Assembly (NCBI GenBank): GCA_015179125.1
Contig: WHVA01000048.1
Coordinates: 62,001-126,000 of the forward strand
Direction of reading: 5' to 3'
DNA: 64,000 bases
Source: Gautieria morchelliformis
Lineage: Eukaryota > Basidiomycota > Agaricomycetes > Gomphales > Gomphaceae
Within the stretch, counting starts at the first letter, position 1. Each line of letters starts with the position of its first letter. This document shows, one piece after another, positions 1-64,000 of the stretch. The notes under the pieces are model-generated. The model saw only the letters and a program-made list of their open reading frames with translations. It had not been told where the DNA came from and ran no database searches. The position numbers and the translations under genes were made by a program.

Positions 1-46
1 GTTAAGTCGGTAATGTTATATAGAACAAACTGACTATCTCATTTAG

Positions 47-3000
47 GCGATGCGAGACACGTTTCACGACACAGTAGAAACAATTTTCCGTTACAAGGCC
101 CACAGAGACACGTTAATCCGACGGACCGTTATCGCTCTAATTCCCACCTTTGCTCTATACGACAATCAAAGCTTCTCAGAGCATTTCTTACACAGAGCGA
201 TGGCCCATCTCCTCTCACAGCTCGATAAGCCAAGCGAGCGCACTATTGGTGCGCATTATTCTGTGTGTCAGAGGCAAATTCACATCTGTTGCACTAGCTT
301 ATATCGCCATTGGGCATGTCTCTGGTGCCGTGGGCAGTGAAATGAAGCCTTTCTTGGATTCGATCATGCTCAATATCAAGCAGGCCCTTCAACTGCGAGG
401 GTATGTTGCACTGACAGTTATTCTCCAGCACATATTGACCACGGGAGAACAGGAGAAAAAATGCGCCATCGGAGGAACCTATTTTCCAATGCATGGGCAT
501 GCTCGCTTCGTCGGTTGGACCCAACCTTACCAAGCTGCTGCATGATCAACTTGAGCTTATGTTTGCATGTGGTTTGAGTGAACCGTTGCGTTCGGCGCTC
601 GTATCCATTGCTCGGCACATCCCCCCTCTCCTTAAGACGATTCAAGGTGCGGCTAGCTGGCAGAACATCTAGCACTATTGACAGACATCAATTCCAGATC
701 GTTTACTTGACCTCTTGTCTGTCATTCTTACTGGTCAATCGTATAGGCCACTTGGTGCGCCCTCTGCGCTTGGACGTGCCGAGGCAGCAAAAGAGGTAAT
801 GCTGGCTGCTTTCATTGCCGATTCATCTAATATATTACACAGGCGGCGACCGTCAGCAAGAATCCTGAAACTCTCGGTCTTGCGCTTAGCACGCTCGGAA
901 CATTCGACTTCAGTGGCAAGTGGTCGTTGCTCTGAGAATGTCTCTCATCTCACACAAAGACGATAGGTCACATCCTCAACGAGTTCGTCAGAGATGCCGC
1001 ACTACCTTATCTCGAAGATGACCACGCGGAAGTGCGCAAAGCAGCTGCATTGACTTGTTGCAAACTCTTCGTTCGGGATCCAATTTGTTATCAAGCGAGC
1101 AACCATTCGGTGGAGATCATCAGCGATGTCCTGGATAAGCTGCTGACAGTTGGCGTTGCAGATCCTGGTGCGTGTCTGAGAAGTGTAATAAACCCTGATC
1201 CAGTCTCAACGTAGTATTGTATAGATCCTACCATTCGGCAGATTGTGCTCTCATCATTGGACGACCGCTTTGATAAACACCTGGCTCAAGCAGAATACGT
1301 GCGGTCGTTGTTCATCGCGTTGAACGATGAAGTTTTCACCAATCGTGTCCTTGCGATTACGTTGATCGGTCGTTTGGCTATGCATAACCCGGCATATGTC
1401 ATGCCATCTCTTCGGAAAGCCTTGATTCAGCTGCTGACAGAGCTTGAGTATTCTACCATCACGTTCGTATTACAGCCGTGCGGAACATGCCTCTGAGTTA
1501 CTGATGAGATGGTGATGCCTTATGTTTCTAGACGAAGTCGCGAGGAGGCATCGCGTCTGCTAACTCTCCTAACAAGCGCCACACAACGGCTCATTAAACC
1601 GTATGCACTCCCAATGCTTAGGGTTTTACTTCCCAAGGCAAACGATGCCAACCCAGTAGTGGCTGGTCAAGTCTTAATGTGTCTCGGGGAGCTATCTTCC
1701 GTCGGTGGTGAAGAGTTCGCACCGCACATTCCTCAAATAATGTCTGTTATTCTTTCCACGCTCGGTGATCCGGCCGCACTTTCAAAACGGGAAGCAGCCC
1801 TTTTAACCCTGGGTCAATTGTGCACCAACACGAGCTATGTCATCACTCCAATAGTAGAGCATTCACAATTGATGCCACTCTTGGGACGTGTTCTGAAGTC
1901 AGAGCCGTCAGCCAACATCCGCCGACAGACTATTAGGGTTTTGGGAATTCTTGGCGCCATCGATCCTTACCGACGCAAGGTAGTCTAAAATCCTTATACT
2001 TGACGTATTGACGCTCAGAACAGCGGAGCAGGTAAAGTCCAGTGAAGATGTCGCTCTGGAGACGCCCACCCCGCCGGTGAATGCTGTTCCAGTCAGTCAT
2101 GTCACGGCGTTATCTGGGTCAGACGACTACTATCAGACGGTGGCCATCGATGCTTTATTAGGAATCATGAATGATCAATCTTTGAGCAATCAACATCACG
2201 TTGCTGTTGATTCCATTATGTCGATCTTTAAGACGCAAGGCCTCAAATGTGTTTCCTTCCTTCCTCAAGTGAGAATTCAATAATGGTGCCTTGTCTAGAT
2301 TCCGCTGTTCACGAATGGCTGTACAGATCATACCCACCTTCTCTACAGTCACGCGTTCTGCCAATGCTCGTCTCCAGGAACATCACCTCGAACAAGTTGC
2401 CATTCTCATCGGCATCATCAAGCAGCATGTTCGAAATTTTGTTCCCCAAGTTTTTGATCTAGTGAACGACCTTTGGGACACTGCGTCCCTGCAACTTCCC
2501 CTTGTCACCCTTGTTGAAGCGTTGGGAAAGGCATTGGATGCTGAGTTCCGACCATTTTTGCCATCCATCCTGCCCCGGCTCCTCAAGGTGTTTGAAGGCG
2601 AACTTACCGATAAGCGCACAGCCACCCAGATCAAAGTCTTCCAGGCGTTCTTGACTTTTGGCTCTAATATTGAAGAATATATGCATCTCGTTATTCCGGT
2701 GATTGTCAAATCGTACGAGCGACCTGATGGATCTATCCTTTTACGGAAGACCGCGATTACGACTATCGAGGGTCTTTCTCAAAGGGTGAATTTTTCTGAC
2801 CATGCGTCACGCATAATCCATCCACTGGTTCGTGTACTATCATACCAAAATAGCGAGCTCCGCATGGCCGTGATGGACACACTGTGCGCGCTGGTTCACC
2901 AGCTAGGATCTGACTTTGCGATCTTCGTCCCCACGATCAATAAGGTACGCTATATCTGTTTTGTTTGAATACCTAGATTGGACGTGTCGTTGCCAGTGCA

Positions 3001-6000
3001 TTCTACGATACCGCATACCTCATGATCGATATGAGCAGCTCATTGGCATACTCCTCAATGGCGAGCGTCTTCCGGCTCCCAACTTGGGCCTGGAAAAGTA
3101 TGTTTATGCTCAAGGTATACTGGTCATGATTAACGAATACATCCTCGTTTAGGTTGGATAATAAAGGCTCTGAGTTCTCTGGTCTCCCCGAAATGACGAA
3201 AATGACGCCGAACCAACAACATCTCAAGCAAGCATGGGATGTTTCTCATGTCACAACCAAGGATGATTGGCAAGAGTGGTTTAAGCGAATCTCTGCACAA
3301 TTTATGAAGGAGTCGCCGTCAGCTGCGATACGCTCGTGCATGAACGTGTTGGATGCCCATCCACAGATTGCCCGGGAGCTCTTCAATGCTGCCTTTCTTT
3401 CGTGCTGGGGCGAGCTGTATGATCAGTATCAGGTGCGTCTATGTCACGGATCCTTAATGTTACTTAATGAGATAAATAGGATGATCTTGTGCGGTCTATC
3501 GAATGTGCAATCACGCATGCAAACATGCCGTCTGACCTGGTCCACGTCCTCCTGAATCTGGCTGAATTCATGGAGCATGAGGATAAAAGGCTTCCTATCG
3601 AAAACAGAACGCTGGGAGAATATGCGCTTCAGTTTCATGCCTACGCCAAGGCTTTGCATTACAAAGAACTCGAGTTTTTCCGAGAGTCTACTCCAACAAT
3701 TGTGGAGGCCCTTATTGGAATAAACACCAAACTCCAACAGCATGATGCTGCCTGGGGGACGTTGACGGTAGCAAGGGAACAGTATGATGTATCCAAACAC
3801 GAGGAGTGGTTCGAGCGTTTAGGTAGATGGCAGGAGGCCCTTAGCGCATACGACAAGAAGGCAGAACAAGATCCTCATGCACCTGACGTGGTCCTTGGCA
3901 GGATGCGATGCTTGCATGCTCTGGGAGAATGGGATAGGCTTTCTAATTTAGTAAATGAACATTGGATGAACGCTGGACACGAAGGTCGCCGGGAAATAGC
4001 ACCTTTGGCGGCGGCAGCTGCTTGGTCCTTGCGTGAATGGGATTCCATGGATGATTACATCGGAGTCATGCCCAGCGATTCCCCAGATCGTCCTTTCTAT
4101 CGCGCAATCCTATCGGTTCATCGAAACCAATTTACCAAAGCCGCAAACCAGATTATCAAGGCTCGCGACCTCTTAGATCCTGCGCTCACATCTGTTGTGA
4201 GTGAGAATCCTGGGCGGGCTTATAAGTACGTCTTCTGTGACCCTTGTGTCGGATATCTACTAATATTGGCTTTAAGCTTGATGGTTCGGGCGCAAATGTT
4301 ATCGGAGCTTGAGGAAATCATTGCCTACAAGCAGTTCGCAGATCAGCCGGAGCGTCAAGACGTCTTGCGTAAAACCTGGAGAAAGAGGTAAGCAAATTGG
4401 TCATTTCGCACGCAATATTTCATACCTTGGATAAGATTACAGGGTTGTCAGCCCGATGTCGAGGTATGGCAGCGTATTTTACAAGTTCGGGCCCTGGTTC
4501 TACGCTCCGAGGAAGAGCCGACCATGTGGATTAAATTTGCCAATTTGTGCCGCAAGAATGATCGAATGTGGCTAGCCGAGAAGACGATCAACAGCTTGAC
4601 ACAACCGGATCATGCAGTAAGTTTCAACTCTCGGGATTTTATCATACCTAATTTGACTCGTCTCAGAGAAACAAGGCTGGACCCCATGTCGTATATGCTC
4701 AGCTGAAGTTCATGTGGGGCCGAGGTGATCGTGACGAGGCCCTGATTGCTCTGCGAGGCTTTTGTGAGGCTCTTCAACGTGATCTCCCAATCAAACCAGG
4801 GGAATCCAAAGTATCCCACCAAGAGCGAGTAAGCGAGATCTCGCAGGTTCTCGCTCGCTGCTACCTCAAAGCAGGAGAATGGCAGACCGAGACGAAGACG
4901 GAATGGACGCCAGTGAGTGGAAAACTTTCCTTTTGATATCTCACGCCAATGAATCCGTGTATTAGTCCAATATCAAGGCCATTCTTCAAGCTTATTACTC
5001 TGCTACTCAGTCAGATCCCAAGTGGTACAAAGCTTGGCACACTTGGTCGCTGGCTAACTTCGATGTCATTGGATATTTGGAGACCCAGACTGCCAATCAT
5101 CCAGATGGCGTTCCCCTGCGAACTTCGTCACATATGTGACTTCGGCGGTGGAAGGTACTGCGTTCACTTCCTTGTCCCCATTCACGGACTGACTCCGCGC
5201 AGGCTTTTTCCGATCAATTGCATTGCGTAACGACAGTGCACTGCAGGACATCCTACGCCTATTGACGCTCTGGTTTAAGTTTGGTGCCCACGAGGATGTC
5301 AGTCACGCCATGTGTAGCGGTTTCACGTCAGTGGAAGTTGACACCTGGTTGGAAGTCATACCTCAAGTAGGAATCTCATTCACTTATGAATCTTTGCCTT
5401 GACTGTCTCTCTCTTTAGATTATCGCTAGGATCCAAACGCCGTCCGTAAATATACGGCGGACAATCAACCTTCTTTTAACCGACGTTGGAAAGCATCATC
5501 CCCAAGCTCTCATCTACCCTCTGACAGTCGCCTCGAAGTCCTCGAGTGCTGCACGTAAAAATGCTGCTATTGACATTATGAATCGCATGAAAGAGCGTAG
5601 CGCAGCCATTGTGGAACAGGTTAGTCAGGTGATTTACTCACGGGTTCGCCCGACTAACTGGGTATGTAGGCGATGGTAGTTAGCCAAGAGTTGATACGCG
5701 TAGCAATCCTATGGCACGAACTATGGCATGAGGGGCTTGAAGAAGCATCCCGACTTTACTTTACAGAAAAGAACCCGGAAGGGATGATTGCTGTCCTGGA
5801 ACCTCTGCATGACATGCTAGACAAGGTGAGATGTGAGATAGCTCCAAATGAATTGCTCGTATTGACTGCTTCACAGGGACCAACCACTATCCGCGAGACG
5901 TCATTCGCACAAGTGTTTGGGCGAGATCTTCAAGATGCCCGCGACGCGACGCGGCGCTATCTACGGTATGGAGAGACGAGCGACCTGGATCGCGCATGGG

Positions 6001-7743
6001 ATATATACTACGGCATTTTCCGCAAGGTCGAGAAGCAGCTACCACAGCTCACCACGCTTGATCTTCAATACGTTTCCCCGGAGTTGCTTAAAGCGCGTAA
6101 TTTGGAGCTCGCCGTTCCAGGTCAGGTCTCCTGGAATTTAGAAAGCTGAAGGCTCATATCTTTTGGCAGGAACATATCAGAGTGGTCGACCAATCATTCG
6201 TATCTCAAGCTTTGCCACAAAATTGACTGTCATTGCCTCCAAGCAGCGACCACGGAGACTTTCTCTCAAGGGTGATGATGGTCGAGATTACCAATATATT
6301 CTCAAAGGTTCGTAGGTGAACGATTCTCGAGCGGTGCTTGTATTTATATCTCTCAGGGCATGAGGATTTGAGACAGGATGAACGGGTGATGCAACTGTTC
6401 GGCCTCGTGAACACGCTGTTATCTGTCGACACCAATAGCTTCAAGCGGCGTTTACATATACAGCGATATCCTGTGATACCTCTTGCACCCAACGCCGGTC
6501 TTATGGGTTGGGTAATGGAAAGCGATACGTTACATGTCCTGGTCCGAGACTATCGAGATGCACGCAAGATCCTCCTCAATCTTGAATATAGGTTGATGCT
6601 ACAGGTTGGTCCTGTCCTATATTAGCAGCCCAGCTTGTTAATATTTGCTCAGATGGCGCCCGATTACGAGTTCCTTACACTATTACAAAAAGTTGAGGTA
6701 TTCGAGTATGCGCTGGATAACACGACTGGTCAAGATCTCTATCGCATGCTATGGTTACGAAGCATTAATTCGGAAGCATGGCTCGACCGGCGTGCCACAT
6801 ATACTCGCTCACTGGCAGTGAACAGCATGGTTGGCCATATCCTGGGCCTTGGCGACCGGCATCCATCCAATATCCTCATTGAGAGAATTACCGGCAAAGT
6901 CGTTCATATCGATTTTGGCGATTGCTTCGAAGTCGCTATGCATCGTGAAAAGTTCCCGGAAACTGTGCCGTTTAGGTTAACTCGGATGCTTACCCACGCA
7001 ATGGAGGTGCGTTGATACCATTAGCGTCTGAACATTTCACTGAATATGCCGGTGGACCGGGCTTGATATAGGTAAGCGGGATCCAAGGAAGCTTCAAGAA
7101 TACCTGTGAAATCACGATGCAAGTCGTGCGAGACAACAAAGATTCACTCATGGCTGTACTCGAAGCTTTTGTTTATGATCCTTTAATTAGCTGGCGGCTG
7201 ATGCAAGCAGATGTGGACGTGCGGCAAGAAGGTGTGAAAGCTTACCGTTGTTTTCTTTTCATTGTTCGAAGCTAACATATGTTAGACGCCCTAAACGACC
7301 AACTGGCACGAGCAGGGTATCCTCAAGGTCCCATCCGCAAGGTCAAAGCGGACGAAAATGAGATCTTCAATGGTAGGTTCATTTCATCCGTAATACCTGA
7401 TATTAGCTGGATATTCTATTAGACGCTGTCGGTGATATGGGAACAAAGCAGGAAGTGCGAAATGAACGCGCGCTGCATGTGTATAACCGAGTTCAGCACA
7501 AGCTGACAGGTATGATCATGTTCTATCGGTCTCCCGCCCAGTCGTGCTGAAGCAGTCACACAGGACGCGACTTTAATCCGGAAATCGCGTTAACAATAGA
7601 AGCACAGGTCGAGAGGTTGATACAAGAAGCCACCTCATTGGAGAATTTGTGTCAATGCTTCTCGGGATGGTGAGCATGAGCTCATACGATTTCTGACATC
7701 CTGTCTGATAAATGTAACTTCGTGCAGGTGTGCGTTTTGGTAG
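47..7743 (+). CDS. TOR: TOR (target of rapamycin) PI3K-like protein kinase, 5' end outside window
   Basis: This is the catalytic subunit of TOR complexes, a Ser/Thr kinase that links nutrients to growth. The window opens inside the HEAT-repeat part, so several hundred N-terminal residues are missing. Exons are joined by short GT-AG introns (for example 249-298), and frames join cleanly across the junctions I checked. HEAT repeats run to about 2970 and the FAT domain from about 3170 to 5650. The FRB domain lies at about 5680-6120 and holds the motif [15 protein letters not shown], with the serine that FKBP12-rapamycin binding requires. The kinase domain runs from about 6170, with the catalytic loop GDRHPSN near 6853 and HIDFGDCFE near 6906. 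The FATC tail ends in FSGWCAFW, with the last codons reached through an intron at about 7670-7727. I see no break in the parts I read, so it looks functional. The paralogue (TOR1 or TOR2 type) cannot be told. Confidence 0.96.
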
Positions 7744-8151
7744 TTTGAAACATTGAATTTGTATGGTACTACGGGTGCAGTATTGTATATTATTATGACT
7801 TGCTTCTGGGACTAGATGTAGGGCCGGGATTAAGAAAGCAGATATGCTTGCTAAGCTGTAGTCATACGCGGAGAAAGTTCGGCAAAAGGTGTCGGATTTC
7901 CCACGATTTCCCACCTCCCAGTGGCCTTGACGAGCATACGGGATTAGATGACGTGACCCCAGGGTCTTGGTAATGGTAATGGACACAGATAGGTTTGAGA
8001 CTCAGCGCGTGTATCGTCACAAGTATCACTGCGGCCGAGCGTGGGTTGCGTATCACCTTCTACACCGGTGTTCTTAGGCCAGAATCTACCGCTGGCTGCT
8101 AGCGAAACCTACTAACGAAGCTTCCTACAGAGTAGGTACGACTCTAGCAAG
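7744..8151. other. TOR 3' flank and intergenic region
   Basis: No coding frame with matching splice sites is visible here. The stretch should hold the TOR 3'UTR and the promoter of the next gene. No long repeat is seen. Confidence 0.5.
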
Positions 8152-9540
8152 ATGGCTCATCTTGCAAACTTTACGCTGGTTCCAGGAAATCGTGATCAGG
8201 TGTGTTCAAGTCTGCGAGACGACCTCTACGCTAGATAATAATCCGCTTTTATTGAACGATTAGCATCTGGTATCCAGAAAGCGTCAAGTCACTACTTGGG
8301 CACGAGGGATGACTGAGGAACAATTTTTAAGCAGAGAAGCCCAGCTGGAGGCGTTTGAGCACGCCTCTGATGGCAAGCTGATCCACTGGTTTGTTCGACT
8401 GTGACCACTGACCGGTGGAGCCACTTTTTGATATGCAGCTTGAAGGGTTCTTGTTCCCAGAAATGACCTACAAACTTTGGAATTCAAATGCTCCTGTGAA
8501 ACGTGTGTCTATGGAGATATTTCTCATACCTTATTGCTAGTATCTTATATATCAAGCCACCAAGGTATCGTCGCCGGGCCCTTGTGGCTAAGCCTTCAAC
8601 TTCGCCAACGGAAGCCATAGGATATGGCATCGCATCGGTCTTCTGCCCTCCAGAGTACAGAAGAAAGGGCTACGCTTCACACATGATGCGCCTTCTCCAT
8701 CACGTGCTTTCTCCTTTGGACTCGCTCCCTCCCTTCCCGCAAGAGTGGGGTGCTCCACCCCCGCGTTACCCCGGCATTGGGGGGGATGCCCGATTTTCTG
8801 TGTTGTATAGTGACATCGGGGATTTTTACAGACTATGCGGCCCCACCCCCAACTTATTTGGCTGGCACATCCACGGGCCAGTCAGTACCACGTGGAAGTT
8901 AAAGCCCGGAGAGGCCAATCAAACCGATGCTATGGACGAGGGTTACGACCTCTTATCCGAACAACAGTGTAACGCTCTCTGGGAGACTGACGCAACTTAT
9001 ATCACAAACTACGTCTCACAGCTTCCCGCATCACATCATACACGTTTCACATTTTTGCCAGACAATGGCGTCGCCGCATTTCAACTTCATCGGGTGGTTG
9101 CTGAGGCTCCCTTAAACCCTAAGCACCCTCTTGAGCACTGGGGTGTAAAAGCCATATCACAGGAAGATGACCTTTCGTCCACGTATGCTACCTGGACGCT
9201 GGATATGAGGCTTTCCATTCCCCCAGTATTGGTTGTGACGCGGTTGCGTGCTTCACCCAAGTCTTTCCCTTCCCTTTTGAAGGTGTTGGTGTGGGTGGCT
9301 GGACAGTTGAGTGCTGACGCTGTCGAGATCTGGAACTTAGATACGAAACTGGTCGATGTGGCTGCGAGTTTAGGCGGGAATACAGTGGACCGTTCGGAGC
9401 ATTTACCAGCCGTGGCATGGTATGGGCCCGAGCACCCCAGTGAGATTGAATGGGTCTTCAATGAGAAGTGCGTCTTTTTACTTCACCCTCTTTTTCAGGA
9501 AGCTGATAATGGCCTTTTAACCAGGTTTCCGTGGTGTTAA
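8152..9540 (+). CDS. LYC1-like GNAT-family N-acetyltransferase
   Basis: The start is ATG at 8152 (MAHLANFTLVPGN). The first introns are about 8200-8263, about 8389-8446 and about 8499-8563; with these the frame joins as DGKLIHWVLVPRNDL and FKCSCETYRRRAL. A GNAT core follows, with an acetyl-CoA-loop-like stretch in FCPPEYRRKGYASHMM near 8650. The C-terminal half resembles the fungal LYC1 family, known from yeasts as lysine N6-acetyltransferases. A last intron at about 9468-9524 gives the tail WVFNEKFPWC; without it the frame reads a less family-like tail to the same stop. The domain order and the Trp-Cys end support LYC1-like identity. The substrate is not shown by sequence, so the symbol is left empty. 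Confidence 0.75.
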
Positions 9541-10499
9541 TATATGTCTGAATACCACCTATATGATGTCTTACTAGCATGCTGATTGGCATGACCGTGA
9601 GCGTTATGCGCTTCTACCTCTTCTGCATTAATGTGAATTTTTGGCAAATTCCCCATACAATACTCAGCCTCTTGGGGGTGAGTGTGTAGATGAGCTCGTA
9701 CAGAAGTCAGGTATTTTGTAGTATGAAACAACCACACAGCGGTTGTTAACTGTTTAAATTTTAATGTGGATCCAGTATACAGTAAGGTTCAAGAAAAAAT
9801 AGCAACAAGCGCTCTGATCATATCGACGCTTTCGGTATCGTTTTCGCCAGCAGTTTCTTCGTCTCTTCGCATGTTTCGTAAAGTGCGACACCCTACCTTG
9901 AAAAGAATACGGAGGCCACGGAGGCTTCGTTGGACCGCCTTGTCCTCCGACGCAGGCTGCACGATGACCGCAATGTGAGGGCAAGTAACTATATATACAT
10001 GCATGCCCAAAGACTGCTCGTAAACGTCTTCTCTTCACTCACCATTTATCTCCAATGCATGGGGTTGCCATGTTCTATCTCGTGGCGTACATGTTCCCGT
10101 CCCTGGGCCTGGGGATGGCGCTTCGAAAGCGAGACGGATCAAAGCGCACGCTGCAGGAAGGTAAGATTGAATTGTGGATGTGTTGTGGGTCCTTTTATGG
10201 AGTCTTGAGGGAGTTGGTGGGGTTGTGGTGGATAAATATGGGCTGTATTAATGCTGACATGCCAGCCGGGCCAGGTCCTCGGACTACCGGCGGCCAAGGC
10301 TCCGACCAGCAGCTTCTGAGTTCTGCTTCTGAGAAGCGACTTCTCAGCTCAGGACTGAAGGCCCCTACTTAACGATATATCAAAGCACTTAGGTAGAATG
10401 TGGTAGCGTTTCCGAGCCAGAGAGGTCAAATATCGTGGTATGTTTCGAGACTACAGGGTTTACCAGAATGTATCCCCTGTTCAGTGAACAAGATGATCC
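9541..10499. other. Intergenic region, no convincing gene
   Basis: Several short frames exist (one at 10055-10372), but none has a family signature or partner exons. From about 10320 onward the sequence is a diverged copy of 24260-24448, so it belongs to the duplicated block that follows. Confidence 0.4.
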
Positions 10500-11068
10500 T
10501 TACTTAACGCGCATGTCCTTGTGCAGCAGGTCCTTCGCATGCTTGATATCCTTTGGTGAAGCTAGAAATCTGCCCAACGCTTCATCCCCAAACCCCAGGA
10601 TCTTTTTCTCAAGGGCGCCCCCATTGGTTATCTCTGGAATTACTGAATACTCCCCCCAAGGGCTCGTAAAGCGTCTAATGCTTCCTCCACCCATACCCGA
10701 CACGTCCAATTGGGATCGTCATCGATTAAGGGCACATGCTGCACAACCATGCGAATGCTCTTTGCTAGGTCTGCCAGCGGCACGGTCGGTGAAAATTTAG
10801 CCACGATGATTCTTACAATGAGGTTACGACTGCGTCGAGAATTGACAGGCTTGTCTTCAAAACGCCATGCAGCGGCGTTACCCCCAGGCTTTTGAGGGTG
10901 ATCCGGAGTGATAGAGTTGGTTGCATGAAAGAGGTGACAGTCCCTCACTTCGGTATCAGAGCTCTCGTTCTTAATAGTAGGCGCGAGTAGGAGTGCCCAA
11001 TGATAACCAGGCCGATCCCCACGATGTTGGAGTGTAATATAGAGACGGTGCTTGTTCTTCTCGACCAT
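10500..11068 (-). pseudogene. YHWALL-type hypothetical gene (DUF6914-like), copy 1, frameshifted
   Basis: Reads MVEKNKHRLYITLQHRG then YHWALLLAP, the hallmark of a fungal hypothetical family I recognise as DUF6914-like; the function is unknown. It is closely similar to the intact copy at 24449-25015. The frame breaks near 10650: the coding strand has six G where copy 2 has seven, so translation stops after LGGSIQ instead of continuing into EYSVIPE. The lost 3' part is still readable in the next frame down to the old stop at 10500, ending DMRVK like copy 2. Several other codon indels separate the copies. Either copy 1 is a pseudogene or the G-run carries an assembly error. Confidence 0.7.
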
Positions 11069-11192
11069 AATGTGATGCTAGCTGTGCGAACAGTTTATCA
11101 GGATTCATGACAATAGAATCAAAGCAAGTAGATTCTTACAGCAGGTTGTGGACTAGGTGGAAGGTGATGAAAAACTGTACGATACAGGAGGA

Positions 11193-11247
11193 TTGCGCCA
11201 AAGAGAGTCAGTGAAGGACGGTCCTTCGCTGACTCTCTTTGGCGCAA
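11193..11247. repeat. 27-bp stem hairpin
   Basis: Two 27-nt arms (11193-11219 and 11221-11247) are reverse complements with one mismatch and a single-base loop. It lies upstream of the copy-1 hypothetical gene and is absent at the corresponding place of copy 2 (about 25105-25150), so it is an insertion or a local inverted duplication. Confidence 0.8.
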
Positions 11248-11429
11248 CCACTATATAGAAATCCTCAGCACCATTGTTCTAAATGTAGACATAGCAAAAA
11301 CAATGAGAAAAGACAATAACGAACATTCTATGGCGCCGCGGCAGGCCTATTCTGCTATATATGTTGTGGCGCTAATGCCGTGTGAGGCTGGGCCCAGATT
11401 TCGTGGGATATAAGAGGGTTCCCTGATGC

Positions 11430-11549
11430 CTGCTCAGTGAGCAATTTCAGAGCAAATTCGAAGACCGCAACTCGCATGAGCGTGAACTTCATAAAGCCAT
11501 CCTCGAGCGGCACAGGGATCTTGAATTTAACGATTGGGCGGCCCAAGTA
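11430..11549 (+). pseudogene. NLR/ankyrin-associated linker fragment, copy 1
   Basis: Encodes LLSEQFQSKFEDRNSHERE and ends in DWAAQ. The same peptide type (LLSEQFHNKFKER...DWAAQHT) at 38320-38450 runs directly into ankyrin repeats, so this is the same gene family. It lies divergently next to the YHWALL-type gene, as does the second copy at 25294-25338. No ankyrin repeats follow here. It is a remnant of an NLR- or ankyrin-type gene by inference. Confidence 0.45.
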
Positions 11550-11577
11550 ACATACAATGATCCCTCAGCCGGTGACG

Positions 11578-11640
11578 TCGGTGATCGGTTATCGATGATC
11601 GATGATCGGTAATCGATCGACGATCGATGCTATCGTCGTT
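11578..11640. repeat. ATCGAT-rich low-complexity tract
   Basis: About 60 bp made of overlapping ATCGATGATCGG-like units, followed by GC-poor non-coding sequence up to the next gene. Confidence 0.7.
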
Positions 11641-12126
11641 GCCACGCGACTGCGCTTGCTTGCCTTAGGGAACGCTCATATTTTCCGGCAAGCCAGTGGT
11701 CACCATGTTTGAGGCGGCTCATAGGTTTTCTGAGTTGGCTGTAATCAAACGCCAGACGTGACCTATGAGAAGCTTGCATTCAATAATTTCAAAATGGATC
11801 GTGCATGCTTGCCATGGCGGTATATATACGAAACAAGCTATCCGCCTATAATGCTTTAGCCTAAAAAAACATTCACCATGCGAATCTCTGATATATCACT
11901 CCTCATATGATGTGATGAAGCCATATAGACATACCCACCCTATGAGTCTGGATTCGCATTCATAACTCGGCTTACTTTGTAGACACGCTTGGAACTTGAA
12001 AACAACGGCTAGAGAGACTGAAAAAAGTGATCCAGAGGACCTCCATTCGCTCATGATATGCATGAAGATATCTGCTTGTCGAAATTGAAAGGCGTGGTAT
12101 AATGTCTATAAAAAATCACAAACCAT

Positions 12127-13020
12127 TTAAGTCAAGTCATACCCGCAGATATCATACAGCTGCCGCTCTCCAGCCAGCTGCTCGTCATATCTACCGGTCA
12201 TCTCTCCAATTCTCTCTATCCAGTCATTCGACGCATGCGGTGTGAACATCGCTTTCGTGTATTCCCAGTACTCAGGAAACCAACCAGCACTATCCCAATC
12301 AATGATGGCCGTAATCGTACCATCACGTTTCGCCATAATATTCCTTGGAGCAAAATCACCATGGGTAAATTTGGTGGAGTAGGACTGCCGGTGCGAATAG
12401 ACAGTTTTGTCAACGCCATTCATCTTTTCAAACGTTTGCATTGTTATGCCTTTTCCGCGGAGAAACTGATGGAAATCGTCATGAGTGTTAAATGGGCCAA
12501 ATGACTCAAGGCCAACACGACTGCCATCTTGTAGGGCGCCGCCTGTTACGGACGCTACTGCGCCTTCAACTGGAGGCTTCAAGGCGCGGAGTTGGCCAAG
12601 ATAGCCCTTGAGCTGTTCAACAACCCGTCGCTTTGTCCCTTCAGACATTTTATGCCAAACGTCCCCTAGCTCTTCCCCATCGACAATGTCCATTGTTATG
12701 TATGTGACACCGTTGTGGCACCAGACGCGTTGGACTTTTGGCACAGGGATGGAAGTATTGTTAGCAATGTATCGCATGGTCTCGGCTTCGGATATATCAA
12801 TGTGACGTCCGGCTTTCAGGAATGTATTGAAAGCAATTCTTCGTGTTCGAAAGCCAAGAGACCCGGGGTAAAGGGCACGACCAATAGTTATACGCCACTT
12901 GAAGAATGGTGGTGGTGAGGAGGTTACAATCGCATCGGTCTGTTCTTGTTGTTTCTGGGCATTCTTGGATATGAGGTCAGGGTTAATGGAGCGAAAAGAA
13001 ATCTTTAGAACTCGGCTCAT
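12127..13020 (-). CDS. APH-type phosphotransferase family protein, copy 1
   Basis: A single 297-codon frame starting MSRVLKISFRS at 13020. It has the aminoglycoside-phosphotransferase/choline-kinase-like fold markers: a Brenner-type catalytic motif HGDFAPRNIM (about 12341-12370) and the metal-binding IIDWDSAG about 20 residues later. An N-lobe stretch EAETMRYIANNTSIPVPKV is typical of fungal APH proteins. It should phosphorylate a small molecule; the substrate is unknown, and such expanded fungal families are not resistance genes as a rule. Copy 2 at 21509-22396 is about 95% identical by eye, and 3' flanking sequence (about 11850-12126) is shared with 21220-21508. It looks intact. Confidence 0.85.
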   Translation of the reverse strand: MSRVLKISFRSINPDLISKNAQKQQEQTDAIVTSSPPPFFKWRITIGRALYPGSLGFRTRRIAFNTFLKAGRHIDISEAETMRYIANNTSIPVPKVQRVWCHNGVTYITMDIVDGEELGDVWHKMSEGTKRRVVEQLKGYLGQLRALKPPVEGAVASVTGGALQDGSRVGLESFGPFNTHDDFHQFLRGKGITMQTFEKMNGVDKTVYSHRQSYSTKFTHGDFAPRNIMAKRDGTITAIIDWDSAGWFPEYWEYTKAMFTPHASNDWIERIGEMTGRYDEQLAGERQLYDICGYDLT

Positions 13021-13221
13021 GACGACGCAGTAGGCGAAATGGGTAGGCGGTACTGCCAAAGCGCTTCAGCGGTTGCAACTCCGACGGAACTGATCAGGAC
13101 TAGAGCGCGTCGGTGGGTCCATGTGGACACGATGACTTCTCCATTCAATTGAACCTGCTGTGGCTCTCCACGATAGACGCTGCGATAATACAACGCTGTT
13201 CTATCTAACCAACTCGACACT

Positions 13222-13438
13222 ATGGCCGCAGCCCTGGGATTAGCAGGTAAGTCGACGACAACATATCGGAATCGTTGGTAGGGTGCTAACCACAAATCAG
13301 CGAGCGTCATTGCCGCTCACGGCAGCGACTATCAGTGCATGCCACAACTATGGGAGTGGCGTCAAGAACGCATCGAGGGACAAGAAAAGGATCATTGATC
13401 ATCTGTCTAGACTCCAAAAAGTGCTGGAAACTATTCGT
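13222..13438 (+). pseudogene. STAND/NLR N-terminal domain fragment
   Basis: Starts ATG at 13222 (MAAALGLA), then a GTAAGT...CAG intron, then ASVIA. After a one-base frame slip near 13320 it reads ISACHNYGSGVKNASRDK and DHLSRLQKVLETI. This is the helical N-terminal domain common at the head of fungal STAND (NACHT or NB-ARC) proteins, which sense non-self. It is cut at about 13440 by a copia gag fragment on the other strand. The rest of the gene is not found in the window. The family is recognised by pattern only. Confidence 0.55.
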
Positions 13439-13441
13439 TGA

Positions 13442-13969
13442 CTAGTAGAAACGACGAGACAGCAGCGTATCTCTCTTCTTGGCTTTAGAATGGCAGTTGG
13501 CCTTTATGTGGCCCTTCTTCCCGCACTTCCAGCATTCCACGTTGGTCTTTGTGGTGCTGGAGGTGCCACTGCATGCTTGGGATTTTCCATGGCCCGTTGC
13601 TGCGGCGAGAGTGTTCTCACTTGCTTTCAGCTGTCGCTCCTCAATGGTGAGTCGCTCAAACTCATCAATTAGGGTGCTTGGCCTTCGCATGCGCCGCTGA
13701 CATCGTAATCACGTTGATGAGCGAGCAATACGACTTCAGGAGTGAGCCAAGGATGACAATGACTAGGTCGTCGTCAGTAAGTCCAGTGTTCATCCCTGTG
13801 AGCTGTTCCTGCATTCTCATGAGGCTCTCCAGGCGCATGCGGATGTTAGACTCGTCCTCACACTTCAACTCGTACATCTGGCGCTGCATGTCTACCTTAA
13901 CAGTGAGTGCTTTAGTCTCATGCTTTGCACACACTGCATTCCAGACCCCCTTCGCTGTGGTCAGGTTCT
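13442..13969 (-). pseudogene. Ty1/copia gag fragment
   Basis: On the minus strand it reads KGVWNAVCAKHETKALTVKV, then DDDLVIVILGSLLKSY, LIDEFERLTIEERQLKASE and the zinc knuckle CWKCGKKGHIKANC. This order is typical of basidiomycete copia gag. There is one frameshift near 13680. It is truncated on both sides: by the family-A LTR at 13970 and at the STAND fragment near 13440. No copia LTR, protease or RT is seen nearby. Confidence 0.8.
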
Positions 13970-14459
13970 TGTCAGGGGACACCCTGTTTTCCATTTCCAG
14001 TTCCGACACCACACCCAGTTTCGACTCCATTTCTGACTCCGCTTCCAGTTCCGATTCAATCTCCGCCTCCGCTTTCGGAAATGATTCCGCTTCTGGGAGA
14101 ACTTCCACCAGTTCTGTTCGCCTTGCCAGTTCCACTCCAATTTCCGACTTCCACTCCCGGAACAGTGTCGGAAATCAAGCGACTCGCATAATAGGTGGCA
14201 TCAAGGGTCGATCAAGGGTCAGGGAGGTCAGGGGGATGCAGGGTTGATGGCGGGTGCCAAGTGTTGTCCCTGGCTGTGCAGCGTAGTATAATACGGGCTC
14301 GCTGACATTGGGGGTCCTTAGACTTTTCTCTTTGGATTTCCCCTTGTCAGGTGAGAATCCCCTCTCTTGTATACTCTGTTCATTTATACATACTTTGGAT
14401 TTCCCCTTGTCAGTTGTGTGGTAGTGTGATCTCCACAACCAGCCAGGGTTGCCCTTACA
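13970..14459 (+). repeat. Family-A 5' LTR
   Basis: 490 bp. U3 holds a degenerate hexamer array (TTCCRN/CTCCRN units in 6-bp phase, about 13994-14100). A 20-bp direct repeat (TTTGGATTTCCCCTTGTCAG) occurs at 14331 and 14394, 63 bp apart; loss of one unit explains the short LTR at 36544-36970. Confidence 0.93.
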
Positions 14460-14647
14460 GCAGAAAAGTCTCTCCCCTAGAGGACCGGCGGTCGTACTGC
14501 GCGTTGCATTCGCCATAGGTGCGTTTGGAATCGGAGACAGCGACTCGGAGATTGCAACCTCTTCCGCACACACGGCATACGACAGCCCCTCTTCTTACGT
14601 TGAGCTCCCAACCCCGGAAATCCTGTCCCATATTTCCCCTTCTGACA

Positions 14648-15820
14648 TGGATCCGGATGATCGCCTTCGGAATATGGAGGAGGAATTGACGCGGAACCGG
14701 ATGAAGACCGACGCGATTGAAACAGCCTTACAAACGATTTTGGCTAAGTTAGATATCCACAAGGTGGTGGAAATGCAATGCTGGATGAGCCGGATTTCGG
14801 AAAAGCGGAACTGGCGGAAGAGAGGATGTCCGCGAAGTTGGCAAAGGTCAAACCTGCAACTCTGGCGGACTTTGACGGAGATCGGGAGAAGGGACGTGCA
14901 TTCTTCAACACATGCAGCATCTACTTCGCAATTGTCGGAGACCTCTTTCTGAACGACCAGGCTCGGATTCACTGGGCATTGTCCTTTTTCAAGTTGGATT
15001 GCGCAGCCCGTGTTGCAAACAAGGTGATCCGACATGAAGCAAAGGGCAAGGGGAACTACTTCCAGGACTGGGACGCCTTTGAGAAAACATTTTCTGACCA
15101 GTTCTGCCCGAAAAATGAGCAGCTCACAGCCCTTACAAAGCTCCAGGGGACCAGCTGGTACCAGGCCAAGGATCCGGTCGATGACTACATTGACCGCTTC
15201 CAGGAGCTCATTGACCTTGCGGAGTATGACGACAACAAGACAATAGTCATCAAATTCCGACGAGGGCTTGATCCGACACTCCAGAACCAAGTTGCGCTGC
15301 TTGGGGATGGATATCCAGATTTCGATGACCCGGAAGGGTGGTACCAAGCTGCGCGGAGGGTGTCCCGAAACAGGGAAGCAAACGAGGCCTTTGTGGAGAC
15401 AAACTGGAACATGACACACAGTTCCGCTCGTCCTACTCCACCCGTGCCAAAACCCGGAAGTGCATTCATTCCCACACGGAAAATATTTCCGATGGTTGTT
15501 CCGCCTGCTCCTATTAGGAACCCTAGCCCCCTCCCTCGAAGAGTGGCCCTGCCCCAATGGATGTTGACCGCATGCGCGGAAAAGGCCACGGAACCATCAC
15601 CTGCTTCCGATGCCGACAACCAGGCCACTATGCCCGCGAGTGCCCCCAAGCCTTTGACATCCGGCTTATGACCACAGAGGAGAAGCTTGAGCTCCTTCCA
15701 GAGTTCCCCGCACTCGCAGACATAAGTGGAGTGCCCACTGCGGAAGGAATTTCCAAAAATGCGGAACATGGTGCATCGGAAGTGGAAGATGCGTCGGATT
15801 TTGTGACGTGCAGCAGGTGA
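14648..15820 (+). pseudogene. Family-A gag
   Basis: The likely start is MDPDDRLRNMEEELTRN at 14648. A retrotransposon-gag helical domain follows (RIHWALSFFK, WYQAKDPVDDYIDRFQELI), then the zinc knuckle CFRCRQPGHYAREC near 15604. Two single-base losses break it relative to copy 2: near 14755 (GATATCCAC against GAGATTCCAC) and in a C-run near 15530 (five C against six). It would otherwise encode the capsid/nucleocapsid protein. Confidence 0.88.
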
Positions 15821-18800
15821 GATGTGTGCCCCTGCTGCCTGTACATAACCGGTTTGCCTGTCTTGAAGTAGAGAATGAAAAGCCCCCACTCCCCTCACTT
15901 CGTACAGACCCACCGGATAAAGTCACACAAAAACCAAAACCGACACCCCATCCATCCCGCACCCGCCCTTGGGAGAGACGCCTCCTGAAGCACTATGTTG
16001 TTGCTGCCACCCCTGGCCCCAAGTCACTAGTCATTAAGGTGGAGATCCAGACGACAGATACGGCGGAAGTCAAATCCGGACCCGCCCTTGTCGATTGCGG
16101 GGCCACTGGTCAGTTTATAGACTGGGACTATGTGGAACGGAACCGACTGACCACGTGGAAGTTGCAACGTGCAATCCCGGTGTTCAATGTGGATGGAAGC
16201 CCCAATGAGGCAGGGTCCATCACAGAGATAGTAGACACAATTCTCCGCTACGATGGACACTCAGAACGTACTTCCTTTGCAGTCACCAGCCTGGGGAAGC
16301 AAGACATCATCCTCGGATTTACCTGGCTTCAGGAGCACAACCCGGAGATCAATTGGCAGACTCGGAAGGTACTGATGAGTCGATGTGCAGCCAAGTGTCA
16401 CATGTGCCGGTCGGAAGTGCGGAAGGAGCGCCAGGAGCAGCGGAAGACCGAACGGCTCATACAGACATGTCGTTCTGGCCCCCTGTTATGTATCGAGATT
16501 TCCGCTAAGTCGGAACTGGAAAGGACAGCGGCTTCAACTTGTAGGTTGCGCCCCCAATGAACTATCGTCCTACGTATTTTGGAACTGAGTCGGAAGTCGG
16601 AAAGCACTGAACCAAAGGTTTGGTCGGAACTTGAGTCGGAACTGAGGCAGAAGGCGGAAGATGGAAGGCGGAGAGAGACTGAGATCTTGCTAGAATCGCT
16701 GTGCTAAGAACAGGAGATGGAGCGAAGGAAATCAAGTATCGAAGGCGATTATTTGATTGCAGAATAAGAGACATACATGACATGCTTTATACAAAGAGCT
16801 GAGGCAACAGGTAATGATATGGTACTAAGCAAATTCCGGAGGAAGCGGAAGTCGAGTAGACAATGCGTGGGAACTAACTATTGGGAACAATGGGACTACA
16901 AGGGGGGTTCAGGGTAAGGTAGAACAATGGCAAAGAACAAGGGGTCGGGAAAACATATCTGACAATGAAACACAAGGAGGGTCGGACATATGGTCTTGAT
17001 GAACGGTAAGGTGGGTCCGGTGGGTCCGAGTAATAGAGTCGAAAGAACAAGGGAAATGTACAAGGGGCGGAATGTCGGAAATATCGGAGGGGCGGAATGT
17101 GTTGCGGAAATATCGTAGGGGCGGAAGGTATTGCGGAACTGAGGGTCGGAAGTCGGAAATGAACGGTCGTAACACCCCCATCCACTGCTTGCAGAAGAAG
17201 ACTCAGAAGCGGAATTTGAACCGGATCCCACTTCCAATTCCAATTCCGATTCAGACTCCGACATCATCCGACTCCACCCGGAAGACACTCTGGTGGAAGG
17301 GGAGCGCTTGCTGTACGTAAACCTTTCGCCGGAAGCGGAACACATCCGCACCACCGGAAATATTTCGCAACGCCTTGCTGAAGCCTCCAAGAGGCATGAT
17401 AGAGCGGGGGCGGAAATTCCGGAGTACCTGCGGGAGTTCGAGGACGTCTTTTCCAAGGAGTCGTTTGATGCCCTGCCTCCACGGAAGCTGTGGGACCATG
17501 CCATCGAGTTGGAGCCTGGGTCAAAGCCCACCAACTGCAAAGTCTACCCGCTGTCACCCAAGGAGCAGGTAGAGCTCGATGCATTCCTTGCGGAAAACCT
17601 CCGTACAGGGAGGATCCGCCCCTCCAAGTCGCCCATGGCATCTCCGGTGTTCTTCATCAAGAAGAAGGACGGCTCGCTCAGACTTGTGCAGGATTACCGG
17701 GCCTTGAATGCGATCACGATCAAGAACCGGTACCCCATTCCACTCATTTCTGAACTGATCACACAACTCCGTGGGGCAAGGTACTTCACTAAGCTGGATG
17801 TCCGCTGGGGCTTCAATAATGTCCGGATCCGGGAGGGAGACGAGTGGAAGGCCGCATTCCGCACCAACCGAGGACTCTTTGAGCCACAGGTCATGTTCTT
17901 TGGCCTCACCAACAGTCCTGCCACACTCCAGACGATGATGAACGACATTTTCCATGACATGATAGCAGAAGGGGTTGTCTGCGTCTACCTCGATGACACC
18001 CTCATCTTCACAAAAACAATGTCTGAACATCGGGAAGTCGTGCGGAGAGTGCTGGAACGGCTCTGGGAGTACAACCTATGTCTCAAGCCAGAAAAGTGCG
18101 AATTTGAGCGGACGCGGATAGAGTATCTTGGGGTGATTGTGTCGGAAGGAAAGGTGGAAATGGACCCAGTCAAAGTTTCCGGTGTATCGGATTGGCCCGT
18201 GCCGTGGAACAAGAAGGAGGTCCAGTCCTTCATTGGGTTTGTCAATTTCTACCAGCGGTTCATCAAGGACTTCTCCTGCCACGCCCGTGCCCTCTTCGAC
18301 CTCACCAAGAAGGAGGTTGGATGGCGGTGGGGAGAGCCGGAACAGGCCTCCTTTGACAAACTCAAAGAGCTGATCACTTCCATCCCGGTCCTGGTCTTTC
18401 CTGACGACTCTCGCCCTTATCGAGTCGAAGCGGATTCTTCCGACACAGCTACCGGAGCGGTCTTGTCACAACAGTCATCGGAAGATGGTGGGGGGTGGCA
18501 TCCAATTGCCTTCTTCTCTAAGAGCCTTAGTCTGGTCGAGCGGAACTATGAGATCCATGACAAGGAGATGTTGGCAATCATCCGAGCACTGGAGGAGTGG
18601 CGACACTTCCTCAAGGGTGCTCTATGCCCATTTGAGATCTGGACAGACCACAAGAACCTCGAGTATTTCCGCACATCTAAGAAGTTGAACCGACGACAAG
18701 CACGGTGGTCCCTACACCTGTCCCGGTTCGACTTCATGCTCCACCACCGGCCCGGCCGCACCATGGGCAAGCCCAATGCCCTATCCCGCCGTGCGGATCA

Positions 18801-20430
18801 TGGAAGCGGAAGTGGAGACAATGCGGATATGACACTGCTCCGCCCAAGTCTCTTTGCAATCCGCGCCCTAGAAGGAGTGACTGCAGTTGGGGCGGAAGCG
18901 GAAATGCTCTGGGATATCTGGAGGCAGTACCGGAATGGAGAGAAGGAGGAGTTGGTGGTGAAGGCAGTGGAGGAACTTCGGAAAGGGCACTCACGGTCTG
19001 TACAGGCAGTGGAATGGTTGGAACGTGATGGACTGCTCCACTTCAGAGGCAAGGTCTATGTTCCATGTGGGGTGGACCTCGGCCGCCGCATTGTGTCCCA
19101 GCACCATGACACACGGGTCGCTGGGCATGCTGGCAGGTGGAAGACGCTGGAGTTAGTGGCTCAGAATTACTGGTGGCCTCAGATGTCCCGCTACATTGGA
19201 CAGTATGTGAAGACATGTGACCTTTGTCTCCAAACCAAAGCGCAACGACATCCGCCCGTCGGAGAACTTGTTCCACCCCCGATTCCAGAATCCTGCTGGG
19301 GCACCATCAGTGTCGACTTCATCGTTGAACTCCCAGAGTCTCATGGCTACGATGCGATCATGAACGTCGTGGATTCGGTAAGCAAGGTGTCCCACTTCAT
19401 TCCGATGCACACGACGATCACAGCCCTCGGAGCGGCCCGCCTGTTCCTTGCACATGTCTGGAAGTTGCATGGGCTCCCGAAGCAAGTCGTTTCTGACTGA
19501 GGTCCACAGTTTGTCGCGGAACTGACTCGGGAGCTCTACCGCCTGCTCGGCATAAAGCTGGCTACCACCACAGCGTACCATCCGCAGGGTGACGGGCAGA
19601 CGGAACGGGTCAATCAAGAGTTGGAGCAATATCTCCGCCTCTTTGTCAATGAGAGGCAGGATGACTGGGATGAGTTGCTTCCACTGGCGGAATTCCAATA
19701 CAACAACCATGTACATTCCGCCACGCAACAGACTCCCTTCATGCTTGACTCCGGACGACACCTGCGGATGGGCTTCTAACCACGCCAGGCTGAGTCCTGA
19801 CTCGAGATGGTCAATGAGTTCCGAGACCGCATGGACTCCACCCTTTCGGAAGCCAAGTCGGCCCTTGCGAAGGCCAAGGATGACATGGCAAGGTACTACA
19901 ACCAACGCCGGGTTCCTGCCCCGGAGTACCAAGTTGGAGACAAGGTGTATCTAGATGCAAGTGACATCCGCACCACACGCCCTTCGCAGAAGCTTGCCCA
20001 CCGCTACCTTGGGCCCTTCACAGTGATGCGGAGGGTTGTACGGAATGCATACCGCCTCCGACTTCCGATGTCCATGTCCCGCCTCCACCCCGTCTTCAAC
20101 GTGGTGAAGTTACTCCCTACGCTTGAGGACCCAATTCCAGGTCAGAAGGCTCGTCCGCCACCTCCGCCGGAAATTGTAGATGGGGAAGAGCACTATGTGG
20201 TGGAATGGATCCTGGACAGCCGGTTTGTGCGAGGACGACTCCAATGCCTCATGAAATGGGAGGGGTATGGGTATGAGGAGAATTCGTGGGTCCTGGAGCA
20301 AGATGTTTCCGCTCCAGACAAACTCTGTGAGTTCTATAGGACACACCCCGGTGCCCCTCGCCGAATCCGCTCGCTGGCATTTCAATCCCTTGTGTCCCGT
20401 GCTTTGAGGACACAGCACGCTAGAGGGGGG
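15808..20430 (+). pseudogene. Family-A pol: protease, RT, RNase H, integrase, chromodomain
   Basis: The aspartic protease has VDCGATGQFID near 16090. RT has YLDD at 17986-17997, then RNase H, then an HHCC integrase zinc finger near 19100-19230. The integrase core follows, and a chromodomain at about 20190-20340 (HYVVEWILDSRF ... LMKWEGYGYEENSW). Breaks: a 754-bp insertion at 16449-17202; TGA at 19498, just after the second catalytic Asp; TAA near 19777 and TGA near 19798. The chromodomain marks it as a chromovirus, which known members use to target heterochromatin. The frame stays open past the polypurine tract into the LTR to 20712, giving a Ser/Asp-rich tail. Confidence 0.92.
16449..17202 (-). 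mobile_element. 754-bp LTR-like insertion inside family-A pol
   Basis: Absent from copy 2, where the coding sequence is continuous across the site. It is bracketed by GAAGAC (16443-16448 and 17197-17202), a possible 6-bp target duplication. Read on the minus strand it has a G-rich tract then TGTTACGACC near 17173, and an end near ATAGTTCA followed by TTGGGGGCGCAACC, resembling an LTR plus primer-binding site of another element. It is extremely rich in CGGAA. Confidence 0.55.
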
Positions 20431-20434
20431 GTGA

Positions 20435-20924
20435 TGTCAGGGGACACCCTGTTTTCCATTTCCAGTTCCGACACCACACCCAGTTCCGACTCCATTTCCG
20501 ACACCGCTTCCAGTTCCGATTCCATCTCCGCCTCCGCTTTCGGAAATGATTCCACTTCTGGGAGAACTTCCACCAGTTCTGTTCGCCTTGCCAGTTCCAC
20601 TCCAATTTCCGACTTCCACTCTTGGAACAGTGTCAGAAATCAAGCGACTCGCGTGATAGGTGGCATCAAGGGTCAATCAAGGGTCAGGGAGGTCAGGGGG
20701 ATGCAGGGTTGATGGCGGGTGCCAAGTGTTGTCCCTGGCTGCGCAGCGTAGTATAATACGGGCTCGCTGACCTTGGGGGTCCTTAGACTTTTCTCTTTGG
20801 ATTTCCCCTTGTCAGGTGAGAATCCCCTCTCTTGTATACTCTGTTCATTTATACATACTTTGGATTTCCCCTTGTCAGTTGTGTGGTAGTGTGATCTCCA
20901 CAACCAGCCAGGGTTGCCCTTACA
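20435..20924 (+). repeat. Family-A 3' LTR
   Basis: 490 bp, near-identical to the LTR at 13970-14459, with the same two TTTGGATTTCCCC units. The scattered differences are mostly in the U3 hexamer array. Confidence 0.93.
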
Positions 20925-21508
20925 GATCCGAGCAGCCCCCTCCAGGTGTCATTGTGTGCCAGGGGTCGACGCCAGCGTGGCTGGCATCTAGCTCTTCCAT
21001 GTAACCCAGTTCATGCCATCCCTGATAGCTTAGGGATGACAAATGATTTTGTGGTGGAGGACGATGTGACAGGCTCTGCGGGGCCCATAACCTGTAGTGA
21101 TTGTGCACAGTAGCTATGTAGTAACGACTACACAGGAGTGAGCAACCATACATTGTAGTGTACAAATGTGGTACGCACCTCAGTGAATGGATGATTCACT
21201 GAGGTACTCCTGACTTATGAGTCCGATTCATATATGGCCTGCAATACTTAAACCTAAAAATATCCACCGTGATATATCACTCTTCCCATGACATGATACA
21301 GCAAAGTGGACATAGTCACCCTATCAGTTAGTACATTCACATTCATTATGGCTGCCTAGGCACGTCTGGATCCTGAAAGCAATGTTTGGCTCTGAAAGGG
21401 GCTGAAAAAACAAATGTGACCCAGATTGCCTTCGTTCATGACATACATGAAGATATCTGCTAGTCGAAATTGAAAGCGTGGTATATACTATAAAAGCTAA
21501 TGAACAAT
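20925..21508. other. Right flank of chromovirus copy 1 and duplicated 3' region of APH copy 2
   Basis: 20925-21210 is unrelated to the left flank and has no clear gene; it contains a perfect 11-bp stem (21178-21188 with 21194-21204, 5-nt loop). From about 21220 it is a diverged copy of 11850-12126. Confidence 0.5.
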
Positions 21509-22396
21509 TTAAGTCAAGTCATACCCGCAGATATCATACAGCTGCCGCTCTCCAGCCAGCTGCTCGTCATATCTACCGGTCATCTCTCCAATTCTCTCTA
21601 CCCAGTCATTCGACGCATGCGGGGTGAACATCGCTTTCGTGTATTCCCAGTACTCAGGAAACCAACCAGCACTATCCCAATCAATGATGCCCGTAATCGT
21701 ACCATCACGTTTCGCCATAATATTCCTCGGCGCAAAATCACCATGGGTAAATTTGGTGGAGTAGGACTGCAGATGCGAATTGATAATTTTGTCAACGCCA
21801 TTCATCTTCTCAAACGTTTGCATTGTTATATTTCCGCGGAGAAACTGATGGAAATCATCATGAGTGTTAAATGGGCCAAATGACTCAAGGCCAACACGAC
21901 TGCCATCTTGTATGACACCACCTGTTACGGACGCTACTACGCCTTCAACTGGAGGTTTCAAGGCGCGGAGTTGGCCAAGATAGCCCTTGAGCTGTTCCAC
22001 AACCCGTCGCTTTGTCCCTTCAGACATTTTATGCCAAACGTCCCCTAGCTCTTCCCCAGCGACAATGTCCATTGTTATGTATGTGACACCGTTGTGGCAC
22101 CAGACGCGTTGGACTTTTGGCACAGGGATAGAAGTATTGTTAGCAATGTATCGCATGGTCTCGGCTTCGGATATATCAATGTGACGTCCGGCTTTCAGGA
22201 ATGTATTGAAAGCAATTCTTCGTGTTCGAAAGCCAAGAGACCCGGGGTAAAGGGCACGACCAATAGTTATACGCCACTTGAAGAATGGTGGTGGTGAGGA
22301 GGTTACGATCGCATCGGTCTGTTCTTGTTGTTTCTGGGCGTTCTTAGATATGTCAGGGTTAACGGAGCGAAAAGAAATCTTTAGAACTCGGCTCAT
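21509..22396 (-). CDS. APH-type phosphotransferase family protein, copy 2
   Basis: A 295-codon frame starting MSRVLKISFRSVNPD at 22396, by homology with copy 1. The catalytic motif HGDFAPRNIM and metal site IIDWDSAG are intact. Small differences from copy 1 include loss of two codons in ISKNAQ and in FLRGNITMQ. The frame is open a further 130 codons upstream to 22786, which copy 1 does not share; that extension looks like a separate broken coding stretch fused by chance. A small-molecule kinase of unknown substrate. Confidence 0.85.
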   Translation of the reverse strand: MSRVLKISFRSVNPDISKNAQKQQEQTDAIVTSSPPPFFKWRITIGRALYPGSLGFRTRRIAFNTFLKAGRHIDISEAETMRYIANNTSIPVPKVQRVWCHNGVTYITMDIVAGEELGDVWHKMSEGTKRRVVEQLKGYLGQLRALKPPVEGVVASVTGGVIQDGSRVGLESFGPFNTHDDFHQFLRGNITMQTFEKMNGVDKIINSHLQSYSTKFTHGDFAPRNIMAKRDGTITGIIDWDSAGWFPEYWEYTKAMFTPHASNDWVERIGEMTGRYDEQLAGERQLYDICGYDLT

Positions 22397-22960
22397 GACG
22401 ACGCAGTAGGCGAAATGGGTAGACGGTGGTCGTGACTGCCCTAGCGCATCAGCGGTTGCAATCCTCAGCGGTTGCAACTCCGACGGACTCCTGATCGAGA
22501 CTCCCGAATCTCGAAGTCGCTGATGAATAACGCCCGACCGACCTCGATACAGTAGCGAGTCAATGATTGCTTTTACTCTTGGTGAATCGTCACTGGTATT
22601 ACATGGGCCCACTCCACGTAACTCCACACCACGTTTACCGACAACACCACCAAGATAATATGAGTCCTCTTGTTCATTCAGACCCTTTGAGTTCAAATGC
22701 AGTGGAAGCCTACGTTCTTGCCTGTATTTTTGTGGTACGGAACCGTAGCGCCGCGTCGAACAGTTCCGAAGTCTCAACTCGTCCACCCGGCCTGTTTAGA
22801 AACTGACGCAGCTTGTTCCCAGCTCCGACTGGTTGTTGAATATCTCGATAATGAAAGAATGACACGCTAGGAGTTTTTGCTGTAAATCTCTGTTTGAATT
22901 GCTCTTCACACACTGGGGCCTGACATCCTCATCCTCGTCCCTCCAATCCTTCTTTGTCGA
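22397..22960 (-). other. Coding-like stretch upstream of APH copy 2
   Basis: On the minus strand one frame reads SVSFFHYRDIQQPVGAGNK and FDAALRFRTTKIQAR, and a second continues EDSYYLGGVVGKRGVELRGV. The composition looks protein-coding, with a frame change near 22720. I do not recognise the family. It may be a decayed gene or extra exons. Confidence 0.3.
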
Positions 22961-23032
22961 TCCCGTCCATCATCATTGTCCCTAACCCCAACTCAACTTG
23001 TCTAAGTGTTAAACATCTCGGATTCATCAAGG

Positions 23033-23561
23033 ATGCCTCCGTTGAACCAGTTGGCTATGACCCACGGGTCAATAAGTACTCGCTCTCATCCTCAGTCGTG
23101 TAAGTCATTCCGATATATCCTACTATAGTTATCAGCTAACAACCGTATTTTTAGCTACTATGAGTGACTATTCAGGCAGTATACCAACCACACCTCGCTC
23201 CAGACATAACTTGCATGAAAGGGTAACTATCATGCCTGGTAAGTAACATTGATTCTTATCGGAAACAAGACTAACTTGTTTCCATCAAGGAGACCGTATG
23301 TTCGGTGATACATCATGTCTGTGGGAGCCGCCTGACCCACATCTGGTAGCAGTTTACAACCGCCATGTGCCTCCTTTACGTGGCTCTGAGCTGGAGGACG
23401 CACTTGCCGCCCTACGCTTGAACGAAAGGGTCGATAGCGCAACATTTTGGAGGATGTTTGATATGTGTAACTGTAATCAGTTCTTCACGAAGGAAGTCCT
23501 GCATTACGTGCATGGGCCGCAGTGCCCAGTGTGGGTTTACGGCAATAATCCTGCCATTTAG
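23033..23561 (+). CDS. Small three-exon hypothetical protein (140 aa)
   Basis: Exons 23033-23099, 23155-23238 and 23290-23561 are joined by GTAAGT...TTTTTAG and GTAAGT...ATCAAG introns. The total is 423 nt, an exact frame ending TAG. The protein begins MPPLNQLAMTHGSISTR and has a Ser/Thr-rich head. The C-terminal part has acidic/aromatic motifs (LWEPPDPHLVAVYN, ATFWRMFDMCNCNQFF). I do not recognise a family. The clean splicing argues for a real gene. It lies in the gap between APH copy 2 and the second hypothetical copy and has no equivalent in copy 1. Confidence 0.6.
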
Positions 23562-23815
23562 TCTTTCATCTTGTTTTTCTTCTGTACTCTTGCTCTCCAA
23601 CCCCTGCTCTCAAAGATTTCTTGAATGTCTGCTACTCTCCAACAATTTCTTGGATGTATATATGAGAGTAGCTACAAAGAATTGGAACTGCTTCTTGTCG
23701 TATTATAAAAACCCAGCCACGTACGGAGAAGTATACATCATACACTTTGCGGAATAGGTTTCTTAGTACTATTAATTAAAAAATTTTGTGTTGAATAATT
23801 ACGGACAAAGCTACC

Positions 23816-24090
23816 CTAACGGTCCACATGCGATGCCTTGCGACGCTGGTTGCGTTCAGGAGATGGAGGCAGCAGTCGCTTGACCGGCAACTCTGAAAGA
23901 CCATCTGAGGCACCAAACACATGCTAGCATGAATAATATCAGCTCATTCTTTCCTTGTAGGATAGAGAGCACTTACACTATGAGTACTTGCTGTTGCTGG
24001 CACAGCTAGTGCACACAACTCAGGCACAGTGAATTGGCCGGTCATCTGCCTAACACCTATAGCAAGCCTTGAACCGAACTGCTTGCTCAT
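23816..24090 (-). CDS. Small two-exon hypothetical protein (73 aa)
   Basis: Exon 1 is 24090-23977 (MSKQFGSRLAIGVRQMTG...) and exon 2 is 23923-23816 (HVFGASDGLSELPVKR..., ending SHVDR). The intron starts GTAAGT and ends CTAG. Lengths of 114 and 108 nt keep the frame. The C-terminus is basic (RLLPPSPERNQRRK). No family is recognised. It converges on the 140-aa gene. It could also be the tail of a longer gene whose earlier exons lie upstream. Confidence 0.45.
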
Positions 24091-24448
24091 ACAAACACTG
24101 TTATGAAGTCTTGTTGGTGGCTATGTGGTGGATATGGGCACCGCAGTTGCATGTGGTGTCTACGGGACCATTAGCGTCCGGCTGAGAGGTCATGATCAGT
24201 AGGACGAGCCACCGTGGGCAATGATATCGGCCGCCTTGGGCAGATTTTCCACTTTTGCTTGTGAGAAGCGACTCCTCGGGACTGAAGGCCCCTAGTGATA
24301 TATCAAAGCACTTATGTAGATAGAAAATGATTTATGATTTGAACTATAGAATTTTCGGGGAGGTCAAATATCGTGGTATGTTTCGGCTTGGTATGTAGGG
24401 TACAGGGCTTACCAGAACGTATCTCCTGCTCAGTGAACAAGATGATCC
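24091..24448. other. Non-coding, duplicated downstream region
   Basis: No gene is seen. From about 24250 it matches 10320-10499 with gaps (shared GAAGCGACT...GACTGAAGGCCCCTA and AGGTCAAATATCGTGG). Confidence 0.5.
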
Positions 24449-25015
24449 TCACTTAACGCGCATGTCCTTGTGCAGCAGGTCCTTCACATGCTTGATATCC
24501 TTTGTTGAAGCTCGAACTCTACGCATCGCCTCATCCCCAAATGCCAAGATCTTTTTCTCAACGGCGCCCCTATTGGTTACCTCTGGAATTACTGAATACT
24601 CCCCCCCAAGGGCTCGTAAAGCGTCCAATGCTTCCTCCACCCATACCCGACACGTCCAATTGGGATCGTCATCGATTAAACGCACATGCTGCACAACCAT
24701 ACGAATGTTCTTTGCTAGGTCTGCCAGCGGCACGGTCGGTGAAAATTTAGCCACAATGATTCTTCCAACCATGTCACCCCTGAGTAGAGAATTGACAGGC
24801 TTGTCTTCAAAACGCCATGCAGCGTTACCCCCAAGCCTCGGAGGGTGATCCGGAGTGATAGAGTTGGTTGCATGAAAAAGGTGACAGTCGTCCTCTCGGA
24901 TGTCAGAGGTCTCGTTCTTAAGAGTAGGTGCGAGTAGGAGTGCCCAATGATAACCTGGCCGACCCCCACGATGTTGGAGTGTAATATAGAGACGGTGCTT
25001 GTTCTTCTCGACCAT
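24449..25015 (-). CDS. YHWALL-type hypothetical protein (DUF6914-like), copy 2, intact
   Basis: A 188-residue frame, MVEKNKHRLYITLQHRG to DLLHKDMRVK. The YHWALLLAP block near the N-terminus, a central Trp-rich part (NAAWRFEDKPVNS, DDDPNWTCRVWVEEALDALR) and the length fit a fungal family of unknown role. Copy 1 at 10500-11068 carries the same gene with a frameshift. It is transcribed away from an ankyrin/NLR-type gene that starts near 25294, so the two may share a promoter. Confidence 0.75.
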   Translation of the reverse strand: MVEKNKHRLYITLQHRGGRPGYHWALLLAPTLKNETSDIREDDCHLFHATNSITPDHPPRLGGNAAWRFEDKPVNSLLRGDMVGRIIVAKFSPTVPLADLAKNIRMVVQHVRLIDDDPNWTCRVWVEEALDALRALGGEYSVIPEVTNRGAVEKKILAFGDEAMRRVRASTKDIKHVKDLLHKDMRVK

Positions 25016-25293
25016 AGTGTGGTGTTAGCCAGTGTGCAAACGCAACGGACTCAAGGCAGATTCTTACAGCAGGTTGTAGACTAGATAGGTGATGAAAAGC
25101 CGTACGATATAGTAGGATTGTAGGGCGAAGAGGCTCAGAGAAGGTCGTAGAAGTTCTCAGTACCATTGTTCTATGTAGACGAAGCAAAAACAATGAGGAA
25201 AGACTGATCAGGCCGCGCACGAGTATAAAGATTATATGTCGCGGCGCTAACGAAGTACCCGGCTGGGAGATTTCGTGGGAGTTAGGAGGGACA

Positions 25294-25338
25294 TTTCCGG
25301 GCGGATGTGCCTGTCGCCTGCTCAGTGAGCAATTTCAT
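25294..25338 (+). pseudogene. Ankyrin/NLR pseudogene, left part up to element insertion
   Basis: These 45 bp (TTTCCGGGCGG ... AATTTCAT) are repeated exactly at 38303-38347, where the same gene continues. The encoded peptide is PGGCACRLLSEQFH. The intervening 13 kb is inserted mobile DNA. Confidence 0.6.
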
Positions 25339-26015
25339 TGTGGTCGAATCCTTGGGCCCGAGCCAGGTCGGCTTAGAGTGAGATATAGTGTGCCGGCGCC
25401 TAGCGAGGTCGCCACGGCAGAAAAGGTTTTGAGAGACGTGTATGGTACAAGTATATAGGGAAAAAGGGGAAGGCGAGTGCTACACGGGGGGGAGGGAGCA
25501 GAAACCTGACGGCGGCAGATGGCAGTAAAAAACCCAGTGGGAAAAAGCCTAAGAGCCGCGCAGGGATACGAACAGGGGAGAGGGAGGGAGGGAGAGCGAA
25601 AAAACTGCAAACAGACTGCGCGGCGTTAGGGCGAGCGTGGCGAGCGAGCCAAAGGAAGGTTTTTTACCTGTGCGAGGCAGCGTGATGCGCGCGCAGGCAC
25701 CAAAAAACCGGGCGAGGCCGCTAAATAAGATAGAATGGTCCCCCCGCTGAGACACATATGACGGCTCCCTGACGAGTGTCTGACGTGAGCGCGGACGTGC
25801 TCAGCGGGATTCTATCACAAGCGTGCGGCTGCGGTTCAGCGGCACTAGCGGCGCTGGGGAAGAGAGGTGAAACATACCTTAATGTACAAGACAAGACTGG
25901 AACGAGAGCAGCAGGTTGAGGCTCTGGGAGGCGTAGGAGCATCACGTGCGACGACTAAGCCGCGAGCTCGGCAAGGGATTCGTCTGGTGTAAGTGCGTTC
26001 CTACTTAAACCCTGA
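25339..26015. other. GC-rich unassigned segment between gene flank and Ngaro A1 repeat
   Basis: No clear coding frame and no second copy in the window. It has an imperfect inverted repeat (GATAGAATGGTCCCCCCGCTGAG near 25729-25751 with CTCAGCGGGATTCTATC near 25800-25816) and homopurine runs. It may be the unique 5' end of the Ngaro-like element or another nested insert. Confidence 0.35.
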
Positions 26016-26276
26016 TTAAATCTATGATTTTCACGCATCTAACCGTCGAGGGACCTGCCAGCCTGCGCTCCCTTCTCTCTTTGCCTTCGTGAACCGTCCG
26101 CGGTTGGCTAGGCACCAGCTCGTGCGTTGACAGCCTCAGGGCGCAGAGCAGAACCGGCTGTATTAGTAATGCGTGTCTCTCCTGCCCCTGTTTGTCTCTC
26201 TATCGGATATAAGTAAGAAAAAGTCATTGTATTGTCTCAAGTGTTCTTTTCACCACCGCTGTGTTTCTTTCGTCTA
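26016..26276 (+). repeat. Split direct repeat A1
   Basis: 261 bp, nearly identical to 37955-38220; the second copy has a 5-bp expansion in GGGCAGCCCACAG and a few substitutions. It sits just before the first ORF, as expected for the 5' terminal repeat. Confidence 0.85.
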
Positions 26277-26309
26277 TTAAACTCGCCTATCGCCTAAAAC
26301 CACCTCTCG

Positions 26310-27565
26310 ATGACCGAAAACGTAGAAGATGGATATCACGCACAATCATCTACATCAGGCACATCAGCCCACGCTCACGTCTTTGAACCCGAACTTGCGC
26401 GAAAATGCACCGAAGAGCTTAGTAGGTAGATACAGGAACGCGTCCACCGACAAAGGTTCTGCCATGGTCAAAATCACCCGCCTCATTGGACAGTCGAAAG
26501 AGTGCATCGGCGAACAACGCGCAAATACCATCCGAGCCTACTTCAGAATCCTCGATTCCGATGAACGAAACCTTTCAACTCTCGACTCCAATTCCGGGCC
26601 GTCTGTACTCGAAGGCATCAGGAGAGAGCGAGAAGACCCAGATGAAGATAGTTCAGACACCAGCGAAGTTCGGGAAGACGCACAAGAAATCAGTCGAACC
26701 AAGAAAAGGAAGCATCGACGAAGCAGAGAGCGCAAGCGGAAAAGAAGAGACGACTCTAGCGACAGCGATGATGGACAAAGCAAACGCCTTGACACCTCAA
26801 AATTACCATGGGAGATCGATGAACTCACATCGCCTACTCAGCTCGCACCCAGCCTCCGAGAGACGCAAGTACTGCTCCGACTTTTTGCAGAAGATCGCCG
26901 AGCCGTCAAGACATCAATTATCACCTCCGCGCGACATCCGGAGCTTCCAGACAGCGAATGGGACGGCATCATCCGAGGACGGGCAGTGGACCTCAACAAA
27001 TTCTCACCAACATGGTCACCCTCGGACGAGACGCCAAGCATGTTGAACACGGACTCAAACTCCAAGTCGAATCCAGCGTCCCAGTCCGCAAAGTCCAAAC
27101 CCTCGGAGACTGGACATTCGCTTGGGGCAAAGCATCCGCAGCGATCGCCTTCGTCTTTCCACACAGGCGAGGCAAGCTGCAAGCATACGCTGAACACATC
27201 ACCGAGTTATTCGGAGCGATCAACCCTTTGTACCACAACAGAATCATTCTCTACGATCAATCCGTCCGGGCAAGGGCTGCCTGTCGACAAGATATTCTCC
27301 TCTCTGATCTCGGATGTTTCGAAGACCTTCGTACCATGCACATCGCCTCAATCGGCGTCGGTCTCACCGTCAACCACGAACCGGATTCCTTCGGGCTAAC
27401 CCCTCCAGAAGACTCCCTACCAAAGTATCCGAACTGTGCAGATGCTTCAACCTTAGTAAGTGCCCCAACTCATCCAAAAACTGCAGATACCAGCACGTGT
27501 GCGCCTCCTGTCATCAACTCGGCCACACTGAAGCCAAGTGCGCGAAAACGGCGGGCACCCACTGA
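26310..27565 (+). pseudogene. Ngaro-like ORF1 (gag-like) with zinc fingers
   Basis: A start is possible at 26310 (MTENVEDGYHAQSSTSG). A Lys/Arg/Glu/Asp-rich middle (about 26640-26800) precedes LPWEIDELTSPTQLAPSLR. A one-base loss near 27000 shifts the frame to ILTNMVTLGRDAKHVEHG and LGDWTFAWGKASAAIAFVFP. A further shift leads to a Cys/His cluster at about 27440-27560 (CRCFNLSKCPN, CRYQHVCASCHQLGHTEAKC), which combines a CCCH-like and a CCHC finger. It probably binds RNA as gag does. There is also an in-frame TAG near 26428. Decayed. Confidence 0.7.
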
Positions 27566-27699
27566 AAGCTTTCTCGCTTCGAAACGCCCCCGATTCGCGT
27601 GGGATTTTCTCTGGGAAAACCACGAAATCGGTGAATCTCCTTCTGCTCAAGCTTCAGAAACAGCTCCTCCGGTTCCAAATGTCCTGGAAGATGAGATGA

Positions 27700-29300
27700 A
27701 AAATCCTACAATTGCCGCTACCATTCGCAACCATCCCGATCTGTTCAAAATCGCCACCCCGATCAATGTCGACTGTTTTCAGCACTTGCTTCGCTCTCAC
27801 CCGAACCAAGCCCTCATCAATTCAGTATGCAAAGGTTTCAGAGAAGGGTTCTGGCCGTGGGCAGACACCTCCAAACCTGGCTACCCTGAAACTTGGGACA
27901 ACTCACACAGACCCATATCCGACCCCGCTCACAGGCAGTTCCTCAGAGATCAGCGCGACGAAGAAATAAGACTTGGTCAGTACTCACACTCCTGCGGTAC
28001 AACACTGCTGCCTGGGATGTATAGCATGCCCTTAGGTGTTATCCCAAAACCGCACTCAAACAAATTACGGTTGATTAACGATCACAGTGCAGGCAAATAC
28101 TCCTGCAACTCGATGATACCAAAGCACGAGGGTACAGTCAAGCTAGACGGCATGCGGAGCTTAGGCAAAATCCTGCGTCATGCCCGAAAGCGGTACAAAC
28201 GATTACCTTTCGTCCTTTGGAAAGCTGATGTTTCGCGTGCCTACCGCCTTCTCCCCATGCATTTTCATTGGCAGCTATGGCAGATTGTAACCATCGACGG
28301 CCAACGCTACGTAGATAGATGCAACTTCTTCGGTGGGCGAGCAGGTTGTCACCTATTCTGCACGTTCATGGCACTCATACTGTGGATCGCCCAACACGTC
28401 TTCGGCTTGTCAGACCTCCTAGCCTATGTTGACGACAATTTCTCTTGGGAGTTCGCTCACCGCACTCTCTTCTACCCACCATATGCGTGCTTCTTCCCAG
28501 AGAAACAAGCACGCCTCCTTCTCCTCTGGGACAAACTCGGAATTCCCCACGAACATCGCAAGCAGGAGTTCGGCGCTGTACTCAGAATCATTGGCTACCA
28601 AGTCAATGCCTCAGCCATGACAATCTCTATGGACACTGAGAGCAAACAAAACTTATTAGACGCTATTCATGCATTCATTCATGGTGAGCGCCGTCGTTCT
28701 TTGTGAGATTTTCAGCGGATGGCAGGTTGGATCAATTGGGGCCTCAACGTTCAGCCTCGCCTTCGCCCCGGTCTAGCCTCCTTGTACGCAAAGATCGCCG
28801 GCAAAGATCAACCGCACCAGCTCTTGCATTGCCTGGAACGCTAGAGATGCTGACCTCGTTCTTTTCACTGACGCATCATCTATCGCTTTAGGAATTTGGG
28901 CACCACACCTCAACACAGGCTTCTCTTTTCCCCTTCCCACAATCCTCGCCTCCGACTCTATTTTCTTCTTTGAGACCTATGCCATCTGCTGCGCAATCCA
29001 CTATGCTTCCACCCTTCACCCTCCTATTCATCGCCTCGCCGTCTATTCCGACAATCTGAACACCGTTGAGATTTTCAACACTATGAAAGCTCACGAGGAG
29101 TACAATGTCCTCCTCCAATTTGTTGTGGATCTCCTCATTCAACACAATATCAATCTCCGCGTTTATCACATTCCTGGCAAACGCAACGCTATTGCCAATG
29201 CCCTTTCTCGCCGTCTGTTTGCTTACCTTCAACGGACCCACCCTTCCATGGGATTCCTCCCCTACATGCCTCCTCCCACGCTGGACGAGGCGTTGCACTG
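27700..29300 (+). pseudogene. Ngaro-like reverse transcriptase and RNase H
   Basis: RT blocks in order: TLLPGMYSMPLGVIPKP, KLRLINDHSAGKYSCNSM, VLWKADVSRAYRLLPMH, GGRAGCHLFCTFMALI and the catalytic YVDD at 28425-28436. The frame changes near 28700. RNase H follows as LFTDASSIALGIWAP (about 28860), then AVYSDNLNTVEIFNT and YHIPGKRNAIANALSR (about 29165). These RT forms are typical of DIRS-order elements rather than Ty3/gypsy. After 29305 the start of the recombinase ORF is visible (REKLIRMRAYILAHALATS) until it is cut at 29436. Confidence 0.82.
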
Positions 29301-29436
29301 ATGAACTTCGACCAATCGCGCACCAGGCAACCTCAGTGCGATGTCTGGTCGCGCGAAAAACTGATTCGCATGCGCGCTTACATCCTCGCTCACGCTCTAG
29401 CCACCTCCACTTCCTTGACATATTCCTCTGCCTTGC

Positions 29437-30848
29437 TGTAAATAACCTGTGTATCTACATGTACAATAGTTATTACATAATCCCAGTGGGCCCCTTAGGG
29501 ACCCACTGTATAGTTTATGCGTGGGAACCGGCCAGCGGTCCCCATCGCATCTTACTCTTACCTGTCACTACGTAGCATTCAGAATACCACTCATTGGTCA
29601 AGTTCTGTAGTGCCCTTGTGATACAAGGTTCTAAGATCGACACCCTTTACACCTTTTTGAACTATCCTGAGGTTGATCGCCATGCGACCAACTGATAGTG
29701 CATTCGAAGCAATCTTGAAAAAGATCGCTGCGTCGACGACTAAACATCGTTGAGACCCTCCAGTAGACCCTCTACTGTCGGCTGCGAGCATGATGATTCC
29801 ACGCAGTCGAAGACGGACACGAGCGACGAGCTTGAGGTCCACGCCCCAGGCGCAGCCCAGCGACACGACGGCTGACGCTACCCTGGACCAAGAGTCCAGG
29901 ACGATAGAAGACGGAGAAATCGTAGATCTCACCACCCTCGTCCCCTCAGTAGAGGACGAGGAAAACCCTGACCACGTCTCGTTGAGGGTGGCCGAGGAAG
30001 AGACGACGCCAGGCAACGAGCCGGCGCCGCCCCCCCATTCCTCTCTGCCCAGAGACAAAGGAAAGGGCAGAGAAGTCTTGCCGTCGTCAGACGGTAGGGC
30101 AACAACGTCGAGGCGGGCACAAAGCCACGACTCAAACCAACGCTCACGAAGTAGAGTGACGATGATCGTCCCTGAAGGGGGACGATGGCAAAAAAGACGA
30201 GCCCCAGACGATGGTCAGGACTCGGAATACTCGAGCTCCAGTCGCAAGAGCTCGAGGGCTCACGCCATCGACCATGAGACGGCAGAGGCCCTGAACAAAC
30301 AGGTGCAGGCTGCGCTGCACCGAAGCACGCTGACACGCCACAAGCACGATCAGCTGGCATCGCAGCTTAACAACGCCACCGCCGCCCTAATGGCAATTGG
30401 CAAGGAACTCCACCAGGCGGAGGAGATCAGGCTGCAAGACGCAGCCATGCTGGAGGACGTCCAGACAGCCCTCCGCCCACGCAGGGAACGCGACGCAACT
30501 CATCTGAGCTCACGACAGTCCGCAGCCAACGAACGCAGTCACGACGTGGAAGACCCGCGCCGAAAGGAGCGGGACAAGCAGCGAATGCCGCCGCCAGCCG
30601 TCCCGGTCGAACAGGACGTAAGGTTCAGGAACGAACCTCAAGAGCAACCGGCTGCCCCAACGGACAGCCGTAAGACGATCCAACAGATCGTTAGGGATCA
30701 GGTCGCCTCAGAGCCTGACTCTGAAACGATGACCAAGAGCTTAGAGCTCGAAGTCGCACACTGGCAGCGTAAAGAAGCCGCAGCCACGCGCTGCCACACA
30801 CGGGCACTCGAGCTACAAGCGAAGAACACTGAAGAGACAGTGGCCCAC
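29437..30848 (+). mobile_element. Truncated gag-bearing element inserted in the Ngaro recombinase ORF
   Basis: It starts TGTAAATAACC at 29437, where the recombinase frame breaks. A candidate short LTR ends TCA near 29593, followed by TTGGTCAAGTTCTG, a possible primer-binding site. A gag-like ORF follows and is cut at 30848 by a family-A LTR. No protease or RT of this element is seen. Confidence 0.5.
29790..30848 (+). pseudogene. Gag-like ORF, 3' truncated
   Basis: 353 codons are open from MMIPRSRRRTRATSLRS. The composition is acidic/basic and disordered, with a glutamine-rich predicted coiled coil in the middle (LNKQVQAALHRS, HDQLASQLNNATAALMA, LHQAEEIRLQDAAMLED). This is typical of the N-terminal part of gag in large fungal LTR elements, but no zinc knuckle survives. 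It runs straight into the LTR at 30849. The identity is inferred from position and composition. Confidence 0.45.
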
Positions 30849-31320
30849 TGTAAGGGCAACCCTGGCTAGTTGTGGAGATCACACTACCACACAACTGACA
30901 AGGGGAAATCCAAAGTATGTATAAATGAACAGAGTATACAAGAGAGGGGATTCTCACCTGACAAGGGGAAATCCAAAGAGAAAGGTCTAAGGACCCCCAA
31001 TGTCAGTGAGCCCGTATTATACTATGCTGCGCAGCAAGGGACAACACTTGGCAACCGCCATCAACCCTGCATCCCCCTGACCTCCCTGGCCCTTGATTGA
31101 CTCTTGATGCCACCCATTACGCGAGTCGCTTGATTTCCGACACTGTTCCGAGAGTGGAAGTCAGAAATTGGAGTGGAACTGGCAAGGCAAACAGAACTGG
31201 TGGAAGTTCTCCCAGGAGCAGAATAATTTCCGAAAGCGGAGGCGGAGATGGAATTGGAACCGGAAGCGGAGTCGGAAATGGAGTCGGAACTGGAAATGGA
31301 AGACAGGGTGTCCCCTGACA
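30849..31320 (-). repeat. Family-A 3' LTR of copy 2 (18-bp deletion)
   Basis: Lacks 18 bp (three hexamers) of the U3 array present in all the other full LTRs, but keeps both TTTGGATTTCCCC units. Confidence 0.92.
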
Positions 31321-31329
31321 TCACCCCCC

Positions 31330-34300
31330 CCTCTAGCGTGCTGCGCCCTCGAAGCACGGGACACGAGGGATTGAAATGCCAGTGAGCGGATTCGGCGAGG
31401 GGCACCAGGGTGTGTCCTATAGAACTCGTGAAGTTTGTCTGGAGCGGAGACATCTTGCTCCGGGACCCACGAATTCTCCTCATACCCATGCCCTTCCCAT
31501 TTCACAAGGAATTGGAGTCATCCTCGCACAAACCGGCTGTCCAGGATCCGTTCCACCACATAGTGCTCTTCCCCATCTACAATTTCCAGTGGAGGTGGCG
31601 GACGAGCCTTCCGACCTGGAATTGGGTCCTCAAGAGTAGGGAGTAACTTCACCACGTTGAAGATGGGGTGGAGGCGGGACATGGACATCGGAAGTCGGAG
31701 GCGGTATGCATTCCGTCCAACCCTCCGCATCACCGTGAAGGGCCCAAGGTAGCGGTGGGCAAGCTTCTGTGAAGGGCGTGTGGTGCGGATGTCACTTGCA
31801 TCTAGATACACCTTGTCTCCAACTTGGTACTCCGGGGCAGGAACCCGGCGTTGGTTGTAGTACCTTGCCATGTCATCCTTGGTGTTCGCAAGGGCCGACT
31901 TGGCTTCCGAAAGGGTGGAGTCCATGCGGTCTCGGAACTCATTGACTGTCTCGAGTCGGGACTCTGCCTGGCGTGGCTCGAAGCCCATCCGCAGGTGTCT
32001 TCCAGAGTCAAGCATGAAGGGAGTCTGTTGCATGGCGGAATGTACATGGTTGTTGTATTGGAATTCCGCCAGTGGAAGTAACTCATCCCAGTCTCCTGCC
32101 TCTCATTGACAAAGAGGCGGAGATATTGCTCCAACTCCTGATTGACCCATTCCGTCTGTCCGTCACCCTGCGGATGGTATGCTGTGGTGGTAGCCAGCTT
32201 TATGCCAAGCAGGCGGTAGAGTTCCCGAGTCAGTTCCGCGACAAACTGCAGACCTCAGTCGGAAACGACTTGCTTTGGGAGCCCATGCAACTTCCAGACA
32301 TGCGCAAGGAACAGGCGGGCCGCTCCAAGGGCTGTGATCGTCGTGTGCATCGGAATGAAGTGGGACACCTTGCTTACCGAATCCACGACGTTCATGATCG
32401 TGTCGTAGCCATGAGACTCTGGGAGTTCAACGATGAAGTCGACACTGATGGTGCCCCAGCAGGATTCTGGAATCAGGAGTGGAACAAGTTCTCCGACGGG
32501 CGGATGTCGTTGCACTTTGGTTCGGAGACAAAGGTCACATGTCTTCACATACTGTCCAATGTAGCGGGACATCTGAGGCCACCAGTAATTCTGAGCCACT
32601 AACTCCAGCGTCTTCCACCTGCCAGCATGCCCAGCAACCCGTGTGGCATGGTGCTGGGACACGATGCGGCGGCGGAGGTCTGCCCCACTTGGAACATAGA
32701 CCTTGCCTTTGAAGTGGAGCAGCCCATCATGTTCCAACCATTCCGCTGCCTGTACAGACCGTGAGTGCCCTTTCCGAAGTTACTCCACCACCTTCACCAC
32801 CAACTCCTCCTTCTCTCCATTCCGGTACTGCCTCAGGATGTCCCGGAGCATTTCCGCTTCCGCCCCAACTGCAGTCACTCCTTCGAGGGCGTGGTTTGCA
32901 AAGAGACTTGGGCCGAGTAGTGTCATATCAGCGTTGTCTCCACTTCCGCTTCCATGATCCGCACAGCGGGATAGGGCATCGGGCTTGCCCATGGTGCGGC
33001 CAGGGTGGTGGTGGAGCATGAAGTCGAACCGGGACAGGTGTAGGGACCACCGTGCTTGTCGTTGGTTCAACTTCTTAGACATGCGGAAGTACTCGAGGTT
33101 CTTGTGGTCTGTCCAGATCTCAAATGGGCATAGAGCACCCTCGAGGAAGTGTCGCCACTCCTCCAGCGCTCAGATGATTGCCAGCATCTCCTTGTCGTGG
33201 ATCTCATAGTTCCGCTCGACCAGACTAAGGCTTTTAGAGAAAAAGGCAATCGGATGCCACCCCCCACCATCTTCCGATGACTGTTGCGACAAGACCGCTC
33301 CGGTTGGTGTGTCGGAAGAATCCGCCTCGACTCAATAAGGGCGAGAGTCGTCGGGAAAGATCAGGACCAGGGCAGAAGTGATCAGTTCCTTGAGTTTGTC
33401 AAAGGAGGCCTGTTCCGGCTCTCCCCACCGCCACCCAACCTCCTTCTTGGTGAGGTCAAAGAGGGCACGGGCGTGGCAGGAGAAGTCCTTGATGAACCGC
33501 TGGTAGAAATTGACAAACCCAATGAAGGACTGGACCTCCTTCTTGTTCCGCGGCACAGGCCAATCCGATACACCGGAAACTTTGACCGGGTCCATTTCCA
33601 CCTTTCCCTCCGACACAATCACCCCAAGGTACTCTATCCGCGTCCGCTCAAATTCGCACTTTTCTGGCTTGAGACACAGGTTGTACTCCCGGAGCCGTTC
33701 CAGCACTCTCCGCACGACTTCCTGATGTTCGGACATTGTTTTTGTGAAGATGAGGGTGTCATCGAGGTAGACGCAGACAACCCCTTCTGCTATCATGTCA
33801 CGGAAAATGTCGTTCATCATCGTCGGGAGTGTGGCAGGACTGTTGGTGAGGCCAAAGAACATGACCTGTGGCTCAAAGAGTCCTCGGTTGGTGCGGAATG
33901 CGGCCTTCCACTCGTCTCCCTCCCGGATCCGGACATTATTGAAGCCCCAGCGGACATCCAGCTTAGTGAAGTACCTTGCCCTGCGGAGTTGTGTGATCAG
34001 TTCAGAAATGAGTGGAATGGGGTACCGGTTCTTGATCATGATCGCATTCAAGGCCCGGTAATCCTGCACAAGTCTGAGCGAGCCGTCCTTCTTCTTGATG
34101 AAGAACACCGGAGATGCCATGGGCGACTTGGAGGGGCGGATCCTCCCTGTACGGAGGTTTTCCGCAAGGAATGCATTGAGCTCTACCTGCTCCTTGGGTG
34201 ACAGTTGGTAGACCTTGCAGTTGGTGGGCTTTGACCCAGGCTCCAACTCGATGGCATGGTCCCACAGCTTTCGTGGAGGCAGGGCATCAAATGACTCCTT

Positions 34301-34839
34301 GGCAAAGACATCCTCTAACTCCCGCAGGTACTCCGGAATTTCCACCTCCACTTTATCATGCTTCTTGGAGGCTTCAGCAAGGCGTTGCGAAATGTTTCCG
34401 GTGGCGCGGGTGTGTTCTGCTTCTGGTGGAAGGTTTACGTACAGCAAGCGCTCCCCCTCCGCCAGAGTCTCTTCTGGGCTGAGTCGGATGACGTCTGAGT
34501 CGGAATTGGAATTGGAATTGGAAGTGGGATCCAGTTCAAATTCCACTTCCGAGTCTTCCGCTGCTCCTGGCGCTCCTTCCGCACTTCCGACCAGCATATG
34601 TGACACTTGGCTGGGCATCTACTCATCAGTACCTTCTGAGTCTGCCAATTGATCTCTGGGTTGTGCTCCTGAAGCCAGGTAAACCCGAGGGTGATGTCTT
34701 GCTTCCCCAGGCTGGTGACTGCAAAGGAAGTGCATTCTGTGTGTCTGTCGTAGGGGAGAATTGTGTCTACTATCTCCGTGATGGACCCTGACTCATTGGG
34801 GCTTCCATCCACATTGAACACCGGGATTGCACATTGCAA
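31330..34839 (-). pseudogene. Family-A pol, copy 2
   Basis: Protease-RT linker and RT occupy about 34840-33330, with the YLDD-encoding site near 33766-33777. RNase H lies at about 33330-32960, integrase at 32737-31700 and the chromodomain at about 31560-31400 (YEENSWVPEQDVSAP). Stops: TGA near 33332 (after DDSRPY), TGA near 33174 (in the RNase H), TAA near 32780, and a TGA at 32255 directly after the second catalytic Asp of integrase, the same codon as in copy 1. The protease lies just upstream, around 34880-34930 (VDCGATGQFM). Confidence 0.9.
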
Positions 34840-35180
34840 CTTCCGCGTAGTCAGTCAGTTCTGTTCCACATAGTCCCGGTTCATAAACTGACCAGTGGCC
34901 CCGCAATCGACAAGGGCGGGTCCGGATTTGACTTCCGCCGTATCTGTCGTCTGGATCTCCACCTTAATGACTAGTGACTTGGGGCCCGGGGTGGCAGCAA
35001 CAACATAGCGCTTCGGGAGGCATCTCTCCCAAGGGCGGATGCGAGATGGATGGGGTGTCGGTTTTGGTTTTTGTGTGACTTTATCCGGTGGGTCTGTACG
35101 AAGTGAGGGGTGTGGGGGCTTTTCATTCTCTACTTCAAGACAGGCAAACCGGTTATGTACAGGCAGCGGGGGCACACATC

Positions 35181-36410
35181 TCACCCGCTGCGTGTCACAA
35201 AATCCGACGCATCTTCCACTTCCGATGCGCCATGTTCCGCATTTTCGGAAATTCCTTCCGCAGTGGGCACTCCGCTTATGTCTGCGAGTGCGAGGAACTC
35301 TGGAAGGAGCTCAAGTTTCTCCTCTGTGGTCATAAGCCGGATGTCGAAGGCTTGGGGGCACTCGCGGGCATAGTGGCCTGGTTGTCGGCATCGGAAGCAG
35401 GTGATGGTTCCGTGGCCTTTTCCGCGCATGCGGTTAACATCCATCAGGGCAGGGCCACTCTTAGAGGGAGGGGGGCTAGGGTTCCTAATAGGAGCAGGCG
35501 GAGCAACCATCAGAAATATTTTCCGTGCGGGAATGAATGCACTTCCCGGTTTTGGCACAGGTGGAGTAGGACAAGCGGAACTGCGTGTCATGTTCCGGTT
35601 TGTCTCCACAAAGGCCTCATTTGCTTCCCTGTTTCAGGAAACCCTCCATGCAGCTTGGTACCACCCTTCTGGGTCATCGAAATCCGGAGCTCCATCCCCA
35701 AGCAGCGCAACTTGGTTCTGGAGTGTCAGATCAAGCCCTCGTCGGAATTTGATGACGATCGTCTTGTCGTCGGCATACTCCGCAAGGTTGATGAGCTCCT
35801 GGAAGTGGTCGATGTAGTCATCGACTGGATCCTTGGCCTGGTACCAGCTGGTCCCCTCGAGCTTCATAAGGGCTGTTAGCTGCTCATTTTTTGGGCAGAA
35901 CTGGTAGGAAAATGTTTTCTCGAAGGCGTCCCAGTCCCGGAAGTAGTTCCCCTTGCCCTTTGCTTCATGTCGGATCACCTTGTTTGCAAAACGGACTGCG
36001 CGGTCCGACTTGAAAAAGGACAATGCCCAATGAATCCGAGCCTGGTCATTCGGAAAGAGGTCTCCGACAATTGCGAAGTAGATGCTGCATGTGTTGAAGA
36101 ATGCATGTCCCTTCTCCCGATCTCCGTCAAAGTCTGCCGGAGTTGTGGGTTTGACCTTTGCCAACTTCACAGACATCCTCTCTTCCGCTAGTTCCGCTTT
36201 TCCGAAATCCGGCTCATCCAGCATTGCATTTCCACCACTTTGTGGAATCTCTAACTTAGCCAAAATCGTTTGTAAGGCTGTTTCAATCGAGTCGGTCTTC
36301 ATCCGGTTCCGTGTCAATTCCTCCTCCATATTCCAAAGACGATCATCCAGATCCATGTCAGAAGGAGAAATATGGGACGGGATTTCCGTGGTTGGGAGCT
36401 TGACGTAAGA
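35181..36410 (-). pseudogene. Family-A gag, copy 2
   Basis: A better-preserved gag than copy 1: MDLDDRLWNMEEELTRNRM near 36358, frame open through LAKLEIPQSGGNAMLDE, to a single TGA near 35634 (the CGA of copy 1, RVSRNREA). It then continues to the zinc knuckle CFRCRQPGHYAREC near 35370. One nonsense change is the only break seen in the gag frame. Confidence 0.88.
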
Positions 36411-36543
36411 AGAGGGACTGTCGTATGCCGTGTGCGCAGAAGAGGTTGCGATCTCCGAGTCGCTGTCTCCGATTCCGAATGCACCTATGGCGAATGCAAC
36501 GCGCAGTATGACCGCCGGTCCTCTAGGGAAGAGACTTTTCTGC

Positions 36544-36970
36544 TGTAAGGGCAACCCTGGCTAGTTGTGGAGATCACACTACCACACAACTGACAAGGGG
36601 AAATCCAAAGAGAAAAGTCTAAGGACCCCCAATGTCAGCGAGCCCGTATTATACTACGCTGCGCAGCAAGGGACAACACTTGGCACCCGCCATCAACCCT
36701 GCATCCCCCTGACCTCCCTGGCCCTTGATCGACCCTTGATGCCACCCATTACGCGAGTCGCTTGATTTCCGACACTGTTCCGAGAGTGGAAGTCGGAAAT
36801 TGGAGTGGAACTGGCAAGGCAAACAGAACTGGTGGAAGTTCTCCCAGGAGCGGAATCATTTCCAAAAGCGGAGGCGGAGATGGAATTGGAACCGGAAGGG
36901 GAGTCGGAAATGGAGTTGGAACTGGGTGTGGTGTCGGAACTGGAAATGGAAGACAGGGTGTCCCCTGACA
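36544..36970 (-). repeat. Family-A 5' LTR of copy 2 (63-bp deletion)
   Basis: Lacks exactly one 63-bp interval between the two 20-bp TTTGGATTTCCCC repeats, but keeps the 18 bp missing from the other LTR of the same element. Confidence 0.92.
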
Positions 36971-37759
36971 GAAACCCTTAGCTTTTACGCCGTTTATATG
37001 TCCTATCATATCAACCCCTCTTCCGTCATCTCTTACCTTTCAGGAATTCAGAACCAACTTGAAATTTACTTTCCCAATGTCCGAAGAACCCGTACTTCTC
37101 CTCTCGTCTCCAGAACTTTGCACAGCTGCAAACGTGTCTGTGGCTCAGTAGTCAAACGCAAAAGCCCCCTGGAACCCGCTCATGTGCAGCTCCTTGTACA
37201 AACTTACAGACCCTCTGACCTCCACGATGACCGCCTTTTCCTAGCACAGGTCACCTCTGGCTTCACCGCACTCAACCGCATCAGTCAGTTCCCCTCCGTC
37301 ACTCCATTACCTGGAACGATGACCACTACTCTTATACTCTCCCTTGCACCAAAGCTGACCAGATATTCGAAGGGAATCACATTGTCGTTCAAAAGACCAA
37401 CACCGCCATTGACCCATTCTCCCCCTTCCTTCGCTACCTTTCTTCTTGCGACACGCTCTTCCCAGGAAACCCCGAACTGTGGCTACGCTCTGACGGATCC
37501 ATCCCCACACGCAAGTGGTTCTTACATCATTTCCGTCACCACTTCCCTCCCCATATAAGCGGCCAATCCATCCGCTCAGGAGGAGCTACCGCACTTGCAT
37601 TAGCTGGAGTTCCCAACGACAGAATTCAAGCCGCCGCTCGTTGGTCCTCAAACGCCTTCCAGGGTTACATCCGCAAGAATCCCTTCTTTCTCCAAGCTCC
37701 AAGCCCTTATCTGGGGGAGGCCCGCTCTCCAGAATATTCAAGGCCTTCGCGAGGCTTGA
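36971..37759 (+). pseudogene. Ngaro-like tyrosine recombinase, 3' part
   Basis: Resumes directly after the LTR with ETLSFYAVYMSYHINPSSV, the core-binding domain whose start lies at 29330-29436. About 20 codons seem to be missing at the join. A frame change near 37300 leads to WNDDHYSYTLP and the catalytic domain. The conserved residues are Arg at 37573 in GQSIRSGGATALALAG, Trp at 37642 in AARWSSNAF and the nucleophile Tyr at 37666 in QGYIRKNP. A last shift gives the C-terminus near 37759. Such recombinases insert circular DNA by strand exchange. Confidence 0.8.
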
Positions 37760-37849
37760 TGCCGTCCACATCGCAGCTGGCATGCTCATCCTCCCTTCTT
37801 TCTTCTTTCACCCCACTCACCTCACACACCCTACTCTTATAGCACTTTT

Positions 37850-37882
37850 ACGGTGTTCCGGCACCAATCCTATAGTCATGGC
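37850..37882 (+). repeat. Split direct repeat B1
   Basis: TACGGTGTTCCGGCACC then AATCCTATAGTCATGGC; repeated at 38262-38301 with a 6-bp GGCACC expansion. Confidence 0.75.
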
Positions 37883-37954
37883 GCTCTCCCTGGAGACACC
37901 GCGACGTTTTTGAGCCTACTGCGCAGCGTCTCAACCTCATCGGTTAGTTGTGGT

Positions 37955-38220
37955 TTAAATCTATGATTTTCACGCATCTAACTGTCGAGGGACCTGCCAG
38001 CCTGCGCTCCCTTCTCTCTTTGCCTTCGTGAACCGTCTGCGGTTGGCTAGGCACCAGCTCGTGCGTTGACAGCCTCAGGGCAGCCCACAGAGCAGAACCG
38101 GCTGTATTAGTAATGCGTGTCTCTCCTGCCCCTGTTTGTCTCTCTATCGGATATAAGTAAGAAAAAGTCATTGTATTGTCTCAAGTGTTCTTTTCACCAC
38201 CGCTGTGTTTCTTTCGTCTA
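37955..38220 (+). repeat. Split direct repeat A2
   Basis: 266-bp copy of A1 (26016-26276), both ending CTTTCGTCTA. It lies between B1 and B2. Confidence 0.85.
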
Positions 38221-38261
38221 CCCTCCCGTTTTCCCTCCCCAGTTTTCCTTGTATTTTACAG

Positions 38262-38301
38262 TACGGTGTTCCGGCACCGGCACCAATCCTATAGTCATGG
38301 C
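38262..38301 (+). repeat. Split direct repeat B2
   Basis: Copy of B1, at the 3' end of the element, directly followed by the 45-bp duplicated target. Confidence 0.75.
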
Positions 38302-38302
38302 T

Positions 38303-38700
38303 TTTCCGGGCGGATGTGCCTGTCGCCTGCTCAGTGAGCAATTTCATAATAAATTCAAAGAGCGTTTCAACTCACCTGAGCATGAATGCAGAAAGCACAT
38401 CCTCGAAGTTGAGGCACAGGGTTCAATTCAAGATTGGGCGGCTCAACATACAGTAAGTACCTATGGGAATGCACTGCAGGCAGGGGCCTGATGGGGTGAT
38501 GATATGATTGGCCTGTTACTCCTCAAGAAAGGTGCAGATGCCAATGTGTAGGGAGCAGAGTATGAGAGTGCGCTACAGCCAGTGATGTCAGGCAGTCATG
38601 ATAGAATTTTTCTGCTAATAGAGAAGAGTGCTGACATAACTGCTCAAGGAGGAGAGTATGATGGTGCACTGCAGGCGGCAGCTGTGAATGGTGGATAGCA
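38303..38700 (+). pseudogene. Ankyrin-repeat (NLR-type) pseudogene
   Basis: Continues the gene seen at 25294-25338: CACRLLSEQFHNKFKERF, then DWAAQHTVSTYGNALQAGA. Ankyrin repeats with stops follow (LLKKGADANV, ALQPVMSGSHDRIFLLIEKSA, QGGEYDGALQAAAVNGG). The YGNALQAA / EKGADVNAQGG pattern is typical of the ankyrin arrays at the C-terminus of fungal NLR-like proteins. TGA and TAG codons interrupt the repeats, so it is dead. The upstream nucleotide-binding part is not visible, so NLR is inferred. Confidence 0.6.
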
Positions 38701-38739
38701 GAACCATTGAAAACCTTTAGTTTCAACCATTGAAATTTC

Positions 38740-39138
38740 AGTGGCTAAATCACTGTGTTCTGTGTATAACCACTGAATTGATTTCAGTCAGGAGTGTTCA
38801 TAGCCATGAGTTTATTTCAGTACCCATATCATCAAATTTCAGTGTTGGAAGTCAAGCAACTCATGTAGTACGTGGCATCAAGGGTCGGTCAAGGGTCAGG
38901 GAGGTCAGGGGAATGCAGGGTTGATGGCAAGTGCCAGGTGTTGGCCCTGGCTGCAGACTAGCATAGTATAATATGGGCTTGCTGGCATTGGGGGTCCTTA
39001 GAATTTTCTCTTTGGATTTCCCTTGTCAGGTGAGAATCCCCTCTCTTGTATATTCTATTCATTTATGTACGTACTTTGGATATCCCCTTGTCAGCTGTGT
39101 GGTAGTGTGATCTCCAACTAGTTAGGGTTGCCCTTACA
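38740..39138 (+). repeat. Diverged family-A-related solo LTR
   Basis: From about 38845 it aligns with the family-A LTR (GGCATCAAGGGTCGGTCAAGG, GGGGGTCCTTAGA, GTTGCCCTTACA at 39127-39138). The 5' part uses TTCAGTG-type words in place of the TTCCGA array. The two 20-bp internal repeats are both present but mutated. Confidence 0.75.
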
Positions 39139-39361
39139 CACCAAGCCTTGTGGTTAACAAGCCCAAGCCCAAGCTTATACCTGAGCTCAAGCATATGGGC
39201 AATTTTCTTATCTGTCTATTCCATTCTATCATGCATCACTTAGTTATTATTATCTCACCCTATCCCCACACATGCTCATGGCTGACCATTACCCTTGCCT
39301 GTATATAAGCTCACATGTATGCACTCTTATTCCTCAGTATGAATATCAACTCTCATACACC
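39139..39361. other. Short unassigned spacer
   Basis: No gene or repeat recognised between two LTR remnants. Confidence 0.4.
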
Positions 39362-41314
39362 TGTCAGGATTGGATTTAGGCGTTAATATCGCGTATTAGT
39401 GAACACGGTGAATTCCCGAATGGCTTGTGCAATGAGGTATGTAGTTCAGTGAACAATGTAAAGCAAATAAGGTTTATGAGGTAAGGGGGTCATGTCAAGA
39501 TTGGTTTTTAGGCATTAATATTGTGTATTAGTGAACACAGCGAATGCCCGAATAACTTGTGGGAATAAGTATGCCGTTCGGCAAATAGGTGAACCAACAA
39601 ATGTTCACAAGATAAGAGGGTTGCCTGAACGGAGCTCGCCCTATCTACAGTCGTAGCGAAATAGCCCGTGGCACTTGACGATGTAACATGCAAGGTGTCA
39701 CGGAAGGGCTGTCCAAGTAGCGACAATCCCTTTGCCAGCGAAGGTGCTCCTTCGGAGTCCTTCACCCACAGCACAGGAAATGGTTTGAAGGCTAAGGTAA
39801 TGAAGATGGAGTATGAGAACTCACCAGTGATGCCTAAGTCCTCTTCTGGTCAAAGATAGAAATCTCCAGGAGAAGGCTCAAGATGATGATCACAGCGAGG
39901 TCGAGTTTGCACAAGATGGACGACGTATGATATTGAACTAGGGGATATACATGTGAATGTAAACTACTTATATCGAATGCTTGTAAGGTATCAGCGAATA
40001 GGAAAGAGGCTGTCGTGAGTCAGGGTTGGATAGGGGTGCGCAGCCATGATACAACATAGATGAAATAAACATACAATAGAGTGAAGGAGGAGTGCGAACA
40101 TGAAATGATGGAGAGTAAAGGTGGCGAAGGCACTTATGTACGGAACCATGTCTTGGGACCTGCATATATGCCACCCTGCATGGACTCTTCGTCTACTGGG
40201 TTGATCCCACACGACCTACGGACGGGATGTCCTGCGAACACATCCTGGCCATATGAACACCCAAAGGGGTTGGATCGAGAAGCTGATGGGAGTAGTGACG
40301 AACCATCATACCGGGGAGGGGGCGTCGATCGTGTTTTGATGGCGTGCCTGTTGGCGAATGATGCGAGCAGTGAATAGTCGTTCAGCGAAATGTGAGGAAG
40401 GGCGAACGGAGATGACATAGGGGAGGAGTGGTTGAAGTGGGGGGCGAAGCCGAGCGAACATGGGGGAGGAGTGGCAAAAGGGGAAATGAGGATAACAAGG
40501 TGCAGGAAATACACAAGTCATGACAATCCGATCATAGGAACACCATCGAAAGAGGGTTGAGCAGAGGAGGTGATAGGCCCAGTGATGACTACTGAGTCGG
40601 TCCAAAGACGTCAATCATGCTTTGACGGCGTGGCTATGGTGAATGGCGCGAACAGCGAAGATCGGTCGCCGAATACGGCAAGGGCGATCGAAGCGAACAC
40701 AGAGGTGGAGTGGGGAATGGGAGAACCGAGCATCTGAGTATGGGAAATTAACGCGTCATGACAGTCACTTGAACGGAGCTTTCCCTGTCTACAGTCGAAG
40801 CGAAATGACTCGCAACACTTGATGATGTAATGTACAAGGTTTCACAGAAAGGTCATCTAGTAGTAACAATCCTTTCACCAACAGCAACGATAATGTTTTG
40901 AAGATTAAAGTAGTGATGGTGAAGTATGGAAACTCACCAGTGGTGCTCAAGCCCTGCTCTGGTTAGAGGTAGTAGTCTAGATAAGAGGGCTTAAGATGAT
41001 GGTCACAGTGTGGTCAAGTTTTGCACAAGATAGACGTATGATAATTGAACTGCAAAACATACATGCGAATGTAAGCTACTTATACCGAATGCTTGTATGA
41101 TATCAGCAAATAGGAAAGAGGCCGTTGTGAGTCAGGGTTGGATAGTGGTGTGCAGTCAGGATACAAATAGATGAAACACATATACAATAGAATAAAGGAG
41201 GAGTGCGAACATGAAATGATGGGGGAAAGAGGACAAAGGTACCTATGTAAGAAAACATGCCCTCAGACCTGCATACCTGTTACCCTGCACAAACTCTTGG
41301 TCTGCTGGGTCAAT
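39362..41314 (+). repeat. Older family-C LTR, split by a younger one and 3' truncated
   Basis: The left part 39362-39492 starts TGTCAGGATTGG; the right part 40764-41314 continues the same LTR (ACTTGAACGGAGCTTTCCC). Joined across the insertion they align with the intact family-C LTRs. The 3' end is lost at a 15-bp palindrome at 41315. Confidence 0.75.
39493..40763 (+). repeat. Family-C solo LTR (1271 bp)
   Basis: TGTCAAGATTGG...GCGTCATGACA, flanked by GTCA on both sides (39489-39492 and 40764-40767). Inserted into an older LTR of the same family. No coding capacity. Confidence 0.8.
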
Positions 41315-41350
41315 CTCAGTCTTAATACAGGTAGGTATTAAGACTGAGAG
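41315..41350. repeat. Perfect 15-bp palindrome
   Basis: TCTCAGTCTTAATAC and its exact reverse complement with a 6-nt loop, placed exactly where the older family-C LTR is cut off. Confidence 0.8.
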
Positions 41351-41850
41351 TCATACTGTAGTTTGGCTTTACCAGGGCTGAACTCGGGTTTTGAGGCACA
41401 AGCACTACATGCAGTTTGTTTCCTGAGACAGCCTCTGCATGTTCCTCAAGATGCAATTCTTGAATTGGCACACAGTTCACAGATGCCCAGCAACAAAGCA
41501 CGAACAATATTTTCACAAAGCACAGTAATAATAAATTATGAACCTAGTTAATTTTGAAACGGTACAGAATATATATGTATCTATGGGTTTTTAATGGTAT
41601 GGGTTGGCCATAGTGAGCAGATAGCCACATCTTCTATGGCAACCAATTTCCAAGCACTGCAATAGATTAGAAAGATAGGTTAATGTAAGTTGCTGTGTGT
41701 TACTCTGCTAGGGGGTTTGTATTGCAATCATGGCTATGATGCCTTAGCTTGCATGCTGTCATTAAGCCTATGCTGTTCTTTCATATCCTACTAAACCATT
41801 AACCCATACCTGAAGGAGATGCTAACTGCTCACCAGAGACAATTGGCCCA

Positions 41851-42201
41851 GCACTGGAGGCATGGAAGAATTTTTTGGTCTGACAAACTGTTCAAGAAAC
41901 TGTAAATATCTTCCAAAATTTTTGTTTTTTTAAAACTTTCTCAAGCCCAAAAAAGTGTGATAAAATTGTAAAAAAAAAAAAAAGGTGCAAAAAACTGGAA
42001 AGAAAATTGTTTTCTTACAGTTTTTTGCACTTTTTTTTTTTACAATTTTATCACACCTTTTTGGGCTTGAGAAAGTTTTAAAAACACTAAATTTTGTTAA
42101 AGTTTTTTTACATAAAAAAAGGCACTAAAATTTTTTGGAAAATCTTTACGGTTTTTTTGAACAAGTTGTCAGATGAGAAAATTCTTCTATGGCTCCAGTG
42201 C
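41851..42201. repeat. 351-bp foldback (near-complete inverted repeat)
   Basis: The arms run outward from about 42004 (AAGAAAATTGTTTTCTT). They include TTTTATCACA...TTTGGGCTTGAG and end GCACTGGAG on the left, CTCCAGTGC on the right. The right arm has an extra block of about 45 nt. Long A and T runs pair in the stem. It is a foldback/MITE-like structure. Confidence 0.8.
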
Positions 42202-42414
42202 AGCCATTTCTACATCTCCAGGACATCCAGTTGCCCAAGGAAACTCATCTAGCTCTATCCCAGCTGACCCAGCCTCACCAGGTGACGGCCGGCTTTCCTG
42301 ATCAGCCACATCGTCCTCCAAATTCTCAGCAATAAAATCCTCCTGGCTCAAGTGAGGGTTCCCAAATTCAGCCACTATAGCATTGTGAACACTTTGTCTA
42401 GCTGCTTGGAAGCT
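42187..42414 (-). CDS. Last exon of an unrecognised gene
   Basis: After a pyrimidine-rich acceptor (CCCCAG near 42415) the minus strand reads FQAARQSVHNAIVAEFGNP. An acidic stretch follows (FIAENLEDDVADQESRPSP, DEFPWATGCPGDVEMAALEP) to the stop inside the right arm of the foldback. An acidic C-terminal tail like this is common in fungal DNA-transposon proteins, but I cannot name a family. Upstream exons were not found. Confidence 0.3.
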   Translation of the reverse strand, partial: SFQAARQSVHNAIVAEFGNPHLSQEDFIAENLEDDVADQESRPSPGEAGSAGIELDEFPWATGCPGDVEMAALEP

Positions 42415-43159
42415 GGGGAATGAAAAAGAGGGTAATGAGGGGCTGTTACGTTGACTGTGTCTCTTTGAGAGTTAGGTGAAAGCGACAGATGATAATTGCT
42501 GACAAGCTGTATGTGCACTGTTAGCACAATCACATGTGTTTCTTCTTAACTTGCTGAGAATATACCTGGTCTGAGGCCAGCCTAAGATGACACCAATGCT
42601 TGGCTACCAAAGCAACTGAGATTAGCTACTTTTATTATTAAGATCAATGCCTTACATACCCTCGATAACTGAAATGTAAAAGACCACAAAGTAAGCTCTG
42701 AAAGCTCAACAGGTTTATAAGTAACCGTACCTTATATATGGTAGCACTAGCTACACTAATGGTAAGCACAAATCTGAATATGAATGAGGCATATGAAATT
42801 TCATAGGAATATTATTCCATACCCATATCTGACAAAGCCTTACCTGTAGATTAGTGGTATGTCCACACATATAAGCAATGTAGTGTAAACTCACCTTGGT
42901 ACATCAGTAAACTAGAGTGATTTCTTATCCCAAATCTCACCATTCCACCAAAGCCTCAGGGTTTGAATTGAGCTCAGAATAGTCACTATTACAACTCCAG
43001 TGTCAAAAAGCAGTACAGTAACATTACCAATGGTAGTTGCTGTCAAAGGTATTCAGAAACAAATTGGGCAGATACAGACCCCTAGATCTTACACCTGAAA
43101 AAATTGTTAGTATAACTCTAGGCAGAAAGTCCTAGTCATTACTTACAAATTGAAGTTAT
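42415..43159. other. AT-rich region, nothing assigned
   Basis: No open frame of note and no repeat recognised. It may hold the 3' exons or 3'UTR of the DUF6533 gene. Confidence 0.4.
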
Positions 43160-43928
43160 TAAAATGTGAAGTAGTGAAATTGCAGTTTTCCAAAACAGAC
43201 TGGTACTATATCCTGTGAAATGAATTTATGCTATTTATATGAAGTCTACACAGGGACATACCACTTCAAGGATAATAGTAGCCAGAATAAGGAGCCCAAG
43301 AACACCCAAAGCTCTTTTATTCTGAAGGGAAATAGCATAGGTGCGAGCTAGCAGAAGACCTAGACAAGTAATTTGGTTTGTCCTTCAACTTGAGAAATAT
43401 AATCACTCACCCTGTACTCCAAACACAAAAGGAACTTGTAGAGCATCAGCTAGGTGAGTTACAGTATTACATTTCCTTCGAACATGTGAGTCTTTATGTT
43501 GTTTCTTCATAAAGAATGCAAGTCATACTAGATATTCATTCCAATCAGTAAGGGTATTGCACATGAGAGCATTGTTGTGATATACCTCATTGGACATGTT
43601 AGATAAATTGCCATATATGACAACGGAAAACAGAACGATGGGCAGGTAGCGAGCGAATAAATAGAGAATGGTGCCAATTTTGACAGTCTTGCACCAAATG
43701 TGCTTGATCTCAGATTGGAGTGTGAGAAGAGTGTCGTAGATGATCAGTTCTGTATAACAAGCTATGGAAGTTGTGGAAATTAGATAGGGGTCATGTACGC
43801 ATACTCAACGGTGGCAGAGTTGACCGCAAAGCTAGTTCGGGTAAGTTCTTCTGCATCTCACTCAATGTGGTAAGTACATACAGGTCTGATAGCACCTGGA
43901 TATCAACCGAGGCATCCACCTGAGCCAT
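43160..43928 (-). CDS. DUF6533-type multi-pass membrane protein (possibly partial)
   Basis: No single open frame shows this gene; it appears after splicing. Exon 1 is 43928-43805 (MAQVDASVDIQVLSDLY). A 43-nt GTATGC...ATAG intron follows, and exon 2 from 43761 reads CYTELIIYDTLLTLQSEIKH and YLFARYLPIVLFSVVIYG. A second intron of about 81 nt (GTATAT...GAAG) leads to CNTVTHLADALQVPFVFGVQG. After a GTGAGT...CTAG intron comes LLLARTYAISLQNKRALGVL, in an exon starting at 43359. DUF6533 proteins are basidiomycete 7-TM-like membrane proteins of unknown role, and the ARTYA and YDTLLTLQSEI signatures fit. The 3' end beyond 43260 is unclear and may be degraded. Confidence 0.65.
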
Positions 43929-44598
43929 GGTATAAGATAGAAACAATTGGGATGCAGACGAGGGACTAAGTTTTGTGTAGCGATGTGGGGTTGGAGTAGT
44001 GGACCGCGAGGGTCTATATAAGATTCTGGCCATGGGTACTGCCAGGCATTCATGACATCCCATCGGTGCCAAGGCACGACACAATATGCAAGGCGGATGG
44101 GTCTGATGAACGAACATTCTATGTAGAGGAATTAAAGTTAGCAATACAACGTCAAGCACCCACCAGATGGAGTTAGCCGGGCTCAGGTGAGTAATTGACG
44201 CTTGGCTTCGGTCATTACATCCGATTTGCCTGGGCGAAGTGGTCTCCCAAGATCCATATGAGCTTGACATGTAGGCACATTTGGCTCTCATTGCCGACTG
44301 ACAGTGCAGTGTCAGCATAACACCACACGAAAACCAACTGCGACACAGCTCACTGATGTGATATCACATCCCCAGTGTGTTACAGGAACCAACTGAGGTG
44401 GATATGCGACGTTGATGATATTATTACAATGGGGACCGTGTGACCTAGCGAGAATAAACGATATTGGATGTCTGGCATGTCTTTCAGACATTCGATAAGT
44501 CAGATTGGAAAAAAAAAGCCGTCGTAATGTCAGCTCCCTTTGAATTCCGTCCGGTAACAAGCTAACCTGGTTGGATCCAGAGTCAAACATAAACGATT

Positions 44599-44817
44599 TT
44601 ACCCGTCCACCCCAAATGTCAGTTCACCTCCCCCCACATAACACACTAACAGCCTCCCCTCCCAGCCATATCTCCCACCGCCCTCTCGTGGCCACGGACA
44701 TGAACCTATAATGATGTTTCCGGTGTCTGCCAGTGGAGGGCATGGTAGGATATGTGTGTATGCGCCGGATGTAGATAAGGCCAGCAAGAGGAACGAGCGC
44801 AGTATATGGTATTTCAT
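44599..44817 (-). CDS. Possible small secreted cysteine-containing protein
   Basis: From an internal Met at 44817 it encodes about 72 residues with a signal-peptide-like start (MKYHILRSFLLLALSTSGAY). Three Cys follow in CPPLAD, GSCPWP and LVCYVGG, with many Gly. Small secreted proteins of this form are frequent in plant-associated basidiomycetes. It may continue through an intron. No homologue is named, and a chance hydrophobic stretch cannot be excluded. Confidence 0.35.
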   Translation of the reverse strand: MKYHILRSFLLLALSTSGAYTHILPCPPLADTGNIIIGSCPWPREGGGRYGWEGRLLVCYVGGGELTFGVDG

Positions 44818-46017
44818 GACGCGTTTGCTGCTTCTCCACCACGTCTTGGCATCCATCCATCCGCCAGCATGACCCAGACCCAGTCACAGACCCTGGAGAC
44901 GCGGACGGTACGTCCCGTTGCCCAGTCCCTAGTGTCTCGTACCGAACGCGACTCACTGCTCCCTGGACTCCACCTGCCCGCCCCTCACGTCCCGCACCGC
45001 CGCCCACGGGCACGAGCTCATGAAGCTCTTGCCAACCTGTCCCCGAGCGGCGGCTTCTTCCCGCACGACCCGCACCCCCACCGCGACGCAAGCTGCCTGT
45101 GGCAGGCGTGTGCCAGGGGTGAGCTCGAGAAGAATAGGCGGGTCCTGCGCGAGCCGTATACCCAATACAATAGTACACCAATCACCAATACACCAGTACA
45201 CAAACTAGTACACCACCAAATCACCCAAACACCGTCACAGCGTTGTTGCGGTGACGTACCTGACAGGCATGCTGCATTGCGAGCGTCAAAGCCATCATGC
45301 ATCACGCCATGCCGCTAATTTGTAGTACCTCCGAGTCCCGGGCCATTCCAGGCCCTGCCTAATAGTGTTGAAGTACAAACGCGGCCGTTGGCGGTAACTA
45401 TTTTAGGTGCCAGACATCTGTTATGTAACTTTAGGTGCGAGCAGTGGTCTGCTAGCCTAGCAAGACTAGCAGCTAGCTGAGACATTAATATGGAAAGACA
45501 AAGGAACAATAACAAGTCATGTTATTGTCGACCGTTTAGTACGATCCTTTGTCTTTCGCTTTGGCTTTCGCTCTTGAATTCAAGTTGTCCTACTAATTCA
45601 GATGAATAAGTATGGTTGTTGTTCCGAGTCAGAGTCTGTAGGTCACTTTACCGCAGTTGTTTGCCACATGCCTTCAGGGTATTCAGTTCTCGTCGGACCC
45701 CACATCTCGCATCTGGATCCTGCATCTCGCAGCGCTAGTCCCGACTCTCTGCGCGAGGCGTACCGGTACGCGCGTAGGTCTTGAAGCACTCAGTGGTTGC
45801 AACTCCGACAGAACTGATCGGGACGAGTACACCCTGTAAGTGGGTGATTACGTGGGATAATTCTGTGTGGCAACCCCCGTGGGAAAAACAACCCGGGTTT
45901 TCTGCTGAATCATCCGCAAAGATGAACTTTGCGAGGGTTGCTACCGAATTCTCGGAATTCTCGGATGCCGCTTATATCATCATACCTCCAGGGCCAAATA
46001 GGTATGGGTCGCGGTTG
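44818..46017. other. Unassigned region with scattered repeats
   Basis: No supported gene. A copy of a roughly 30-bp word (GGTTGCAACTCCGAC...GAACTGATC) at about 45794 is shared with 13071 and, in part, 22468. A short open frame at 45781-46044 lacks support. Confidence 0.35.
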
Positions 46018-46058
46018 CAGTGCTCATCGGGTCTTTCTGAATGACCCGATGAGCACTG
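46018..46058. repeat. Perfect 16-bp stem hairpin
   Basis: CAGTGCTCATCGGGTC (46018-46033) pairs with 46043-46058 around a 9-nt loop, and pairing resumes outside after a small bulge (TTGCAG with CTGCAA). Confidence 0.85.
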
Positions 46059-46261
46059 GTACTGCAATACGTCGGTGTTCTAGCAACCCAACATACGGTA
46101 TGGATGAGGTGGCCGTAATGCCACCGTACCATGTACGGCTGTACACGTATACGGTGCGGCGCCGAGCCCTAGTCTTTCACCGCCTTCTCACTAGGTCAGT
46201 TTGCACTTGGGATGCTCAGACCATGGAATGACACTGGGACGATGCGATATCTTTCTCAGCA

Positions 46262-46545
46262 GCTAAGGGTGGCTGCGGCCTTACCTGACCGACATATCAA
46301 AATTGTTGTGCGTGTGCCATTAACACACTTGTGTCCTCGTTTTCTCCTTCTTCGCTATTAGGTGAGCTATGAAGTGAATTCGCACCTGGTAATACGCTGA
46401 CCGTGAAATGTCCTTCAGTACAGTCTCTCTCTCAGGCTGAGTAGGGCTGCGGCCTTACCTGACCGATGTATCAAACCGTATTGCCGTTAATACACGTATT
46501 CTCCTTTTTTTTCCCTCTTCTTCGCTGCCTCGTGAGCTATAAATA
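46262..46545 (+). repeat. Tandem duplicated promoter-like unit
   Basis: GGCTGCGGCCTTACCTGACC is at about 46269 and 46446. Each copy is followed by ATCAAA, a run of T/C and a GTGAGCTAT motif. The unit spacing is about 177 bp. It lies upstream of the transposase gene start at 46594, so it may be its 5' region. Confidence 0.55.
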
Positions 46546-46593
46546 CAGTCAATATCATTTCCTTTCACGCTACCACACTCAGTGCTCTAGGAC

Positions 46594-49500
46594 ATGTCTG
46601 GTCTCTTCGCTAATGCTTCCTCGTCATATGTGCTGTTTTCTGAGCAATTTTTCAGAACTGTGACTTTCCGAGAAGCTAAGTCTCTGGCGTTACCCACCAT
46701 CTTATCTGCCGATGCTCTCCACAAATGGACATATCTCCTGTCGCTGCCATCTTCCGCCAAATTGTCCACCACAGTCACCATTGACGAGTTCATACCGAAC
46801 TGTGAGGGCAACACTAATGACGAAGCCACAACCAAAGATACTCAAGGAGATAAGAGCCGATACTAGGACAATGACCAACTGTGTAGTGGGTATCCTCAGG
46901 TTATAACTCTACCAACGATAGATATATGGGGACTTGCCTGTGTAGTGGGTATCCTCAGAGATCAAGCTGAGGAAACGCCACCACACGGGCTACAGTCTTA
47001 TAGCGCTGGCAAGGCTTACATAATAGGGGAGACGGAAACTTGTAGAAGGTTACGGAGTGTGACATGTGATGGAGTGTGACAGAAGGTGACGGAATGTGAC
47101 GGAATGTGACGGAAGGTTATGGAAACTGACGGAAGGTAACGGAAACTCATGGAAGGAAATAGAAACTTGTGGAAGGAAATGCGTGAACCCTGACATGAAC
47201 ATCGTTTCTCTACAAGATATTCTACCCGGCCTGGAGCAGGCATCCGCTGGTGGCATCAGTGGTGTTGAACTGGTTATGAATACACCAAGAGGACCAAAGA
47301 CGGTTCAGGTGCATCTCTCAAAAGTGCGTCCCGCTGCCTACTAGTTTTTTTCTTTGTTGTTTTCTGATATGTGTGGGTAGGTACGACTCTATGTTTCAAT
47401 TAACAACCACACACCACATGTGATGTTTGCGCGTGCCCTTGTACATCGTATTACAGAGGCCAAGCTACTTACACCTGCTAACTTCATCAAGTTCGAAAAT
47501 GAGTGGATCACGACTATGGTGTCAGGTTTCTCAACCGCCTCAGGCATGCCCTTGTGGCAACTCGGTACACTAGTTGGAGAACGTTGGCTTTACGATGATG
47601 TTGTCAATGCGATCTCAGAGATGATCTATTGGCAAACCATTGCAGCAGATCCCCTTCGCGAAGCTCATCACTTGGTATTTCCCACCTTATTCTTCGAGGA
47701 TGCAAAGGTACTATACCACCAAAACCCTCGTCTATACAGTAAAAACATCATCGGCATCCGTAACCGACTTGCAACTGCACGCATCCACGGTTTTAGCTTC
47801 GAAATCATTGAACAGGGAGATGTGTCTGCGTATCTATATACATATAGTCGTCCGAGCACTATACAGCACCGGGACTCTATGGGGAAGGCCCCTCACATTG
47901 ATGTACTCCCAGTCATGAATTGGGTTTTGTCAGGCTTAAGGTTTCCTGAAATTATGGCAGTGGTTGTCGAGAGTGGGCCAATGCAGCCTGCCGGCAGTGG
48001 CAGCTGTACCTTGATCGCCCTCAATGCGATTGAACAACGCATGGATGCCACAGTTCCTACCTGGACGCCGGCTCGATCAACAGTGGTTCGTGATCAATGG
48101 ATATATGATTTGATCATGTACCACCTTTGTTCGCAGCATCATGGGGTATGTTTTCCAGTTTGAGACTGAGATCTATTATTTCTCACTAATTTGTTGTAGC
48201 TACCCTCTGAATGGACACGGGCTTGTCGTGTCGACGCCATTTTCACGTTCAGTGACCAGGTCGTGAAGCGCATTGACGCTAAGGCAAGTGTCTCAGCACC
48301 ACTTCTAGTAAGTTCATGTCCGTCTATGTGTTAACTTTCCATAATGAGTATTTCAGCCAGCATTGCACATAAAACCACCACCTATAGCTTTTGTCTCACT
48401 GGATAAACTCCAAGGTCGTGATCCCCAATTAGATGCGATAATAGTACCTTCAGTGAAGCAAGCTAAAATGGAACCTGGTCCAGCAGCTCTCACACTCAAC
48501 TTGCCAGTGGCTCCAGACTCCCCCATTTCTGTAATAGACTTGACAGGCATGCAATCATCGCCAGGATTGCATGAAATGTCAGTTATAGAGGTTTCTGACT
48601 CGGACTCGGATTTGGATTGGAGCCCGGAGACTCGGTCATATGATACTTCAGATAGCGAGAACACATCATGGCTGGTCAAGAAGCACCATCACATGAATGT
48701 ACTTTCACCGCAGACGCCACAGAAACAGTCTTCTTATGTAAAAGTTCAGCTCAATGACAGTCCAATTGACTTAACAGACTCCCCACTGGCCTTTCCTATG
48801 CCCAAATCATCACACTCGAAATCGTTGGCTCTAACCGTTCACTCGCAGCCATATGTCAAAAGGTATGGCTACCCAGTAACTGAAGCGGTCCCATCTGGTG
48901 CCCCACGTATTGGCACAACATATTCCAATCTGCATGAGGCCAAGGTGGAGATTATCCGCTACGAGGAGAAACGAGGATATAAGATACGCATTGGTCAGAG
49001 CAAGAGGATGGAAGGTGATGAGGACGGGCTTCCCAAAAAAATAACGATGCGGTGTCACAGCTATCGGACTCACCAGCCAATGCACAACCCAGCTATTGAC
49101 CTGAGTGACCACCGGCAAGGCAAGACAATCAAAACAGACTGTAAAGCGCACTATAATCTTAACCGTTGTGTTGGCGCAACTGTCTATACTCTGACCTGGG
49201 CCGATTACACACATAACCATAACCATAATTTGGCAGTGGGTGCCTCAGCTCCACGTCCAGCCACAGATGCACAGCGTGCCCTCATACAGACCTATGCCAA
49301 CAACCCATCCTTCTCTGGGCGCCAGATTCAGGCCATCCTTTCACAGTCTTTCCCGAGCATGACCTCAAACCACGTCAAGTATCCAATCTGATCAACGATG
49401 CCTGAGCACAGAGTCGCAATGACATAGATGAACTAGGTGGGGACTTTGCTGCCATTATTCATAGTCTCCAGGAAAAATGTGCAATAGGAGAGGGTTGGCA

Positions 49501-49740
49501 CTATTATTTGAATCTTGACGACATTGGGAAAGTTACAGGGCTCTGGCGGCAGTCGCCTGAACAGGCGACATTGGCACGAAGGTTCTCAGATATCCTTATA
49601 AAGGACAATGCAGCAAACCGTAATCAATATCATTATCCTCTGAACATTGGGATAATTATTGACAATTTTGCCAACTCACACAACATCTGGTACGCGCTTC
49701 AAGATCCGACCGTGACCCCGCTCTACTTCAAGCAGTAGCT
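46594..49740 (+). pseudogene. MULE-type transposase gene with in-frame C48/Ulp1-like protease and FAR1 domain
   Basis: Exons 46594-46800 plus 47201-47323 (split by a solo LTR), 47381-48145, 48200-48307 and 48357-49391 all join in phase 0 over GT-AG introns. The N-terminal part starts MSGLFANASSSYVLF. A C48-like domain lies at about 47570-48100: GERWLYDDVVNAISEMIY, HRDSMG (Asp near 47873) and QPAGSGSC (Cys near 48005). The expected His before the Asp strand is not seen (GDVSAYLY). A Ser/Asp-rich linker carries SUMO-interaction-like VIDLT and IDLTD. A FAR1/WRKY-GCM1-type finger follows (TMRCHSYRTH, TDCKAHYNLNRC, DYTHNHNHN). A frameshift near 49380 and a TGA precede the MULE core (WHYYLNLDDIGKVTGLW, YHYPLNIGIIIDNFANSHN), cut at 49750 by a chromovirus. 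Confidence 0.75.
46801..47195 (-). repeat. Family-B solo LTR (395 bp) inside the transposase gene
   Basis: Starts TGTGAGGGCAACAC and ends AACCCTGACA on the plus strand. Flanks are CGAAC and TGAAC (4 of 5 match). Removing the LTR and one flank restores the reading frame exactly (EFIPN then IVSLQDILPG). Confidence 0.9.
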
Positions 49741-49750
49741 CAAGAACTGC

Positions 49751-50142
49751 TGTGAGGGCAACACTAATGACGAAGCCACAACCAAAGATACTCAAGGAGA
49801 TAAGAGCCGATACTAGGACAATGACCAACTGTGTAGTGGGTATCCTCAGTTTATAACTCTACCAACGATAGATACATGGGGACTTGCCTGTGTAGTGGGT
49901 ATCCTCAGAGATCAAGCTGAGGAAACGCCACCACACGGGCTACAGTCTTATAGCGCTGGCAAGGCTTACATAATAGGGGAGATGGAAACTTGTAGAAGGT
50001 TACGGAAAGTGACGGAAAGTGACATGTGACAGAATGTGACATGTGACAGAAGGTGATGGAAGGTTATGGAAACTGACGGAAGGTGACGAAAACTCATGGA
50101 AGGAAATAGAAACTTGTGGAAGGAAATGCATGAACCCTGACA
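49751..50142 (-). repeat. Family-B 3' LTR
   Basis: Near-identical to 46801-47195 and 55930-56304. The U3 contains a 10-bp unit array (GTGACGGAAK / GTGACATGTG, about 49990-50090). Confidence 0.93.
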
Positions 50143-50188
50143 TCACCCCCCTCTCAATGCTTGTCGTCCCGACAAGCACAGCTGCCAC

Positions 50189-50749
50189 CTAGCCCCCAAC
50201 ATCCACCGAGACATCGTTTCCAAGTATGCCACAGGCGGGACCACCATCTCTCCTGACCCTTCCCTTCCTGGTAACGCAGGTCAATGATGAGCTCAGGGGA
50301 TTGGGGTCCATGGGCAAGTGCGGCCCTCGGAACCTTGCTCGACGTATTCGCTCTCCTGCCATGTTACGGAAACGTCGCCCCACCCAGCCTTCGAAAGTGT
50401 AGGGGGTTCCGCACGGGGGGGTTCCATCGTTGAGGAAGACAGGGTTGCCGATGTAGTACGTGTTCTCTCGTCTGTGTCGGGGTCTGAGGAATGCGAGTGC
50501 AGGGCGAGTGGGCGCCTGACTCTTCGCTGGTGTGAGGTCCTCAGAGCTGACGGACCACTTTGAAGACCATGCGACGTCGAGATTATGGCAGTCAAGCATC
50601 CTTTGTAGCTTGGCTTCACTGGCTGCTCTGGATGATGAGAAGCCGGAGAAGTGCAGGAGGGTGGGATCGACACGTGACATGTTTGGCAGGTCGGAGAGGT
50701 TTTGGGTGAAGCTGGGGAGGGCAACAAGCTCAATGGTGGGCGAGGACAT
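50189..50749 (-). CDS. Extra ORF between pol and 3' LTR of family-B chromovirus (186 aa)
   Basis: An uninterrupted 186-codon frame, MSSPTIELVALPSFTQNL to NDVSVDVGG, lying after the chromodomain and before the polypurine tract. That is the place where some LTR elements carry a third gene. It has no transmembrane-like segment and no signal peptide, so it is not env-like. Motifs include LQRMLDCHNLDVAWSSKW, ENTYYIGNPVFLNDGTPP and a basic RERIRRARFRGPHLP-like stretch. It is intact although pol is broken. I do not recognise a family. It may be a captured host exon or a structural/accessory gene. Confidence 0.55.
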   Translation of the reverse strand: MSSPTIELVALPSFTQNLSDLPNMSRVDPTLLHFSGFSSSRAASEAKLQRMLDCHNLDVAWSSKWSVSSEDLTPAKSQAPTRPALAFLRPRHRRENTYYIGNPVFLNDGTPPCGTPYTFEGWVGRRFRNMAGERIRRARFRGPHLPMDPNPLSSSLTCVTRKGRVRRDGGPACGILGNDVSVDVGG

Positions 50750-50849
50750 GGTTGATGGATGTGGTGGGGTCGATGCAGTAGAAGCGAGCGGTCACAGGTG
50801 GAGAGGGGATATATAGCTTATCGGAATGAATTGGTTAGGCGGAGGCCGA

Positions 50850-53800
50850 TATCGCTTATCTTTGGGGTCCTGGACCCTTGACATTATGAGTAGAAGCCCT
50901 GCCTGCTGTCCAGTCGAAGAGAGTTTGCCTGGAAGGTTCTGTGAAGTTCTGAAATCTCTGGAAAGGGAGGGACATGTATGTGGCTGCTGAGATACGCTGA
51001 GGTGCCTCTGGGTTCTGCCGGTGAAATTCCTTAATGAGTCGCTTTGCCCCAGAGACATCTTTTGCTGGTAGCCAGAGATCGTCAGCAGCTCCATAGCCCT
51101 TCCAGCGCACGAGATACTCCAACCTTCCACGGAACATCCTGCTGTCTAGAATCCTTTCAACTTCATATTCTTCGGCTCCATCCCGTATGACAGGGGGGTG
51201 GTGGAGGGGCATGACGTTCAAGAATTGGGTCATCTTCATATGGCCGAAGCAGGACGACAGAGAACACTGGATGTGTGCGACCAAAGGATGCAGGAAGATT
51301 TAGACCATAGGCATTTCGTGAGACCACCTTATTAACCGTGTAGGGACCTAGCCACTTGTGGTCTAGCTTCTTCATTGGGCGAGTGGTTGTGATGTTTTGT
51401 GCATTGAGCCAGACCTTGTCACCAAGCTTATAAACTGGGGCTGCTTTATGGTGCACGTCATAGAAGCGTGCCATGTCCTCTGCTGCCTTGGACAGGGCTG
51501 AACAAGCTTCTCTCGTGGCCGCTTCCATCCGCGTTGTGAACTCATCCAGGGCCTCGAGTCGAGTTTCCCGGACTGGTTCCAGTCCCAGCCTTGGATGTTG
51601 GCCACTGTCCAACATGAAGGGTGTAGTCTGGGTTGAGGCATGGATTCGGTTGTTATAGGCAAACTCGGCCAAGGATATCCATTCAAACCAATCATCCTGA
51701 TGCTGGTTGATGAATAGTCGAAGGTATTGCTCAATCTCCTGATTAACCCTTTCAGTCTGTCCATCAGTTTGGGGGTGATAAGCAGTAGAGGCAGCGACTT
51801 TGACACCAAGAAGTTTGTTCAGTTCACGCATGAACTGGGAGATGAACTGTGTGCCTCGATCACTGATGATTTCTTCAGGGAGCCCATGAAGTTTCCAAAC
51901 ATGATCACGGAAGAGTCGGGCAACTCCCACCGAAGTTACATCTGAAGTGGTGGGAATGACATGTGCACGCTTTGAGAGGCGATCGACAACAACAAGGAGA
52001 GCATCATAGCCATGACTGGTAGGCAGTTCTACAATCAAGTCAACAGACATAACCTGCCATCTACGGTCTGGGATACGGTTTGGTAGAAGCTTGCCAATGG
52101 GAGAAGCAGGGAAGTTTTTTTTGTCCGGTTGCACAGGTCACAGGCCTTCACGTATTTTGCAATGTAATGTCCCATCCCAGGCCACCAGTAACTCCGAGCA
52201 ACTAGTTCAGTGGTTCTCCAACGACCAGGGTGACCGGTGAGAGGCATGTCATGGTGCGCTTTCACTATGTCATGTCGTAGTTTTGCATCAAGCGGCACGT
52301 ACACTTTGTTGTGATAGAGGACAAGCCCATCCTGTTCAGACCACTCTTCTCCTCGTAAATTGCCAGAGGAGCCCAGTTCTTTGAGAGCCTTGACAACCTT
52401 TTCATCCCGGTCTACACAGTTCCTTACTCGATTGAGGAAAGCATCACCTTCACCTGGGACTAACTGTGCACCAGCCTCTGAGGGATTCGCCTTGATGTGG
52501 AACAAGTCAGGGGTAAGTAAGACTTGATTTTGGTTGTCTTCCTCCCCCCGCTTATGATCCACGCGTCGTGAGAGTGCATCAGGCTTGGCTGAATGACGAC
52601 CAGGACAATGGATCAGCTCAAAATCAAAGCGAGAGAGGTAGAGTGACCAGCGTGCTTGACGACGGTTCAGGTTTTGAGCAGTGCGGAAGTAGGTGAGATT
52701 CTGATGGTCATTGAGAATCTCAATCTTGTGCTTTGTTCCCTCTAAATGTGGCGCCATTCCTCTAATCCCCAATCACAGAAAGAAGCTCCTTGTCATGGAT
52801 GGCATAGTTGCATTCAGCATCATTGAGGCTTTTGGAGACAAACCCCACAGGCCGCCATTTGCCATCATCACATAGCTGGGACAGTACTGCTCCTGTGGCA
52901 TAGGCTGAGGCATCTGTTTCAAGACGGAAATGTTTGTCTTGATCAGGGAGGACAAGGATCGGTGTTGAGGTGATGAGGAGTTTGAGCTTGTCAAAGGACG
53001 CTTGCTCTGGGCCATTTGGATCCCAAGACCATTGGGCATCCTGTTTTGTCAACTGGTTGAGGGGCTTTGCAATGTGTGAGAAGTCTTCCACAAATCTATG
53101 GTAGAAGTTGATGAAACCAAGGAATGATTTGACTTCAGTGACGTTACGTGGTATTGGCCAGTCCGCACCCCTGCAACCTTGACTGGGTCCATGGCACCTG
53201 TCCTTGAGAGAGGATGAGGCCGAGATACTCCACCTCTAGTTGCTCAAATAGGCATTTTTCAGGTTTGAGGTACAGGTTGTTGGCCCGGAGGATTTCAAGG
53301 ACACGTCGTACAATCCTACGATGTTCTTCAAGCGACTCTGTGAAGATGAGAATGTCGTCCATGAACACCACCACAATCCCTTCATCGATGAGACTCTTGA
53401 AGATGTCATTCATCATCGTCTGGAAGGTTGCTGGGCTGTTCGTGAGTCCAAAGAACATGACTAGAGGTTCATACAGGCCCCTATTTGTCCGAAAGGCTGC
53501 CTTCCACTCATCTCCCTCTTTTATGCGTACATTATTATATCCCCAGCGAATGTCAAGCTTTGTGAAGTCTTTAGCCCTTCCAGCAGCAATCTTATTCATG
53601 ATGTCTGGAACAAGGGGCAAAGGATAGGCATTCTTGATTGTTATATCATTGAGCTTTCGGTAGTCTTGCACAAATCTAAGACTGCCATCCTTTTTCTTCA
53701 CAAAGAAGACTGGAGATGCCATAGGTGACTTGGAGGGACGGATACGATGGCTCTTCAGGTTCTCCTCAAGGAAGTTATCCAGTTCCCTTTGCTCAACCGG

Positions 53801-54751
53801 TGACATTGGGTAAACCTTTGTGCTGAAGGGTTGTGCACCTGGAGTGAGCTCAATTGCATGGTCCCAGGGCTTTCGAGGAGGCAGTTGGTCAAATGACTCC
53901 TTAGAAAACACATCCTTGAACTCCTGGTATGGTTTAGGGACAAGGTCCTCGAAGGATCTGACTGGTGCAGACTTGCTGGCCCGTTCAGCAAGCTGTTGGG
54001 AGACAGTCTGGCCTGCGCCAATCATTTCAGGACTCTCATTCACAAAGATGACAAAGGTCCTGTCTCCTTCCTCAAGTAGGGAGCGGGTGTGCTGTATGGG
54101 AACCTCCTCTTGATTTACACTCTCTTCTGGAACAGTTTCGACTGTGGGCCCTCTGACAACAGGTCTGCCCCCACATGACTTGGGACAGCGTGTCATCTTC
54201 ACATCTCCTGTACGCCAGTCAACTTCTGGGTTGTGTTCAACAAGCCATGTGTGACCAAGAATGATGGCAAGTCGTCCAAGGCTCGTGACAGAGAATGTGG
54301 CACGTTCCGTATGATCCCCAAAGGTGCAAATGAGGTCGACTTCTTCCTTGATTGAGCCAGCCTCATTTGGGGTACCATCAATATTGTAGACGGGGATGGC
54401 ACGGGGTAGGGGGCGGGTCCGAAGCCTGTGTTCCCTCACAAACTCCACATCGATGAACATCCCTGTAGCACCACTGTCAAGGAGGGAGTCAATTGCAAGT
54501 GGATGCCCTGTGTCAACGGAGTGGACCTTGAGAGGTACTTTGGTGCATCGGCGGAGGTCAGCAGTACGGACATATAGAGGGACTGGAAGGTTTGCATTAG
54601 CAACTGGAGCGATTGGTTGGGTTTTTGGCATGGCTGGTTTGGTTTCAGTTCGATCAGGCATAGGAGAAGGATGCATCATATCGCCTGTGATCCCTATTGT
54701 ACATGTTTCGAGAACTGAAAACCGATTCGTCGAGCGGGGCATGTCTTTCAC
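50850..54751 (-). pseudogene. Family-B pol: protease, RT, RNase H, integrase, chromodomain
   Basis: Aspartic protease with LLDSGATGMFID near 54480; RT with FVQDYRKLNDITIKNAYPLP and FMDD near 53365. RNase H has FRLETDASAYATGAVLSQL near 52910. The integrase zinc finger is HHDMPLTGHPGRWRTTELVA ... CDLC, followed by the core (VDLIVELPTSHGYDA, IISDRGTQF, NQEIEQYLRLF) at 52060-51690. Unlike family A the SDRG motif is intact. The chromodomain is near 51150-51020 (YEVERILDSRMFRGRLEYL). Frameshifts near 53150, 52765 and about 52110, and one between core and chromodomain near 51170, break it. Confidence 0.92.
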
Positions 54752-54885
54752 CGCTGACTGGCCTAAAAACCCTTTCCTTCCCCTTGGACAGGGGCTTCCA
54801 CCTTCTCTTTGCGTTCCTCTATCGCCGCTGCTACAGATTTAGAGACAATTGCTGCAATGTCTGCCTCTGTGAGGTTTGCACGGAT

Positions 54886-55869
54886 TCATGGCTTGCGAGG
54901 TTCAGGACAGTCTGGTGAAATGTGACCAGGTCTCTTACAGTTGTAGCAGGTTCGTGTTTTGGTGCGGCGGCGAGATGAGTCAATGTCCATAGGTGTCGCG
55001 TTACTGGGTGATGCTGTGGCAACAGGAGCCATAGCAGGAGTGTGGAGTGGTCGGGCAGGAGGAGGGCAATTAGGGACATGAGGTGTCTGTGCCTTCCTGA
55101 CCTCTAACAGATGGCGATGATTGCGGTCAATCTGACAGGCTGCTTCCTTCCAGGCTTTGAGGTTGGATGGAAGAAAGGGCTGGGCGTGGATCTTGTCAAG
55201 GATACCTGCTGGAAGGCCACGAGCATAGGCATCCTCGAGTGCCTCATCATTAAAGCCTGTCCTGCCTGCCAGGATCTCAAATTGAGCCGTGTATTCATCT
55301 GCCGACATTCCTGACGCCATCCTAAGGTCATGCAGCTTAGTGCGAGCCGTTCTGGCACGATCTGGGTCACCAAAGGCCTCCTCCACACGTTTAATAAACC
55401 CCTCCAGAGTGGATATAGAGGAGGTGCCATCAATGACAGCCTGTGTCTCGTTGTGTGCCCATATCTCTGCAGAGCCTCCCGTCATGAAGGAAAGAGCGTA
55501 TAGGATCTTTGTGCGTTCATCTGGGAAGGATGCTGGCTGGACAGCGATGGACAACTTGATAGACCTGATAAACCCTTCAGTCTCTGCACGGTCTCCATTG
55601 AACTTCTCCGGTTCTGCTGCTTTGATAGAGCGAGTAGATGGAGGGACACTGTGAGGTACTGAGGGCGCAAGGGCTTGAGCAGCAGCAACAGCAGCGTTGG
55701 TGGCAGCATTGGCTAAGTGGTCGTGAACGTTAGCAATCTGATTGTGCAGTTCCTGATTCTGCAGTTGAAGTTGCTGCAACTGCTGTGCTTGGCTCGAAAG
55801 GAGGCCTCGAAGAAATGGCCCATGGTCACCCAGGGCGTCCCAGTATGCGTCTGGGAGTTGGTCTGCCAT
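54886..55869 (-). CDS. Family-B gag
   Basis: A 327-codon intact frame from MADQLPDAYWDALGDHG. A glutamine-rich coiled coil (SSQAQQLQQLQLQNQELHNQ) is followed by a retrotransposon-gag domain (EPEKFNGDRAETEGFIRSIK, EEAFGDPDRARTARTKLHDL) and a zinc knuckle CYNCKRPGHISPDC near the end. It stops at TGA 54886; the same frame stays open for about 45 more codons (IRANLTEADIAAIVSKS). In this copy gag could still be made. Confidence 0.9.
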   Translation of the reverse strand: MADQLPDAYWDALGDHGPFLRGLLSSQAQQLQQLQLQNQELHNQIANVHDHLANAATNAAVAAAQALAPSVPHSVPPSTRSIKAAEPEKFNGDRAETEGFIRSIKLSIAVQPASFPDERTKILYALSFMTGGSAEIWAHNETQAVIDGTSSISTLEGFIKRVEEAFGDPDRARTARTKLHDLRMASGMSADEYTAQFEILAGRTGFNDEALEDAYARGLPAGILDKIHAQPFLPSNLKAWKEAACQIDRNHRHLLEVRKAQTPHVPNCPPPARPLHTPAMAPVATASPSNATPMDIDSSRRRTKTRTCYNCKRPGHISPDCPEPRKP

Positions 55870-55929
55870 AGGCTGAGATGAAGGCTAGTTAAGAAAAGTG
55901 TGTGGGGTCGTCCTATGAGCTTGATCTTC

Positions 55930-56304
55930 TGTGAGGGCAACACTAATGACGAAGCCACAACCAAAGATACTCAAGGAGATAAGAGCCGATACTAGGACAA
56001 TGACCAACTGTGTAGTGGGTATCCTCAGTTTATAACTCTACCAATGATAGATACATGGGGACTTGCCTGTGTAGTGGGTATCCTCAGAGATCAAGCTGAG
56101 GAAACGCCACCACATGGGCTACAGTCTTATAGCGCTGGCAAGGCTTACATAATAGGGGAGATGGAAACTTGTAGAAGGTTACGGAAAGTGACAGAATGTG
56201 ACATGTGACAGAAGGTGACGGAAGGTTATGGAAACTGACGGAAGGTGACGGAAACTCATGGAAGGAAATAGAAACTTGTGGAAGGAAACGCGTGAACCCT
56301 GACA
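55930..56304 (-). repeat. Family-B 5' LTR
   Basis: 375 bp; shorter than the other two family-B LTRs because the 10-bp unit array is contracted (about 56190-56260). Confidence 0.93.
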
Positions 56305-59245
56305 TCTACCTACCTGGAGAATTCTTCATGCTTGTCCAGCATGTCAATACCGAGTACGTGATCCTACTAACTCACAAATAACTGAGGACTTACTACACAA
56401 ACCAGCTTGAGGGGGAACCCAAGCTCAATCCATCGGTGATGGGTGCTTTGGATGGGAACAACAGCCTCAAGAGGTTGGCTAGGCATGATAGAAACTCTGA
56501 CACATTCACATTTGACAGTGATTACTTTCTTTCTCATGAATATGTGGACCAGTATGCGCATGAAGTCAAGCGCAGGATCCCAAAGTCTGAGAATGGTTCA
56601 GTAAGTTCATATTTTTATTACCCTTGGTCCAATTGATCTCACACATATTTAGGTGGAAGTTGAAATAGAGGGGGACCCTACCGATGGGCATGCTGGACCT
56701 GCCACCTGTACTGATCGTTGGCGTGCCGCTATGGCAGATACTGTCAAAGGCATGTATAAGGCATTTGCAAAAACAGGTGTTTTCGTGTTGGTATGTCGGC
56801 ATGGATTTATTTGACCGTATTGGACATGATGCAAAGTGGTGAACTGTAAGTGCCCTGTATTCAGTCTATAACACTTTCTAATCTGAGCATGTAGGGCCAA
56901 GTATCCTTTGGCAACAATTTCTAAATTAATGTCGATATTACCCCATGGACTGGGCCTAGGCTATGACATTGCATGCTCTTTTACAAGTACTCTCATGAGG
57001 AGTTCGCTTGCCATAGCCGCATGGCAGGCAAATTTGCCGATGGTCGTCCCAGCATTTCATGGACATGCACACAATTGACGGTGCCAATTACGCTTCCACG
57101 TTATTATGTCTGAAGGTTTTGAATTAGAAGATTTAGAAACGTGTGAACGTGTATTCTCAGGGTCTAACGCCGCCGCATGCCTGACTCGGCATGCCATGTT
57201 ATGAAAACACAACCAAAGCTATGCCACATAACATTCATCACTATAACACGCTGATATACTACAAAAACATCATCTCGACTCTATGGACAACTGTGGACAA
57301 CTTTCCTTATTTGGACATTGCAAGTCACACACATGCTACGACTTGCATGTCACACTGTCACACTAAGACACCCAGCGTACACACCGTGGCCGCCCCAGCG
57401 CTTAACTGTCATGAACCAGTCACAACACATCTCATCATACACACACGCACTACCAAACCCACCAAGCACATATACAAATATCACCAAACCAATAATATCA
57501 TCACAGCACTGTGGAGCCAAGCTGAGCCAAGCATTTTCCCACATGCTACACATCACATGTGCACGTGATCCAATCAAGGGACGTGACATGCTGAGGTGAC
57601 CCTGCGTGTGTCTCGACCATTTCTCCTATTCTTTTTCATTCCCCATTCCCCATTCACCATTATACTTTACACATCACATTCCACACACATGTCCCTCCTA
57701 CTCCTAATACTCAAACCTATCCCAGTTACCCCATACGATGTTTCTCTTGTTCCTATCTTGTAAGACACCAAGAATGCCAAGTTCTTTTCTTGATAGTTAA
57801 ATACTCGACCTTGTACACTACATTCGATAGTGAAACAGTGAAAACAGTTACTCATTCACTTCTATTGCGCTTTTAGCTACTAGCTTCAGTAAGCACTGTT
57901 GTAAGACGCATATACGCTGTTATATGTGCAAACACCCTACTTTCTCAAGCACTTCTCGATTCGACTCCTATTACGAGTTTGAATCATATTTCTACTAGCT
58001 ATTTGCGACACCACAACTAACAAGATGCCACACAATTCCATCCCCAACAGTTCATCGATATGTTCTTCAGTCAATGGGATGCCGAAAAGTATGAGAACTT
58101 AGGCAAGTTGTATTTCACACTTGAAACTTGGCACTCATGCACTGTCTAGGTAATTTCTTGCTTAACAACTACAGACAAGCATTACAGGCGCTTGAAGAGA
58201 TGCCTATCCGGATACAGACTCTCCTGAATGGGATACAGTGTTCTGATGCCCAATTTGCATCCTGGCTTCGAGAGGAACGAGAATACCTTGATATGAAGCA
58301 AACTGAGTCAGATAGAGATGTGCTAGGTATCGAATACATTGAACTGCTTACCAAGTACCACACTTTTCAGGGAGTTGAGTCCTGTGCTTCACCCTCCATC
58401 GGACATTAAAATGAAGTTTCTCTTTCAGTTCCACTTGGGAGGCAACGCAAAGGCTAGCAGCAGAAGTCACAGGCACGAAGGATAAGGCTCGTTTACGTCA
58501 GGTCACTCATGATATGTGGGAGGGTATGAATTTTTTGCAGAAGGAGCTACAGGAGGTTGAAGCCCAGCTCGATATTGGTGAGTGATGGACCCCTGATACA
58601 CCCGAATACCAGCATGCTCTCAAATACATAAGAATTTGAGGGTATCAGCTCGCTGTTGACAAACTCAAAGGGCTGGTAGTGCAGCGATTGGTTGAACTTA
58701 CAAAGGCAAACACGTCTCAAACTGGTACTGTTTGACATTGAACTTCTTCTGAGAGGTTCACCGCTGACTGATGGGAAGGTTATAAGATGCGCTCACACAT
58801 TTCCAAGGCTCTCAAGTCATGGTCCAAAGCTATACAACATGCCCTGCAGGTTCACAATAAGGCAGCACAGGCCCTTGACCCCCCTCATCCAGAACTGACA
58901 TGGGTGCAAATTGTTGAATATACAACAATTGCCGAGGTTGAATTGTTGTGTACAGGGGCATGTGAAGACATTCGGAACATAGGCTGGGCTGATGCTAGAA
59001 ATCATGAGGCGACTATATGCCATTTGAAACTCTTGTGGGCCAAGGAAGAGATAGTACAGCTCAATGTAGAAATCAAGAGACTAGCAACCTGGGTCGAACA
59101 CGAAAAGGATGAGTGGGACCAAGCGATCACTGGTTGTATGGAAAAGGATCCTACACTTGCGAACACCATGAAGGAAGCGGCCCAGGAGCACATTCGAATC
59201 AATGGTGGTTTGTGTGCCACACTGACTCACATTTACAAGATTTGA
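56305..59245 (+). pseudogene. KDZ (Kyakuja-Dileera-Zisupton) transposase, 5' truncated and decayed
   Basis: It begins within the transposase at LPGEFFMLVQHVNTEY. LNPSVMGALDGNNSLKRLAR near 56440 is the KDZ hallmark. It continues through introns to YPLATIS-type sequence, LGYDIACSFTSTLMRSS near 56960 and GFELEDLETCERVFSGSNAAA near 57115, with stops. The helical C-terminal part is at 58040-59245 (NNYRQALQALEEMPIRIQ, LDPPHPELTWVQIVEYTTIAEVELL, IVQLNVEIKRLATWVE). Stops and lost splice sites are frequent between 57180 and 58040. The N-terminal third is not in the window, replaced by the chromovirus. Confidence 0.8.
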
Positions 59246-59422
59246 GGATACACAGGTGAAACTGGGATTGGCTGCAGAGATGGGGAGGGAGTTGTCATTA
59301 CAGGAGATGACTATGCTTCAGACATGGATGATGCTTAGAATGAGCTGCTTGACTATATCTGGGAGGGAGTTGCTAGATTGACACTAGAGGATGTTTAGAA
59401 TTGCAATTACAATATAGGGTCT

Positions 59423-60696
59423 TGTCAAGATTGGTTTTCAGGCGTTAATATCGTGTATTAGTGAACACAGCGAATGCCCGAATAATTTGTGCGAATAAGT
59501 ATGCCGTTCGGCGAATAGGTGAACCAATGAATGTTCACAAGGTAAGAGGGTTTGCCTAAACGGGGCTCACCCTATCTACAGTCGTAGCGAAATAGCCCGT
59601 GACTCTTGACAATGTAACGTGCAAGGTCTCACGGAAGGGCTGTCTAAGTCTCGACAATCCCTTCGCTGGCGAAGGTGCTCCTTCGGAGCCCTTCGCCAAC
59701 AGCACAGAAAATGGTTCGAAGGCTAAGGTAATGAAGATGAAGTATGAGAACTCACCAGTGATGCCTAAGTCCTCTGCTAGTCGAAGATGGAAATCTCCAA
59801 GAGAAGGCTTAAGACGATGACCACGGCGAGGTCAAAGCTGCACAAGATAAACGACGTATGATAATTGAACTGGGGAATATACATGTGAATGTAAACTACT
59901 TATATCGAATGCTCGTAAGGTATCAGCGAATAGGAAAGAGGCCGTCACAAGTCAGGGTTGGATAGGGGTGCACAGTCATGATACAACATAGATGAAATAA
60001 ACATACAATAGAATGTGAGAAGAGGGAGAACATGAAACGACGGAGAGTAAAGGTGGCGAAGGCACTTATGGACAAAACCATGTCTTGGGACCCGCATACA
60101 TGCTACCCTGCATGGACTCTTGGTCTACTGGGTTGATTCCGCACGACCTATGGAAGGGATGTCCTGCGAACATACTTTGACCATACGAACGCCCAATGGG
60201 GTTGGATTTAAGAAGACGATGGGGTTAATGATGAACCATCATGCCGGGTGAATGGTATCGATCGTATTTGATGGTGTGCCTGCTGGCGAATGATGTGAGC
60301 AGCGAATAGCCGTTCGGCAAAATGCAAGGAAGGGCGAACAGAAGTGACATAGGGGAGGAGAGGTCGAGGTGGAGGGCAAAGCCGAATGAACACTGAGGAG
60401 GAGTAGCGAAAGGGAAAATGGGGATACCAAGGTGCAGGAAATACACAGGTCATGACAACCCAACTATCAGAACACCATCGGAAGAGGGTCGAGCAGAGGA
60501 GGTGGTAGGCCCAGTGATGACTGCCGAGTCAGTCCCAAGACATCGATAATGTGTTTGACGGCGTGGCTATGGTAGTTGGTGTGAACAGCGAGAATTGGTT
60601 GCCGAACATGACAATGGTGATCGGAACGATCACGAAGGTGGGTGAGAAAATAGGAAAACTGAGCTTCTGAGTATGGGAAATAAACGCGTCATGACA
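59423..60696 (+). repeat. Family-C solo LTR (1274 bp) with perfect target duplication
   Basis: TGTCAAGATTGG...GCGTCATGACA, flanked on both sides by GGTCT (59418-59422 and 60697-60701). It is closely related to 39493-40763 and to the start of the copy at 63762. No coding capacity. Confidence 0.92.
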
Positions 60697-60881
60697 GGTC
60701 TAAACAAACTTTGACTTGTTGGCAATCTATCTAGGTTTCTGTTCCGATGTAGAGACAGCATGTCACAATATCTAATTTATGTAGTGACCATACTGTGACA
60801 CCATTAATCTTTCCTCAACCGCCATTATCAGTCTGGTCCCACCACCATCCCAGACACTCCTAGTCGTGTCTCTTCCTCACT

Positions 60882-62096
60882 ATGATCTATAACCATAATC
60901 TCCTACCTGTGACAACCATTGGGATACCAGGTCCACCTGTCCATCCCATCGAATCCCTATCACCCAAAAATCTCAAACACTGGGCTGATTCCCGTGGGCG
61001 AGCCGGTGACATTGCTTCTCCTGTGAGTCTTGCAGGTGAGAGGCGCATCCGTGCTTTTGGATTTGGATCACAGCGTTGGGACCTCCAATCTACTCCATAT
61101 TTTCCACCTGGATGGCTCCACGACATGCAGGACCACACCCAGGCTCGCAATGATCTGTTGACGGATATTAATGACATGGTAAGTTCTCTTGTATTTTTAT
61201 CAGATTGTAATGGTTAATCAATGGCCCTAATGACAAGATCACCATGTATAATAACCTTACTGGTTCTGCATGCCTTTTCCTAGCCACGCACCCTGAGCAT
61301 GACCCAAAGCTTGCGCCAGAGGACCAAGCTACTTACCTATTCAAGCGTAACACAGTCATTATCCCTGGTGACAATGTATCTGACAATAAGGAAGTAATCC
61401 TTGACATTGCAAAGCTGTTGACTGAGACAGTTGCCTTGCCATGGAGGCATGAATGGGAGAGTCGCGCAATCAGGTAGAAGTATATCTCCAAATCCAAATG
61501 TAAGTCTCATCCACCACCACTTTGGGCATGCCGCTGATTCCAAGATAGCTGCAGGCAGTTATATGCCAACCGATAACCACCAGAGCCAGAGCTTCGACAG
61601 TCCACATAGAGAACCGATGAGTCCTCTTGTGGGGAGGCTTGAGCGTGCATCCCTTTCCCCAGGCAGACGTGTTGACACAAATATGTCCCGTCCCCCTAGC
61701 CAATGAGTTGACACAAGTGGTAGTTCGAGAATCAGCGGCAGTTCAGCAACCCCAGCTCCTAAGGCATTTACCCCTACCACAGTCCCACACAGACATCTTG
61801 AAGCCTGGCTTTCCAATGAGCTCACCAGGGCTGACCGCTACTCACCAGAGTCTCTAGGACGTGATGTATGCCACTGTTCCCCACCCAGGGTGGTCCCCAG
61901 CTCGCTACTGACATTGGTGCAAACAATTCAGTTTCTGGGAGAGAGTACTGTGCTTGAGTGGGCTGAATGGCTCATGGAGATGGCATATATAGTGCCACCC
62001 GCTCAGCTCACAGCTCTCATTGAGCAGGAGGCTAAAGTCCAGTCGCCTCTTGCTGAAGTGCTGGCTAGCGCTGCACTTCAGTCACTGACTACCTAG
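60882..62096 (+). CDS. Multi-exon hypothetical gene, probably decayed
   Basis: Reads MIYNHNLLPVTTIGIPGPP, then ESLSPKNLKHWADSRGRAG, RRIRAFGFGSQRWDLQSTP and QARNDLLTDINDM. After an intron at about 61179-61238 it continues ITMYNNLTGSACLFLATHP, HDPKLAPEDQATYLFKRN and DNKEVILDIAKLL. Later frames continue SPNPNVSLIHHHFGHAA and, with shifts, LLTLVQTIQFLGESTVLEWAEW to a stop at 62096. The family is not recognised. Genes of this look accompany KDZ loci in Agaricomycetes, but that is only an impression. At least one frame change (about 61470) lacks a clear intron. Confidence 0.45.
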
Positions 62097-62266
62097 GTTT
62101 CAAACATGTTCTGGATATCCATTGACAACTAGTGACTTGACAATACTATTCTTGGTTGATTTTAGCTCGATTTAAGCTTTTACACTGCCGAACTCCAGAT
62201 GCAATGGTGGAGTTAGCTTACTTATGTAAGCTAAGTTAACTACCTTACTAGCCAACACCACGAGCG

Positions 62267-63761
62267 ATGTCAACTACCATTGTGACAACCAAGAAGTGCA
62301 AAAGTCCATACCTCTCCTACCTCCAATGCCAGTTGGCTCGTCAGACCATGAGATATAATCGCCAGTCCATCAATACTGATATGGATGCAATGCTGTCACT
62401 CATTGATGTGGAGGCCAAACGTCTTAGCATGAAGCATCACCACTCAGTAGCCTGGTTTCAACACCAGTTCTTCCAAGGGGGCTGTGTTGTCCATAATAGA
62501 CGAGCTGTGAGTGTTTTTAATGCTGCAAAACAAATTGATTGCTTCCTGGATGGACACAAGGGCGGTATGACTATATCACACTCAATCTACGTGTTTTCTG
62601 TTATTAACAGCAATTTTAGAGTGTAATGAGGCCGATAAGACATGGTTTCTTGAAATCCAGATGAAACTCAAGGAGTTAAATGGCCTGTCTTTCACAGCCA
62701 AGCTACCCTTAGATATGCAGCAATTCCTGAAGGCAAGGACACTCACATGGCATGAACAGAAGCATACATCTCTTCGTGCTAGCACACAGGCAGTGGTCCA
62801 GGACACCCAACATACCTTGGAGCATGTCGCTAATGAGGTATGTGATACATATTTGACAGGGCCTCCCCCCATTGTCATTAACTTTAGTTTAATCCAAATT
62901 TGATAGCTCACCGCATTTATGGCCTGTACCAATATGCAGACCGTGTTATTTGCTGTGAAGGGAAAACCTGAACACACAATGGACAGATTCTGTGTGGCTT
63001 CAGAGAAAGGCCACCACTATATGCTCCTTGGGATGAAGAAGCCTACTTCAGATCTTGTTAAGGAATTTGAGGCTTATGTGCTTGGTGATGTGCAAGGTAT
63101 TTTGTTTTATTTTAATTCTTTTTGGCATACTGATAATAATATCGGTACAAGGGCTCCTCTTGAACCACAATTCTCGCCTGGTGGATGTAAAGGGTAAAAT
63201 CCGAGGGCTTATTCGCAATGGACTAGGTAAGTACACATACTCTCACACTATCTTTGTTCTACAAGCACATTACAGCAAGTATAACAGGTGATCAAAATGC
63301 CACGATGCAATTTGAGCAATATGAGAAGCTTATCATTGTTGGGTGAGGGGTTGAACTCCTTAATTGGCCCGAAGGTATCCCCTTTGTCACGTCATCCAAG
63401 ATCGGCTCATTGCACGACCTCCGCCGCCTCCACAATGCTCTAACAGATGAAGATGGGGACAAGCGTTGCCGCTGGGTAACCCTATCCGAAGCTGACTGGG
63501 AAACTCGCAAGGCTACTTATTTCGAAGCTGCTGACAAGGCTCCACAGAAAAGATGGAAGCGAAAGGTCCAGGCACAGTCGGAATCTGATGAGAGCTCAAG
63601 TATGGATGAAGAATGGGGTGATGAGACTGATCCAAAGAGACAATGCACATCTGATGGAGGCGATAAAGGGAATATGGATAGCGCTGCTGCCAAAGAGAAT
63701 GAAGCAATGACTGCCAAAGCAAAGAAGGGGTCCGTTGCTGCCAAAGTGAAGAAGACGACAG
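62267..63761 (+). CDS. Multi-exon hypothetical gene, 3' end cut by an LTR
   Basis: Starts MSTTIVTTKKCKSPYLS. Exon pieces are joined by short introns near 62567-62610, 62839-62908, about 63098-63150 and 63226-63290. Typical segments are WFQHQFFQGGCVVHNRRAV, LNGLSFTAKLPLDMQQFLK and MQTVLFAVKGKPEHTMDRF. A block follows of the form QFEQYEKLIIVG, LNWPEGIPFVTSSKIGSLHD and DKRCRWVTLSEADWETRK, which I know only as a recurrent basidiomycete hypothetical, often transposon-associated. One in-frame TGA near 63342 is not explained by an intron. The Lys/Ala-rich tail is interrupted at 63762. Confidence 0.5.
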
Positions 63762-64000
63762 TGTCAAGATTGGGTTTTAGGCATTAATATCGTGTATTAG
63801 TGAACACAGCGAATGCCCGAATAACTTGTGCGAATAAGTATGCCGTTAGGCGAATAGGTGAACCAATGAGGGTTCACAAGATAAGAGGGTTTGCCTAACC
63901 GGGGCTCACCCTATCTACAGTTGTAGCGAAATAGCTTGCAGCACTTGACGACGTAACGTGCAAGATATCGCGGAAGGGCTGTCTAAGTTTCGACGGTCCC
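63762..64000 (+). repeat. Family-C LTR, 5' part, continues beyond window
   Basis: TGTCAAGATTGGG starts at 63762 inside the preceding gene. It is nearly identical to the first 240 bp of 59423-60696. Whether it is a solo LTR or heads a full element cannot be told. Confidence 0.85.

Follow-up and report, generated by a model that had tools for sequence, protein, structure and literature searches.

A Mutator-like transposon of Gautieria morchelliformis with a C48/Ulp1-like domain and SUMO-interaction-like words predicted on its transposase chain

Mutator-like elements (MULEs) bearing Ulp1 domains have been described from plants, hydra and lancelet, and related domains are found in Ginger1 and in the Cryptons of oomycetes (PMC2528002, PMC2836005, PMC3212892, PMC13317346 and PMC6117577, each in its available portion). 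KI-MULE/Kaonashi (KIU) of Arabidopsis and the ULP1-bearing MULEs of melon, rice and grapevine are, like the fungal element described here, Mutator-like and equipped with a C48/ULP domain. KI-MULEs are characterized as non-TIR elements in which the ULP domain is reversed relative to mudrA (available text of PMC2528002), and other plant MULEs contain ULP-like regions in either orientation. The fungal element differs from KI-MULEs in its terminal inverted repeats (TIRs), its one gene in one orientation, the predicted N-terminal C48 domain of its transposase and its FAR1-type finger. According to the accessible part of a 2026 review, the precise function of Ulp1 domains in plant MULEs is still unknown (PMC13317346).

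In Ginger1, the Ulp1 domain is part of the transposase protein (PMC2836005, available portion); this transposase is Gypsy-integrase-like with a C-terminal Ulp1 or OTU domain, whereas the fungal element combines a MULE core with an N-terminal C48 domain and thus falls outside Ginger1. In the Mutator elements of hydra and lancelet, compared here without their protein layout, the Ulp1 domain is encoded by the transposon as in the fungal element, and a single-gene fusion of Ulp1 and MULE core may already be known from animals. The oomycete CryptonF and CryptonS are DNA transposons with a C48 peptidase. Cryptons are tyrosine recombinase elements and the CryptonS peptidase is located on an additional protein, whereas that of the fungal MULE shares a chain with the transposase (PMC3212892, available portion). 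A literature search, mostly outside subscription papers, found no fungal C48-MULE fusion, and the accessible text of a 2025 paper on TET/JBP-encoding fungal transposons makes no mention of ulp, C48, protease, peptidase, mutator or MULE (PMC12730594). As far as this search extends, the single-chain layout in a fungus appears to be new; Ulp1-bearing MULEs as such are already known in plants and animals.

The decayed copy in the window

The window, which is the whole stretch of 64,000 nucleotides analysed here (contig WHVA01000048.1, positions 62,001 to 126,000), contains at 45855-49750 the dead, decayed 5' part of a MULE. The locus had originally been delimited from 46594, which is indeed the position of the ATG of its gene; the element itself begins at about 45855. 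Its features are:

45855-49750, + strand: surviving 5' part of the MULE; the 5' boundary is common to nine other copies and the 3' part is absent at the Gypsy insertion
45855-45894, + strand: 5' TIR of about 40 bp, a word found inverted at both ends of other copies
46594-46800, + strand: exon 1a, N-terminal region, 69 codons; residues 1-69 are 100% identical to the C91 copy
46801-47195, no strand assigned: solo LTR of 395 bp inside exon 1, of the same family as the Gypsy element at 49751-56304
47201-47323, + strand: exon 1b, 41 codons, compared with the C91 gene model
47324-47380, 48146-48199 and 48308-48356: introns, GT-AG, all phase 0
47381-48145, + strand: exon 2, putative C48/Ulp1-like cysteine protease domain, from profile match to SENP1/SENP2 and column conservation
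48200-48307, + strand: what is left of exons 3 and 4 after a deletion of about 154 bp fused them, relative to C91 exons 33842-33961 and 34023-34103
48357-48890, + strand, limits approximate: linker with the SUMO-interaction-like words SVIDLTG, SVIEVSDSDSD and PIDLTDSP
48891-49250, + strand, limits approximate: FAR1-type zinc finger, from PF03101 in homologues, the window exon itself having no Pfam match
49251-49738, + strand, limits approximate: start of the MULE core, with a frameshift and an internal deletion
49751-56304, - strand: Gypsy-type LTR retrotransposon with two LTRs, terminating the MULE copy

The solo LTR and the three short introns of the original prediction were both recovered. 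The LTR has the ends TGTGAG...CTGACA, shares 94.6% identity with the Gypsy LTR, is flanked by a 5-bp duplication with one mismatch (CGAAC/TGAAC) and is absent from all nine other copies covering the insertion site at 46801-47195. The segment 48200-48307, previously taken for a plain exon, proved to be two exons fused by the deletion listed above. The single frame of about 740 codons proposed for the locus holds with respect to its phase-0 introns, C48-like exon, FAR1 region and MULE start, and fails at a break near 49350-49391; a further loss of about 80 bp lies near 49704. Nine other copies are 90-97% identical to the stretch 49406-49735 (110 residues), with 86 or more of these residues aligned in each. 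The Gypsy LTRs (49751-50142 and 55930-56304) are 98.4% alike, and reverse-strand frames of this element appear, by reading, to encode reverse transcriptase and integrase. A search of the window from position 56300 onwards recovered no 3' part of the MULE, and among the terminal-repeat matches listed at up to two mismatches the 5' one stands alone on the window contig.

The window exons match none of the C48, FAR1 or MULE models of Pfam; the domain names used for this copy rest on other copies and homologues. Its exon 2 retains the Asp, Gln and Cys of the putative C48 site, and the presumed catalytic His is replaced by Asp. Among 11 genome copies, Asp, Gln and Cys are kept in all 11 and His in 10; because the His-to-Asp change is confined to the window copy, the missing His is attributable to decay, as originally suspected.

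The complete element and its gene

The G. morchelliformis genome searched comprises 1,113 contigs with a total of 122 Mb. Complete or partial C48 exons are present at 11 loci including the window, with 82-100% identity, and more distant matches (28-34%) were identified at C235, C772, C670 and C892 (165 kb). C48 exon and FAR1 region have the same orientation at eight loci (C91, C194, C482, C892 at 172 kb, C856, C219, C242 and the window, C537). C458 has its FAR1 exon inverted, the contig of C741 stops inside the linker, and C159 contains a C48 piece only. In the distant family, C48 and FAR1 are located on one strand in C235, C772 and C892 (163-165 kb), and C670 encodes the C48 part with no FAR1 match among those listed. 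A repeat of about 1.24 kb is situated between C48 and FAR1 in C235 and C772 and is also found at window positions 59423-60696. C462 contains a FAR1-MULE with an upstream element reading as Copia-type and a C48 scrap of only 9.5 bits. No C48 match lies within about 3 kb upstream of the degraded FAR1-MULE pieces at C253 and C410, or within 1.5 kb upstream of the degraded FAR1-MULE at C648. Shuffled loci yielded zero matches to the custom profiles, and the other C48-family loci of the genome (L001-L008) gave no match to the custom C48 profile.

As reconstructed from the other copies, the whole element is about 5.75 kb long and contains one gene, near-identical TIRs of 40 bp and 9-bp target duplications. 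Five copies read at both ends measure 5750, 5752, 5747, 5722 and 6487 bp, and all five carry the terminal word of about 40 bp inverted at both ends. The first 20 bp of the repeat have 45 genome matches with at most two mismatches (19 forward, 26 reverse), compared with 0 for a reversed-pattern control. The target duplications are perfect in C91 and C194 and agree at 8/9 positions in C242. C219 and C856 have no target duplication of their own; the 9 bp on either flank of one copy recur on the opposite flank of its counterpart, and the flanks of the two copies look exchanged. The TIRs and duplications for which other copies were to be searched are thus present.

The gene was modelled on C91, with exon borders picked by GT-AG and open frame. 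The model comprises eight exons (32636-32965, 33023-33787, 33842-33961, 34023-34103, 34153-36033, 36083-36253, 36308-36370 and from 36420) and seven introns, all phase 0, with no stop before the end of the SWIM-like motif. The element's one gene is predicted to encode a protein of about 1,300 residues consisting of a C48/Ulp1-like domain, a linker, a FAR1-type finger, a MULE DDE core and a SWIM-like finger. The C91 protein matches PF10551 (MULE) at 34.8 bits against a cut-off of 27.6, and PF10551 is found in 22 of the 27 members of alignment A1 at E <=0.1, one of these 27 being the window C48 exon alone. In 54 rows (53 protein matches and C91), D849, D910 and E1019, which we take to be the catalytic DDE residues of the MULE core, are kept in 53, 49 and 48 rows, respectively. 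PF03101 (FAR1) likewise occurs in 22/27 A1 members and is absent from the C91 protein and the window exon; the FAR1 Cys and His columns are kept in 52-53 of the 54 rows. The SWIM-like finger was recognized by eye from CxC...CxH columns in 16/54 rows, 37 rows being too short to reach it and one differing, and the corresponding region of C91 has no Pfam match. A FAR1 finger together with SWIM marks one branch of MULEs. On the basis of its transposase domain, DDE residues, TIRs with duplications and FAR1/SWIM fingers, the element is assigned to the Mutator (MULE) superfamily.

An end-to-end open copy was not found among the eight long copies checked. Seven have a stop or broken frame, and the eighth, C741, is ended by the contig end and is stop-free over the 506 of 1213 residues that this end leaves. 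In C194, C482, C892, C219, C856 and C242, stops lie within aligned coding residues. C91 has one in-frame stop, just past the SWIM-like motif, and this codon is no stop in the seven readable copies C194, C219, C856, C242, C892, C381 and C672 (7/7; C537 and C458, which are misaligned, are left out of this comparison). Stops reported at residues 1126 and 1137 fall where the alignment crosses introns.

Fungal homologues, the C48-like domain and the linker

The homologue search returned 53 proteins, comprising 30 named fungal proteins, 20 unnamed ones (mostly 670-800 residues) and three FAR1-type proteins; the matches are confined to proteins of about 667-2122 residues. The named homologues belong to 12 genera, namely Ephemerocybe, Pleurotus, Tricholomella, Ramaria, Mycena, Panaeolus, Agrocybe, Leucocoprinus, Gymnopilus, Jaapia, Gymnopus and Coprinopsis. 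The custom C48 profile matches 29 of the 30 at E <1e-3; 25 of these were among its input sequences, unlike P0004, P0017, P0023 and P0046, and P0010 is without this part. All four site residues are present in 25/30 named homologues from 11 Agaricomycete genera, Jaapia P0046 being left out. P0039 is the only one of the 20 unnamed homologues with a match to the profile; most of the others start past the last pre-linker intron, as single-frame predictions would, and therefore count neither way. Plant FAR1-related proteins consist of a FAR1 finger, a MULE core and SWIM; the three recovered, P0051-P0053, two of them named Carya, have FAR1 and MULE parts in common with the fungal element, do not match the C48 profile at E 1e-3 and contain no VIDL[TSC] word.

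The C48 and MULE parts could in principle be two adjacent genes merged by gene predictors, and the two parts are indeed separated by introns. This is highly improbable, as the introns of the C91 model are all phase 0 with a frame open across the junction, and gene models of different genome records join both parts (29/30). Furthermore, the 1018-aa frame of P0039 extends from the C48 site into the MULE core, reading through what appears to be an unspliced intron. The original prediction of a single-gene C48/FAR1/MULE fusion is upheld by the C91 model and by fungal homologues joined likewise, in which the two parts are not always carried apart.

The relatives were found via their FAR1-MULE half and then aligned across the N-terminal half. 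With C91 residues 1-460 as query, none of 7,994 scored candidates passed E 1e-3. Alignment A2 as query at E 1e-10 recovered P0001 alone of 7,991 scored candidates, missing A2's own other members, and this result is no measure of spread. Median identity to C91 is 30% for C48, 19% for the linker, 37% for FAR1 and 54% for the MULE core. Pairwise C48 and FAR1-MULE distances co-vary with r 0.90 (27 proteins, 351 pairs), a value reached by 0/2000 permutations, and the fusion therefore looks old and inherited as a unit, with C48 and FAR1-MULE apparently joined once.

A profile of the 27-sequence alignment finds SENP1 (E 4.6e-6) and SENP2 (E 2.8e-4) in PDB, with His, Asp, Gln and Cys in register. Thirteen of the 14 PDB matches at E <=10 are SENP or Ulp1 proteins, and the remaining one, tegument protein ORF52 (E 0.055), lies elsewhere on the profile. 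The Pfam C48 model finds none of the 27 A1 members as single sequences, nor the C91 protein or the window exon, and the original C48 assignment thus stands at the profile level and not with the Pfam model. The fungal domain has the profile match and the H-D-Q-C site in common with SENP1/SENP2 and Ulp1 (family C48), and differs from them in being too divergent for Pfam C48 and fused to a transposase.

When C91 and 30 homologues are aligned, all four site residues (His, Asp, Gln and Cys) are present in 27/31 rows; P0004 is without the Cys, the region is missing in P0017 and P0023, and P0046 is unalignable there. Among those rows of the 53 protein matches plus C91 that have a letter at the site, His is kept in 29/29, Asp in 30/33, Gln in 29/33 and Cys in 29/30. 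Of the ten invariant columns of A2, five belong to FAR1 and five to C48, the latter including His, Asp and Gln. Site invariance in A1 and A2 is flattered, because rows selected for an intact site make up most of both alignments. P0004, P0017, P0023 and P0046, in which the C48 region is incomplete, were excluded from A1, from the NT and C48 profiles and from the motif, identity and distance counts; A2 includes P0004 and excludes P0017, P0023, P0046, P0011 and P0039. P0010 and the unnamed frames besides P0039 are in none of A1, A2, the custom profiles and these counts, whereas the 54-row column counts and the custom-profile matching cover all 53 homologues.

The C48-like domain might be a captured fold that serves in binding or structure and is no enzyme, as its weak match to known C48 proteins and the lack of a Pfam match could suggest; since the best-kept columns of the domain include His, Asp, Gln and Cys, this is quite improbable. 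We consider it likely that the domain acts on a ubiquitin-like modifier, and this modifier is probably SUMO. C48 domains can also act on ubiquitin-like proteins besides SUMO. The possibility of self-cleavage at an LGGD conserved just ahead of the MULE core was set aside, as related glycines occur there in plant FAR1-type matches.

The VIDLT and PIDLTD words that had been noticed in the window as SUMO-interaction-like are present, and the strict motif [VIL][VI]DL[TSC] is enriched in the linkers of the 27 proteins compared. Their 5,779 linker residues contain it 27 times, spread over 18/27 proteins, and the 27,211 residues outside the linkers of the same proteins 0 times; nine of the 27 have no strict motif in the linker. 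In 1000 shuffles, which ignore the kinship of the sequences, the mean was 0.15 and the maximum 2, with 0/1000 reaching 27; this motif was picked after VIDLT had been seen in the window, P0003 and P0005. A wider pattern, which includes the strict one, gave 33 matches against a shuffled mean of 2.18 (0/1000), with one match outside a linker. In contrast, a generic SIM pattern is not enriched in the linkers (24 against a shuffled mean of 18.83; 148/1000). The flanks of the strict motif differ among the 27 occurrences, two being alike. The enrichment of VIDLT-type words in this otherwise poorly conserved linker is new here. The VIDL[TSC] words could also represent CtBP-type PxDLS or another short motif, as PIDLT fits the PxDLS pattern as well. 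This is improbable given their location beside an Ulp-type domain and the identity of VIDLT with the SIM core of PIAS1, while VDLT is found in SIM2 and SIM3 of RNF4 (PMC3901395 and PMC4907222, available portions).

SUMO removal during transposition as a possible function

Because the predicted transposase chain carries a SUMO-protease-like domain and a SUMO-binding-like linker, the layout suggests that the element edits SUMO marks while moving. In the reading we favour as rather probable, the window holds a dead copy of a MULE whose one-chain protein, with protease, SIM-like linker, FAR1 finger, DDE core and SWIM-like finger, would remove SUMO where transposition occurs. The N-terminal C48 domain would act as a SUMO isopeptidase, the linker motifs would guide it to sumoylated proteins on the DNA of the element itself, and the FAR1-type finger, presumably binding the terminal repeats, would direct this action to the element's ends. 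Putative targets are silencing factors, repair factors or the transposase itself, and the outcome would be the stripping of SUMO at the site of transposition.

Two narrower functions are each unlikely as the full explanation. The domain could be an anti-silencing factor, comparable to the Ulp1-containing VANC genes of certain plant MULEs, the KIU-carrying Vandals, and remove SUMO from heterochromatin factors at the element. The location of the SUMO-binding-like linker between protease and DNA-binding finger agrees with this proposal, and KIU-carrying Vandals are reported to induce hypomethylation of related elements; the plant element, however, has three genes, of which this one is not the transposase, and the function of the gene's Ulp1 domain is described as unknown (PMC13317346, available portion). 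Less probable still, the protease could shield the transposase by clearing its lysines of SUMO or SUMO chains and thereby evade SUMO-targeted ubiquitin ligases, with host silencing not being the target. Protease and transposase are located on one chain and inherited together, and the motifs of the linker are similar to those found in PIAS1 and RNF4 (PMC3901395 and PMC4907222, as far as available), both of which are in line with such self-protection, whereas a free-standing protease in trans would serve equally.

Since C48 is listed in none of the 53 rows and its Pfam model matches none of the 27 A1 members, Pfam-based annotation overlooks a C48 branch of fungal MULE proteins. With respect to removal of SUMO by the favoured one-chain protein, we tentatively suggest, from sequence comparison, that a mushroom transposon lineage may carry its own targeted SUMO-removal machine on one chain and strip SUMO at its own chromatin, although we would put this at slightly below even. 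In the fungal single-chain form, whose site is retained despite an identity of about 30% and whose linker bears SUMO-binding-like words, the protease is tied to the transposition complex, so that what Ulp1 domains do in transposons becomes testable in yeast or laboratory mushrooms.

The retrotransposon bordering the window copy

The LTRs of the Gypsy-type element that ends the Mutator-like (MULE) copy in the window (49751-56304) are 98.4% alike, while its 5-bp flanks differ (ACTGC vs TCTAC) and MULE sequence adjoins it on one side only, so that the far side was perhaps deleted or recombined. Further along, the window contains a repeat in two places:

59423-60696, repeat
63761-63988, repeat

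This repeat also lies inside the copies of the distant C48-MULE family on contigs C235 and C772 of the same genome (G000), and is present in the examined stretches of contigs C892, C159 and C670.

Flanks of two further copies

Two MULE copies of the genome share their flanking sequences:

G000:C219:93716-99462, MULE copy
G000:C856:20428-26149, MULE copy

CCAAATAGG forms the right flank of the C219 copy and the left flank of the C856 copy, and GGGCGGGGA the left flank of the former and the right flank of the latter. The flanks thus look as if they had been swapped, which suggests either a reciprocal exchange between the copies or a misassembly.

Other C48-like frames and short repeat pairs

The C48-like frames of loci L006 (contig C337) and L008 (contig C287) gave no match to the C48 profile of the MULE element, and may be parts of other elements or cellular genes. 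Facing MULE terminal repeats spaced only ~0.6 kb apart were observed at two sites, possibly representing short non-autonomous derivatives of the MULE found in the window:

G000:C378:5499-6122, facing terminal repeats
G000:C322:88766-89418, facing terminal repeats
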